DNA from: Gymnopus androsaceus JB14
Lineage: Eukaryota > Basidiomycota > Agaricomycetes > Agaricales > Omphalotaceae
Reading direction: 5' to 3'
Assembly: GCA_009733575.1 (NCBI GenBank)
Contig: ML769441.1
Location: 211,247-275,246, forward strand
Length of the DNA stretch: 64,000 nt
In this document: one piece after another, positions 1 to 64,000 of the stretch
How the letters are laid out: each line of letters begins with the position of its first letter
Numbering within the stretch: position 1 is the first letter of the stretch
Translations under genes and position numbers: made by a program
The notes under the pieces: model-generated
The model's database searches: none
What the model saw: the letters and a program-made list of their open reading frames with translations, nothing else
Told to the model about the DNA's origin: nothing

Positions 1-127
1 CTCTCAAGCTGCAGGTGTTATTGAATGCAAACACTACGACATACAAGAAAGTTTAATCAAGGCCGCAGATGGGGATTCATCTAAATGGTCGCCCTCTGCC
101 CATTCCGTATTCTGGGCTGAATGTGTT

Positions 128-616
128 ATGGTTCGTTGCTCCATTGGGACAAGTCCATACTTTCTTGCACATGGTGTGCACCCTACACTACCTATTGGCC
201 TCGAGGAAGCAACATATCTCATTCCACCACCCAACTCTACTCTATCCACAACCAACCTTATTGCATGTCGGGCAAGAGAACTCCAGAAACGTTTGGAGGA
301 CCTTGAGGCTATGCAACAATGTGTCCATGGAAAATGTTTGGATTGGGTCGCTAAAATTGAACACAACCATGCTGCAACTATCAAGAACTTTATCTTTAAC
401 TCTGGCGATTTGGTTTTGGCTTGTAACACGTGAGTTGAGAAGACTTTCACATGGAAGAATCGCATGCGCTACATGGGTTCACTGGTGGTTATTCGACGTA
501 ACCGGGTCACCTGTAAGTCCCCACTACATAGTTATATAAAAGCCTCGGGAGGGTACTCTTTTGCTTGTGTACAAGTAGATAAGGGGAATCCCCCAGGTAC
601 AAATAAAACCTTCTAA
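128..616 (+). pseudogene. Ty3/gypsy integrase C-terminal remnant
   Basis: The reading frame from 128 encodes the region after the integrase core of an agaric Ty3-type Pol. It has an ER-rich helix, then a stretch like the usual NHAATI...NFxFxxGDLVL segment, and after a stop a segment reading RYMGSLVVI, equivalent to the RYLGPLVVI box of the intact-length integrase at 33095-35206. The stop at 431-433 is TGA where this family normally has Arg (NTRVEK), so it fits a CGA to TGA change. The frame ends at a TAA near 614. No LTR or upstream pol is visible, so the fragment is truncated by the window edge or is an old relic. It is not functional. Confidence 0.7.
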
Positions 617-713
617 AGTTTTGACTAATCAGGCCAGATATCGGACTTAAGCCATCACATACCTTATCAGAGCGCCCATAAGGCGCTTCCTTTATCAGCG
701 CTTAGAGTTCTTA

Positions 714-1967
714 CTAAATCGGGACTAGGGAACATGGAAGATATGTATTGAACATAGTATAAAAGAGCAAGGAGTACAACAACAAGGAAGTACATGCATT
801 TTCAGAGCACAATATCAAAACAACAACAATAGAATACAAGGCTTGGTAAGGTAGCAAGGGGAAAGAACTCAACAGCAGTGAATGGCAGCCACAAAACAAC
901 GGAGGAAGATACAGGAAGCGGGTGTAGATCAACCACAAAAAGATTAGAAAGAACATGTGAGAATGCCAAGAAATTGAGCAGAAGACTCTCAAGAAATAAA
1001 TCAAGGCCATCGCCCTACTCATCACCTCCCTCCCTAAGGCTACACAACAATGAGAGGCATAGAAATTCGCTACATCTGTCAAAGTAGTGTTGCGCACGTC
1101 TCCCGGGTAGGAAGACACTGTCAATTCCGTGGTGATAGTCACCCCAGCTGCTCCAAGTAGAGAAGAGTAGAGTCCTGGAGTTGCAAACAACTCCGAGGAC
1201 AAAAGTAGGAAACGGTTCCGCACAACTGCGGTCATTCCTTCAGGCATTGTTGGTGCCCGGTTTGCAACGAGGAGGCGTCCTTGAATGCTGCGAATGGAGA
1301 CATGATTGTTGGAGTCACGTCTAACACCCGCCGGAGTACTGTCAGGGTACGTGCAATTGTACCGAGCCTATTCCTCCGGTGGGGCGTTCTTAGTGGGATT
1401 CTTCATCCTGGGCTGACCAGTTGGTCTCAGCCTTGTAGCTCTCGTGCGTGACAATGCTCCTTTGGTCAACCCCCCCCTGTCAGTCCTACCTCTCACTACA
1501 TGAGTGATAGGTAGACTGCCCATCATGTCGGAAGAGGGCCCAGGCTCGAATCGAGCCCTCTCCTCCTCCCTCTTACGTTTGTAGGTATAACTTACGGACC
1601 GAGGTCGGAAGAAGTTGGAAAGGGCGGTACAATGGAGATCATTTTGTCTATTCTCCGCGAGCCCGCGTGCTTCTTTGTAGAGATCCCTGGTGAGGGTAAA
1701 TGCTCTCCAGTGTAGTGGCCCGGGGTTGTCCCCTGCATCATCGAGGTTTTGCAGCATGCAAACCAACATGATGTATGCCAGTGGCGTAGTGATGTCCGTC
1801 CTCCTCCTGAGCAGTAAGATGTCGAAACCCCCTCGAGGGATTGGCAATCCTGCCTGCACGTTGTCTCGTGTGGAGGCTGCATCGTTGCCATAGACAACGA
1901 AACCCTTGGGCGTGAGGTAACCACCATCAGGTAGGTCCTGAGGGGCAGCCCTAGCTGCTAGAATCAT
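714..1967 (-). pseudogene. unrecognised agaric protein, broken
   Basis: Read on the minus strand, an open frame of 199 codons (1967 to 1368) continues in the same frame past a TAG into a further stretch that stays open to about 714. The first part has a regular composition, with a segment GGYLTPKGFVVYGNDAAS, a helix-like LAYIMLVCMLQNLDDAG and a basic KRKREEERAR tract; the second part ends in a hydrophobic run that may be non-coding. I do not recognise a domain. It could be an accessory ORF of the neighbouring transposons or a decayed host gene. Coding character of the first half is likely, the second half less so. Confidence 0.4.
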
Positions 1968-2461
1968 GTATCAAACAAGGGAGATCCTGCATTTTCCAGG
2001 ATACATCAGAATGCATGATCTCCCTTCCTCCTAACAGTAGGGATTTTGGGTAGGGGTTTTGGTGGCTGCCATACCTGGGACTATCAGCTCACCACGCCAC
2101 CCCCGCACGCTGCTCACTGTTACAGTGCACCTTGGTCATCGCCCTTCCCCGCCGTCCCGCCTTTGGCGCTCGGAAACGAATCGCCGATTCCATCATCAAT
2201 TTGATCATCAATCCGCCTCCCCACACACCGGCTTGCGCACTCTTCCCTCGATGTCGCGCACACCATTTCAGTCAGGGACCACACCCTTTGCTGGTCATCT
2301 CGTCGCAATGCTGTGATTAGATTTGTCATTGTCGCCGACAGCGGGCGCGATCGTTTCTTAAACAGCGCCTAAAAATCTCGAAAAAATTGCAATAATCGTA
2401 AAAAAAAAATACAGCTGTGCGACGAATCGCAGGGATCCAATAGACCGGTTTACATGTCATA
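1968..2461. other. intergenic, no gene seen
   Basis: GC-rich sequence with short overlapping frames on both strands, none with a splice pattern or recognisable motif. A short run of A at 2400-2410 and AT-rich sequence follow the stop of the KDZ pseudogene. No inverted terminal repeat of the KDZ element could be identified by eye. Confidence 0.4.
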
Positions 2462-5400
2462 TCAGGTATTACTCCCCAACCACGACCCTCCCGCTCGACG
2501 CGACGATTCCGCTTCCTCCACCTCTCTCTCAAATTCATCCTCATTGATATCATCCCTCAGATCTCCTTCCCACAATTCCGAATCCTCCGAATCCTCCCCA
2601 TCGTCATCCGAGTCCCCATTGCCACGCTCCTCGTCTGCCGTTTCATCACGTAGACCATCCAGCTTCTGTCTTCTCTTCCTCTGCTTCGGATAGGATAGAG
2701 AGAGGTCGCCAGAGACTGTTGGATAAAGCCTTGCTTCTTCGCATACGCTCGTAATCCTTCTTGTAGCCTTGGATCTTCCACTCCCCTATTTTCTGTCCAA
2801 CTCTGCCACCAATCATCCCTCTTTCGCAGGCTTTCAATAGTCCGGTCCATCTCCTGCTTGACTAGTCAAACTTCTTCAAGCACATGCCTCATGCGAGCAC
2901 AGCTCCTGCACCACTCCGCTCTGAGGATCTCATTACCTTCATCGGCCCCATCCTCGATTGACATTGGAATCCCAGTCCAGATCCACGACAACAGCTTTCT
3001 TCCCTCTCCCGTACCAGTCCAACGTGGTGCTGCCTCGCCTGCTTTACGACTTGGATGCTCATCAATACCGAGCCGTACATCTGTCTGCAAGTCTACACCG
3101 GTTTCACTGTCATTAGCCTCCGGGTACTGTTCTGCAGGTTCCCGAGACTATACTTGTTGGCTCCTTGGCGTCCTGGCCTCTTCTTATCCAACGCTTGATC
3201 ATGATAGGAGCGCACGTCCTCGTCTTGAAGCACCCGTAGAACGTTCTCCCAAGCCCCTGGCCCAATCAACTTCACCTTGGCTTCTCGAGAGTGACGGTAT
3301 TTCCGCATGAATCCTTTCATACGTTCCACTACACGGTCTACAACTGCCCGAGATCTCATATTATCCCGCTGGCCCCATATATTCTGCTTCTTGAAATGAA
3401 ACATTTGGCTTTTGACACGAAGGGAATGCTGTATGTTCTGAAGGGCGTCGTGGCAACAGGGCAGTCCTCAATCAATCCTCGAGATCAACCAAACCAGCAA
3501 CGCAGATGTTTTCCCTGCGACTCCTGTCAATTTCGGATGGGAGCCAGAGCGAGACGTCTTCAATTCGTGTCTGTTCCGAAGCAGAGCCCCCAAGGTCGGC
3601 GCCGCTCTCAGCCATGTACTGCAACAGTCCTGGCATGTATCTCGAACGTAGGCGCTCGTAAGAATCGATCTTTTCACGAAGGACTTCGCGCCGTTCGTTA
3701 ACGATGCCCAGGTTATGCGGATTGACCTTCTTTTGTTGAGCCACAAACGTACGCAAATCGTACCTGCAAATACTTATTAGTTTGCGAGTTAGTTGAGGAA
3801 GGAAATGTTGAACGTACTGGTCATCTTCGAGGCTCATACCAAGCGCTATCACCGCGGGTGCACTCATCGCCCTATTCACCTCACCCCCAGCACCTTTACT
3901 GATCTCCCTTGCCTTATCCTCTTCCTCCAGCTCCCGCAAAGCTTCATCTTCGCTCAAAACTGGTAATATATATTAGTTAAAGACTCTGTATGTTGGCAAA
4001 TCATGAGACTTACATTCATTCGGCAATGAGAATGGATTGACCAGTCCTTCGGTGTCCTTTTTAGGATGCGGCGCTGCTTCCCAAACGCAAAACGAGCTCT
4101 TCCCATTCCTCCACCAGATCTGCTGGGAGTCCGGCAGTCCAGCCCTCATGAGCCTCGACCTGCTTCACGCATTCTTCCTCGGCATCTAAGCGTTTCTTCA
4201 TCAACATCTTACCTGAAATTTTTCACTAGTTAGCAATGAAGTATGGTGCGAAATGCAAAGACTTACCATGGCCGGCGTATTTCAGCCAGTTCCAGAACCC
4301 GAAGTTGTCATCAAGCACAAGTAGTCTGGTCGCCGGTGCCATCGGTTTTGTGGAATTTGCCAGAGGATTGTGGAAAGCCCAGATTCTCTCCGGACCCTCT
4401 GCATCCGTCGACCCGACACCAGGAATAATGTTGAGGGAATACTCTTCATGATTCAACTGCCCATGTCCAGGCTCATGAAATTTCGGTATTGCCGGTACCG
4501 CCGTAAATGTGGAGGGTGGTTTGATCTCTTCCGGCCATAGTTTCTTCATACGTGATTCCAGGTTTACGAACCATTGACAGGCAATATCGTAGCTGATAAG
4601 AATGTCGTCAACGCCTACAAACTCTCGTAGGGCGATACCGAATGTATAGTCCATATTTCCATATCTAAGTCGCTATCAGATTCAACAAGTAACGAGCAAG
4701 CAAACAGGTCTTACCGTTCACCCTTCTCTAAATTCCCTACTGCAGTAATCATGTCCGTTCGGGCACAGGAGACTGCACCAACACCTGTGTAGCGTAGACC
4801 TCGACTATACTTGGTCGCCGCTTTAGCCAATGCCGCAAATCCTACGCAGGTGCTGATCTACAAAAGGGTGAAAACTGCGTGAGAAGAGAGACAATGATGC
4901 ACGGTTATTCGATACTCACGTCCTCATCGTGCATTCTAGTTTTGATGTATCTCTCATAACCCTTCCTCTCTACAAAGTACGCACATCCGATCCCCATTCC
5001 CGGGTCCCTCGTCCAGCTTGACACCAGTTGATTCTTCAAGCGAAAGTTCGCGTCCATTGCAATCATAGCACGATACAGAAACCTATTCATTCAGATAAGT
5101 TAGCTGATTACTTTAAATGAGAATGTGAAGAAAGGTACTTACCGGTCTTGCGGAGGAGCATCAAGGTAATCATGCGGGAGGTTTATTCCGGGACGAGGGC
5201 AAGAGGGGCATTTAATCGCGAGTTCTGCGGGTTTTGTGTCTTCGACACGTCTGGGATTAGGATCGTGACCCCTTCCTCCCCGTTTCAACATGTGGAGGTG
5301 CCTCCACTGGCTCAGCATTAGCTTGAGTGCAGGATACCGCCACATGGGGGGAGCCAACCCGCAATTATCATCCAGTCGTTCCATCGTCTGATAGAAGCCC

Positions 5401-6455
5401 AGAGTCGATCCTTTGCTCGTCAAGGAGTGAAGATGAATAAAGTCGAGGTATCGGAATGTAGCACAGGTCTGGATAACATCCTGCGTCGCAGGGTAAAGTC
5501 TAAATCGTAATAGTTGAATGTCGTGGAGCTCGGCACGCTCGCATCCACAAAAGTAAAGTGACAGTCGGTGTGGGCCCGTGGTGTCCATCACGAGGAAGTT
5601 TTGGTGGCATCGGAGGGGATTACTACACTGAGTTGTCGTATGGTTTAGTTGAACGGTTAGGCCTAGTTTCGCGAGAGATGTCTTCGTGAAGAAGTCGCCG
5701 TTCCATCTCTACATTAATTCGTCAGAATGAAGTCTACTATGAAACGAATCAAGCATACCTCCACACGATGGAAGGGGTCCCTGGAATGCTGCTCTGTGCA
5801 GCACGATGAACAAACGAGATAAGGACTGAAGCAGTCCATGCAACGAAACTCGGCTGTACCAGGCGATTTCCCTCGAGCCGCGCAGTCCGGACACACCGTA
5901 ATACTGGGTACGTCTCCTCGACCATCAGCCCGGATGAGCTCGTCTAGGTAATGGGTACGGTGCTTTTCCAACCATACGAGGTTGATTCGTCTCTGTAGAA
6001 GCAAACAATTGAGTAATTGAGTATAAAAGAAAAAGTAGAATTCGTACCGATTTTTTGCTGCGTTTCTTCTTTGACTTGGGTAATGAGGCGCTCAGAGGAA
6101 TGGAAAGATCATCATACATCTCTTGAGCACGACCTGGCATTGAATCGAGTCCATAGTGCCCAATTTCATCCGCACTCCAGCGCTGTTTTCCAGTCCAAGC
6201 GATCCTGCCTTTCTGTGGTGATCTTTGGGACGCCACAGGAGCTCCATGAGAGTTAATTCTACCATCCCTTGAATGAACAACCTCAAAATCCTCCTCCACA
6301 CGTACGCGGTCGTTCGTTTGATGACTGACTTTAGTTTTGGCGCGTTTCAATCCGGTGTTCGAGCCTGCACCTCTATCTGTTATCCGGAACGCTTGAATGG
6401 TGGCTATATCCCATGTTAGCAAATGCTTCAGCAGGGCTAGATCCCAACCAGCCAC
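2462..6455 (-). pseudogene. KDZ transposase (CxC2 type), copy 1, decayed
   Basis: KDZ (Kyakuja-Dileera-Zisupton) DNA transposase split by many short introns. In order: basic N-terminus; the CxC2 cysteine cluster (FRCMDCFSPYLVCSSCC then HxDPFHRVE, about 5770-5860); a central region with CPSCPRPGINLP; the core with YDIACQWFVN, then KFHEPGHG, GVGSTDAEGPERIWAFHNP and a FWNWLKY segment (4226-4654); a coiled C-terminal third and an acidic tail. The core is open, but the rest is broken: frameshifts near 4083-4085 (AAA run), 3454-3463, 3141-3152 and about 2690, and TGA stops at 3472-3474 and 2866-2868 at likely CGA positions. The exact start is unclear because the first exon frame has no ATG. It cannot make transposase now. 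Confidence 0.9.
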
Positions 6456-6645
6456 TTTACGGTAAATGCCTAGGAAGGGTTATATCCATTGAGCCATTTA
6501 CTACCAAAGTGGAGTGAGGGATTTAACCCTACACGCGAGATACACCGTCGGCACGGTGTGTCATCACGTCGGGAGTACGTGCTGACAAAGCAATCAACGA
6601 AGAGCCAGTGACCGCCCCAATAGACGCTGGAATAAAATGTCACTT

Positions 6646-6735
6646 CAGGGTTTCGAACCCTGAGCCTAACCGTTACTCCAGCGCTTATGCATCAATAAGC
6701 GCCACTCGATCCCGTTAACCACTTGTCCAAGCAGT
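6646..6735 (-). repeat. tRNA-derived SINE-like head
   Basis: On the minus strand a tRNA-Ser/Leu-like block holds an A-box-like TGGACAAGTGGTTAACGGGA, a long variable arm, and a B-box GGTTCGAAACC inside a CAGGG/CCCTG T-arm. Strong acceptor pairing is missing, so it is not a working tRNA. A body of unknown origin follows to about 6480 (minus direction). A Pol III SINE is the best reading; a decayed tRNA gene is the alternative. Confidence 0.5.
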
Positions 6736-6885
6736 TCATAGTTCTCTCAGTTAATAATCCGAGTATGTAGCGTTCCAACATTCAATACATAGAATAATAA
6801 TTTAATATAAAAAGATGTAAAAACGAAATTGTTCAGCGGCATACTACATGCAAGAAAGAGTACAAAATAGAGACAGTCCGTGGTA

Positions 6886-9383
6886 CTATTTTAGCTTCCC
6901 GAATACATAGATGACCTCGTCAAACACTTCGTCAAGTTTGCCGAGCTCCGCCTTGCGCTTCTGCCCGCTACACCCCGTTTTCGATGAATTCTCCATTGGC
7001 AAAGCATAAACAGCCTTTGCCCACCAAGCTAAAGCACTGATCACACTGACTATCCCATTCGGACCACTAATTTTGAGCCCCTTCCAGTCCACTGTTGCAG
7101 GCTTAGACAAACTAATAAATTTATCGTCCAACGCTTCCCTTCCATCTGGCTGCTTAGATCTCCACCACCCAGAAAATACGTCGGCAAAGCCTGGAAGAGT
7201 CACCGCAGGGCGGAAGGTCCCTGAACGTGCATAGCTGATCCATGTTCCCACCTCCTTTGGCCTTCCATCTGTTGGGAGCCTTGAGAGGCCCTTTGACAAG
7301 GCCACAAACCCAGCCGCCCGGTCAACATCCAACCATGCCTCAACAACCGCCTTCCAGCGTCCATCACCTTCCACCCATGAGCACAAGGCTAAAGTATTCT
7401 TGACATAGGCCGGAGCATCTTCTGGAACAGTTGGCATAAGTGTACCCTGTCTCCCATTTGGTGCGGACTCAGCATTTGGTGCTGCTTGCTTCGACCCAGA
7501 TGCCGCATTCTGCTTGTTGCCACCACGTTTTTTCCGAGTCGCCTCCGAATTTGTAGTCAGCTGGTTAATGTGTTTGGTCTTCACCCTAGCAGTAGCGCCT
7601 CCTTCAGTCGGATGCGTTCTGGACTTCTTGGTAGATGCAACCTCCGTTCCAGCTACCAAACGCTTCCTCTTTGTGCAGCTCGAACTTGTGGAGCCCGACA
7701 CTTCTTTGACATCCATATCGTCGCCGTCCACAGACAAACGTTGAGCAGCAGGTGACGTCGGAATAACCAAGTTCCCATATGTAGGGGAAGAACTCGGAAC
7801 CAAGGGAGGAGATATGGGGGGTGTTACATTGCGGGATGGCATGTTATGACTACCACCGGCACGAGCAGGGAGGCGTTTAATAGGTCGAGCAGCAGGTCGA
7901 TTAGCAGGAACACCAGTAAGTTGACGGACAGGTTGAGCGGCAGGAATGCTAGTAGATTGAGGGGCACGTTGAACAGCAGGAACGCTTGTGGGTCGAGGGA
8001 CAGGTTGAGCGGCAGGAACGCCCTGCGAGGGACCAGGAGACGACAATTTAGAGAGATCAGCAGGCGTCGCCGATGCAGTGCCAAGGCTGGAAAGCTTGGT
8101 TGAGCTGGGGACCTGAGAAGTACCTGCTGAGCTTGACAGTGGTCTCTCATCAGCTCCATCCTTCGCAACAGACGTGGTCTGGCCTGCTCCTGCATCCTCC
8201 GTTGGCAAAGCCCGTGCCTGACACTCCTCCACCGCTGGAAGTAGTCAGACCACTACAATAGGTCGCAAACTTTTAGGACTTACAGTAAACCTTCTGAACA
8301 AAACCCTTGATTGCTGGACGAATTTTTTCTTTGAACGCCCCCCGCTCAGATTCACCAAAATGCATGCCATTGGGTCCAGGTGTTTTGCCTGCGTAGTGAC
8401 TATAACATTTCTTAATGAAATCATGAAGCGAATGAACCAAGATCACTTACGATAGGATTATTGGTTTACCATTGTTTCTTGGTTCGGGTGCCGCAGTCCA
8501 TAGCCCGCAGACGCCTCCAGTCAATTCCGAAATAACATCGAGAAAAGGTTGAGCGAATTCGGCTAGATTGTCCATGCATCTAGAGCAAGAGCAGAAGAAT
8601 GAGCACGAGCAATCAACGGAGGGAAACCACTCACTGCTGTCGGAACTGCGGTGTCTTTGTAGCGGATTGTCCCTTTGTAACAGCAGCGTACAGTTCAGAC
8701 TTCTGAGCGAGATCGAGCTCCGCTAATTCCTTCCATTCCATCTGTTCCGACATGTCTAACTTCTCAAATTCAGTCTTGCACAGCGCTTGATAGCTTGTCA
8801 AAACCCCGTTGGACTTCTTCTTGGTCGATTCCCCCTCGCTGTTGTTGTGATCCTCCGTATCCACCTCAGCCTTTCCCTTTCCCTTCTTGCTCCTCTGCGT
8901 CTTCTTCTTGGGCTTTTCGTTGTCGTTGTCATCGTCCTGCTCCTCCTTTAACGCTTTCACAGTCTCCTTGTTCTCCTGCGCCCAAAAAAAGTGTGCAGTG
9001 AGGCGACGTGGTTTGACCACGCCAGCGAGACGTGCGCGTAGATAAGCCCTGTTTGCGAGCTTTTCTTTGGCAGTATAGATCAAACTTGGTCCATTGCCTG
9101 TGCCCATAGGTTGCTGCTTGTGGTGCCTCTTCAGCCAGCGTCGAATTTGCTGAAGGATCGTGGTCAATACGTTATTTGACACGATCCCGTGCTCACTTAC
9201 CTCACCGCGCTTCTTTTCCTTCTCGGCACGGTCCACCCGCTCCTGCCAGGCCTTCTCATACTCTTCCGACCCCTCATCTGGCAGAGGTTCCTCAGGTGCG
9301 ACCACACTATCATCCACAGAGCTCAAATGCTCCACAGAGGGCTCATCCTCTCCCAGAGACTCCGGAAATCGATTCAGATACAT
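6886..9383 (-). CDS. agaric-expanded nuclear-type protein, unknown function
   Basis: Starts at the ATG at 9383 and is joined by short introns. The N-terminal part (8631-9383) is acidic then basic, with a W/F-rich segment (RLTAHFFWAQENKETVK), a lysine-rich patch and an HMG-like helix (SYQALCKTEFEKLDMSEQ). A middle exon (about 8463-8580) encodes a domain ending GLWTAAPEPRNNGKP, followed by KTPGPNGMHFGESERGAFKE. The last exon (6886 to about 8230) has a low-complexity Pro/Ala/Val repeat region (VPAVQ/IPAAQP units), basic nuclear-localisation-like KRKR and KKSR, and a conserved Trp-rich end (VDWKGLKISGPNGIVSVI, WWAKAVY). This layout recurs in mushroom genomes without an assigned role. Nuclear location is inferred from the basic patches. 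No break was seen. Confidence 0.6.
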
Positions 9384-9807
9384 GCATATTGTTGTCAAAA
9401 CATACGCCTCGCGATCAATATCGGTTTTTGTTTGTTATAGCCAGCCAACCTTGGGTGGATGAATTTCAGCCGCATTCCTGTATAACAACCGGGATTGACC
9501 ATTGTGCAAGTATGGACAAGAGACTTGATTTTGGAGCGCAAGAAACAGAAGTTCAAGGTAAAAGGGGTTCTTTCCGTATTGGCCTACATATGGCTGTATC
9601 CTTTAACTATGGCTACTCCTTCTTGGCTGGCTAAATACAGGGTTGTATCCCTCAAATGTTTTCCGCTGGAGCTATCTCTATCATCTAGGGTTATCTCCCC
9701 AATGTGCACAATACGGATTTTTCCCTGTCGCACGATCCTCCGGCAAAACTGCTCATAATTCCGTGATTATGGCAATATGAATCTCTACTTTTTTCCATCA
9801 TCTCTTT
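9384..9807. other. divergent intergenic region
   Basis: Separates a minus-strand gene from a plus-strand gene, so it should hold both promoters. AT-moderate sequence; no clear TATA box or repeat was recognised. Confidence 0.4.
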
Positions 9808-10558
9808 ATGGCAAACCCAGCTCATGGTCAGTTTGAATTTCACAGTGGTGAGTTCTTCGTGTGTCCCCCTCTTATCTTTCTTTTTAACGACGAGTAGGCA
9901 CCACGACAATTGAAGTCTCTATCGAGGGTAGGCTTTATGCTCTCAATAATCTTTTCGACAATGACCACTAACATTTCCCATCAGATGCCATAACCACTAC
10001 TATCATTCGAAATCGGTTCTCCCTACACATCCCTGAATCGAGCCCCCGATTTCTATCTAGCACAGCTCCCGGCTCTGAGCCATTGGTCCCTCAAACTCGT
10101 CACACTAGCACTCAGACCGATCCAGATCCATCATCGAGCATTGCGGCTACGTTGCTTGGACACAACCCGTACCCCAGGAGTATACTAGAGCCTAGGTTCC
10201 AGTTCAAGCCTAATTCGAAGGTTTACGGACAATCCGTCTATGTCATTTATGCCGGGGCTCGTGTCGGTATCTATGCGGGCAACTGGTGAGACGTTATCCC
10301 CAATTGTCATCGAATAACGTGCCGCTCATAATATCATCCAAACATAGGTGTGATGAAGTTCAGCCTTATGTTGAAGGAATACCCGGGGTGCATTTCGAGC
10401 CATTCGCCACGTATGAAGCTGCGCTGGAAGCTTATACGGATGCCTATAACCGTGAACAATACTTGCCTGAGCTTAAGATAGTGGAACATCCCAATCTGGA
10501 AGAGGTTAGAAGGATTCATGATGCTAGGCTTGCCCGTCGCGCGCTTCAAAATAACTAA
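9808..10558 (+). CDS. viroplasmin / RNase H1 N-terminal domain protein
   Basis: Four exons (9808-9847, 9898-9927, 9985-10285, 10348-10558) join in frame to 193 codons plus stop; introns are 50, 57 and 62 bp. The start is the ATG of MANPAHG. The N-terminal half is Thr/Ser/Pro-rich and probably unstructured. The C-terminal half carries the small hybrid-binding fold of the RNase H1 N-terminal/caulimovirus viroplasmin family: VYVIYAGARVGIYAGNW, then W-C-D-E, then GVHFEPFATYEAALEAY. That fold binds RNA/DNA hybrids or double-stranded RNA in known members. No RNase H catalytic domain follows, so it is a stand-alone binding module. Role here is unknown. Intact. Confidence 0.8.
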
Positions 10559-10770
10559 TCTCCAGTTGTGATACTTTTACTTGCAATACTACTTTGGCAC
10601 TGCATGCATTCACTGCTCTCACATTGTGTGATTCATTGAAAGATAGTGTAGATTGCCAAGCGTGGCAATTTTTATCCAGAGCGAGACAAAAAAAATTTTG
10701 TAGCTCGGCAATAACACTATAAAAATTCTTAGGGAAGTCATCCTTTTTTCCATACCTCATCTACCCTACC

Positions 10771-11146
10771 ATGTGTAAATCCTGCCATTCCTTGCCTGGA
10801 AGGTGAGCTTCGAATGTCTTCTTTTCTCAATGCCAATTAAACCCCCACCGTTAGTCACAGTAGCCCTCGCTGGCGCGGACCTGATTTGGAACAATTTGAA
10901 CGACTCTGGGGCATGCCCTCCATGAACCGTAAGTCTGCAAGTCCTCTTCCATGTTTTCGGCGTTGAACCGAATATTAGCTCTCGAGGGCAAAACCGATAA
11001 ACATGTAGCGGGCCCCACCACTCTTCAAGCTGGCGAAAAGTGCGTTTTATGTTCTCTCGCCATTTTTTCTCGCAATAACTAACAAATCCCGTAGATTTAT
11101 CAATGTAGACATACTTCCATCCCAAAAGCCAAAACCAAAGCTGTAG
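10771..11146 (+). CDS. small CxxC protein, 70 aa
   Basis: Four exons (10771-10802, 10861-10928, 10979-11039, 11095-11146) splice to exactly 71 codons with GT-AG introns of 50-58 bp. The protein begins MCKSCHSLPG, with a CxxC that could bind zinc with the nearby His, followed by PRWRGPDLEQFERLWGMP and a Lys/Pro-rich end. I do not recognise a family. Consistent phase at all three junctions supports a real gene. The long open frame on the opposite strand (10766-11518) is then a shadow. It lies 212 bp downstream of the viroplasmin-type gene on the same strand. Confidence 0.6.
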
Positions 11147-11566
11147 TTGTATATGTGTAGTCCAGTAGTCTCTGCAATTTTCCGCAATATAAAACCCCCA
11201 CTTCTTCAGCTTGAACCAGTCATATAAGCGATCTGAGCTTTCGCTCTGTCTGTGTTTGTGACCGGAGCTTTCCATCTGGCTTTCCGTTTGGGACCTGAGC
11301 TTGCTTCCTGCAGCGCAAGTGTTCCGGCCAGCCTTCTGTGCGGATTTATTTGAGCATAGATGGATTGCAAAAGGTTGTGTCAAGAAGCTTGGACAGCGAG
11401 ATGTCGGGAGGACCTCCACGCTGTCGCATACATTGGACTGCCGCGAAGATACAGATCTTAAATTTGATTTGCATATCTTTCTGATCTTCAATTTGAGGTG
11501 GCAGGCATCCGCCTGCAATTGAATAGCACTGCACGCTTCATCTGCTCCTCAGTCCTATCTCCCACT
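11147..11566. other. intergenic, no gene seen
   Basis: Between two plus-strand genes. Contains no ORF with a convincing splice pattern; probably the promoter of the next gene. Confidence 0.35.
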
Positions 11567-12240
11567 ATGATTCACCAGCTAACGCCGTCGTCTGAAAGCG
11601 AAAAGTTCACAAACAAAGATATCCTAGCTTACTTTCATGAACATGAGATAAACAGGAACGCTGGTGAATCAGATGAGTAAGTTCAATGTTTTCGTTGTCA
11701 AATTAGCTAGCTCAGATCATACCAGGGCATTGATTACCAGCCTAGCGAAGTCAAAATCTATCCAAGTCACGCCGAAAGAGCATCAGCAAATTATGAAGTA
11801 TGCCTTGTATAGGCAATCCAAGCAGTGAGGATGTTTCTTCTCATTCGATAGAAAAAACTGACGTGAACTGCAGGCAACAACCAGTTAGAGCTGTTGAGAC
11901 AACAGAGATAGTTGAGTCGGAAGAGGATGATGCCTGGGAGTGGGATGCGAAGGAGAAAAGGGTTCGGTTGCTTGAGAGGTGTACGCTTACAGGAAAGTTC
12001 GTATGGAATGGCAAATACAGTGATTCACAGTAAGCAGTCTAATTTTTGTTATCAATAAGTATACACAACTTAAGCTACGCTGCCCTCTTAGAGATAATCG
12101 AGCTTGAATATTTGTATTGTACTTTTAATGTATTCAAGAATCATTCGCATTTCGCAGCTTCTCCGAGGCTCGGTGTTCCAAAGAGTAGAATGAAACTTTC
12201 ATCCATCCAGCCGGTTAAAAAGACTGCGGCATTTGCTTGA
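11567..12240 (+). CDS. acidic/basic hypothetical protein
   Basis: Start ATG at 11567 (MIHQLTPSSESEK). A donor after GAATCAGATGA (11677) joins to ALITSLAKSKSIQ; a further intron (11825-11873) joins KYALYRQSK to QQQPVRAVETTEIVESEEDD and WEWDAKEKRVRLLERC. The last junction is uncertain: a donor GTGATT at about 12019 with an acceptor near 12090 keeps frame with a basic tail ending KKTAAFA before the TGA at 12238-12240. No known domain. The acidic DEDD-rich centre and basic end suggest a nuclear or nucleic-acid-linked role, which is only inference. Confidence 0.5.
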
Positions 12241-12267
12241 TTACTTGCCCCTTGCAATTCACTCAAC

Positions 12268-13070
12268 ATGACAAACGCCCTCCTGGGTCTGAAGACTTGG
12301 CACTTCGACGGTGAATACCGTACTGCTCAATAGTACATATCTTTCCTATTTATTGGTACCCTTCAGCTGATTTCCCCGAAAGTCCCAGAGATCCAAATGG
12401 CATTCTCGTTCCTCCGCTGGATGTTTTGGACTATGTCGACCTCCAGTGTGAACATATCTCACCGCCACGTATATTCAGAGAGCCAGATGCTCCCGAGCAA
12501 ATCTACGCAGTCTGTGCTGAACGTAGAGCGTGCAGATGTGACTATCTGAGTATGTATCCAGCCTCTTCATTGAAAAAATACTTACTGACTGTATATACAA
12601 ATAGTCTGCATTTCTGATATTTATCATAGGGTCCGGGTGCTTGGAGACAAAGGATCATACGGCAGACTGTCTTCCTCTCCTCGGGACCTGCTTGCATTGA
12701 GAACTTGGCATCTTGATGGTGAATACCTCGCTCGATAGTAGGTTTACTGCAATATTGAGCAGAAAGATCCACTGACTCGTAGAAGCCCTAGGGATGCTAA
12801 CGGAGACCCCGTTCCTCCACTGGATATCCTCGCTCACGAGCAACTCCAGTGCAAGCACATTTGCACCCCGCGCATCTTCACTGATCCCAATGTCCCGGAA
12901 CAGGTTTACGCAGTTTGTGCTGGACAAACCAGAGCTTTCAGATGCGACTATCTAAGTATGTCTCACTGTTATTTCAATCGTTCCACGTCCAGCGATCTCA
13001 CTCTGTTGCAGTCTGTGTCTCTGATATCTATTTAAGAGTTAACCTTCTTGGAGATTGGCTTGGGGTCTGA
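12268..13070 (+). CDS. two-repeat cysteine protein
   Basis: Five exons (12268-12310, 12367-12549, 12605-12718, 12767-12955, 13012-13070) splice to 195 codons plus stop. The protein is two copies of a unit of about 95 residues. Each unit has TWH-D, SPRD-NG--VPPLD, LQC-HI--PRIF, PEQ-YAVCA, RCDYLIC-SDIY-RV--LGD, so four to five Cys are placed alike in both. Intron positions and phases are also duplicated, showing the repeat arose from a genomic duplication of exons with their introns. The fourth exon needs the acceptor at 12765-12766; the next acceptor downstream gives a stop. No signal peptide is evident. Family unknown to me. Confidence 0.65.
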
Positions 13071-13179
13071 GGCCGATATGTGTAGTTTAAACTGAACAAT
13101 TAAAATTGCGATACAAAACTCAGAACACAATTTCTATTTTGAATTTGAATTTGCGAGTGGTAGTAGTCTGCGAGGGAGC

Positions 13180-13186
13180 AAAAAAA
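13180..13186 (-). terminator. oligo-T Pol III terminator
   Basis: A run of A on the plus strand (T run on the minus strand) lies about 13 bases 3' of the tRNA-like gene on its strand, as expected for RNA polymerase III termination. Confidence 0.5.
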
Positions 13187-13198
13187 AGCAATAATAGC

Positions 13199-13294
13199 TA
13201 CCCCCAGCCAGAGTCGAACTGGCACCTACAACTGTTGCCATTACATAGATAATGTTTATAAAACCTGTGCGCTCTACCATTAAGCTATAGGGGC
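13199..13294 (-). tRNA. probable intron-containing tRNA, anticodon unsure
   Basis: On the minus strand GCCCCTA at the 5' end pairs with TGGGGGT before a discriminator A (13199). A D-arm GCTT/GAGC with loop AATGGTA and a perfect T-arm (GCCAG TTCGACT CTGGC) are present, and an oligo-T run follows. Total length 96 implies an intron of about 25 bases. The anticodon stem is the weak point: CACAG with TTGTA gives four pairs and one C-A mismatch, and would place UUU (Lys) at the anticodon. A tRNA pseudogene or an unusual isotype cannot be excluded. Confidence 0.55.
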
Positions 13295-13774
13295 ATTGAA
13301 AGCCTTCAGAATGGGCAGTACTATTGAGCATATAGCTCGTACATAACTAATACCAGAATATGCCCGCTTGCACACACTCACGGGCTTTTTTATTGCAGGC
13401 AATGCAGATTGTGAAGAAAAAGCACCACGAAGGACGCTACAAATATAAACAATGGTATGTAAAGGACGCCACAAATGTAAAGGACGCCATGCTTCCACAC
13501 GGCACCTCAAACTAACCAACTTCTGCTGGTTTTGCTTGTCCAAACACCATGGCACCTCAGACGAACCAACCTCTGCTGGTTTGTTTGTCTAAATAACTAT
13601 TTGTCAACTCCTGTGTATCGAGGTAAATGAGTATACTTGCTATGTCTGACAGATGAACGCCAGAGCTAAACTCGTAACTTTCGACTTAATTGGTCTTCTC
13701 CTTGATTCTCAATCAATAAGGTTCATGTTGATTGCAGAATCCAGTGGGACCTGATTCATTTGAAGTATCACTTT
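13295..13774. other. intergenic with short imperfect repeats
   Basis: No gene seen. The phrase GGCACCTCAAACTAACCAAC near 13501 recurs as GGCACCTCAGACGAACCAAC near 13551, and GGACGCCACAAATGTAAAGG-like words recur at 13430-13490, so a local tandem duplication of about 50 bp is present. Confidence 0.4.
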
Positions 13775-14496
13775 GGAGGGTAACAGCATATCGGCCTTCA
13801 ATGACCTTGACGAGACAACTGGTGCTGAATGCCAACAGGAAATCAGCTTATTGACTCATTTGGTTGAACTAGTATATTCTGACTAATATAGATTTAAGAG
13901 GCTGAATGACCCCACCGATCTACTTTGGACTGCAAGTGCTGGGGGTAATGTTATTAATATTGTTAATGTCTAAGACAAAGGTGATCGCTGAAATAAGTGC
14001 ATGAAGAATTCAATTGAAAGGATCGATCACTAGTTACACTTTGACACACGTGTGGCTCTTTGGCTCTTGTTATACACCTTCATGTCTTTTACCTGTTCTT
14101 GCGTTGGACAAGATAGCAGCAACCTGAAGAGATACTTCCAGATTTGGAGGGTATCAGCATATCGGCCTTCAACGATCTTGACGAGACAACTGGTGCTGAA
14201 TGCCAACAGGAAAGCAGCTTATTGACTCATTTGGTCGAACTAGTATATTCTGACTAATATAGATTTAAGAGGCTGACTGACCCCACCGATCTACTTTTGA
14301 CTGCAAGTGCTGGGGGTAATGTTATTAATATTGTTAATGTCTAAGACAAAGGTGATTGCTGAAATAAGTGCATGAAGGATTCAATTGAAAGGATCGATCA
14401 CTAGGTACGCTTTGACACATGTGTGGCTCTTTGGCTCTTGTTATATACCTTCATATCTTTTACCTGTTCAGCAGCAACCTGAAGTGATACTTCCAG
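13775..14496. repeat. tandem duplication, period about 371 bp
   Basis: The block starting GGAGGGTAACAGCATATCGG (about 13775) is repeated from about 14146 (GGAGGGTATCAGCATATCGG). The copies differ by scattered substitutions, and the second lacks about 17 bases (TTGCGTTGGACAAGATA) present near the end of the first. No ORF spans them. Confidence 0.85.
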
Positions 14497-15649
14497 ATGG
14501 CGTCCTTCACATGGGTGACGTCCTCCACATCGGCGATTTGTGAGTCCTTGACAAACAACTCATTTTTTCTCCACGAACCTCAATTTCATCCAGTCATGGC
14601 AGAACACGGGGATCGAGGCAGAAATCATCTTTGGATTCGAGGCATCTTCTACATTGTAGCGTCCTTCACATGCGTAGCGTCCTTCACATGCGTAGCGTCC
14701 TTCACATGCGTAGCATCTTTGATAACACTTCATCCCGAGCCGGACCTCCTGCAATCATCCAAATCTCGCATACCAAACTGCACAGCCCTGCTACTCTTTT
14801 CTTGGCTGGTCATGCATCGTATCTGCAGGATGCATTCCAAACTTGAGCCTGTAGGCCCAAAGGCGAGGTTAGAAATGTTGGCGGATGAGCAGGCCGAAAT
14901 GGACTTTCAAAACCTGTGTCGTTCCTTTAGTGAGGACGAGGAGGACAAAGAAATCTACTCAAGACAACCATTGGCGACGCGAGCAATTCAACCGACCACC
15001 AAGTTTACTGCCAGCAGCACTGCCGTTGCCATATCTTCTTCACTTGCACAACCCATTGCTCAATCGGCCTCACCTGCCCAGTCTCCACTCTCGTTTTCCA
15101 TTGTTGGTCACCGCTTGTTCGCCTCACTCGATGTAGACGACGGAGATTACGGAGAGCAGCAACTTCCTGTCTCGACACTGTTGGCGCATGAGGACGAAGA
15201 GTCATCCAATGCTCCTCACGAAGAAAGTATGATTCTGCTTGCAGGCAGGGATGATGCATGGTGGAAAGCAGAGTATGCTAGAAGAGATGCGGCATTCCCA
15301 AAAGAAGAACGCGCTCGTAAAGCCTGTAAGAGATATTATCAAAGGTTTGTTGATTCCGCCAAGCTCCGCCAGTGAGATCGCTGATTCTTTCGCCTTAGGA
15401 ATCATGAACAATGTTGCGAGAGGGCCAAAAAGAACTATCAGAAGTACGTAGCCATGATACCTCTTATCTCAGTGCCGTGTAGACACCTTTTTTTGCAGGA
15501 AAAAGATTCAATTGGTGGAAGGGACTGACAAGGAACGCGAGGCTGCTCATGCCAAGAAACAGGAGTCGAGGGCTCAGTATCGCCAGGAGAACCGAGCAGT
15601 TCTTGCAGAGAAGGCCAGGCTGCACCGGGCTCGACAGCGTCAATGGTAA
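14497..15649 (+). CDS. basic coiled-coil protein, unknown
   Basis: An open frame from the ATG at 14497 joins across two introns (15345-15398, 15444-15498) to a last exon ending at the TAA 15647-15649. The C-terminal part is strongly helical and basic: ARKACKRYYQRNHEQCCERA, then KKNYQ and a run of Ala/Arg/Lys/Glu to RARQRQW. The middle is Ser/Ala/Pro-rich and acidic. The first 70 codons are doubtful because they run through a tandem 18-bp DNA repeat; the true start may be the Met near 14874 (LEMLADEQAEMD). Similar short basic coiled coils recur in mushroom genomes. Function unknown; a nucleic-acid-binding role is only inferred. Confidence 0.55.
14656..14709. repeat. 18-bp tandem repeat, 3 copies
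   Basis: Three perfect copies of GTAGCGTCCTTCACATGC, followed by a partial copy; related words occur at 14499-14530. If translated in the neighbouring frame it gives VASFTC repeats. Confidence 0.9.
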
Positions 15650-15811
15650 GCAGTTCATATATATCTGTTTCAATGTTTATTTACATGGTCACAGAAAAAA
15701 CGAGTGATATTTCTAGAGTAACAACGTATGCATAGTACAGATGTACTGGATAAATGGAATTTCGTTTCAGCGCAAGTGACTTTGAGTGGAATACAAGAAT
15801 CACCTTGGGAA

Positions 15812-16397
15812 CTACTCCGCCTTGGCTTTCCCTTTGCGCGCGCGCAGTATGCGTGTGCACTCACTTGGTCCAGTTTGATGTCTCTTTGTGCGGAGATCCC
15901 TAGCTTCTTGGGTGCTTCTGGTAGCGCCAAAGCTGGGAGACTGTACTGGGTTGGCATTTGCGCTGTGGTGCGCACCGGAAGCAACAACGCTGGAAGGCTG
16001 CATTGCATTGGGATCACTTCGGGGATTTTTGCTGGAAATAGAACCAGAAGGGGCACTCAGATTGGAGTTTGAGTCCGCTTCTATCAAGGCGTCGATCTGA
16101 TACCAGTACTCCGTAAGCTGACCCGGGCGAGGATATTTAGGAAGTGCCTGCCAGAGACGCTCGCACTCTGCTTTGGCCCAAGTACTGGTGAGTCGACCGA
16201 GGTCACGCTCATACATGCTAACCAATGCAGGAACTTCAGTTGGGGCTATCGCGACTTCTGTGCCATCCGAAGCTGGGACGATCTCCTCTTCCGAATCAGG
16301 GAAATCTAAAGAGGCCGGACTAGAGGGGGCTATGGGCGAGCTAGGCGGAAGAGGGCTGATGTGCTTCCTGGGAGGCTTGCCCCCAGTGGTACCTCAA
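15812..16397 (-). CDS. hypothetical protein, 3' exon(s)
   Basis: A minus-strand frame is open from an acceptor-like site near 16397 to the stop at 15812. It begins Pro/Ser-rich (PPRKHISPLPPSSPIAPSS), passes an acidic SEEE patch, then LVSMYERDLGRLTSTWAKAE, a Trp/Tyr-rich GQLTEYWYQIDALIEAD and a basic end (LRARKGKAKAE). In-frame TGA upstream shows the 5' exon lies further right, but it could not be placed and the next 340 bp are a tandem duplication. The tail of this gene is convergent with the coiled-coil gene ending at 15649. Family unknown; possibly truncated. Confidence 0.5.
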
Positions 16398-16480
16398 ACC
16401 ATTTTGTGGTAAGCGTAGATATTTCCGGTGGGGTCGTGTGGCTACAACCAGTGGAAGGTTTGCGTGGTTATAACCAGCAG

Positions 16481-16737
16481 GTCATTCACGTTAGGGCTAC
16501 AACCAAATGCGGCAGGATCATGCGTTCATGGGGCAATAACCAGGTGCGTATTTCTTTTTTCAAATCGGCAGGATACCACTAGCGAGCCTCTGCCAGGGTT
16601 GATGAGCCTTCCATACACATTAGGGCTACTACCAAATGCGGCAGAATCATGCGTTCATGGGGCAATAACCAGGTGCGTATTTCTTTTTTTAAATCAGCGG
16701 GATACTACTAGCGAGCCTCTGCCAGGGTTGATGAGCA
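16481..16737. repeat. tandem duplication, period 129 bp
   Basis: TTAGGGCTACAACCAAATGC at 16491 recurs as TTAGGGCTACTACCAAATGC at 16620; the two units run 16481-16609 and 16610-16737 with a few substitutions. No coding function evident. Confidence 0.85.
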
Positions 16738-16857
16738 TCCAAAACACCTCCGCAGAGCCGGAGTTCCGCTGGTGAGATTCGTATACCAGTTTTGTATCAA
16801 CGAATCACCTTTGCGTCCATTCCCCTCACCTCCTCAACCCAATCACCTTTGTGTAGC

Positions 16858-17503
16858 ATGTCGGCCAACCAACAGCTAGTCCTCAATACCGATGGTATCC
16901 ACCCACGGGTTAATGCCAGTTTGCTGCGCCGGTTCATCAATTGTTTTGTGACTTTGCCTGCGCAAGTGATGCAGGTAAGTCTTCCTCCTTCTTCTGTTCT
17001 CAACACATTCATTAACATGTACTTGTGTATACTAGGTCGACACCAATACTGGTAAAATGCTTGTCAAAACCTCTGACAATGTTTGCATTCACATTGACCT
17101 TCAGCGGCTTCCTGAAAAAGTAGGTGCTTGATTTTTGCCCATCAGGGCCGATCCACTAAGCAACGTTGTAGCTGAATCCTACTCTGTTTGTGGAGGTGCT
17201 GGGGCAAGTATACTGCAGTGCAGATGGGACCGTGAGCCTGCTTGCTATCCGAGTAACCAATCTTGGCAATGACCTTGGCAAGTGTGCTTTGACGTCTCGT
17301 ATCTTGAACGTAACTGAAACGGCTTGACTCAGAATTGGCTTTAGTGGAGAGGGTCATTGCTCTGGTTCACGATCCTTGCTTTGACGACATATTTAATCCA
17401 AACGGTACGCAGTTATAACTTGGATTTGTCAAGGTTCATTCCCTTACCCTTTGGAACAGGCTCAATGAGCAACCCTCTGTGTATCTCAGAGATGGATGAA
17501 TAA
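16858..17503 (+). CDS. RPA3: replication protein A small subunit (RPA3/RPA14)
   Basis: Five exons (16858-16974, 17036-17119, 17172-17283, 17345-17404, 17460-17503) splice to 138 codons plus stop; introns 51-61 bp. The protein has the single OB-fold of the RPA 14-kDa subunit: PRVNASLLRRFI at the N-terminus, VDTNTGKMLVKTSDN, then LFVEVLGQVY, GTVSLLAIRVTNLGNDL and the C-terminal helix LERVIALVHDP that joins the trimer core. RPA binds single-stranded DNA in replication and repair in the nucleus. Length (138) is usual for fungi. Intact, with consistent phases, so this is a working host gene in an otherwise repeat-rich stretch. Its 3' end faces the gene ending at 17631. Confidence 0.85.
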
Positions 17504-17630
17504 TGTTTGATAAGATTACATGTCTTTGTATATCGCAACAGTAGTACTATACGACGAGAGTAGTATCGCAACGAGAGTGCTATACAATGAGAGCATTGAC
17601 TTGAGAAGATAGCGCGACTGATAACGACGA

Positions 17631-18209
17631 CTAGAGAAATGAAATTTCGGACACAGCGCAAGAAGAGTCACAACTATATCACATCACAATCAGTATTGTC
17701 AGAGTTTGAGAGAGAGTTAAAACGTACGAGAGGGAGTTTTCACCATGGGTGTAGCAAATTCTAACAGTGCCCTTTTTGTGAGTCGCAAAGGCTTGAGCAA
17801 TTTCTTGGGCTGCGGCTGTTCTGAGTTGAAAATCTCTGTCATTTTTGCAGAGACTATACGAAGTATTGAATGAATCTGTGCCGGACAAACGAGAGGAATA
17901 CGTACAACTTGCTTTCACTGTTTTCTGGGGAGAGAGAACGCCGGTACATATTGGGATCCCCAGGATCGGCGAACACACTCGTCCACTGCTCATAGGGTAT
18001 AAGGTCAGGAATCTCTTCGTCGTTACTGAGAATCACACAGTTAGAAAGAATTAGATCTTGTTAGAAGCGAAATGTACCTGGCAGTGTCTTTGGGTTTATC
18101 GACACTGTGGACAATAGGTCAAAAATGCTACGCTCATGCAAGAGCCAAAAACTTACACGGACTCGGTGATTTGAGCATTGCAACTGTTCTGGGGCTTGTC
18201 AGTAGCCAT
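17631..18209 (-). CDS. small hypothetical protein, about 122 aa
   Basis: Start ATG at 18209 on the minus strand (MATDKPQNSCNAQITESV). Four short introns remove frames consistently; the exons give an acidic middle (NDEEIPDLIPYEQWTSVF), then NMYRRSLSPENSES, a helix RTAAAQEIAQAFATHKKGT and a Cys-containing end, stopping at TAG 17631-17633. No signal peptide or membrane segment. No recognised family. It is convergent with RPA3 with only about 130 bp between stops, so the two 3' ends may share a terminator region. Confidence 0.6.
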
Positions 18210-18292
18210 AGCGAGGTTTTGAAGTAATAGAAGTGTGAGCGCTAATAGGAACGACAATTGAATAACTCGATCAAACCAGGCGCTTATATTTT

Positions 18293-21200
18293 ATGAATCC
18301 TCCTGCCAAACGTCGACGCAAGCAACTCAGTCAAATATGAGATCAGGTTAAGAGCAACGACAATAGTGACGATGGAGGATACATGAATACTCGCGAGAGT
18401 AGCTCAGACAATCAAGGTCGTATTTTTTCGGTCAGCGTGTCCCCTCAGAAAAAATCAACAAAACGGCCATGGGTCGCTCGGCGCATCTGGGACCCTCCTA
18501 TTGATTTAGAATTGGGCCTAGATACGGATTCCTCGCTGTATGAACAGGCTTTCGAGGCCGAGGTCTATGACGCGCCCCAGCCCCATCATGTTGTCGGTCA
18601 ATCGCCTAAAAAGAAACAGCGCACTTTGCGTACGGTGAGTCTTACAGCTGTTTCGCACTATAGCTATTAGATTTTATTCTCATTTTTAGCTACGTCTGCA
18701 TCAACATTGGCGTAAGGAATACCAACAGATTTTTTTGGATGAGTTGTTGCGGCACGAAGGGCGAGGAGCAGCAAGTCTGCAATCGGCATGTTGGGATTGC
18801 CTCAAAGCACGACGCGAGCAGAAGGGTCAGGCAGAATTTAGATGCTTGGACTGCTTAACGATCGACATGCTCTGCCAAGGGTGCATGGTACGACGCCATC
18901 ACAGTCTCCCGCTGCATCGAGTTCAGGTTTGTACCATTCCAGTTGAGCTTCTCCTCGTTCACTAATCAGATCATAACAGAGATGGACTGGCTCACTGTTC
19001 CGGTGCTGCTCGCTCAAGGATATCGGTCTTGTCATTCAACTGGACCATCAGACAAAGTGCCCATCTCCCCAGAAATGTAACAGCAAACTGCGTATTCTTG
19101 ATGCAACTGGCGTTCATGACACTAATCTGCTCTTCTGTGGATGTCCTGATGCGAACCCTCACTACATCCAGCTCCTTCGTCGCGGTTTGTATCCATCGAC
19201 TCTGGGCCAGGGCAAAATCAGGACGGTTGCAACCTTCCGCTACCTAGAGCAACTCCATCTTCTTACCCTTACAACGAAGGGTTCCGTGTACAACTTCTAC
19301 CGCGCAATTTCTAAAACTACCGATAACACAACCTTGAAGTTGGTTCCATGGAGATACACAGCGCTGATGAGAATGTGTCTTCAGTGGCGACATCTCAAGC
19401 TGCTCAAGCGTATGGGACGGGGCCACGAAGCTAGCGGAGTTGCGGGGACCAAGGAAGGGGATCTTGTTGTTCCGTGTATGTCTTGCCCGCACCCTGGAAT
19501 CAATCTGCCGGAGGGCTGGGAGGATGACGCGGAACGACGAGATGAATATTCGCTAATGGTCACTCAAGATGCCAACTTTCGTCTGAAGGAGCAGCTAGTA
19601 TCCTCACACTCTCGGGATCTGGGCCTGGTCAATGGCTTGGGGTATTTTGTTGGGTGAGTGAAATATGAGGCTTATGTGCTGTCAAGGGCCAGTGAGGCTG
19701 ATGTATGTCTAATATCCCATGTTTGCATCTTTATAATTCTGATATCCTTCTAGATAAGTACCTGTGCTGGATTCCAGGCTATCGCGAAGGCCACGACCAA
19801 ATTTTCGAAAGGTTTGCGCTATACCGGAGTGGGATCTGTACTATGTGCTCGATCGGAAATGTTCTTGGAAAATGGGGTTGGTAACCTGCAGAAAGGTGAA
19901 CGGTGAGTTATTTTCGTTGAGCTACTACATGTGCAGTGTTCTCATCGACTTTTCTAATGAAGGTATGGGAATATGGACTATGTTTTCGCTTCTGCGCTGT
20001 ATCATTTCATGGGCCTGCTCCTGTGCATTGTAGGATATGATATTGCATGCCAATGGTTCGTTAATATCTTTGAGCGAAGTGAGAAGTTGTGGCCGGAGAA
20101 AATCAAACTTGACAACAGCATTGCATTGGTACCAGTTATTGGGAAGTTTCACGAACCAGCACACGGGACGATGATCATGAACAATTCTTGGCAAATCTTG
20201 TCAGCGGAGTGGGTCTAACGGATTTTGAGGGATGCGAGAGGGCATGGAGCGTGCATAACCCCCTTGGGAATGCGACAAAGACAATGGCCCCCGGTACACG
20301 AGCTGACACGCTTGAGGCTCACTTTGGATTTCATAATTGGCAGAAGTATACCTCAACAGGTAAGTTCTTTGAGCGAGGTGAACTTCCAATTGACTGACCT
20401 CTGGTTTAGGACAAACTCTTTGGAATTGATTTCGAGAGACAACGAAGGACAGAAATCGTCAATGTGAGGCTCACGAAGGGCTGACGGAGAGTATACCGAA
20501 AGATTTGGTTGACGAGTGGGAGTGTATCTGCGAAACCTGGGAGAACGCTCCATATCCGAAGAAGAAGGCTCAAGATGGATCAGCTCTTGTGAATCCGTTT
20601 GCTGTGAGGCGAGAATGTATGTTTTCATCTGTCTCTCATTATCTGCAAGTTGACCTATCCTACAACAGTTTTGACTAAAGCTCAGGTCGAGTTGGAGCTG
20701 GCTATGGAAGATGAAATCATGGCACAGAAAGGGATTCCTTTGCGCAACCGAACAAGGCCCGGAAAGTTCATTCTGATGGGATTGGATCTTGAGGAGAGCC
20801 AGTGCGTATCAAGCATATTTATGCCAACGGTTTACTAACGTGCGGGTATAGATACAAGCTAGGAGTAGAGCTCGAACAGTGCAAAAAGGCTACTAAAACA
20901 GCCCTGCAAACGAGCCAAATCCTTGAGCGCCGTAACATTCTCAAGCGCACCCTCAGGGCATTCGAGAAACTCCGATCGGTTTACATGCCCGGCCTAGTTC
21001 AGTACCTCACCAATATCGACGAAGACTTATCATATAATGAAGATGGCCATCCCAAAAATGAGAAGCTCTGGCTTCCCTCGACAATTCCGACCCATCTGCG
21101 AAAACAAGTCTGCTGCGATGATGTAGACACTATCGAGGAGCGACTGCGCAGAGCTCGTGCGTATGATGCGCTAGACAGTGTACGCCATACGCTGCGTGTC

Positions 21201-22127
21201 AAAACAAAGATGATCTTGTTCAAGAATAAGAATGTTCGTGGGCAGCAGTCCTCAGGCAAATCTCGCGAGGTAATTGATAGGATCCATGACAGGGTTAAGG
21301 GGTTTGTACAGAGGTATTGTTGAAGTCGGGAGGGACTACTGCTACTGTTAGGTCCAGGTGATTGGGAAGAGGAGCTACGGGTGATGGGGAATGATGATGT
21401 ACGGAGCTATGCAGATCCAGAACGAAAGAAACAGGGACCGGGTCGCCAAGGTACAAATGAGGAAGAGCCGGGGATGGAGGGCATTCCTGTAGAAGAGGAG
21501 GTTCGGCCAGTACAGCAAGACAACGAGGATGAAATCTCATTGCTGGCGCAAACGCGGAGTAGGAGGGATAGGACGGGTGAGACCAGGAAGCAACAGTCGT
21601 GGATCTGGGTAACGAGGAGGATTAACCTCAAAGACGGTGCCGACGAAAATGATAATGAGGTTTTACGAGCGGAGTGGTGTAGAAGCCGTGCGCGATTGCA
21701 CAGGGCAGAGGAAGAATTGCGGTACCTGCAGGTAGAAATGGAGCGATTGCTGCTGTTCTTGGAGTGGAGATCGAAGTGGTGGGAGCAGCGCCAGCAACGT
21801 CCCAACCCCAGGAAGGTCCCGCGCTTGGAGGAGGGGGTCAAAGCTTACGCTATGAGGCAGGCCGAGATTCAGCAAGGCTTTCACGCAAAGTTTCTGAAGA
21901 TGTGGAGCGTGTCTTTGAGGAAAGAGGAAGGGGTTGAGGGAGGGGAGGAAACATTGGATAGGGCTGCGCGAGAGGAACTGGGCTTAGCAGGGAGAGAGGA
22001 TGATGATGAGGAGGATGAAGAGGCTTTGTGTACTGGAAATGAAGGCGGGGATGCAGAAATTGCAGATCGAATGGAAGAAGAAGGTGAGGCGGAAGCGGAC
22101 GAAGCAGAATACTTTGGTTTTGCGTAG
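18293..22127 (+). pseudogene. KDZ transposase (CxC2 type), copy 2, decayed
   Basis: Plus-strand KDZ transposase with the same domain order as copy 1: basic start (MNPPAKRRRKQLSQ at 18293), CxC2 cluster (FRCLDCLTIDMLCQGC then HRVQ, 18830-18930), TFRYLEQLHLLTL, CPHPGINLP, ISTCAGFQAIAKAT, then VGYDIACQWFVN (20035-20065), KFHEPAHG, VGLTDFEGCERAWSVHNP, FHNWQKY, a coiled C-terminal part and an acidic tail ending at 22127. Breaks: TGA at 18338-18340, 20427-20429 and 21321-21323, each in frame and explicable by CGA; the last follows a TGT that is also a likely CGT. A one-base frameshift lies at 20161-20170 just after KFHEPAHG. Not functional. Confidence 0.9.
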
Positions 22128-22465
22128 TAGGTTCAATGTAGAATTTAGTGGGTAATGGACAATAGAGTGCTATATTGGAATTAATTTACATCTGAGTATC
22201 ACTGTAATGGCACAGTGGTTAGCACAACCTTGAAGCTTAAGCTACGGTAGGCCTTTCAATGAAAGGTCTACCGTTTGAGTATGGTGACTGGCAATATTTT
22301 GCTGCAATTTGTCACTTGCTCCGGCTAGCAGCCGTCACCGGGTGCGCCCTTTCTAATTTGGTAGAGGGCGCGCCGTATCCCATTTGGGAAGGGGCGGTTA
22401 AGTCACGAGTGCTTGCAACCTTGTGACTACCAGTACTACGGATATATCCATAGTCGCTCTTGTTC
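22128..22465. other. spacer with hairpin and SINE-like A box
   Basis: No gene. A tRNA-like phrase TGGCACAGTGGTTAGCACA lies at 22208-22226 and could be the A box of a SINE, but no B box was found. A 15-bp-arm hairpin follows at 22244-22274. Confidence 0.4.
22244..22274. repeat. perfect-loop hairpin, 15-bp arms
   Basis: ACGGTAGGCCTTTCA is followed after one base by TGAAAGGTCTACCGT, its inverse complement with a single G-T mismatch. It lies about 120 bp after the KDZ stop codon and might be a transcription terminator or terminal structure of that element. Confidence 0.7.
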
Positions 22466-23423
22466 AGTGACATATGGCAATATCCCTGTGGGCCTGGGGC
22501 AATATGGTATTATCCATTGTGATGGGTTCACAACCTATGGTTATAACCATTGTCCATGGGTTCAGATAACAACTAAGGCTGGGTACGGGCTCCGATTGTG
22601 CACTGTCCTCTACACGTCTGCGTTTCCCCTGACGGACGGGGGATTCGTCCTTGGGAACTTGAGACTCAAGTTCCTGGACGCGATTCTGTGTCTGGGAAAT
22701 TTCCCCTTGCAGTCATTCCGCTTCAGTTCTGAGGTGGTCGTGCTCTACTCGCACTCAATCTTGTTCTATTCGGAGTTGGTCACTGTCTAACCTGTCATCG
22801 TTGCTTGCGCGACGCAGGTTATCATAGGCATTCCGCTCGCTAGCGAGCTGGGCCTCCATCTCCCCAATATGCCGGTTGAGGGACATTAAGTCCTCACCAG
22901 CCAGATTGCTTCCCAGAGCAGCGCGTCAAATATGTTTGACACACTCCGTGGATGCAGCATTATATGATGTGTCGTTGTCCGCAACCGCCATTAGTATGTG
23001 TGATACTGTAGCATCACACTGGGGGCAGGTATGGCGTGCGTGAAGCACAGTACTCAGTTGCTCGTTGAAGATCCATGGGTTGACCATGGATCCTCCGGGG
23101 TAGGACAACTGCATGTTTGCTCCTGGATTGTATCCAGGCACCAACATCTGCAGGTAGGGTGGCATGGCCATTGCAGTTGGATTGTATCCAGCCGCATAGT
23201 TCGGGTTCGAGCCAGTCATAGACTGGATCGAGCCAAACGATAAACCCGAAGGATGAAATCCTTGGGGTTGAGTTTGAGGGTTCTGGCTATAGCCAGAGCC
23301 CTGAGGAAGGAAGGGGAATTGCGATTGGGGAAATTGCGAATGTGGCGTAAAGCCACCAGAAGCAGGATTTGGCGTTGGACTGGGTCCACCACCGAAGGGA
23401 CTGTCACCATGGACATTTTGCAT
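22466..23423 (-). pseudogene. proline-rich/coiled-coil protein, broken
   Basis: Start ATG at 23423 (MQNVHGDSPFGG). The N-terminal half is Gly/Pro/Gln/Asn/Ser-rich and disordered, followed by VNPWIFNEQLSTVLHAR and a CPQCD pair. The C-terminal half is a long coiled coil (LNRHIGEMEAQLASERNAYD and on), ending in a basic KRRRVED patch and stopping at 22466. Three in-frame TGA codons (22926-22928, 22755-22757, 22723-22725) each sit where Arg fits the heptads, so CGA to TGA changes are likely. Layout recalls Gag-like or nuclear coiled-coil proteins repeated in agarics. No known domain. Its start abuts the 5' end of the divergent Spt5-like gene. Confidence 0.55.
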
Positions 23424-23476
23424 CCCAGCAACGGCAACTGCAAAGAGCAAAATGAACTAATGCCCTGACAACTTAG

Positions 23477-24454
23477 TTCATTGACCTCGAAGCCCAGGTG
23501 GACAGTGACAAGGAGTTGAGCAACAATGACAATCTCATTGACTCAGGTACTTGTTTCGCTTGCTCTATTGATGCAGAGTGTCATGTATCATTATTCACAG
23601 ATTTCATTGACAATCCTCATGGCGAAGCCAGAGATCCCCTTCCTTCCGCTTCCTCTGCTCCTTTTCCCTCCTCCTCCACCACTTCATCGACTGCTGCTCC
23701 TTCTCCCGGTCCATCATTCTTATCGCAGCTGGCGGGCCAAATCCAAAACAAGTACGTCAAAAAGTCTTTTCCCGAAGCGGGTCACGACCGAGAGCCGGAA
23801 GGTGGTAATGGAGTCAAGAACCTGGCGTATTCAAAATCTCTTGTTTTACGTACTGAGGACTGGGGTCTATGGTGGGTAAATGCAAGGTATTTTGAAATAT
23901 CTCCACAAAAAAGTAAACAGTCTCACTTTGTTTTATATAGCCTTCGCAAGAATACTTCCTTATCTATGAGCTGATGATGAAGCATCAAGACCTCAAGTCC
24001 AAACTGCGATCCATGTTTCACAACCCCCGCGATATAGGCTTCCTGTATCTCGAAGCCCAGTTCTCTAGAACAGGGCCGAGGTCACTGAGGGAGGTTTTGA
24101 GAGCCTTTTCCGACATTAGAATGTCCTCTCTGGCAATGGTTCCTGGGGCAGACCTCGGAAAGTGTCTGCACATCAGCTCCACAAATGATGATCTGACCTT
24201 TGCTCCTTGTCAATGGGTGCAGGTCAAGCGGGGAATTTGTAAAGGAGACATGGGTCTTATTCATGATATCTATCATGGTGCAGGTTCCTCCCGAGGAGTA
24301 AAAGTATGGGTCATCCCTCAACTTGGTCTTACAGACGAGGATCCGCCTTCTTCCTCCCCTTCGAAGTGTAAACGTCGCTATCATCATCCTCCGCTGAAGC
24401 TGTTCAATCGCGAATCATGCACTCAGCTCAAAGGTTTGTCAGAGGACAATAACG
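23477..24454 (+). pseudogene. Spt5-like gene, 5' part (NGN and first KOW)
   Basis: Three exons are visible: 23477-23546 (acidic FIDLEAQVDSDKEL), 23601-23875 (Ser/Pro-rich, ending EDWGLWW) and 23941-24454. The third encodes an NGN-like domain (QEYFLIYELMMKH, then DIGFLYLEAQF, then LREVLRAFSDIRMSSLAMVP) and a KOW motif (QWVQVKRGICKGDMGLIHD), the order found in the transcription elongation factor Spt5. A first exon upstream was not found. The reading frame runs into the 3' LTR at 24455 and resumes at 41742, beyond the retrotransposon. Agarics carry many such Spt5-like genes besides true SPT5; this is one of the divergent paralogues. Inactivated by insertion. Confidence 0.75.
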
Positions 24455-25839
24455 TGGTTCTAACCATAGTTATATAAAGTTCAAACACAAGTTTGAACCA
24501 ACAACACAAATGGTAAGGAATGATCATGCTCTAATGTTACGCGAGTACTGGTGAAGGTGTTGTCAAAGGTTCCGCCAAATACTTGTATCTCTCTGTAGTC
24601 CAATGTAGTACGTTCTCAAAACTAAGTTTGATACTTGATCCAAGTTCTCTATTCAAAGTTTGGTAATAATAATCAAAAATTGGGTACGAGAATGGAACTG
24701 TCAACAATATGACAGACGCCAACAACAATACGAAGACGATTTTGATAAAAACCAACCAACAATATGGATGGGTGTGGTATTCTAACCAGCTTCAACAGTC
24801 GAGGCTTCAATGATATGAACACACGAACAGTTGACCAACTACAGTCGAGGCGTGAACTATATCACCACACGAACAATAGTCACCAAACACTAGCTTGGGT
24901 TTTTGGGTGTGTTGGTAATATAAAGTTTGACCAAACTCTGCGTTGACACTTCTAGTGTATAGCGAAGGTGCAATGGGCAAAAGGATATGTGCTCGAAGTT
25001 GAGTTTTGTTCACACTCAGAGTCTATGCCGCAGACCGGTGCTCGCCGGCTGACAACCTTTATCACTCGGGTGAGGGGGAAACAAACTTGTATTTGCAAAC
25101 CACTAGATTGCTACTTATACCATGGCAACTAATTAAATGTGGCTAAACAAATATCCCTACTTAAATGTACAATTAACAATTATTATTACTTGTTACAGTA
25201 AAGTTCTCATCCAATAATCCGTGTAAATATTCAATTTTATAATAATCCTGCACATATACCCATATATATTTGTCTCCTCGATCGTTACTTACATTGGTCC
25301 TTCAAGTACAACCATTTCATCCTGAATGGCCGCCAACTTTACTTCCGTATGTGAGTTCTTCCTAATATCACTACCCGATTGTTAATTCTTGTCTCGTCCT
25401 TTTTCTTAGCTATTCTTCATCCCGTTATGAGAACGCTTCACTAGCTAATTCTTATATATCCTAGCTTCCGAATGGTATGCATATGTCCTAGGTCAGTACC
25501 TCATAGTCGGACTACATTCTCTTATCATTAGTTATGGTTCCGTTGTTGGCAATGGCCAACTCCTCATGCTTCCCTTTCGGACCCTAAATAGTGGTCGTGC
25601 CTGTTTGATACTTTTCGTCTAATGTGGTTTTGAGTTCTTGTTTCATTTACTCAATCCTACTCTATGAATTCCAATCTCAATTCTAGTCCAATAGCCAAAC
25701 TTGATTTTGGTATCCTTTGTCTTACTAGTACATTTCAACCAAACACTAGTTTGGTATACTAATCTGTATTCTATTCCATTTAATATTGTAATTCTAGTTT
25801 TATAGGCTTTATAAGCCTATTCGAAAAATAGGTGTATCA
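24455..25839 (-). repeat. left LTR (3' LTR), long form
   Basis: 1385 bp. Its ends match the right LTR closely, but it holds about 690 bp (about 25006-25692) absent from the right copy. Aligned differences are mostly C/T or G/A at CpG sites, for example GATCATG against GATCGTG and ACGCGAG against ACGTGAG. Confidence 0.9.
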
Positions 25840-25856
25840 TCTCCCCCAAACTAAAA
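25840..25856 (-). promoter_or_regulatory. 3' polypurine tract
   Basis: On the minus strand TTAGTTTGGGGGAGA lies directly before the TGATA start of the 3' LTR, the expected site for plus-strand DNA priming. Near-identical words occur at 30847-30858 and 32997-33007. Confidence 0.65.
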
Positions 25857-26390
25857 GTCCCAACTGCCCCTGGTTGTTCATTTACTTTCCGCTTGTTAGA
25901 GTCGACATCACCCTTTTCTCGAAGATGACAAATACTTCTGTAGTATCCATTTTTAAAAATCGCCACCGAGATGTGATCTCAATGACATATTATCTGTCAG
26001 TACCTAGTCCTCAATCAAATCCAATTTTCCATATTAAAATCATATTTGAGAATTTCAGTGCTTAAAACTTCTAATGAAATACTCTGCGCCACATTAAGGC
26101 TATGTCAATACAATCGAAATAGGAAACACAAATTCCTCTTCAATTACCTCTTTCACAATCACACTTCCGGAAAATTCGGCAGATTTTCCGCCATACCGTG
26201 ACTTATAAGTTCATTGATTCGATAAATTTTCCCCAAGTATCTTCTTTCTTCTTGCCACAATGCACTCGCCACTTCTCAACGACGATTTCTATTCTGAAAA
26301 ATCCTCTGGTACACTATTCCTACCATGCTCTGTGACCGAGTCCATCATTCTGCTGGGTACCTTTCCAACTCATGTCGCGACTCTTATTAC

Positions 26391-27533
26391 TAAAGGTGGA
26401 CACGACTCCGGGTCCTGACCCGGTACCGGCAGGTTTGCCTGTGGGAATACCGGCCGGTTTTTTAACCTGCAGGTCCCGGTACCGGTTTCCCACGGGTTAT
26501 GCCCGGTTGCAGGTCGCCATTTTTGTTTTTATTGTGACCGGCCGGTACCGGTAGACCCGTGGGAACAAATGTTTGGCTTTAATATTGGTACATATTTCAC
26601 TACTTAGTGCCAATATAGTATACTAATATTATTGGTTAGTACTTACAGTATGTATTAGTTCTGCTTGGGACTGATATTAGTGTCTAATACTAGTATACTT
26701 ACACTAATAGTACTAATACTTTGCCAATAGTAGCTTAATTAATAGTAAGTAAGATAATAGAGGTAACATTAAGATGCATATATGCAGCTATAGTAGCAGT
26801 GATAGTGCATACAGTAGCATAGAGATCTTATTTGGATCCTCCATGTCAAAAGACATTATCAATATTTTGGTATCATTACCACTAACATTGTATTGAATAC
26901 TGTACCAATAATGGCTGGATACTTACCAGTCTTTGAATTTAGTACTAACATTGGTGCTAGAATCTAATACAAACATACTAGTACCAGTATAAGTACTAAT
27001 GTTAGTACAAATATTATTACTACTAGTGAGTGCCCTAGTATGGGCAGGTTACACAGGTACCGGCCGGTTTACGTCCCGGTACCGGTTAACCGGTTTCCCA
27101 CGGGTTTGGAACCAGTCGCAGGTCGCTATTTTTGCCCTCTGGTTACCGGCATCACAGGTGTTGGAATATCAGATTTTGATGTACAAGCTGGATACAGCTA
27201 TGTCATGATGATATCATGGTTTCATCATATTTACATCATATCTATGCTATATTTGCACCTTATATCACTATTGCATCATAGGTGATATCATTACTTCACA
27301 TAGTATCCACTTACTATATTTGATAGCTATGACATATGCTTTCTAGGAGTATAAATACAGGTTGTAGATAGACATGTACTTTACCTGTTTGCCTTAGGAT
27401 CTTTGTCCCAAGATCCATACAAGGTCAAACATTTTATTCATTTGTCAATATCCTTGTCACCTTGCTGGTGTTATAAGGTGTATTCCTACAACAGGTCCAG
27501 GTAAACCGGGACCCGGAGTTGTGTCCACCCTTA
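26391..27533. mobile_element. nonautonomous hAT-like element, 1143 bp
   Basis: Ends TAAAGGTGGACACGACTCCG and, on the other strand, TAAGGGTGGACACAACTCCG, with CCGGTACCGG-rich subterminal sequence at both ends. Flanked by the 8-bp duplication CTTATTAC (26383-26390 and 27534-27541). No transposase is encoded; the interior is AT-rich. Excising it restores the reading frame of gene A exactly. Terminal sequence, subterminal repeats and duplication length are those of hAT elements. Confidence 0.9.
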
Positions 27534-29761
27534 CTTATTACTGCCTTCGAAAAGAACGAGTATTACGTTCCCAATGAGGACAACCCCATCCCAAAATACC
27601 AACTGTTTCCGTTCGCCCGAAATGATGGTCCGCCACCTACTACTTTCTATCCAGTGCTTCTATCTCGGCCGTATCCCGTTGTCACTCAGCCACCGTCTCA
27701 TGCAGAGGGTCGTCAGCTCTATCTCGCCATCTCCTATGTCCAAGAGAGAATGATTCGTTATTTCTGTCCTTACACAGAGTTGCCCATCATCAAACTTGAC
27801 GATGACAAGGTGCACACCTTATTCCGTCAACGCCTCGCTCGTATCAAGTCGTCTTTGGTGAGTTTCTCTTACTATTACACCTTTACAAGGCGTTCAAGGC
27901 TTCATAAAGTCTTTTGTATTCATTTGTTAATCATTCCCTTCTCTTATAGGTTTATTACCGAGATTGCTGGCACGGCTCTTCCAATTGTCCCGAGTTCGCC
28001 ACCATGTTCGTTGGCTCCTTCCAGAGCAAAGTATATAGGGTTGCGGACAAGGGTGGGATTCCCGGACACGTCCTTCAGATGTTGACCAAGGACTGGCTCC
28101 TGCCTTTGGATGAAATTACTGCCATTTTGGTACATGGTCAATTCTAATCTGTATATTATCCTTTTCCTGATTCCGAAGTTCCTGTTACAGAAATATGCTG
28201 GTGGTTGAAGGATTAAATGTTACAAGATGGATGTCCCAATCCCCTTCGACCCCGATACTTGTGAAGGCAAAGTACTCCTGCTTTATGCCCCTAACAAAAC
28301 TCTTGACGATTTTACACCTCCCGCGAGTGCCAAATCTTCCTCCAAAGTCAAGTCTTCCGTTAAGGGTATCTCTGCGAGGCCCAAACCTAAGGCTGGGGCT
28401 TCCTCCACTGCTAAGTCCGCTCAGACTCCTCTTTCTCCCACAAAGCCTGCCCTTCCAAAGACTAAGGAAACTTCTCCTGTGGTTCCGACTATTCCCAAAA
28501 AGCACAAGGCCGCTCCCTCCAACAAGGACCAGATGGTCAAGCCAGATCTTCCCAAAAAGAAGGTTCGTACTCCGTTCTTGTTCTAGTTTCTTTCTTCATA
28601 ACTTACTTTTTCTCCCTTTTAGCAGACTTGAGCAGACTCGAAGGCTGCCAGAGAGGAGAAAACTTCTCAGATTCCCAAGGTAAGTTTTTCATCTCATCTG
28701 TCATTATTAATTCTCATCATTAACTTATGTCCTTTTTTCTAACTTAGAACATTCCGGCTAAGGGCAAGGCCACGCCTAAAACAAAGGCCAAGGACAAGTC
28801 AGCGTCCATCGCTTCCTCTCAGTTGTCCGCAAGTGTTTCCGTTGCCAAATCTGTTCAGCCTGGTAAGACTCAGATGTATTCTTACTTATTTCTATCCTAT
28901 CTAATTCTCACTCAAATCCCTTTTTTAATTTAATTTTAATTTTTAGGTCACATTACTCATAGCAAGCCAGCTCCTTCTTCTGCTTCCAACGAAGTGGAAG
29001 TTACAGAGCCTCCGTCTAAAATGCTTCCTGGCGTCTTATTTTTGGTCTCATGTCTATCTTTTATTAACCGACCATTTGCAGTATACTGACAAAGTCTATG
29101 GCACTTGCCTTGCGTGCGTAGCTGTTGGCAAAGGCAACGAGTGTACCCCTTGTCTCAACGACAAAGGTCATTTTGGAGGTGAGTGGTCCTTGCCAGAATG
29201 GGGCTCGTACTTGTTCTCATAACTCCGAACTCTCTGACTATCATTGCCTGCTCAACGCAACTTACGCTGCCGCTAATCGTGGTCCCCTCGGTACGCAGAT
29301 TACTCTTTTTCTTCCTTTGACTGCCTTTCTTTTCTCATTCACATTCATAATATCAGGTTGTCAAACTCTCTTGGACACTCTCGGTCGCTCTCGTGAGCAT
29401 CTCAATGCCGCCCATGACAATTTGTGCCATGCAGTCAAACTTGCCGAACAAGCCCGTCAGCGCATCGTCGATGACTTTGTTTCTTTCCGTAATGCCAACA
29501 TGGATCCCAATCTGTTCTTTCAGTATCTCATTTGTGGTCGCAGGGAGCAGGATGAGCCACTTGAGCTCGATTTCAACTCCGTCTCTTTCTACGCCACTGT
29601 CTTTGGTTGGGATTCTTCTCTGAACTTTAATTCCGTCATTGAAGATCGGTTGAAGGTCTCTGAGTGGTTGAAGAAACATTCTATCAATCTCGTATACTAT
29701 GAGGGATGTTTCCGTCTTCCTTCCACAATTCCTACTGCCGAAGTTCCCACAGGATGCAGTA

Positions 29762-30384
29762 AGGCTTTTTAAAAAGATATTGATAAGACTTTGTAGAGCT
29801 TTTGTAAAGAGCTACGATAACTATTATATGGGAATCACAATGAGTGATAAAAGATCTTTTTAAAAAGATGCCAATAAGAATAGTCTAATTAGTTAGGATT
29901 AAGCATTGTTTTGGTCAGTACTCATTAGGGTTTGCACAAGTGCAAACCCTAACATAGAGGACTGATCAAAACAATGCCAAACATTAAGTTTGCATAGGTT
30001 AGGGGTTGGGGGTTGGGGTTAGGGGGTTAGGGGTTGAGGACGAAGTTGGGGGTGTGGGGGCTTGCCCCCACTTTTTAAAAGAATGTGGATGAAAAATTAC
30101 TGGGTCAGGGTTAAGGTTAGGGGGTTAGGTTGGGTTAGGGTTAGGTAGAAGGTGGTCTGACAAATCCAAGGGGGGGTGTCAGTTTTTTCTCACAGGCCCT
30201 CGTTCTCTCTGTATGAGCATTTTAAGTTTTGGTCACATGACTAAAAATCATCTTTTAAAAAAAATCTCCTCCAAAAGATCTTTTTAAAAAGATCTTTTCA
30301 CTCTTGAGTGACCCCATTATAGAAGTTATCACTGACTTTTACAAAACACCTGTGACAACTTATTGGTATCTTTTGAAAACCCTT
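29762..30384. mobile_element. TA-flanked MITE, 623 bp, telomere-like core
   Basis: Inverted ends of about 100 bp with gaps (left AGGCTTTTTAAAAAGATA, right on the other strand AAGGGTTTTCAAAAGATA) flanked by TA (29760-29761 and 30385-30386). AAGATCTTTTTAAAAAGAT palindromes lie inside both arms. The core (about 29998-30160) is a degenerate GGTTAGGG/GGGTTAGGG tract on the plus strand. Removal with one TA rejoins gene A in frame (GCS|TASAEVP). TA duplication points to the Tc1/mariner group for mobilisation; no transposase is present. Confidence 0.85.
29905..29982. repeat. 77-bp near-perfect hairpin inside the MITE
   Basis: GCATTGTTTTGGTCAGTACT and its inverse complement (ending GATCAAAACAATGC) bracket GGGTTTGCAC AA GTGCAAACCC. 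Arms of about 37 bp with few mismatches. It may be a separate micro-MITE inserted in the larger one. Confidence 0.8.
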
Positions 30385-30484
30385 TACAGCATCAGCTGAA
30401 GTTCCTGAGTCCATTCTCAAGGCTTGTGGCGACAAGGACAATGCAAAATCAGCTGCCAAGGTCCAAATCACTCTTGCCACTTAG

Positions 30485-30997
30485 ATAGTTCTTCGTATCA
30501 CTATTTGTCTATATCTACGAACTTTTGTTTTTACATATCTTTAGTCTCCATGTGTAATTAGTATCCAATCGTTTGTTTTATTTTGCCAAAATACATTTTG
30601 GTTTGTACATGCTTTTAACTTGTCTGGCTAAATCCATTAAGTCCCTAAGCTCTGTTTCGAATTCTTTGTAGTCAATGTCAATTTTAATCCAAAAATGACT
30701 TCAGTCGATCCTTTTATTTTATTTGAAATAATATTTTTGCCTGTATCCATGATCTCGACAATTTGCTTCCTTCTCAGAAGTGTCATGTCTAGTTTCGAAT
30801 TGCGGGTATGTTCTTCTCTGGTAACCGGTCATGGATAATGGAGGTAACCCTCCCCCAAACTAAAAAAATTTCAACTCCCAGTTGAAACACTTCAGGATGG
30901 TACTTAAAGGTCCCTACTTTTGTCGTGTTCTACCTCCTCCAAACAATCACCCGAGAGCATTCTATCCACATTCAAAACACATGTTCAATAATCTACT
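30485..30997. other. spacer between antisense genes A and B
   Basis: AT-rich; no ORF with a splice pattern. Contains the second copy of the polypurine-like word (TAGTTTGGGGGA on the minus strand, 30847-30858). Probably holds the 3' end of gene A and the promoter of gene B. Confidence 0.45.
30847..30858 (-). promoter_or_regulatory. internal polypurine-like tract 1
   Basis: TCCCCCAAACTA on the plus strand, the same word that forms the polypurine tract beside the 3' LTR. Followed by AAAAAAATTT. Could prime an extra plus strand during reverse transcription. Confidence 0.4.
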
Positions 30998-32860
30998 ATG
31001 GCCTTTTATCCCATTGAGGAACAAGACAACCCGCCTGGCACAGAGGCTAGCGTTCATGCGCCTCAAGCCAGCAAGGAACCGGTCATATTTCAATCCTGGG
31101 TCACATCTGGCCCATACCACATTCCCACTTGGCTACACTATGCCGACAGCGCAATCACCGAACTGAAGCAGGTCATCGAGACCGTTGAAGACTTTCTCAG
31201 TGTCCATCCCGAACTTGATCTGAATGTCAAGGATCACATTTTCAAGACCGCTGCCTGGACTCACAACCTTCTCATAAGTTCCTCTTTCTATGATCCCAAA
31301 ATTAACTCTCATGAACACATCCAGGCTATTCAAGTTTCTGTTCACAAGGCGGTGGACAATCCCTTGTATATTCCCAAATATACCAAGATTGCCCAGTACC
31401 TTCATGCACTCAAACCCTACCATCTTCAAGTTCGAGAGTTGGAATCTCTCAGGCACTTCCCTAACAGGAAGTGCGCTATCAACTGCTTCCTTGACAAGTT
31501 GCATGCCACCAAGGTGCGTAAAACTTGATTTTAATACCATTCTTGTATATACTTACTTCATCTCCTCAACAGGCTGAGCGCAGTGTTGCTGTCAACCGTG
31601 TCCCTACTGTCTTTCCACCTCTCTCCAGTGCACCTGCTCCTCAAGTTCCCCATATGTTCCCTGAGATCAGCGACGGGCACAGAGCTCGACAAGCGTGACC
31701 ACCACTGGCGGCACACCACACAAGGTGATTATCCCCGGTTTACCCACTCTTCCTGGCTATCAACGCACCGGACCAGAAGCCGAAGTTGCTTCAGCCTCAA
31801 CTGCCACTGAATCAATGACCATTAAGGCCAACCTTCTTCAAGGTGCCTCGGGCAAGGTGAGAGTCCGTTTCCATATTTCAATTGCCTCTTATCAACTTAG
31901 GCAAATTTTAGATGGACATTGACGACCAAGGCATGCCATCTCAAATGGGCCAGTCTTTGTCCACAATGACCAAGTCTCAGAAACGTCACCTTCGTCGTTC
32001 CAAAACCGAATGTCCACTTTCCTTTGTATGTGTACCATATTCTCCTTTCTCATTGATTCCTCATGCTCAATTTTTGATAACAGGAGTCTGACCGTACTGA
32101 CATGTTCAATGCCCAGAGCAAGTGAACCAAGGTTGATTATTCTGACAACGAACCTCGAGTTCCCAGTGAACGTGAGCAATCTCCTGTCCATGCCAGAATC
32201 GATTTACACTCTGGTTTCAAACAACTGTCTCTTACATACTAGTACCTCTAGTACCGTTTTTCCTAAAAATACGACTTAATACCATTCTTAAATCTTGTAC
32301 TGAATTGCAACTTCATTTGTGTTAATACAGATGAGAAAGCTCAGCTTCGCGACCCAATGTTCAACAATTTCCTTCAGGCCATAGACATCCCGTCTTTGGC
32401 CAATTTCGAAGGTCAGCCACCTAGTGCAATACTTGCCACGTCAAACTACCACACTATCGAGTATCTGGACCAGCTTTTGAAGGCCCGTCTCCATGTGAAT
32501 CGTGCAGAACAGAGCCGTCACATCGCCAAGCATGCCTTTATAGCTCTGGCCACTAAGCATGCTGACGACATCTGAACTCCTGCAACCAACGAGGAACGCA
32601 TCTTCATGGCTTGATACCGAGAGGTTCATTGTTTGAACACCAAGAACAAAGCCACAACCGAATCAGCCACTGGTGCTAGTTCCTCAGCTGGTCCATCTGG
32701 GACTTCAGAAGCTCACGCTACACATCCTGCCCCTACTCCCACCGAAGTTCCTGTTCAAACTTCTACAGTCATGGTGGGCACAATCCCAATCACTGTTACT
32801 GCTCCTAGTGCCGTACCAGAAGGCCCCGAGGAGGACATGCAGTCCACTTTTTCTGCCTAG
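30998..32860 (+). pseudogene. antisense accessory gene B of the retrotransposon
   Basis: ATG at 30998 (MAFYPIEEQDNPPGTEAS). The first exon is open to donor 31514 and encodes FQSWVTSGPYHIPTWLHYAD, a helical part and YTKIAQYLHALKPYH. Later exons give Pro/Thr-rich KVIIPGLPTLPGYQRTGPE, MTKSQKRHLRRSKTEC, then FNNFLQAIDIPSLANFEGQP, EYLDQLLKARLHVNRAEQ and a Thr/Pro-rich acidic end. Breaks: a one-base frameshift near 31680, and TGA at 32123-32125, 32573-32575 and 32612-32614 at likely Arg codons. Four introns of 55-63 bp still have good GT-AG ends. No recognised domain. Like gene A it runs against gag-pol and has its own introns, so it was expressed from its own promoter. Confidence 0.6.
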
Positions 32861-32996
32861 GCTTTCAACACCTGTTCCCATTAGATTACATTGCTTCTTT
32901 CTGTATTTATGTTTATACCTTGCATCTTGTCGAGACTCAAGTTTGTAGGGTAGTTTTAGTTTAAAGAAATCGAAGCTTGTTCATAATAGAGTGTGT

Positions 32997-33007
32997 CCCC
33001 CAAACTA
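32997..33007 (-). promoter_or_regulatory. internal polypurine-like tract 2
   Basis: CCCCCAAACTA on the plus strand, just after the end of gene B and about 90 bp beyond the stop of pol. Third copy of the word beside the 3' LTR. Confidence 0.4.
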
Positions 33008-33094
33008 ATGAGACGAAACCACCAAAACAAAGCTTGACTATGAGTTCTTCCTCATCACCCTAGTGCGAACTCCCTGCTCTTCTACCAGACTTTG

Positions 33095-35282
33095 TCAATC
33101 CTCGATGAGGTCCCTGTCTTCCTCATCCTCTTGAATCTCAACATCCTCCTTGTCCAATTCATTTCTAACAGCATATTCCAGAGGATCATCATCAGGCGCT
33201 AACCTTAAGTTTGGAATTGCATCAAACACAAAGTCTTCACCCTTATAAACATCCTCATCTTTCTCTTCCCTGTCAGCCATATCCTCTAGCTGATCCATAT
33301 TCATATCAATGAGATCCTCAATCTCCTCTGGTAGTACAATTGGCTCATACCTTGGTACATGTGGCAGTACCCTGAAAGCACCAACTTTACCTTTGAGTAC
33401 AGTCCCATCCATCTCCGCTACTATATATGAACCACCTCTGGTTCGTTGTATGACTACTAGTGGCCCAAGATACCTCGGATACATCTTTCTGTCCAAGTCC
33501 TTCTCAATCAAAGTATGTCGCACTTGTACCAACGTTCCAGGCTTAAAATCCCAATCTTTAATCGTATGTCTATATTTCCTCTCATACTCCTTCAGTTCTC
33601 TTCTCTTGTTCTCATTGATTCCATTCCTCATGCGCTCAATGAAGGTTCTATGCTTCGACAACGCTTGAGCTCTAAAGCCAATTAATTCTTCTCGTGTCAA
33701 AACCCTGTTTGGCGGATTAACCAAATAGGTTGACTCGACAATATCAAACGGCAACATAGGTTCAGCACCAGTGACAATGAAGTATGGCGAACAACCAAAT
33801 CCATGCCTGGCTGTTATACGGTCTGCCCAAAGTATGTGTTTGAGAAAGAACAACCACTTTCCAATGTCGCCACTGGTTGCTTTCACCAATGCTTGACGTA
33901 TGTCAAAGTGGGCCCTCTCAATCTTACCATTTCCTTGAGAGTTATACGGAGAGATTCTAATGCCTCTGATCCCATACTTGCTTTCCAGCCACTTTAGCAT
34001 TGTCTTCATCTGTGGTGCATTATCTGTAACGACTTCCTCTGGACATCCCCATCTACAGATGACGTCCTCAAAAAACCATTTGCCTAGGTTTTTAGCATTA
34101 TCCTGGTGCATAGCTCTCCCTTCTGACCAAGATGAAAGTGAGTCACGGCCATGCACAATATACCTGCAACCATTACTTTTCGGCGACATCAGCATCACAT
34201 TGACGTGCACCTTCTGAAATAGCGACGGAGTGTATGTGACTGATGGTGGGATTTGAATCATCCTCAATTGCCGATTCTGGCATGCAACGCAGGAGCTGAC
34301 AGACCAATTTACATCTTTCTCTAGGTCTGGCCACCAAAATTGTTTTTCAATAAAGTCCAATGTTGCATAGACACCTTTATGACCAAGGCTGTCATGCGTG
34401 CAATGCAAGATATACATCCTTTTCTCTCTTTCAATGACTAACTGAGGTAAATCAGGCATTTCCTTTCTTTGCCGATACAGCCTGTCCTCATCATCTAACT
34501 TGAATGTTTCTGCTGACTTGTTCAAGAATTCGATTTCCTTTGCCGTAAGACCAGCATACGCCTCGTCCAATTTTAGCGCAAGCTTAAGTTTGATGCATGG
34601 TAAAAGCTGATCTAACCTGTTCCCAGCCTCTGAACAATACTTGTCTGCATAAGGGTTCTCGCTGTTCCACTGCTTGTCTGTCATTGGAATCATTACTTCC
34701 TGCTGAAAGAGTGAGATAGGAACTTTGCCCTCATCAATTTTAACATCCCTCTTAAATTCAAACTGCCTTTCTTCATCAATGTAGCCCTGCAGATCATCTT
34801 CGATATCTAAGGCATCTAATGCAACCTCAGAAAGGTATCCACTTCTTGGATCAATATCATGTTTAAATTCTTCAAAATCCAGTGGGGCACCTTTAGCACC
34901 TTCTGCTATACTGAATTCCAAAGGATCACCATCATTGACGTCTACATAGTCATCAGGATTAATTGGTGATCTTGGCGGTTGCCAACCTCCTGGAGGCCTT
35001 GGTGACAAACCGTCAGGCCCATGAAGTATCCCTTTTATGTGTACTAGAGCGAAATGGAATTTCCTTATATCCTCAATCCACCTGTTGATAGTCGCGTTTG
35101 GGCCCGCACTGGGGTAATCAAGCATTCCCTTCACATAACTGGCATCCGTCTCAACTGTCAGTCTTCGACAGCTATATACGTAATAATAACTTGCCTCCAA
35201 GGCCAACTTTAGACCATAGAGTTCCCTTTTTGATTGCGAGAACCTAGCTTCTCTTTCATTCAGTGTGATTGATCCGAAATAA
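33095..35282 (-). pseudogene. Pol: RNase H and integrase
   Basis: Frame of 703 codons on the minus strand. It starts within RNase H (LTVETDASYVKGMLD, then FHFALVHIKGILHGPDGLS), followed by an HHCC zinc domain (HCTHDSLGHKG...CVACQ), the integrase core (VHVNVMLMSP, GRDSLSSWSEG, VTDNAPQ, YNSQGNGKIERAH) and the post-core box RYLGPLVVIQRTRGGSY with an acidic C-terminus. The first catalytic Asp, expected in VHVDVMLM of this family, is Asn here (34199-34201); the change GTC GAT to GTC AAT is a CpG transition. The second Asp and the Glu are kept. A frameshift near 35285 separates it from RT. Confidence 0.85.
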
Positions 35283-36743
35283 TTATAATACCTTCATTTT
35301 GGTTATTGGATCAATTTGATAAATATACCAGCCAACTGCCTTATACAATGTGTCAACTGTGAGATACACATCCCAATCAAAATTAACAGGTCGAAGCGTG
35401 GGTGCCTTCCTAATACCATCTTTTAACAGTTCCATAGACATCCTTTGCTCTTCCCCCCATTCCCAGGGTATATCCGAAGTCAGCTTTGTAAGTGGTGCAG
35501 CTTTCTTTGCAAAATTTTGTATAAACATTCACAATTGACTTGCCGTACCCAAGAAAGCTCTCACATCACTCCTTGAAGTACATTCTGGCCAGGTTAAAAC
35601 TGTCTCTGCCATCTTTTCTTTTGGTTTAGTACCTTTGTAGCTACACCTGTGTCCAAGAACCTTTTGTTCTGCACAACACAGGTAAGCCTTTGGTCCCGAG
35701 AATGTTCCACCTGCATAAGTGATCCGCTGTAAAATCCTATTCATGTTCTGCATATGTTCCCAGAAGAACCTTTGAACTCCTTTATTCTCAGGTATGGTCT
35801 CATATCCACCTTCTGGTAGTTCGTACCTTGTTGCTGGTCCTCTCACAGGAACATTGTCAATGTATGGAATAGTCACATGTGGAATTTCATCCTGGAATAT
35901 GTAAGTCAGGTCTTCATGAAATATTGGAACTGCGTTTGTCCAGCCCATAGGCAACGTTACCAATTGGTATGGCCCATAAGGTGTTTGGAAGGTCGTCAAT
36001 TCCCTAGATTCTTCGTCTATATACCTTTCATTGTACCCAACAAAAAGATCCAGAGATGCCACACATGCTCTGCCAGCAAAATTACCTGCTATATCTGCTA
36101 TTGCTGGTGGTATCCCAGAATGTTGTATAGTAACTTTATTTCATGGTTCCAGACTATACACAATACGCAAGCTCTTACCATCCTTCTTGACAACACAGAA
36201 CCAATGGGATCTACAACTAGAAGTCAATGGTTCATATACACCAGCATCAATTTTCCCTTTAAGTACTTTGCATACTTCATGGAAGATTCTGGGTGGAATA
36301 GGTATATTCCTTTCTACCCAGGGCTCATGCGGTAAAACAGCGAACTTTACAGGAGGGAAGAATTCCTTCTTGAAGTGTCCTGCTTCCCTTGCCTCCCAAG
36401 CAAATCCATCCTCATGCTTCAAAACAAAGTCATGTAAAATATTCATCTCTTCAGGCCTAAGAAAATGTTCGTCATGATTAGCTTCCATTGCGGCAGCACG
36501 CTCAGCTGTATACTTTTCGCTTGGTTTGAATTCTGGCGGATTTGGGTCCAGCATCGGCATTCCTGCCAAGGGATCTCTGGTGATATTCCTTTTTACCACA
36601 AATTCTTCCAGCATCAATGTTTTAACTGGTCGTACTTTAATAGCAACAGGTTTATACTTCCTCGAACCGAATACCTTAAGTACCTCAAACCTCCTTTGCT
36701 CTTCCAGCACCTTGTCAGGTAACTTAGGACGAGGCCAGTGGGC
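35283..36743 (-). pseudogene. Pol: reverse transcriptase
   Basis: RT of Ty3 type in pieces (36710-36141, 36062-35529, 35528-35283). Recognised boxes: WFCVVKKDGKSLRIVYSLEP, GRACVASLDLFVGYNERY, TTFQTPYGPYQLVTLPMGWT, and the active-site box IPYIDNVPVRGP, where the usual YIDD has become YIDN (35853-35855; GAC GAT to GAC AAT, a CpG change). Stops at 36141-36143 and 35529-35531 are TGA. The thumb/connection (RAFLGTASQL, then MFIQNFAKKAAPL) runs across the second stop in the same frame, so Arg is the likely lost residue. Dead RT. Confidence 0.85.
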
Positions 36744-38896
36744 TCATTTATAATCCTTAGTTTTTGATTTATTCTTATTATATTTCTGCAATCTTTTCAA
36801 AGACCTTAGTGAAGATGATGTTGTACATTCACACCTCACCTTGGGATCAACGTCCATTTTGACAGTTTCTCTTCCCTCTTCATCTTCTGAAGCTGAGCTA
36901 TCAGTCTTTTCAGCTGCCTCATTGACATTCTTTTCTGTCTTCATCTTCTTAACATTATATCTTGGGTCATATTTCGTAATTTTTACTCTCTTAGCCTTAG
37001 TAACAGGTGTATCACCAAACTTGATTTTAGCTTCTTCACTATGCTCAGCCAATCTCACTTTAATGTCCTCTCGCCAAGTACTAAAGACTTTCATTTTACT
37101 ACCTACAACCTCATTACCCAAATACTGTCCTATCAATTTGGCAGCCTTGGGGTTCTCCTTCTCGATTATTGATTGAGATGCTAACATGTATGCCTCTGCT
37201 TTTTCGTCATCAGAGAACACTCCATTGTCTGCCTTTTTATATCTGTCACATTGAATTTCTCCATGTTCATCTATCATGAAAACTCATGGCCCATTCTTCC
37301 TCTCCCTGATCGCCACTCAGATCTTCGAGGTATGAAAATTTACTTCCTCAACTTCATCTTCGAACTTCCTCAAGTTTTGGTATCTTTGCTCTGTTTTTGT
37401 GCAAAGGTTCCTCATATCTTGATGTATCGATTTTCAGTTTCTTAGGCAAGTTCTTTCCTCATTCGAATGTTCCCATGGTACATCTCTTACCTGTGTTAGG
37501 GCAAGTGATCATAATCTCTTGGTCCCCATTACCATAATTCTTGATATTACTTTCTGTTAATACATCGAACAGTCTTCCAACTAGACACATGAACGGCGCT
37601 CTGTTTTGCACATGAACTTGTAGGTACACTGTTATATCTCCAAACCTGAAAGGTGCATTCCTAACTAAACCCGAAGTTCTTTCTAAACCTCCATGTACAT
37701 CCTGCATTGTTATCACAAAATCAGGGATCCCAGCTCAGGTTCAGTCCGATCACAACCATTAAGTCCATGGCCACGATTTGAGCTCCACTATCTAATGTTG
37801 CTTCTACTTCTACATCTTGTCCATTTATAATAGGAAACACAGATCGAAGTCCATTTCCAGTGCTTGCTACAACTGTCAACTTCTTCTTTTCATCGTCATC
37901 CGCCAAGTCATTTTGAAAGACTTCCACAGGATCTCTCTGAACAATAGAACCCGCTTTCATATGTCCAACATCATGCTCGAGGACCATGAATACGTCTTCG
38001 TCCGGCAGAAATAAGTCTTCTGCTCGAATGTATTTGCTCATTATCCTTTGAGGTTTGCAGTCGACTTCCGTAACACCGTCTTCTGCCAAAGTTGACATGT
38101 ACACAGTTTCTGAAAGTCTATTTTGTGGTTGTACCCATTTATTCTGCATCTTTCTCATTAAAATCTTACATACTTTTGGCAATATTTGAGAAAGCTCAGC
38201 TGCCGACAATTCGACTTTGTTCTTGAAAATCCTGTCCGCAATTTCCTCTTCCGTTCCGTCCTTATACAGTTCTGGCCGAAGTTGAAACTTGGGTTGGTTT
38301 TCTTTATTAGAACTCGTGCTTGTTTTCACCGGTTTTTGGGTGTTCCTTGGAATAGGCTCCACCCTTAGTGGTGCGACAGCGTCGAAAGGTCTCGGATCTA
38401 CTGTCTTCTCTTTGTCAGTTCTAGATTCTTGTTTCTTAGGTATTTTGACAGGATCTTCTTTACTCAGAATGTATCGAGTTGCCTCATCCAATTCTGTATA
38501 ACTGCGATCCTGTATTATAGGTCTTATAAATTCTTCTTCTTCTTGGTCATCGCTATCACTATCGTTGACTGTGTTTGCGGAGTCTTCAGGTAACGGTATA
38601 GTTTTATCCAGTACCTTGTCTGACTCATCATCGGAGAGCTCGAACCTGACTTTGGACTTTACTAATTTCGTTTCCTTGTTGCTTCGAGTCCGCATTGCTG
38701 GTGGAAGGTATACTGATGTCTTTTCGACACTAGCTTTCGTCTTCTCAGCTTTTGGAGTCTCTTTTGCTTTTGATTTATTCGATTCTTGATTTTTGTGAGA
38801 TTTTTGATGTGTGCTCGAACTTTGCTTAGATTGACCCTCCAGAGTCGTCGCTTTCATCCTCGACCTTAGATTTGGTCCAGTCCGCGACTCTATCAT
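36744..38896 (-). pseudogene. Pol N-terminal part with retropepsin
   Basis: Minus strand. The long frame 38896-37721 begins in a Lys/Ser/Glu-rich linker and reaches the aspartic protease box ATLDSGAQIVAMD (about 37768-37806). A one-base shift in a C run (GATCCCTGAT, near 37730) separates it from the next frame, which continues the protease end (FGDITVYLQVHV, LVGRLFDVLTESNIKNYG, CPNTGKRC). A linker with a chain of TGA stops (from 37459 to 37280, and 36744) leads to RT. Most stops follow residues where Arg is plausible. Confidence 0.75.
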
Positions 38897-38901
38897 CGAG
38901 T

Positions 38902-40880
38902 CTAATCGTTTTTTGAACTCCCTGCTTGAGTCTGCGCAAAAACAGCTGCTGTATCTCCATGACCTATTCGCATCCTAGCCATCTCAGACACTATCATCCA
39001 AGACGCCGTAGGTGACTGGTCTAGTTGAGACTCAAAGTCGTCTTCCTCAAGCTCAGTCATCAAGTGAACCTCAGCAGTGGACCATCCTTGTTCCTTCGCA
39101 ATTCGTCTAATCTTCTCATGCATGGCTTCCCTGTTGTCCCCTCTAGGTAGTTTCTGACCGTCCTTAAGGAACATCATTTTCCCTCCGTTTGGATCTGGTA
39201 CTATCCATCCTTGGGTCAGGAACTCCAAGAACTTCGGGCAGTTTCCCATCATATGCGATTTATCTCCACACATAAAACATGCAAACTCCTTCAATGTCAT
39301 TTGCCTACCCTGTTCGTTCAAAACAGGTTTTGGTCCGCGGAGAGTAGATAGCTGTTGTGTATTCATGCCAACTTTATTGTTGGCTCCTCTACCTGCCTCT
39401 TTTGTGATTGACCATAGTTGGCGCATTTCACCAATGTCCCTATTGAACTCATTCTTCACAGATTTAAAATCATCTCTGACATCCTTCAGTTCCTTGAATA
39501 GTGCGTCATATTTATCTAACATGGCTGCAATCTTAACTTGAGCTTCCGAATTTTCTTCACTCTTGATACTCTGATTCGTAAAGCCATTGTTATATCCTTT
39601 ATTACTGATTGGAACTTCCTTGGTTACAGGAATGCTAGTGGCGACCTAAAATAAGATTCGGCACTTGCCACTCCATAACCCGTGTTCATCTCTCTTGTGT
39701 TCACAACTCGGTACAAACCCTGGAAAGACATCCAACATCAGCTCCTGTCGCTGATTGAATCACTTCCGACAATAAGAAAGGATCTTCAAACCGCCTTTTT
39801 GACAGTACCGTAGGTTGGATAGATTGTTGCAGTCTCATGTGTACTATATTAATCAGCTCTTGCGAGAACGCTGAGATGTATAGAGTTACCGCGTCCGAAT
39901 TCGAAAGGATAGCAGGCGAGTCAACTGTTGCTTTCATCAGTTTCGCCGCCTCTGCCCTGAATACCTCTGTATACACTTTCAGCTTTTCTCGTTCCCCTGG
40001 ATGTATAGGAGCGAACTGAGTGATGTATCTGTGTAATGTGTTCTTTGATCCATGCGTATTTCCCAATGATTCAGGAAAGGTCTCAGCCAATTTCTTACAG
40101 AATTCGTCAAAATTAGGCTTAGTGACACAGTCCCAATGTTGAAACACATTTCTGGTCTCAAGCGTCATCCATTCAAAACATTTTGCAAGTTTGACCTTGT
40201 CTGATGTCATACCGGTTGTGTCAAAGGTATTCTTGACAAATTCTAACCATTCGGATATATTTTGTGGATGTGCTATATTAAATATCATTGCAGTCTTTGA
40301 CCATTTTGGGAAGTTTTCATTGTTCAATTCTTTCAACTCATCTGTAGTCATGGCTGGTGTCTGATATCCACCAGTTACTGGGTTGGTCTGTGGTTGGGTA
40401 GGCGCCGCCGGATTCACGGTTTGTCCACCCAATCCATTGCCTCCTGGTGTAAATGACATTCTGGGTTGCGCTTCAATAGTTGTTCTTTCTGGTGTGTTCT
40501 GATTTGGGACTGTCTCTCTCGAAGACTGTCCTAGCGGTGTATTAATAATTTGCTTCCCAACTATAGACTGGCTTTCAGTCTGTCTGTCAGGTGTGTTATC
40601 TGGAGTTTTGCCTTTTCCTTTTCCTAATTTGGATTTTGCGGAAGAAGGCTTTGGTTGTCTTGGTACAGTTGGTGAGCTGGATCCTAAAGGTCTCGAAGAC
40701 TCTGGGTTCCTTGGTACAAATAACAGTTGTGGTTGTAATTCCGGTAATGGGGTTTTGCTCAACCTCAATTTTGGTTTTGGTTTTGTTAAGAGTCCTTGTG
40801 CCTCAGCGTCTTCGAGGTTCAGATCTCCTGCTTTTTGTGCTGTCCAAGTGGTTCGAGATTTAGTTTTCCTACTCGAATCA
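38902..40880 (-). pseudogene. Gag with zinc knuckle
   Basis: Minus strand. After a Pro/Ser/Lys-rich start comes a capsid-like region (40768-39701: FPKWSKTAMIFNIAHPQNIS, ISEWLEFVKNTF, FEEF-like helices, FAPIHPGEREKLKVYTEVF). A second frame (39522-38902) has a coiled coil and the CCHC zinc knuckle CFMCGDKSHMMGNC, which packages RNA. The two frames are separated by stops and a shift at about 39530-39700, and another shift near 38900 separates Gag from the protease linker. No ATG starts the visible first exon frame; an ATA at the likely start may be a lost ATG. Confidence 0.75.
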
Positions 40881-41040
40881 CCTATGTTGACTACTGGTCA
40901 AAAGTAATTCTGAGATGTTTGTCCAAACTCGATTTTAAAGATATGAATCAAAGTCAATTCTCTTAGCTTCGATCTATACCACAAAGTTCGTCTTTTGAGT
41001 GAATTTAAATATTCACCCTTGCGGTGGGCTCCAGATAACA

Positions 41041-41738
41041 TGGTCCTTACTGTAGTTATATAAAGTTCAATCACAAGTTTGAACCAACAACACAAATGGT
41101 AAGGAATGATCGTGCTCTAATATTACGTGAGTACTGGTGAAGGTGTTGTCAAAGGTTCCACCAAATACTTGTATCTCTCTGTAGTCCAATGTAGTACGTT
41201 CTCAAAACTAAGTTTGATACTTGATCCAAGTTCTCTATTCAAAGTTTGGTAATAATAATCAAAAATTGGGTACAAGAATGGAACTGTCAACAATATGACA
41301 GACGCCAACAACAATACGAAGACGATTTTGATAAAAACCAACCAACAATATGGATGGGTGTGGTATTCTAACCAGCTTCAACAGTCGAGGCTTCAATGAT
41401 ATGAATGCACGAACAGTTGACCAACTACAGTCAAGGCGTGAACTATATCACCACACAAACAATAGTCACCAAACACTAGCTTGGGTTTTTGGGTGTGTTG
41501 GTAATTTAAAGTTTGACCAAACTCTGCGTTGACACTTCTAGTGTATAGCGAAGGTGCAATGGGCAAAAGGATATGTGCTCGAAGTTGAGTTAGCCAAACT
41601 TGATTTTGGTATCCTTTGTCTTACTAGTACATTCCAACCAAACACTAGTTTGGTATACTAATCTGTATTCTATTCCATATAATATTGTAATTCTAGTTTT
41701 ATAGGCTTTATAAGCCTATTTGAAAAATAGGCATATCA
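41041..41738 (-). repeat. right LTR (5' LTR), short form
   Basis: 698 bp. Same ends as the left LTR but lacks its central 690 bp; the junction reads GAAGTTGAG|TTAGCC. Because the right LTR lies upstream of gag it would carry the promoter and primer-binding side; the sequence next to it inside the element (minus strand TGTTATCTGGAGCCCACCGC) is the likely primer-binding region. Confidence 0.85.
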
Positions 41739-44602
41739 ACGGGGAATACCAGTATTCGTACAAATCTTGTTCCTTCAAATTCGGACTTCAGGTGAAGGTT
41801 TTCAATCCTTCCTCTCTCTCTCCGGCTCGAGAGATGTCCACCGACGTTTTTGCTCTTTTCATGGAGGCACAGAGGCTGGCTGGTGAACGCTTTCTTTTTG
41901 AAGAAGGGACTATGCCTTTACCCTTGTGTTGGCGCTTTGAGTTGGGAGAACCCATCATGATTTATAATAAAGGCAGCAACGCATGCGAAGGAACGGTATG
42001 CATGCCACCTGAAGGAAATCAATGTGAGGTTGATGTCTTGGGCAAGGGTGTCCAAGTTGTGCAAGTCCAGAATTTAGTGAAATCCATCATTCTGGGTGAA
42101 TACATCAAAGTTCTAGCGGGAGTCCATGTTGGAAAAGTGGGATTTGTGGTTGCTCAGAGTGAAGCTCATCTAGGAGTTTGTGTGGGTGCACATACGAATG
42201 GAGTGGTAAGTTCAATTCTACCCTACTGTTTCTATGCTAAGTGCTTTTACAGGATTTTCTTGTTCATGTGAATTTGGTCAAACTTTCAACACCGGAATTC
42301 ACATCCACCGTAATGCCCTGGATCAATGTCGAGGTGACATTACTTTGTCAAGCGTTCAATGGTCGGTCAGGATTCATGAAGAATGTCAGGGTGAATACCC
42401 AAAGATCCCTCTGTCTCCTTGTCCAGCTTCTGGATGGACAGACCATCAATGTGGGCTACAATGATGTGCAGGAGCATTGGTAAATATACAAAGCCCCACT
42501 TTTGATCCTTGCTAACTCTGAACTCTGCTTTCAGGTCAGGAAAAATTCTAGCAAGCTACCAGCCGCTTCAACCCCACCAACAACAGTACAGTGTTGAGGC
42601 TCCCTGGAAAGACGTGCTTGTTTGCGTCATATCAGGTTATTATCGCGATCACCAGGGACTCATCAAGAATGTCTGCCGTGATTTCTTGGGCTCACTTTGG
42701 CTTTCATTGTATCTCATCACGAAATGTTGTTCGATCAAAATTGACTATCTAGATGTTGTTGAACTGCAGTACTATCGATACCCCAGTAGTGCAAAAGCGC
42801 CCAGAAGTGCATAAATCACAGTATATGGGCTGTAGCTCTTGCAGTTCCTAACGGCTGCTCTTCAAACTTTTAATGTAAGGTCTTCTACATGTTCCTGAGC
42901 AAAAAGTATAAGCAAAAAATTCAGGAATTTTGAACTTGTGCGAAATCACACTTTTATCAGGTTTGCACGAGATCCTCAATTTTTAGAGCCATAAATACTG
43001 CACATATAAGTATAAGGTTTTGACAGTAGCTTTAGTACATATATTAAACTGGTACTGCCGACCCATTAAGGTGTACAACGGCTGGTTCTTGTTTCGCAAG
43101 CGGAAGAGGTGAAAAAGTGCAGTTTCAGGCACTGCTAAATTGCCGTTAAGCGCTCATTGCACTTCTCTGCCATTTCGAAGGGTCTCGCCGGTTCCCTCTG
43201 GTATCTTTTTAAACGTCTCTTAAAAATCGCCAAAGTTGATAAGAAGACACTCTGACATCTTAAATATGGCCTCCCAAAATCCGAGAGCCATCCGTCAAAA
43301 ATTACAGAACTTTTTCTATAGTGACATTTTTTTTGCACTTCTGGGGTAACAATAGTATGTTGTACACTTTACTCAACTCATGCTAATTAACACATCATTC
43401 TCCAGGAGCAACTGGCCATTGATGGAGTATTGCCCACTTGGCAATGACCAGCTGCAGGAATTTGGTGTAAATCCCTCAATACATGCAATGCGTACAGGGC
43501 CTGTGCCATGGGTTGGTCTTAAGGTCAACTTTGTGAAAAAGGAAGCTATAAAACCAAACATGGAGTAGTACAAGGCATGGATTGGTATAGCTCAACTACG
43601 GACAGCGCAAGTGGGCTCACCTTGACAGTCGAACGACTCACATTTGCCACCCTTGGGTCCAACCAACTGGTCAAGGTAGATTACAACAACATGAGATATC
43701 ACAAGTAAGTGTATTCAATGGCCTTGGTATGCTAGCTCAAGTTTTCTTCCAGGACCAAACTCTATCTAGCTGATGTCCATGAACCCACGGCAAGACAATC
43801 TTTTTATTTACCCAATGCCGTGGACACCCAAGACTAGCAAACATTGTCTGCTCATGAGGTATTATCATTACAGACTCCGATCGCGTCCACTCCAATGCCA
43901 ACCGAGTTGGAAAAATGGACAATTTTCACAGGTCCCTGGTCAGCGAGTTATGATTATTCACCTCAATCACCAATACCTTCACCTTTCCGATTGCTTTCTC
44001 CACCACCACTGCCACCTTCATCATCAACTTTTTTACCTCCAAGCAATGGTTATCGAGATATATTTGGAGAGGCATGGATTCTACATCCTTGCCTCTTTGA
44101 TATTGAAATGCAAATCGATATAAAAGGTGGATCTTTCAACACATCCAAAAAGAAAAGTGGGGTTTTCGTCAAATGTATCAAATTGGACGGGACTGTTCAG
44201 GTTGTATCCAAACGTTCTGTTCAGAACAATACAGTGCCATACCAGTCAGTCATCTCCTTTCACAATCGCCTGAAGCCCGCTATGGAGAAAAGACTCATGG
44301 TTGTGGCTCGAAATTTGTGTCACATCGGGAAATATGTCCGTCAGATCCATCATTTCTATCAGAAAGAGCAGACTGAGGAAAACCACTTCCTGCTTGTAAA
44401 AATGGTAGATCGCTGGGGGCTCACAGAAGAAATAGGTGACGAACGCTTTGAAATTCATCCCAATGACCTTGAGTTTGTGAAAGAGACATCGGAGGAGTGG
44501 AAATTTGCCAAATTGCTTTTGAAGGGTCTTAGGGAGGAATTTTCAGCTAATCCTGTAGAAACACAACCTGGTATGACTGACCCATATGGTATACTTACAT
44601 AG
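41739..44602 (+). pseudogene. Spt5-like gene, 3' part (KOW repeats)
   Basis: Resumes in frame after the LTR (GEYQYSYKSCSFKFGLQVKV). Exons 41742-42205, 42253-42479, 42535 to about 42774, 43405 on. KOW-like units: GEYIKVLAGVHVGKVGFVV, PWINVEVTLLCQAFNGRSGF, PWKDVLVCVISGYYRDHQGL and PWVGLKVNFVKK. A MITE occupies the intron after the third. Further breaks outside the LTR: a TAG after KPNME (about 43566), a one-base shift near 43610 and a TAG near 43837, then a long open exon (FTGPWSASYDYSPQ, ILHPCLFDIEMQIDIKGG, HPNDLEFVKETSEEW) to the stop at 44600-44602. Degraded further after, or before, the LTR insertion. Confidence 0.75.
42781..43346. mobile_element. TA-flanked MITE, 566 bp, in an intron
   Basis: Ends CCCCAGTAGTGCAAAA and, on the other strand, CCCCAGAAGTGCAAAA, flanked by TA at 42779-42780 and 43347-43348. 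It carries no ORF of interest. It lies between a donor GTACTATCG and the acceptor near 43404 of the Spt5-like gene, so it lengthens an intron without breaking the exons. Confidence 0.85.
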
Positions 44603-44799
44603 AGGATTAGTCTGTACAAATATAATACAGACTTTGTAGATATTACACCACTTTTAATCCTGTTCATCACTAAAAGGGTCCGCAATGACCTTAAACTATG
44701 AGTCCATTTGTTATGGTTTGGCCTTGTATTTTGAAAGTACAAGAGTTCATTCATCATGGCTTGTCTTTTGTATTCTGAGAATAGAAAAGTACAATTGTT

Positions 44800-45204
44800 C
44801 ATCAGCAAAAACTGTTTTGGGCCCAGGAGGATCTAAGGTCACCTAGTTCTCTTAGGCAACCTGAGGCATCCTAGTTGGCCCAGGAAAAAGGGTAAAACTT
44901 TGGACACCTCAGGTATCCTAGTCATCCTAGGTGTCCTAGGAGATCCTGGGATGTCCTGGGGCATCCTGGGGCATTCTGAGGCATCCTGGGATGGAACTTT
45001 TATCCTAGGATGCCTCAGGATGCCCCAGGATACCCCAGGATACCCCAGGACATCCCAGGATCTCCTAGGACACCTAGGATGACTAGGATACCTGAGGTGT
45101 CCAAAGTTTTACCCTTTTTCCTGGGCCAACTAGGATGCCTCAGGTTGCCTAAGAGGACTAAGTGACCTTAGATCCTCCTGGGCCCAAAACAGTTTTTTCT
45201 GATG
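44800..45204. mobile_element. foldback element 1 (CCTAGG-rich)
   Basis: Ends CATCAGCAAAAACTG and CAGTTTTTTCTGATG; the two arms of about 190 bp are almost exact inverse complements through GGGCCCAGGAGGATCTAAGG, TTTGGACACCTCAGGTATCC and CTAGGAGATCCTGGGATG, meeting near 45000. TTGTT stands on both sides (left just before 44800, right from 45205), a possible 5-bp target duplication. The arms are built of degenerate 10-bp words such as CCTCAGGATG. Confidence 0.85.
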
Positions 45205-45301
45205 TTGTTGTTTTAAATGCCCTTGTAGTCATTCTGGTAAGTGCTTTTTACTTTGTTCTTATATAAGTTCAATCTGAATTGAGCATTCCAGTTCAGTTGC
45301 A

Positions 45302-46045
45302 ATGTTAAGCTCCCTACTCAATGCATTACAAGCTTTCAATCGCCAGAAGGTAGAGGCAAGGTCATTGGTATCTAACGTTAAGTTCTATCTTGCTAATTTC
45401 TATCATATAATAGGACGGCTCTGACTCCACAACGGCTACGCGAGTGAATGCAGACGATCCAATTGTTCCCGGCTCATTTTCCTTCTTTCAAAACCACGGC
45501 CCTGAATCTTCCAGCACAGCAAGTACTTTGCAATCCAAGCTGCCTTGAAAACTAATGCATCTGTAGGACACCATATCTGAGCTTGATGGCAGGATGAACT
45601 TGCTGCATCTGGATGCGCCTTTGCCTCCTCATGCTCAGATTACCGCAACCGCACCTAACATATATGTTCTCTGTACGACAACAAGACAGTCCCTGAAGGT
45701 TTGAAGATCCCAGAGAAACAGGTGCTCTTGGTGATCAAAGTTCAGAAGGCCTTATCTCTAGCTATGTCAGGAGATAAGGCATTGACACTTGAACGGTTAT
45801 GGTCTCAATTGGAAAACCAAGGAACCCTCGCCTCGCTCAAGTTTGTTGCTCACACACTCAAACTTCCTACAACCCTCCACAATTTAAGCGCTAAAGTCTC
45901 TATGTTGCATGTACAGCATGCTCGTCGTACCTCAAAGAAGCCAGAGTCCATTCATGCACCTACGGGTGTTGCGTTGATGAAATCTCACTTCATAGCTTTG
46001 CTCCTTTTCCCAAATGAATGGGTTTCTCCAGCAAAAATACAGGTT
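45302..46045 (+). pseudogene. hypothetical gene, broken
   Basis: ATG at 45302 (MLSSLLNALQAFNRQK), intron to 45413, then DGSDSTTATRVNADDPIVPG, a stretch DTISELDGRMNLLHLDAPLP and, after a one-base shift near 45700, LKIPEKQVLLVIKVQKALSL, LERLWSQLENQGTLASLKFV and ALMKSHFIALLLFPNEWV to about 46045. No known domain. It stops being recognisable about 230 bp before the left inverted repeat of the DUF6589/helicase unit, so that unit may have cut it. Confidence 0.45.
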
Positions 46046-46277
46046 TTGCTGATGTATACATCTATTTTACTTACTTTTGCAATGTCATTACCCATCTGTG
46101 GATGCCTCCTAGCTGTCCACAGATGCCTCCTGCACTTATTTACCATTTATTCAGCCTGCTGGGTGCCTCCCACACTTGATATTCATCCATCAGGCCCTCC
46201 TGACATCTTACATAGCCTCCCTACAGTATATAACCAGACACCCCAACTTAATGTACTAGTCCTATAGTAATGTAAGA

Positions 46278-46351
46278 GGCATGGCGCCCATAGAAAGTTA
46301 TGACATAATCCCCGGGTTGGATAGCTGAGGCACCACGGGCCTGTTATAGCC
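46278..46351 (+). repeat. left inverted repeat of the DUF6589/helicase unit
   Basis: GCGCCCATAGAAAGTTATGA and the following 50 bases to CTGTTATAGCC are matched, inverted, by 52446-52519 with about 80 percent identity by eye. Confidence 0.75.
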
Positions 46352-46432
46352 GCTAGCATGTCAGAACACTTTGAACAACTCAACTTCCACATTGACAAAT
46401 AAATGATTGCATTTTGTGTAATTCTTTTCTGA

Positions 46433-49400
46433 ATGTCTTCCGGTAACTCTAGCAAGCCATATAAAGCAAGACCTCGTTTAAAATGGCTCACAGCAGCTGA
46501 TGCAAGTCCTGTTATTTCAGGCACATACTCTGACAGCTCTGACTACTCTATCTCGTCTTCTTCATTGCGATATCAACCTTATTCCACAATGAGAGCCTCC
46601 AGGAGTCCTCAGGACACTCCAGCACATCTTCCGATTGATGAGAATCATCCCAAAACTCATCATCCATCTCTCAGTATCACAATTCCCCAAATACCAACGT
46701 ACAGACTCAGTCCACCACCTCAGTCGGCATTGTTTGATCCCCAACACCTACTCTCTTCAGCATTTGTAATTCCTCCTCCTCCTATTCATGGGAGAACTTG
46801 GAAACTGAAGAGAACAGAGGACAAAATCCTACAGGAGAATCTGGATAACATTGCAGACACACTCAGACAGATAGGCTCAACATTCGGTAGTCTCCCAGGC
46901 CATTGAGATACTGTTGTTAGACTGCTTTCTGGATGTAACAACATCAAAGTAGCTCGCATTATTGATGCTATATACAACCATTGCAGTGCTCAGCCTTCGT
47001 GGCAATCTCCCTGTGTTAATGAACAAGATTCTGCCTTTTCCCTTACTATACATCCAACTTCTATCAATTTTGCACATCCATCAATGAAGGCTTGGGCTGC
47101 TCAGCTCTGTGCTGTTCAGGCTCATCAAGATATCAAGACTCTGACACGCAATGATCCCGACCATCCCGAATACACTCCTGCTGTAACGAACAGTGGCTAC
47201 ATTCCGAGCATGTACCGTCTTCCTCTACAACTTTTTTGAGCATGTATCTGTCCCTCATAAGGATGGAAAGCCAGTCCAGCGCGTTAGAAGACCTCGCGAG
47301 ATGTGTATCATTGCGTCCCTTACTCCCATTGTCAATGGGCATAATATACGTGTCAATGGATACTTCTCCATGGCATTTGGTATTCATCTCTTCAGTGGTC
47401 AGGCTCATACAGATATCAAGTGACTTGCATCACAAATTGGACTTGCCGTTCATGACACAACTGTTTGTTGCGCCATTAAAGCAATGACTGAAAAGGCACA
47501 GGTTGAAATGAAGGAAATTGCTGCAAAGGCTGCTGAAAATGACAATGTAGCTCAGGCTCTAGCTTTAGACAATTGCCAACAACACACTTCAGTCTACGAG
47601 GGTGGTGTTTTATGAAAAAGTAGCATGAAAACAGGAACATATGGCTGCTCAATTGTCTTTCAGGGTGTTCTACCAGGCACATGGAACCTAAAAGATCATC
47701 TTACCCATGTCATAGCCAACGAGCGCTTGAGCATGACAGTGGAGTCACTGTGGAAGGATATTGATTGGGTTCATTTTAATGACAGCATGGAATTACTCTG
47801 TATCCAAACCCTTGCTGAAGAGATCTCTGTTCTCTTGTCCCATGTGAAGACTGTATCCAAACAGTTTCGCACTGCACCTATGGCGATACATCATATTCCC
47901 AATGATCATTGGATGTCTATTCAACCTCTTGGATGCAATTCCGAGAATGAGCTATCAACTCAAGGGATGAAACGGGCTATCAATGATTTCAACAGTCAAA
48001 TTGGATATCTGGAAGAAGCTGCAGAGATGCTCATAGAGTGGGTTGGAGGAGACAGTGGATCTCACGAGTCTACCGAGAGAGTCAAGAAAGTATTAGCTCC
48101 GACTGTGCTTTCAAACCGTGATACCCATCAAAAATCTTGACACCAGAGGCTTGGCACATTAAAAGTACAGCCATCCAAACCATATTGGAGACTCACTTTG
48201 GACCAACCAATAGCTCTGATCCCTCCTCACTTTCAAAAATATTCCACCTTGTTGGTTTAAAACGGCCAGCCAATCTGAAAAAAGTTGACTTTTATCCCAT
48301 GGTTCATGGCTTTAAACTCACCTGGAAAGTAATGATTCTTGACTGTTGGTGGTAAGCTAATTTCGTTACTGATATGCATTTGCTCATTTATTTTTCCAGA
48401 GTCCTTCTCGAAACTGACGACTTGGAGGCCTACTTCAATGACCATGCAGATAATGGTACACTGCCCACTTTTCACTGCTTAATGCTTACTGCAGGGATTC
48501 TTGTTCAACAATATGTCTCATCTTCTGCTTACAAGCGTGTATTATCTGCTGATACTCAAGACAAGGTAGCACAGATAAATCCCGCACTAGTAGTGAAGAC
48601 AGGTAGTCCTTGGATTGCTCCTTTGTGTGTGGCATCGAAGGAGCAGATTGTGCAAGGGGAAGCTGAGGAGGTTGCTTGTGATCCTGATGAATTTGATGGT
48701 GATTGTACACTTGCAAACACCATAGTATACAAGTTGCAATTTGGTTTGTGGCTCTTATTGGATGACGCTATCAAGAGTGGAGATGTAAGATGTGTAATGC
48801 AGCTGCTCAATGTAAGTTCTCAGTTCAATTCATTGCCATGTTATTTATCAGTTATATAGATCTGGATTTTCTGGTTTGCTGGTTCCAAGCACCCCAAGTA
48901 TACAACTTATCTTCTTGAGCTTCACTGTCTCCTCAAATACAAGTCTTCTCCTGCTCTTCAAACTGCAATTCTCAATAACTACCTTGTGAAATTTGGTTTT
49001 GAAGCACAGGAGCGTGACCTCATGATTGAACACCATGTATTCAAACTTGAAGAGATGGTATCAAGGGCCAATGGCAAGTTTGATGGACCTTTCTACGGGG
49101 ATATCATTGCACCTAACGTCAACAACATGACCCATCTCAACCACTCTCTCACATCTGCTTTTGCCCTCGGTATACATAAAAACAGTCATACCAAACCAGT
49201 TATGAGCCCCGAACTCAAGATAGCAATGGGAGAATTCAAGGCAGTGGAAATGCATTCCTTCTGCTCTACACAAAGCTACAACTATATTTCACAACTTGGT
49301 TTATCTAAAGGCTATTCAAAGCTAGGTCCTGGTGGAAAACTCGCTTCATTTATTATTGATACATCAAGGAAAGCTAGATTTGCTCAAGTGATTGAAGATG

Positions 49401-49705
49401 AAAAGAATTGTATTGCAGCTGGGGATATTCCTATGGAAACCATTCATTCACCATCATCCTGTATACCTTCATCACCACCTCCTTCACATCCTGCATCTGA
49501 CATGGAGCCAACGGACTCAACTTCTTCAGACTTGTCTGATTCATCTGATTCATCTGATTCCGAGTCATTTAATTCCGACAAAAATCCCATTATTCTGGCT
49601 TTCAAAAACCCGATGTCAGACAATAGTGAAACGGAGAGCAAGAAGGATGATGAAGAAATGGCAGCAGCAGCAGAAAGCGACAACAAAGACAAGTGGTCAG
49701 ATTAG
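46433..49705 (+). pseudogene. DUF6589-type protein, broken
   Basis: ATG at 46433 (MSSGNSSKPYKARPRLKWL). After a Ser/Pro-rich start and a helix, the typical blocks of the agaric DUF6589 family follow in order: TLTRNDPDHPEY, ASLTPIVNGHNIRVNGYF, ALDNCQQHTSVYEGG, LTHVIANERLSMTVESLW, STQGMKRAINDFNSQIGYL, MLIEWVGGDSGSHES, then HIKSTAIQTILETHFGPTNS, LKRPANLKKVDFYPMVHGF, an Asp/Glu patch, FDGPFYGDIIAPNVNNMTHL and an acidic Ser-rich end. Stops (TGA at 46904-46906, about 47237 and 47421, TGA near 47614) and shifts break it. The DN and GGD boxes with a later Glu could be a DDE-type triad; this is inference. Convergent with the helicase gene. Confidence 0.6.
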
Positions 49706-49734
49706 AGATCAAGATTTAAGGTAATGTGCTTTAC

Positions 49735-52359
49735 CTAGTGACAGACTCTTTTTGTTCTGACTGGCCCCATCTCTGCTAAAACAGATAACAGACTAGGTTG
49801 TGCTCCATGAGACTTTGGTGCCACCTTCTTTGTTGTTTGTTGCACTGCAACCACTGGAAGATTTGTTGTATTGTTGAGATGTGAGGCTGTTGGTGAAGGA
49901 GGTAATGCAGGCAAAGATGGTCTAGAGATTGGAGGAGATGATATGGGGGAATAATCGTTGGGCTCAGGACTCTCCAATGCATAGCATGTCTGTGCTTTAG
50001 GTTTTGAAGCCTTTCTCTTCTCTACTTCTTTTGCTTTCTTCTCTCAATCTTTTTCCTCTTTCTCTTCCTTTTGCTTCTTCTGTATATCAACCTGAAAATC
50101 TGAGAGCAGCCTCCAAAGAAATGTTGAATTTGACTCATAATCCCAAGAATGCGCAGTGAGAATAGTTATGAGTGCATCTTTGCTGTCAATGATGAGGAAT
50201 TTATTAAGTATTTATAAGAGAGTCAGGGAGGAAGAAAGCAATGGGATAGTTGGAAAGATGAGGGTTCAAGGGCTCAATTTTGCTCCAAATCAGCTGCTGG
50301 AAGTCAACAAGCCATACGCGCATGCTTGCACGCTCCGCTTTACCCAGCCACTTTGCCAATTTGCATTTTGATAGCTTTGCAGGTGCTACAGTTGTTGGGA
50401 GCCATTTGAGTGGTGCATCTGCTGGTGCAGTGAACAGGTAGTTCTTGTGAGAGCAAGCGGCACACAGTGCGCAGAATACAGCATGACCTGCAGCTGCACA
50501 CTCCAAATGTAATGTCTCCTCCAGTGGATTGCCATAGTGGAGGTTGAGGTGAGCTGTATAGCATCAATCCTCCATGAGAAATAAAGCAACTGAAAGAGCC
50601 ATGGACTCTGTTTAATCCTTCTTCTTCTTGGTTTTCTTTTTCGATTTTGCTGTAGTCATGTCAATTGATTCACCTGTGAAAGTGTCAGAGATATTAAATT
50701 GTTGAGATGAGAATATACTGCACCTTCAACTGTTGCCTTTGCTCCTTGTAATGTCCTCGCTGGTATCAGTACTAACATACGGCAGAGCATGTCCGGGCTC
50801 CGCCCTGAGCACCCAGCACCTTGAACAAAGCCATTCAATGAAGAGGGGAAATGGTAGAAGATGCTATCCAGCACCTTGCAACGGTTTATTCCCTGCCTGA
50901 TAGCTGGTGTACCAATGACAACCTGGAGATATGGATCCAAGTCAATGCAGTCAAACATTTCCTTGTTATAGGCATCTAGGCAGACACTGTGATACATCCA
51001 TATGCAACAAAGACAGAGGTATTGCTGTGGAATGTGATCCCACAGGTACTCAAATATAACATAGGCTTCAGGGATGGTGCTGACATGAATTATGGTCTTG
51101 CGACTGCTACAAAGAATCTCAAGGATAGGCGCATACTTCGAGACACCCTGCTTGCTCTTCATTGGTTGTATACTGATCTGCATATTTGTTCTTTCATTTG
51201 AGCAATGTTGGAGGTTGTATGAGAGACCTGACATGCCCAAAGCAGTGCATAGGCATCAGGAAAAATGGTCTGGGCCCAGGATGACCCCAGGTCACTTAGG
51301 CAGCCTAGGCCACCTAGGAATAATGCAAAAACTTCGGACACCTCAGGTATCCTAGGCCTCCTAGGCCTCCTAAGCCTCCTAAGCCTCCTAGGAATTCTGA
51401 GGGTATCCTCAGGTTGCCTCAGGTTGCCTCAGGTTGCCTCAGGTTGCCTCAGGTTGCCCCAGGATGCCTCAGAACAGCCCAGGACAGCTCAGGATGGTCC
51501 CCAGAATGCCTAGGAGGCCTAAGATGCCTAGGATACCTGAGGTGTCCAAAGTTTTTGCATTATTCCTAGGTGGCCTAGGCTGCCTAAGTGACCTGGGGTC
51601 ATCCTAGACCCAGACCATTTTTCCTGATGTAATGCACACGTTTCAGTGCCGGAAGCACAAGTAGCTGTCGTGACAACAACTGGTATGGCAGCAGGAAGGC
51701 AGCCTTTGATGAAGGCACCAATGTGTTCAAACTGTGGTCGGAAACCACTGGATCCCCAGGATCCGATGAGGTGAGATTTGTCAACAACAAATTCAGTGAG
51801 ATTGGAACAAAACATTTCATGATATATTATGTGGCACCATTCAGGTGAAGCAAGGTGCTCTGGATCTACACATATGAGGCTCCAGCTTCTGCATTTGCAT
51901 ATCAGAGCCTCTAAATTGATTTGGTCAATACAGTACTCCGAGATATGTTCATGGCAATATGAAAATCCTGAGATGCCAAATGCTTCAGCTTCAGCAATCT
52001 ATAATGAAGAAGTAATGAGCTACAAAGCAGTTGAGGAATAACACAGTATGCACAAGACTTGTAGGTAGCCCCTTCGTTGGTGTGATCACCATGACTACTG
52101 GTTGACTTTTAACCAAAAATGCAGGATACATTGCAGGATGTGTCGAAATTTCAAGATGAGCAAGGATTGGAACAATGAACAGAGCTGATTTTCCATCTCC
52201 TGTCACTGTGAATGCGACAAGGTGCTGGCCATCCAGGACAAGAGGAATCCAATCACTTTGGAAATTGTGAAGACCATCCTTCCATTGCAGTATCCATGTT
52301 GAGACAACTCTACTTAGAGTGGTAAGACCTTCCCGAGATGTCCATTTGAGTTCAGACAT
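49735..52359 (-). pseudogene. RecQ-like DNA helicase, broken
   Basis: Starts near 52359 (MSELKWTSREGLTTLS). Walker A TGDGKSALF, motif Ia VVMVITPTKGL, motif II position DKSH in place of DEAH (FVVDKSHLIGSWGSSGFRP), motif III VVTTATCASGTET; then foldback element 2; then HCSNERTNMQISIQP, motif IV RKTIIHVSTI, motif V QVVIGTPAIRQGINR, motif VI degenerate (FVQGAGCSGRSPD), and a basic end (KKKTKKKKD) near 50625. A further module (50506-49735: AACSHKNYLFTAPADAP, KAERASMRVWLVDFQQLIW, Lys/Glu-rich linker with TGA at 50044-50046, Pro-rich end) is typical of the C-terminus of these agaric helicases. The DEAH loss, insertion and shifts make it inactive. Confidence 0.75.
51254..51629. mobile_element. foldback element 2, inside the helicase
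   Basis: Ends CATCAGGAAAAATGGTCTGG and its inverse complement, arms rich in CCTAGG with TTTGGACACCTCAGG-type words shared with element 1. The centre has five copies of the 10-bp word AGGTTGCCTC and CCTCCTAGG/CCTCCTAAG repeats. It sits between helicase motifs III and IV. Confidence 0.85.
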
Positions 52360-52445
52360 GTTTGAGAGACATAGAATAATGAAATTAAGGTGAATGAGAA
52401 TGAAGTATTGAAGTAGTGGTAGAAAAATATGGCGAAGCTGGCCAT

Positions 52446-52519
52446 GGCTATAACGGGCCTGCAGTCCCTCAGTTATCCGACCCGGCGATTATGGCATAAC
52501 TTTCTATGGGTGCAATGCC
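52446..52519 (-). repeat. right inverted repeat of the DUF6589/helicase unit
   Basis: CATAACTTTCTATGGGTGCA and the adjacent 50 bases are the inverse complement of 46278-46351. Lies about 90 bp upstream of the helicase start. Flanking duplication could not be fixed. Confidence 0.75.
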
Positions 52520-53418
52520 CTATATGTTAGTTCCAGACTCCACATGGAACAGGGAACATTGTCGGAGTCTGGTTTTCGAGGCTATTAATGTACCCCAGTC
52601 TGTTATTACCACTGTCTACCATTGTTACCATTTCCATTCCATTTTCTGTCTATCTCTGTCTCTGTTTCTTCTACTGTATCAATACAACCAAGTGTTTGTG
52701 TTACTGTAACATTGACCCCTCGAACTTTGCAATCTTGAAAACCATAACATGTTATATTGACATGCAAACTATGTATCTGGTGTAACGCCACAGGGCTAAA
52801 GTAGGTATGTACACATTTTATATTCTGTGGGATACGGAAGAGTGATTTGCCATGTTTGTGCTTTCTTTTGTAGCAGTAGACCAACTACATGTAGCCATGG
52901 TAGTGAAAAATTGGAGATGTAACTGGTTTGAAAAATTGCCTACCTGCGGCGTAAACTTTTGATCTGACACCATAACACATCACACAGCCCTAGGAACTTT
53001 TAATTTAAAAGTTTGCACCATAATGTGTAACATTCTGCAAACACTTGGTCATATCAATACAGTCTTCTGACCTTCCAAGTTCTGCTTGAAGGCTCACTGT
53101 CATCTGCATCAAATGCAAGACTTTTTCCATAGATCCTATATCTATGTCTGAAGCTCACTGTCTCTCATATCTTGTGCTGGGCTTTGTCTGTGGATCCTAT
53201 ATTTACATCCAATGATCCAAAGCTCCCTGGTAGCTTCTATTTGGGTTTCACTACTTCTAAAACACCTCGGGTATCACTTGGTTCTTTCCCTTCCATCCAC
53301 TTCCACCCTATTCCATGTCATAGCTAATTTTGGCAGGGAAAAAACAAAAATCTTAATGCCACTGCAATGGAGCCCAAACTCACTTAAATGGTAGTTAAAT
53401 AAGCCTTTTATAGGATAA
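52520..53418. other. AT-rich spacer, no gene seen
   Basis: Contains a short inverted repeat CCAGACTCC...GGAGTCTGG (52533-52575) close to the right inverted repeat. No ORF with a credible splice pattern. Confidence 0.4.
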
Positions 53419-53562
53419 ATGCACAACTCTGTGCAGCCAGATTTTTCACTTTTATGCATAATATGTATCAGGCAGGTGAGGAAGTAGCAAACTTTGTGTG
53501 CCAACTGTGAGTGAACAATGTTGAAATCAAAAAAAAAAATCATGTTGCACAGAGTTGTGCAT
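53419..53562. mobile_element. small MITE, 144 bp
   Basis: ATGCACAACTCTGTGCA at the left end is repeated inverted as TGCACAGAGTTGTGCAT at the right end. AT-rich centre. No clear target duplication. Confidence 0.65.
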
Positions 53563-53952
53563 ATACAGTATCTAGAGCTCCTTGCAGTCTTAAATTGACC
53601 TCCCGGTCTTTGAAGCCAGTATCATTGAGGTTTTGTCGGTTTCCCCACCAAATCAAAAAAACATGTAATGTGCGCACATCCTATCTTACCAATACCACTC
53701 GCGCTTACCTCTGGATCTCCATCCCATTTTTGACGTCGATGCATATCCATTGATCATTTTTTGTGCATTGGGCACACTATTTTGGGTTGCGGAGGGAAGG
53801 TATCGAAGTAGATAGCTAAATAAAAAATGCGTGACTTTTCAATTTCAAGCCCAGCCTGTCAAGGCAATAAATTCTGTTGTTCACAGTTAACCTTGTTTGT
53901 AATTAAAACCAACTTGAACAAGAAAATGAACTATAACACTACATACATACAT
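53563..53952. other. spacer, no gene seen
   Basis: AT-rich sequence downstream of the ABC ATPase stop; no motif recognised beyond its likely 3' end. Confidence 0.35.
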
Positions 53953-55178
53953 TCACTCTTCCACCCATCCTTTCCCTCTGCTCAACCTAAACTTTCGAAA
54001 TACACCCGCATCCTCATCACGGTTCCATGGAACCTCTTCTTCCCAGTGAGTGATCACCACAACTGCTTGATCTGGACCGACTCCTGCTCCGCCTGCCGAT
54101 AAACAATCACCCTGTGGATACTCCCTTGCAACTTCCACCATCGTCGCGTCCATTCCACTCCAAACTTCATCCAACAATATCAACGGCGGACGACCAACAA
54201 GAGCACGCATGAGCACAACAATGCGCTGTTGGGGAAGAGGGAGGGATGGGAAGGAGGTTTGGGCGAATTGGTGTATTAAACTTGACGAAGCGGGTACAGA
54301 TGAGCTGGTTATTGTGCTTTCACTAGTATTTGCACACTTCCAAGCTTCTGGTCCAAGTGCTTCTAATACTTCCCATACCCGAGCCACTCTCCAGCTTTCC
54401 TCCTCTTTCCATCCATCTTGGCCTTCCATTGAATCTTCGCAGCCTCCTCGACCTTCTCTGCTCAGGCTAGAACTAACTTGCATCCCTATCCCACTACCAA
54501 CACTCTTTTTACCTTTGGGCACAAAGTCGCCGTCAAATCCTGTTCCAATTAGATCCCAGACTGTCATATTAGAGCGTCTCGGGAAAGCATCAAAGAGCTC
54601 GGGAGACAGTATCGCGATGGCGGAGCGTAGAAGGGTAGCAGGAAGGTGTGACCGGCGCTGCGAGAAATGTTGCAGGTGGGAGGAAGTTTCGCATGGGCTA
54701 TTGCTAGATGTTGAATTTTGTGGGGGATAGCGGGTCTGGGTATAGCATTGTGGATGGTCACCTGTAATGAGAGAGAGAAGTGTGGTTTTGCCAGAGCCTA
54801 AAATGTCAAATAGAAATCACAAGTGTCGCTGGAGGAGCTTAGAGTCACGTACCATTCTCTCCGACCAAATGCCATTGTTCTCCTTGCCTGATCTGCCAGG
54901 AAAGCTGATCAAGTACTTTGCGATTGCTGTACTGGACCTTGACGTTCTTGAGATCAATCAGAATCTGTCCAATTTTCGGAGCAGGCCTGTCTGTGCCCTT
55001 GTTTTTCTTTGGTTGGCCAGACGAACCACCTAATCCGAGTTCAACCTCCCTCAGAACACTTTCCCTCTCTCCAGCCATGACCATTGATCCCTTGACATAG
55101 ACAACATGGTCTACCTAATCAGGAAGCGCGTCTTGCCCTCGCAGTCCTATGATAACTCTGGGTTCTTTCTTGACATGT
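53953..55178 (-). pseudogene. ABC-type ATPase, C-terminal half only
   Basis: Minus strand. From 55178: GLRGQDALPD, a TAG (55115-55117) where Trp is expected, then VDHVVYVKGSMVMAGERES, a linker, and a nucleotide-binding domain: LIDLKNVKVQYSNRKVLDQL, Walker A WHLVGENGSGKTTLLSLITG (across an intron near 54799-54852), the post-Walker region FDAFPRRSNMTVWDLIGTGF, a degenerate signature (SLPLPQQRIVVLMRALV), Walker B PLILLDEVWSGMD and the H-loop VVVITHWEEEVP. This is the second domain of the soluble two-domain ABC proteins similar to yeast YDR061W. The first domain is missing: the frame ends beside foldback element 3 at 55186. No break was found in the remaining half other than the TAG. Confidence 0.75.
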
Positions 55179-55185
55179 AGACCAT

Positions 55186-55960
55186 CATCAGCAAAAATGC
55201 TCTGGGCCCTAGGACTAAGGGGGAACTAGAAGTTACCTCAGGTATCCTAGTTCTCCTAGGTCTCCTAGGTGACCTAGGTCGCCCAGGTCATCTAGGTTTA
55301 TCCCCTTTTCCTAGGGAATGATGGGTTGCAACAGGATGCTATAGGTGCCAGACAACCACTTATGATGAACTGAAGTTGATGCAATGTATCTTTGAGAACC
55401 CTTAGTTATCCTTAAAGACCCCACATTGTTTCTGGTGATTTGAGGTTAGATGAAAGTGAACTAAGATCTCACAAGTCAGGCTACATCAGCTGAAGGTTAC
55501 CTGCATAAAATGGAGGACAACTTTGACTGATGAAGGGATTTCATGGGTGGCCTAAGACTGTATGAAAGTGAGAAAGGGTCTCAGAACGCTTTCTCTAAGT
55601 ATCTTAAGCCTGCCTAAAAGGAACTGAAATGGATAGAAAGAACTTGGATTACCTTCAACCTACCAGAGGATATGGAGAGTCCATCTCAAGTAACCCTTGC
55701 TAGTCTTGGGCTAACTGAGGTTAACTGAGGTTAACTCAGGTTAACTCAGGTTAACTCAGGTTAACTCAGGTTAACTCAGGTTAGCTCAGGTTAACTGAGG
55801 TTAACTGAGGTTAACTCAGGTTAACTCAGGTTAGCTCAGGTTAACTCAGGTTAACTCAGGTTAACTCAGGTTAACTCAGGTTAACTCAGGTTAGCTCAGG
55901 TTAACTCAGGTTAACTCAGGTTAACTCAGGTTTGTCTAGGTTGACTCAGGTGGGTTCAGG
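55186..55960. mobile_element. foldback element 3, partial, with 10-bp array
   Basis: Begins CATCAGCAAAAATGCTCTGG like elements 1 and 2, with CCTAGG words for about 130 bp, then diverges. No matching right end was found. From about 55711 to 55935 it carries some 23 copies of the 10-bp unit GGTTAACTCA, with GGTTAACTGA and GGTTAGCTCA variants. Confidence 0.7.
55711..55935. repeat. 10-bp minisatellite, about 23 copies
   Basis: Head-to-tail copies of GGTTAACTCA. Each unit contains the palindrome GTTAAC. Not a CRISPR array: no spacers. Confidence 0.95.
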
Positions 55961-57125
55961 TCAACTGAAGTAGCCAAAAGGTAATGAAAAATGATTTGAT
56001 ATGGCTTGAATTTGCCTTAGAAGTGATTGAGGTATTGTAGATCACTTCTAAGTGATGTAAGGCTGGATGAGCAAGCTGAAGTCACTCAGAGTCTCTTTGG
56101 ATGGGGGGGTTAAAGTAATCCGGGAGTGCTAACCTTTTTTTTATTTTTTTGCAATATGCTGAGTACTAACTTACGGTGGGGGGAAGGCTACCTCTCTTCG
56201 TAAGGTAAGGTGGTAATGGCTGGGGACTGAGGCCACATTATAACCCTACCCCCTTGCTGTATTGCCATGCGGTTAGGCGTATCGAGGAAAAAGATATAAT
56301 GATGAATTAATGTGCCCGAATACAACAGATATCATTAGAAATTGCTCTCAGGTCACTCAGAAATAACCTCCAGAACCTCGAGCAAGCCTGAAGTCACCTC
56401 AGCCAGCATGAGAGTGAATAATGATGAACTAATGTGCCCCGAATACAACAGATATCATTAGAAATTGCTCTCAGGTCACTCAGAAATAACCTCCAGAACC
56501 TCGAGATGAAGTCAAGCCAATATTGAATCCTCTTCAATCAATTCCAGTATTCAGTATTCAGTATTCAGTATCATATTATTCTATATATACAAATCATATT
56601 GTCAACAATGCGATGCAATCAACCAAGCCACGATCATCAACACTACACTCCCACAGATCTGGCATTTGGGCGGACAAGGAGGTTGAACCCCTAGAGCCTG
56701 TAGAGAGATCAGCAGTTAGATGGCAGGGAGGAACGGAATCACGTACATGGTTGTGCTTGGACCAGAGGTTAAACCCTAGGCAGTTGATGTTAGTAGTGCT
56801 ATTATACAGAAAAAAATGGACCATACCAGCACAGCGGAGACAGAGACACCTGAAAGGAAGGGAACGTCAACGTTACTCATCACCACCTTGATGGAAAAAA
56901 TACCTAGAAACAACGGATCTGAATTTTATTCTGTATATGGTTAGTTCAACAGCGTGCACATTTGAGAAAAGCACCAGCGTACATCTATGTACATCGATAA
57001 AGTTGGCGTCCAGATTGAGATTGAAAAAGAGGGAATGCGATCAATGGACTTATGTACAATGCGGGAGTGAACCTAGGATGAGCTCGGTAAGACAGAGAAA
57101 TCACAGTATTAGAAATACGTACCAG
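55961..57125. other. spacer with a 120-bp direct repeat
   Basis: No gene recognised. About 87 bp starting AATGATGAATTAATGTGCCC at 56298 are repeated from 56418 with one extra base. Poly-T near 56140 and a triple CAGTATT near 56549 are the only other features. Between 56523 and 56940 short frames exist without support. Confidence 0.5.
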
Positions 57126-59625
57126 CTAGACACCTATCTCGGCATTTTTGCCAGTATTGCGTTTGCCACTCTCATCGCTTTCCTCGGCGTCGCTCTCCTC
57201 ACCGTCCACTTTGCCACCCGCACTGTTGTTGTTCACGTTGTTGCTGCTCTCCTCATCATCATCCACTTTGCCTCTCTCCGCGCTGTTGTCCATTTCGCCG
57301 CTCTCACCATTGCCCGCTTTGCCACTCTTCTTGCCGTTGCTTGCTTCGGAGCCCTCCACAACGATGTCCTCATCGGAATCGGAGTCTTCCTGTTCATTTT
57401 CCGTATCCGCTTGCCGTTTCTCCTCTTCTGCAACAAGGGCTTCTAGTGCAGCATAGTCATAAGTCTGTTTGGGGCAAATGTTGCTGTTCACTTGTCTACA
57501 GACTGTTGCGTAAATGCATCCAGTGAACAGATAGAGGAGACGTACTTCATTCGCACGTAGACAGACACCTCTAGACCATCAGCGTATTTGGGAGCCTCTT
57601 CCTCTATATCTGCCAGCGTAGCACAGATCGCATGATAACTAACAAGATTCCTCAGAACATGGCCAAAATAGCATAAAGGAGAGAACGCACTTGTTTGCAT
57701 CATTCTTTTCTGAAAATTGCGACTTTACAAGACGTCCAGACGAATATTCACAAAGCACATGTTCGATCTAAATCGCCTATCAGATCACACAAGAAACACG
57801 GAAGAATGGACAAACTAGAGTAACGATGAACGCAATGAATCTGATGGGAACACGTTCTAGCTCGTTGAGTTGCCGTAGGATCAACCCATCTGTCTTTGAC
57901 TTTTCGTCAAAGAGAACCAATTGAAGAATCTCGGGAATTAGATCGGAGCGGAAAGGGTGGCCAGTGCTTGTCGCTGTCTTCAGATCAAGCTGGTCATGGT
58001 GAAAAACTCTGTCCTTCAATAATCCAGAGACAAGACGAGACTTAAAGATTATCAGTCGGGCAAATGAAACAATTGGGAAACCGCGCACATTGTCACCAGA
58101 TGCCAGTTGCAGTTTGGCACATATAAGAGGCCGAGCAGTCTGTCCAAAGTCATATCGTACACTGGAGCTAGCATAATTCGCCTGCACAAAATCAATGAGC
58201 AAGTAAGCACACATCAAACGCAATAACCAACATATGTCAGAGATCGTATCCGGAGGTCATAATATTCATCATCGCCGAATCGTTCAAAAGTTGCCCGCCT
58301 ACGATCTTTCTCTGGTAGGCCAGCGACTACGTCCACGTAAGCAGGCTGGTGTTCAAGGTCTGTTGCAGGAAACATGTTTTTAAAACAAGTTTCTCTGCGG
58401 TAGACAGCCTTGGCAAGAGTAAGGAGCTCCTCAGCTTCATTGATATTCGCAAAGTCGGCCAGGACGACCTTAGACTTGCGCTTTCGACGACGAGTACCTT
58501 TCTTTTGTTTGCGAGGGCGAGTGATGTCTTTGACCATCATCTGAAGAAGGTGTCAATGATACGCAATGAGGAAAGAAATCCACATCTCACTGTGTCAATC
58601 GGGACAGCATCGTCTGCAATATTGTCCGCTTCTTCTTCATCGTCGTCATTGTCCGTTTCTTGCTCGGATTCTTCGACATCGGCATCCTCACCTTCAATAT
58701 CGCTGGTGGCCTCATCAATCTTTCGTTTTAGCTTCTGATAATGTTTGTGTTGATCATTGTCGAAGCCATTGAAGGTGACGTCTTCGTCTACAAGGCAAGT
58801 TAGCAACAAAATGGATGGAAATGGAAAACAGAACCTGAGAAAGATGCGCCAAAGTCCTTCGGAGTAGCAGTCTTTGAGGCAATGGGGGACTTTGGAGCAG
58901 GAGCCTTCCCCTTTCGTGCAGGGGATTTCAAAGCAGACGCCTTCCGTGCAGAGGACTGAGCTAACAGGGTTTGAATTCAACAGATAGGATAACGAGAATG
59001 GAATGAATGAATACATCGGTCTTGGTCGGTGGAGTTCTGGAAAAACTATAAAAAGTTACAGTCAATTCAAGACGTTATTAATGAACAGGGAAGATGAAAA
59101 AGGCTTACAGAGTGAATTCATTTGACTGGCATTGAGCAAATATTACGAACCTCTGAGAAGAGGCATTAGAGAATTTTATTTGAACGAGGAAGAAGCAATA
59201 CTATTGAGCTGCTTCTCTCCACAAGAAGTCCGCGACTGAGTTTCAGCGGGAACTGCGCCCTGTGCATACGCGTCGTTGAAGTCCTTTAGGAGGTCCTCAC
59301 CAGCCGTTTTCTTATCATTTTTGGAGCTGGAAGGTACGGCGGACTTGCCCTTGTTGGGTTTCGGAAGCGAGGGAGACTTGACCTTGTCGAGTTTCGGAAG
59401 CGAGGGAGACTTGCCCTTATCGGGTTTGAGTTTCGAAGAGCTAGGAGCGGATGGGCTGGGCTTGTTCTTGGATTTGGAGCCGCTAGTGGAATTTCCACTA
59501 TGGGTATTGGGACGCAAACCGGACTGCGTCTTACCCGTCGTTTTGGATCTCTTTGGTTTCAACTGAGCTGGATCGGGCGGACGTGTATCCTCATCGTCAA
59601 GGCCACGCTTTGTGCGGTTGCCCAT
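57126..59625 (-). CDS. DUF6532-type protein
   Basis: ATG at 59625 (MGNRTKRGLDDEDTRPP). Eight or so exons. The N-terminal third is Lys/Ser/Pro-rich with repeated SPSLPK units, then KTATPKDFGASF, an acidic stretch (EESEQETDNDDDEEE), a basic KQKKGTRRRKRKSK, and the domain: ELLTLAKAVYRRE, LICAKLQLASGDNVRGFPI, SGLLKDRVFHHDQLDLK, HPFRSDLIPEILQLVLFDEK, and after an intron LIEHVLCEYSSGRLVKSQFS with LVSYHAICATLADIEEE. The last exon is a long acidic Ser/Glu/Asn tail to 57126. All junctions examined keep frame without a stop, so this copy appears intact. Function of DUF6532 is unknown; nuclear location inferred. Confidence 0.7.
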
Positions 59626-59948
59626 AAGAAAAAAGAGCAAAGGAAAAGGAAAATGCAGAAGAGAATGAAGAGAAACAAAACCGCGGGTTTTATAGAAAAC
59701 CAAGGTCACGTGACCGAAACTAAAGAACACGGATACGGTAAAAAATGGAAGAGCAGTTTAGCTGCCTGATACAGTTCGACCTCGAAACAGCGTTCTCCCA
59801 CTACGTCCGAAATTGGTCACGCCAGGAAAGTTCGTAGCATCGCAATTCAATCTACGCGAAATGCAAAACCAACCCATCTCCAAAGATGCGTCGGAGTAGT
59901 GCCAAAGGCATTTCAATTGGAACAGCTGCATGAAGAGGAATCCATCGC
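59626..59948. other. spacer, no gene seen
   Basis: Promoter side of the DUF6532-type gene, up to the break where the duplicated clathrin segment begins. No repeat or ORF recognised. Confidence 0.4.
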
Positions 59949-60633
59949 TAACTGAAGTAGTTGGTAAGCCACTAGGAATAATCATTAGAATCAGAAACCA
60001 ATTGTGAATCGAGATAACCTACCTCGACCGGGAATGTCGTTGCATGAACGATAACACGCTTGATGTCTGCCAAATCCTCATGTTGCTCAAGAGCCTGCAC
60101 AATAGTTAGAATAACGGTCACAAGCTAAGACTAAAATACATACCCTCTGCATCAATCCAGCTTTCTCGCAAAGGTTGGTGATCCGTGGACGGTCGTAGTG
60201 CGTGAACATCTCATTGCCAAGGATAGCATCCGCGACTTGTGGGGCGTGCATGAGATTCATCTCCAGCACACGGGTTTGGAGTGGGCCTTGCTCGGGTTTG
60301 TTGTCCTTTAATGCATCGAGGAGGAAAGACGTCGCAAGCTGAATCATGTTTTGGGACATGAAGATATTGACGACGCGTTCTACATCAACCATAGGTCCCG
60401 CTTCGTCGTTGACAAGCTGCGAGGCGAATTCAGCACCCTTCTCGGGGTTGACACGCACAACATGCTGCAAGAGAGCAACATAGTCCGGACTGTAGCCAAC
60501 TTTTTTGGCGTGCAAAACAATCTTCTCAATTTGCCCAGTCTCAGCAAAGCAGAAGGCGTCCTGGACAAAGTAAAGAGAAAGCAGCCCGTTGATAGATCCT
60601 GCAAGTTGCTTCAAAACAGAAGACGTGGAATTC
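59949..60633 (-). pseudogene. CHC1: clathrin heavy chain fragment, duplicated copy
   Basis: Minus strand. One exon (about 60570-60147) encodes [60 protein letters not shown] and CEKAGLMQR, then an intron and [22 protein letters not shown], a second intron and WLTNYFS, where homology stops at 59949. Identity to the second copy at 62251-63077 is very high across exons and introns; this copy is the better preserved, keeping HYDRPRI and the EQGPLQTR segment in frame. No N-terminal propeller and no downstream legs are attached, so it cannot make a protein. Confidence 0.85.
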
Positions 60634-60948
60634 GGCTGAGTACAGCCTGAAATTGGCGCGATAGCAAAAATGCTGAGCTATAGATTCCACTGAGAAACTG
60701 TCGATTGTCGCGGCTGAATAGCCTGCAAGTCGGGTCGAAAATGAAAAGGATTCGGCTGAGTACAGCCAGAAATCAGCATACCACGAGATGTGATGGTTTG
60801 GGAGAGAGGAGCTGCAGCAAACTAGGACAAACAACTCGCCCGCATATGATCAGCCAAGGCTACAAAAAACGCATTGAGAAAATTTCACGTCATAGAAGTA
60901 CGCAGCCGATTGAACTCTAGTAATTCATGCCTCTCCAACCGTTTCCCA

Positions 60949-61027
60949 CATTGCCAACTCGGTGAAGATGCCCATGTGCGCTCGCTTCAAGCTAAGCCCA
61001 GCTTCCAACAAGCCAGTGATTTTGTCA
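60949..61027 (-). pseudogene. CHC1: clathrin heavy chain, displaced late exon
   Basis: Minus strand KITGLLEAGLSLKRAHMGIF then TELAMW. This is the block near the C-terminal third of the clathrin heavy chain (usual form LLEAALGLERAHMGMFTEL). It lies only about 175 bp beyond an exon that belongs several hundred residues earlier, so about 400 residues of coding sequence are deleted between them. Confidence 0.75.
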
Positions 61028-61199
61028 AGTAGCGTAAATGACTGACTACCAAACCACCAAGGTCTTCGGCATTATACAATGATATTGAGACTGGAGATTT
61101 GTGCTTAAATTCGACTTCAGTCAATAATAAGAAGAAAAAGTCAAACTGGATCTATCGTAACATGAGCGGTATTTAAGAGATGAGTGAATATGCAACTTA

Positions 61200-62930
61200 C
61201 TTGGTCAATCAAGGCGCGGCGGTGGAGATTATCGGAAACAAGAACTTGGGCCCAAAGCTCAGGTTGGCAACGCTTCACGAGATAACGGGCCTGCTGCTTG
61301 AACATTGTGTTGTCGTTGGTGATGGCGATCAGTTCATTGTCACAGAATCCTTTTGCGTATGTGATATAAGCAAGGTAAGGATCCCGCTTCTCACAGAACT
61401 TTCCAACGACAAGAGGTTCATAGAGCTAAAGGTATAGTTGCGTTAGTACATGAGCAAAGGAAGGCAAAAGGGATGCACGTTGTTATCTTTCAGGAAAGCT
61501 TCCGGGTTGTTGTTACTGTTGATGTAAATCTTCGCAATCGCGTTGTAAAGAGCCGCATCCTGGCTCCCAGCCTGAACTCTCGCCTCAAGCCAAGGAAGAA
61601 TCAACTTCAATCAGTTGCGTTGCTCGACTTCATGTACGAGCTCGGTGACGGGGAAGTTGCCAGTGACAGAGGCGAGGAGAGCCTTGATAGTGTTCTCATT
61701 GCAGTCGACATCCAACAAACCGCCAACCACCCGGGGTGTGCGGATGGAGTTGAGCCTCTGGACATACACCTCGATGAAGTTGGTGAAGTTGTTTTGGTAG
61801 AGATAAAGAACAAGGTCATGGAAAAAGTCGAAACGGTCGCAAACAATGATGAGGGGAAGCTGATCTCTGAGCTTGGCTTCCTTGAGGAAATTTTTGACCT
61901 TCTCCGGGTTATAGTAATTGCTTTCTCAACAGATGCGCTCGACTTTGCAAATCTGACCGGTCCTTGTGGCAGCTTGGATATACTTGAAATGTACCTCGGG
62001 GTCAGTGCTAAGATTGGCAATTGAGCCAAGGTAGTAGTAGACCTAATAAGAGTAAATGTCAATATAGAACACGGGGACAACCAGGAAACACACCCTCGAA
62101 TGTCTTGTAGCTCTCAAACATCTCGATTAATTTAACAGGACCAAGAATATCAGAATATTTGGTGGCAATCTGGATGACCACTTGAAGGTTCTGGCGTATA
62201 TTGACACGGAGCATTTCCTGAAGGCATGCCATTGACTGCTCAGTGGTCAAGCAACTGAAGTAGTTGGTAAGCCACTAGGAATAATCATTAGTATCAGAAA
62301 CCAATTGTGAATCGAGATAACCTACCTCGACCGGGAATGTCGTTGCATGAACGATAACACGCTTGATGTCTGCCAAATCCTCATAGTGCTCAAGAGCCTG
62401 CACAATAGTTAGAATAACGGCACAAGCTAAGACTAAAATACATACCCTCTGCATCAATCCAGCTTTCTCGCAAAGGCTTGGCGATCCGTGGACGGCGTAG
62501 TGCGTGAACATCTCATTGCCAAGGATAGCATCCGCGACTTGTGGGGCATGCATGAGATTCATCTCCAGCACACGGGTTTGGAGTGGGCCTTGCTCTGGGT
62601 TTGTTGTCCTTTAATGCATCGAGGAGGAAAGACGTCGCAGGCTGAATCATGTTTTGGGACATGAAGATATTGACGACGCATTCTACATCAACCATAGGTC
62701 CCGCTTCGTCGTTGACAAGCTGCGAGGCGAATTCGTCACCCTTCTCGGGGTTGACACGCATAACATGCTGCAAGAGAGCAACATAGTCCGGACTGTAGCC
62801 AACTTTTTTGGCGTGCAAAACAATCTTCTCAATTTGCCCAGTCTCAGCAAAGCAGAAGGCGTCCTGGACAAAGTAAAGAGAAAGCAGCCCGTTGATAGAT
62901 CCTGCAAGTTGCTTCAAAACAGAAGACGTG
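61200..62930 (-). pseudogene. CHC1: clathrin heavy chain, middle part
   Basis: Minus strand exons: about 62877-62450 ([15 protein letters not shown] to CEKAGLMQR), [33 protein letters not shown] with [40 protein letters not shown] to [10 protein letters not shown], and LYEPLVVGKFCEKRDPYLAY to RRALIDQ with a good donor near 61201. These match the distal leg to knee of clathrin heavy chain, the vesicle-coat triskelion. Breaks: TGA at 61926-61928 (ERIC*ESNYY) and 61611-61613 (EQRN*LKLILPW), both at invariant Arg; an extra base in the first exon near 62597; and a compensated pair of shifts near 62485-62500. N-terminal and C-terminal parts are missing. Confidence 0.9.
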
Positions 62931-63077
62931 GAATTCGGCTGAGTACAGCCTGAAATTAGCGCGATAGCAAAGATGCTGAGCTATAGATTCCACTGAGAAA
63001 CTGTCAATCGTCGCGGCTGAATAAAGCCTGCAATTCGAGTCGGAAACAAAAAGGATTCGGCTGAGTGCAGCCAGAAT

Positions 63078-64000
63078 TCGGTGTGGCAAGAAAAGACGAT
63101 CATTGTTACATGATGGAAGAACAAAAGACAGTCCGAGAAGTGGATTTGGACGACGTGAAGTACGATTTCACTCATGAGATGGTATGATACCGTATACCAA
63201 GAGACAGTCGCAATAAGGAAATAAGGATCAATGTAACTGAAAGAAAAGTAGCGTCAGTAAAGCTTCAAACCAGAAAATGTTTCATGAGCGTACCAATGCA
63301 AGAGGATGCATATTGGATGATTTCGAGCGGCTGAGTACAGCCTGCAAGAACATTCGACGAATCCACTTGAACGGGAAGCTGCATTTTCCAAACTGTGCAA
63401 GCAAGACTCGAAAAAGACGCTTGAGTATATGAGATGATTTTTGCACTTGGGTTTGGCTCGCTGCATTGCGATGCAATCTACGTATAAGATAACGTTAAGT
63501 TCAACACCTAACCAACTTCATTGTAGACACTTACCGAGCGATATAGACAGCAGAAAGCGCTTCAGCTGGGCGATCATTCTATCGCTGGAAAGGCGGCTGA
63601 GGACAGCCTGCAAGTTGAGTCGAAGATGAGCTTGGGATGGGGCTGAGTTTAGCCTAAATGAGATTGGAGTCGTTAGTCGATTGTAAGATGGTATTTGAAG
63701 CAAATGTGAGGAATATCTGAAGGCGTCCTGGACATAACGAGGAAAAGCAGCCTGTTGATAAAGGCTAAATACAGCCTGCAAGTTTCGAAACAGAAGGAAT
63801 TCGGCTGAGTACAGCCTGAAATTGGCGCCAATAGCAAAGACACTGCAGTATGAATTCCACTGAGAGGCTGTCCTTGAAGATGATGTTGAAGATGATGCAA
63901 TGCCAGTCACTGACCCTGGTGGAGGCGAGGTTGTGGTTGCTCTGGAGAATTTGGTTTCCGATTAGCAAGCGCGCACCGGGCCAAACAAAACCCTTGAAAA
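63078..64000. other. repeat-rich end of window
   Basis: No intact gene. From about 63721 to 63870 a third copy of the segment bordering the clathrin fragments is present (GGCGTCCTGGACATAACGAG ... GCCAATAGCAAAGACACTGC). Five copies of the palindromic 15-bp repeat lie in this stretch. A GATGATGTTGAAGATGATGC run lies near 63880. Confidence 0.5.

Follow-up and report, generated by a model that had tools for sequence, protein, structure and literature searches.

A probable AcademH-type DNA transposon, now decayed, with a DUF6589 gene and a convergent RecQ-like helicase gene in Gymnopus androsaceus

A Pfam profile search of the 64,000-nucleotide stretch of Gymnopus androsaceus JB14 DNA that we analyzed (hereafter the window) placed DUF6589 (PF20231) in three pieces on the plus strand (E = 1.1e-16, 7.8e-11 and 1.4e-6) and a DEAD/RecQ-like helicase (DEAD, E = 1.9e-7) on the opposite strand. 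A first-pass annotation of the sequence had described two convergent genes between a pair of inverted repeats, and these were recovered in that arrangement, both of them broken. The larger DUF6589 match contained one TAG and one TAA inside its frame, the motifs of the window copy fell in different reading frames, and the helicase gene was interrupted by a nested inverted-repeat element and read DKSH, versus DESH in a second copy of the element elsewhere in the genome (C556). In this second copy the helicase retained an intact frame of 339 amino acids, in which Helicase_C passed the Pfam cut-off whereas DEAD fell short of it, and which matched BLM, WRN, RecQ, RECQ1 and RECQ5 (35 distinct PDB sequences with E ≤ 0.01, the best at 4.2e-7).

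Table 1. Features of the element and its target site, in window coordinates.
Feature	Position	Strand	Basis or remark
Left target-site duplication, TTAATGTAC	46248..46256	.	Identical to 52585-52593; single copy (TTCATGTAC) in C361
Element left end, first bases TAGTCC	46257..46300	+	Boundary by empty site
Left subterminal inverted repeat	46278..46351	+	Repeat comparison; at least 3 places in the genome
ORF, 157 aa, perhaps the N-terminal part of the transposase gene (from its position)	46433..46906	+	No Pfam match
First candidate catalytic Asp (LDN)	47568..47570	+	Aligned to D199 of relative P0092
DUF6589 (PF20231) domain of putative transposase, broken pieces	47721..49189	+	Pfam profile
Second candidate catalytic Asp (WVGGD)	48051..48053	+	Aligned to D363 of P0092
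Candidate catalytic Glu (MIEHH)	49028..49030	+	Aligned to E611 of P0092
RecQ-like helicase gene, interrupted	50602..52359	-	Pfam, sequence search; RecQ kinship via C556 copy
Helicase motifs: Walker A TGDGKS; DKSH; GAGCSGR	~52203-52186; ~51782; ~50820	-	
Nested inverted-repeat element, 376 bp, 127-nt arms, within helicase gene	51254..51629	.	Without counterpart in C556; alignment breaks 51251-51630
Right subterminal inverted repeat	52446..52519	-	Repeat comparison
Element right end, last bases GGCTA (reverse complement TAGCC)	52541..52584	-	Empty-site boundary; C556 has GACTA there
Right target-site duplication, TTAATGTAC	52585..52593	.	Flank comparison, empty site

The window copy is a broken, inactive element. 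The second copy was ~91.5% identical and kept this gene order; its left side was cut by the contig start and it lacked the 376-bp insert. A partial third copy (C64) matched window positions 46746–48932 only, with no match in the DNA on either side. Over 5,176 aligned positions (window 47008–52587 without the nested insert, compared with L004 of C556), we counted 304 transitions and 51 transversions. CpG in the C556 copy corresponded to TG or CA in the window copy 113 times versus 24 times in the reverse direction; more CpG has therefore been lost by the window copy, as would be expected from the decay of methylated DNA. The nested inverted-repeat element has a relative, ~70% alike, at window positions 44800–45204; both are rich in CCTAGG/CTCAGG-like motifs, and similar sequence occurs at L022 and L024. 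Elsewhere in the window, two pairs of direct repeats, each 97% identical, are perhaps LTRs of nearby retroelements (59950–60774 / 62253–63079, 829 bp; 24449–25005 / 41035–41591, 557 bp), and a 703-amino-acid frame on the minus strand at 33098–35206 with an Integrase_H2C2 match (E = 7.1e-15) is probably part of a retroelement.

Comparing the window with itself yielded 74-nt inverted repeats, 85% complementary and 6,094 nt apart, at exactly the places where repeats of about 75 bp had been annotated. The annotation took them for the ends of the unit; the repeats are real but subterminal, with the termini lying beyond them by 21 bp on the left side and 65 bp on the right. A match to an empty site (C361), which lacks the element and aligns with the flanks on both sides (left, ending at 46256; right, starting at 52585), fixes both boundaries, so the element spans 46257–52584 (6,328 bp), starting with TAGTCC and finishing with GGCTA. 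Identical copies of the 9-bp sequence TTAATGTAC border it, and at the empty site TTCATGTAC is present once; the window flanks joined with a single TTAATGTAC matched C361 at 189 of 194 positions, with 5 mismatches and no gap. In the second copy, GACTA followed by GTATAACC stands at the place of the GGCTA end. The target is itself a multicopy repeat (it accounts for 39 of 40 listed matches, window included, with 40 of 210 candidates scored), and C361 therefore counts as a related empty site and does not represent this locus in another strain. Copies of this repeat at L038–L044, L048–L050, L060 and L061 aligned across the insertion site with no element inside, several of them with small gaps (in L038, of 4 bases at the site). 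The target repeat (window 46154–46256 and 52588–52640) includes a TATA-like CAGTATATAA and may belong to an LTR or to another mobile element.

Because an empty site exists and the target is duplicated, albeit at a single insertion, we conclude that the unit moved in the past, as the first-pass annotation had proposed. The alternative that two unrelated MITE copies flank two host genes by chance could appeal to other inverted-repeat elements in this genome (the nested insert and the repeats of C67). However, when we searched the 83.3-Mb assembly (934 contigs), the 74-mer was found at no fewer than three places, a lower bound, comprising the two in the window and C556:5111–5184, which is the right end of the second copy; it occurred only at the ends of these two copies and not as scattered MITEs. 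With the related empty site lacking the whole unit and the gene pair recurring in the genome, such a coincidence is vanishingly improbable, being refuted by C361 and by the 74-mer search.

The pairing of the two genes extends well beyond this locus. The genome contained at least 115 PF20231 matches (102 of 119 candidates scored), which formed 59 loci when same-strand matches with gaps of ≤4 kb were clustered, and at least 52 helicase loci, found with two single-protein helicase queries. A helicase match lay within 10 kb of 31 of the 59 DUF6589 loci, and in all 31 the nearest one was on the opposite strand. The convergent helicase that was to be sought beside DUF6589 genes genome-wide is frequent, lying downstream at 29 of the 59 loci at a distance of 1.2–4.6 kb, compared with a chance expectation of ~0.4 loci (59 × 10 kb of 83.3 Mb, × 52); some of these partners matched only weakly, with E as high as 7.6e-4. 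At two loci (C601 and C617) the helicase was on the upstream side, and at the remaining 28 none was detected within 10 kb, in searches that give lower bounds and with some loci at contig ends. Twenty-one of the 52 helicase loci were not the nearest partner of any DUF6589 locus, two of which (C203:59186, on the same strand, and C40:51669) still lay within 10 kb of one. The same gene order was seen in the distant families C136 and C67, whose helicase pieces were 36% and 32% identical to that of the window and gave no match above the Pfam cut-off. In the C136/C781/C40 family, flanking DNA is common to C136 and C781, and an apparent nested retroelement is present in C136. A 25-bp perfect inverted repeat of the C67 element was considered as the ends of a second family and rejected, as its right-hand sequence had 31 matching places, its own among them, most of which aligned with no more than the repeat part.

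The product of the DUF6589 gene is predicted to be a transposase. The family conserves three acidic residues (D/D/E), which alignment also places in the window, and the DN, GGD and later Glu that had been put forward as a catalytic triad fit these positions, which makes them candidate catalytic residues. The predicted structure of the relative P0092 resembles RNase H-fold transposases, as the first-pass annotation had anticipated, and its best matches among those listed are the transposases of hAT (Hermes) and the P element, at ~10–13% identity. A transposase fold of the RNase H type is thus very probable for DUF6589, and the combination of this fold with a D/D/E triad is well supported by prediction. 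Two protein searches (~8,000 candidates scored in each) returned no animals among their organism-named matches (34 of 34 listed and 120 of 161 listed, some matches being without an organism). In the first of them, the protein read from locus L015 of this genome was 96% identical to a G. androsaceus JB14 protein over 63% of its length.

We consider it very likely that the window element is a decayed AcademH-type DNA transposon with a putative DUF6589 RNase H-fold DDE transposase and a convergent RecQ-like helicase, an assignment that stands on gene content and duplication length as given in descriptions of AcademH, not on a tree. AcademH belongs to the Academ superfamily, and its defining study is said to be that of Kojima in 2020 (Mob DNA 11:15). 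In the available text of PMC10045372, AcademH has a 9- or 10-bp target-site duplication and a helicase, and AcademX a 3- or 4-bp duplication and a nuclease; that of PMC10799480 attributes DEAD and Helicase_C domains to AcademH, described there as low-copy elements of Basidiomycota, Ascomycota and Mucoromycota. According to PMC6416283 (available portion), PF00270 and recQ_fam domains occur in fungal Academs, for which annotation as host genes is common, and putative nonautonomous Academ insertions are described in the mushroom Marasmius oreades (PMC8290104, available portion). The proposal of a 'new kind of DNA transposon' was therefore too strong, given that 9- or 10-bp duplications, a helicase and Basidiomycota hosts are already part of AcademH descriptions; most likely, the element is a new, inactive member of a lineage already described.

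A quite unlikely alternative is that DUF6589 founds a DDE superfamily apart from Academ, which acquired its RecQ-like helicase independently and arrived at a 9-bp staggered joint by convergence. Under this reading, transposition with the aid of a helicase would have evolved at least twice and would be driving the expansion of DUF6589 in mushrooms. DUF6589 was set against Academ by description, not by sequence, and in the literature searched we did not find it as the transposase of such elements: no paper naming DUF6589 turned up, PF20231 occurred only in an unrelated optics paper, and the available portions of the Academ-related PMC12210899, PMC10294476 and PMC9970103 held nothing on DUF6589. 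This silence is weak evidence of novelty, as most subscription journals lay outside the scope of the search. Weighing against a separate superfamily, the helicase, the DDE-type enzyme and the 9-bp duplication agree with all three points of the AcademH description, as far as the accessible sources give it.

The target duplication of KolobokH is TTAA, which also forms the first bases of the 9-bp duplication in the window, so membership in Kolobok, for example in KolobokH, deserves consideration. Yet the repeat at the element is 9 bp and not a 4-bp TTAA; under a 4-bp duplication the ends (TGTACTAG versus TAGCC) would be unmirrored and five further bases would have matched by chance, and the right flank of the second copy is GTATAACC rather than TTAA. 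If TTAA is the rule for Kolobok, the 9-bp duplication therefore excludes it. KolobokH resembles the window element as a fungal DNA transposon with a RecQ helicase; its known occurrence is restricted to fungi according to the available text of PMC9587614, which also places the RecQ helicase of the red-alga Kolobok-1_CCri on the complementary strand, as in the window element; gene order alone consequently does not exclude Kolobok. On balance, we hold Kolobok membership to be very unlikely.

If the element is of the AcademH type, an intact DUF6589 transposase would recognize the terminal and subterminal inverted repeats and excise the element by a cut-and-paste reaction. Joining of the excised element to two phosphates of the target, spaced by 9 bp, would leave a 9-bp duplication after repair, and the convergent RecQ-like helicase may act on DNA at the ends or the joint by unwinding or processing it. 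Mushrooms have many DUF6589 proteins, which carry the label 'unknown function', and the element suggests a function for this large unexplained family. Should they be transposases with a partner helicase, their puzzling expansion would be transposon content, and some of the excess RecQ-like genes of mushroom genomes would be accounted for. The predicted fold and triad, the ends and the 9-bp joint would then offer material for asking why some eukaryotic DDE transposons carry a helicase.

The comparison of folds covers the DDE groups among the structural matches listed. Transposases of hAT (Hermes) and the P element, the closest of these despite their low identity, have a helical insertion ahead of the final Glu of their RNase H core, and we know of no helicase in either group. 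The hAT duplication is usually 8 bp (5, 6 and 7 are also known), according to the parts of the sources available, versus 9 bp in the window element. From similarly partial sources, the Kyakuja and Zisupton (KDZ) elements are likewise DNA transposons of Agaricomycotina, but their duplications are 7 and 8 bp, and many have TET/JBP partners in place of the helicase. AcademH, compared by its description and with a broken copy in the window, agrees in all three features tested, insofar as the available descriptions reach: a DDE-type transposase (here a predicted fold and D/D/E triad), an encoded DEAD/RecQ-type helicase, and a duplication whose 9 bp, at one insertion, fall within the 9 or 10 bp of AcademH. 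Its hosts, too, include Basidiomycota.
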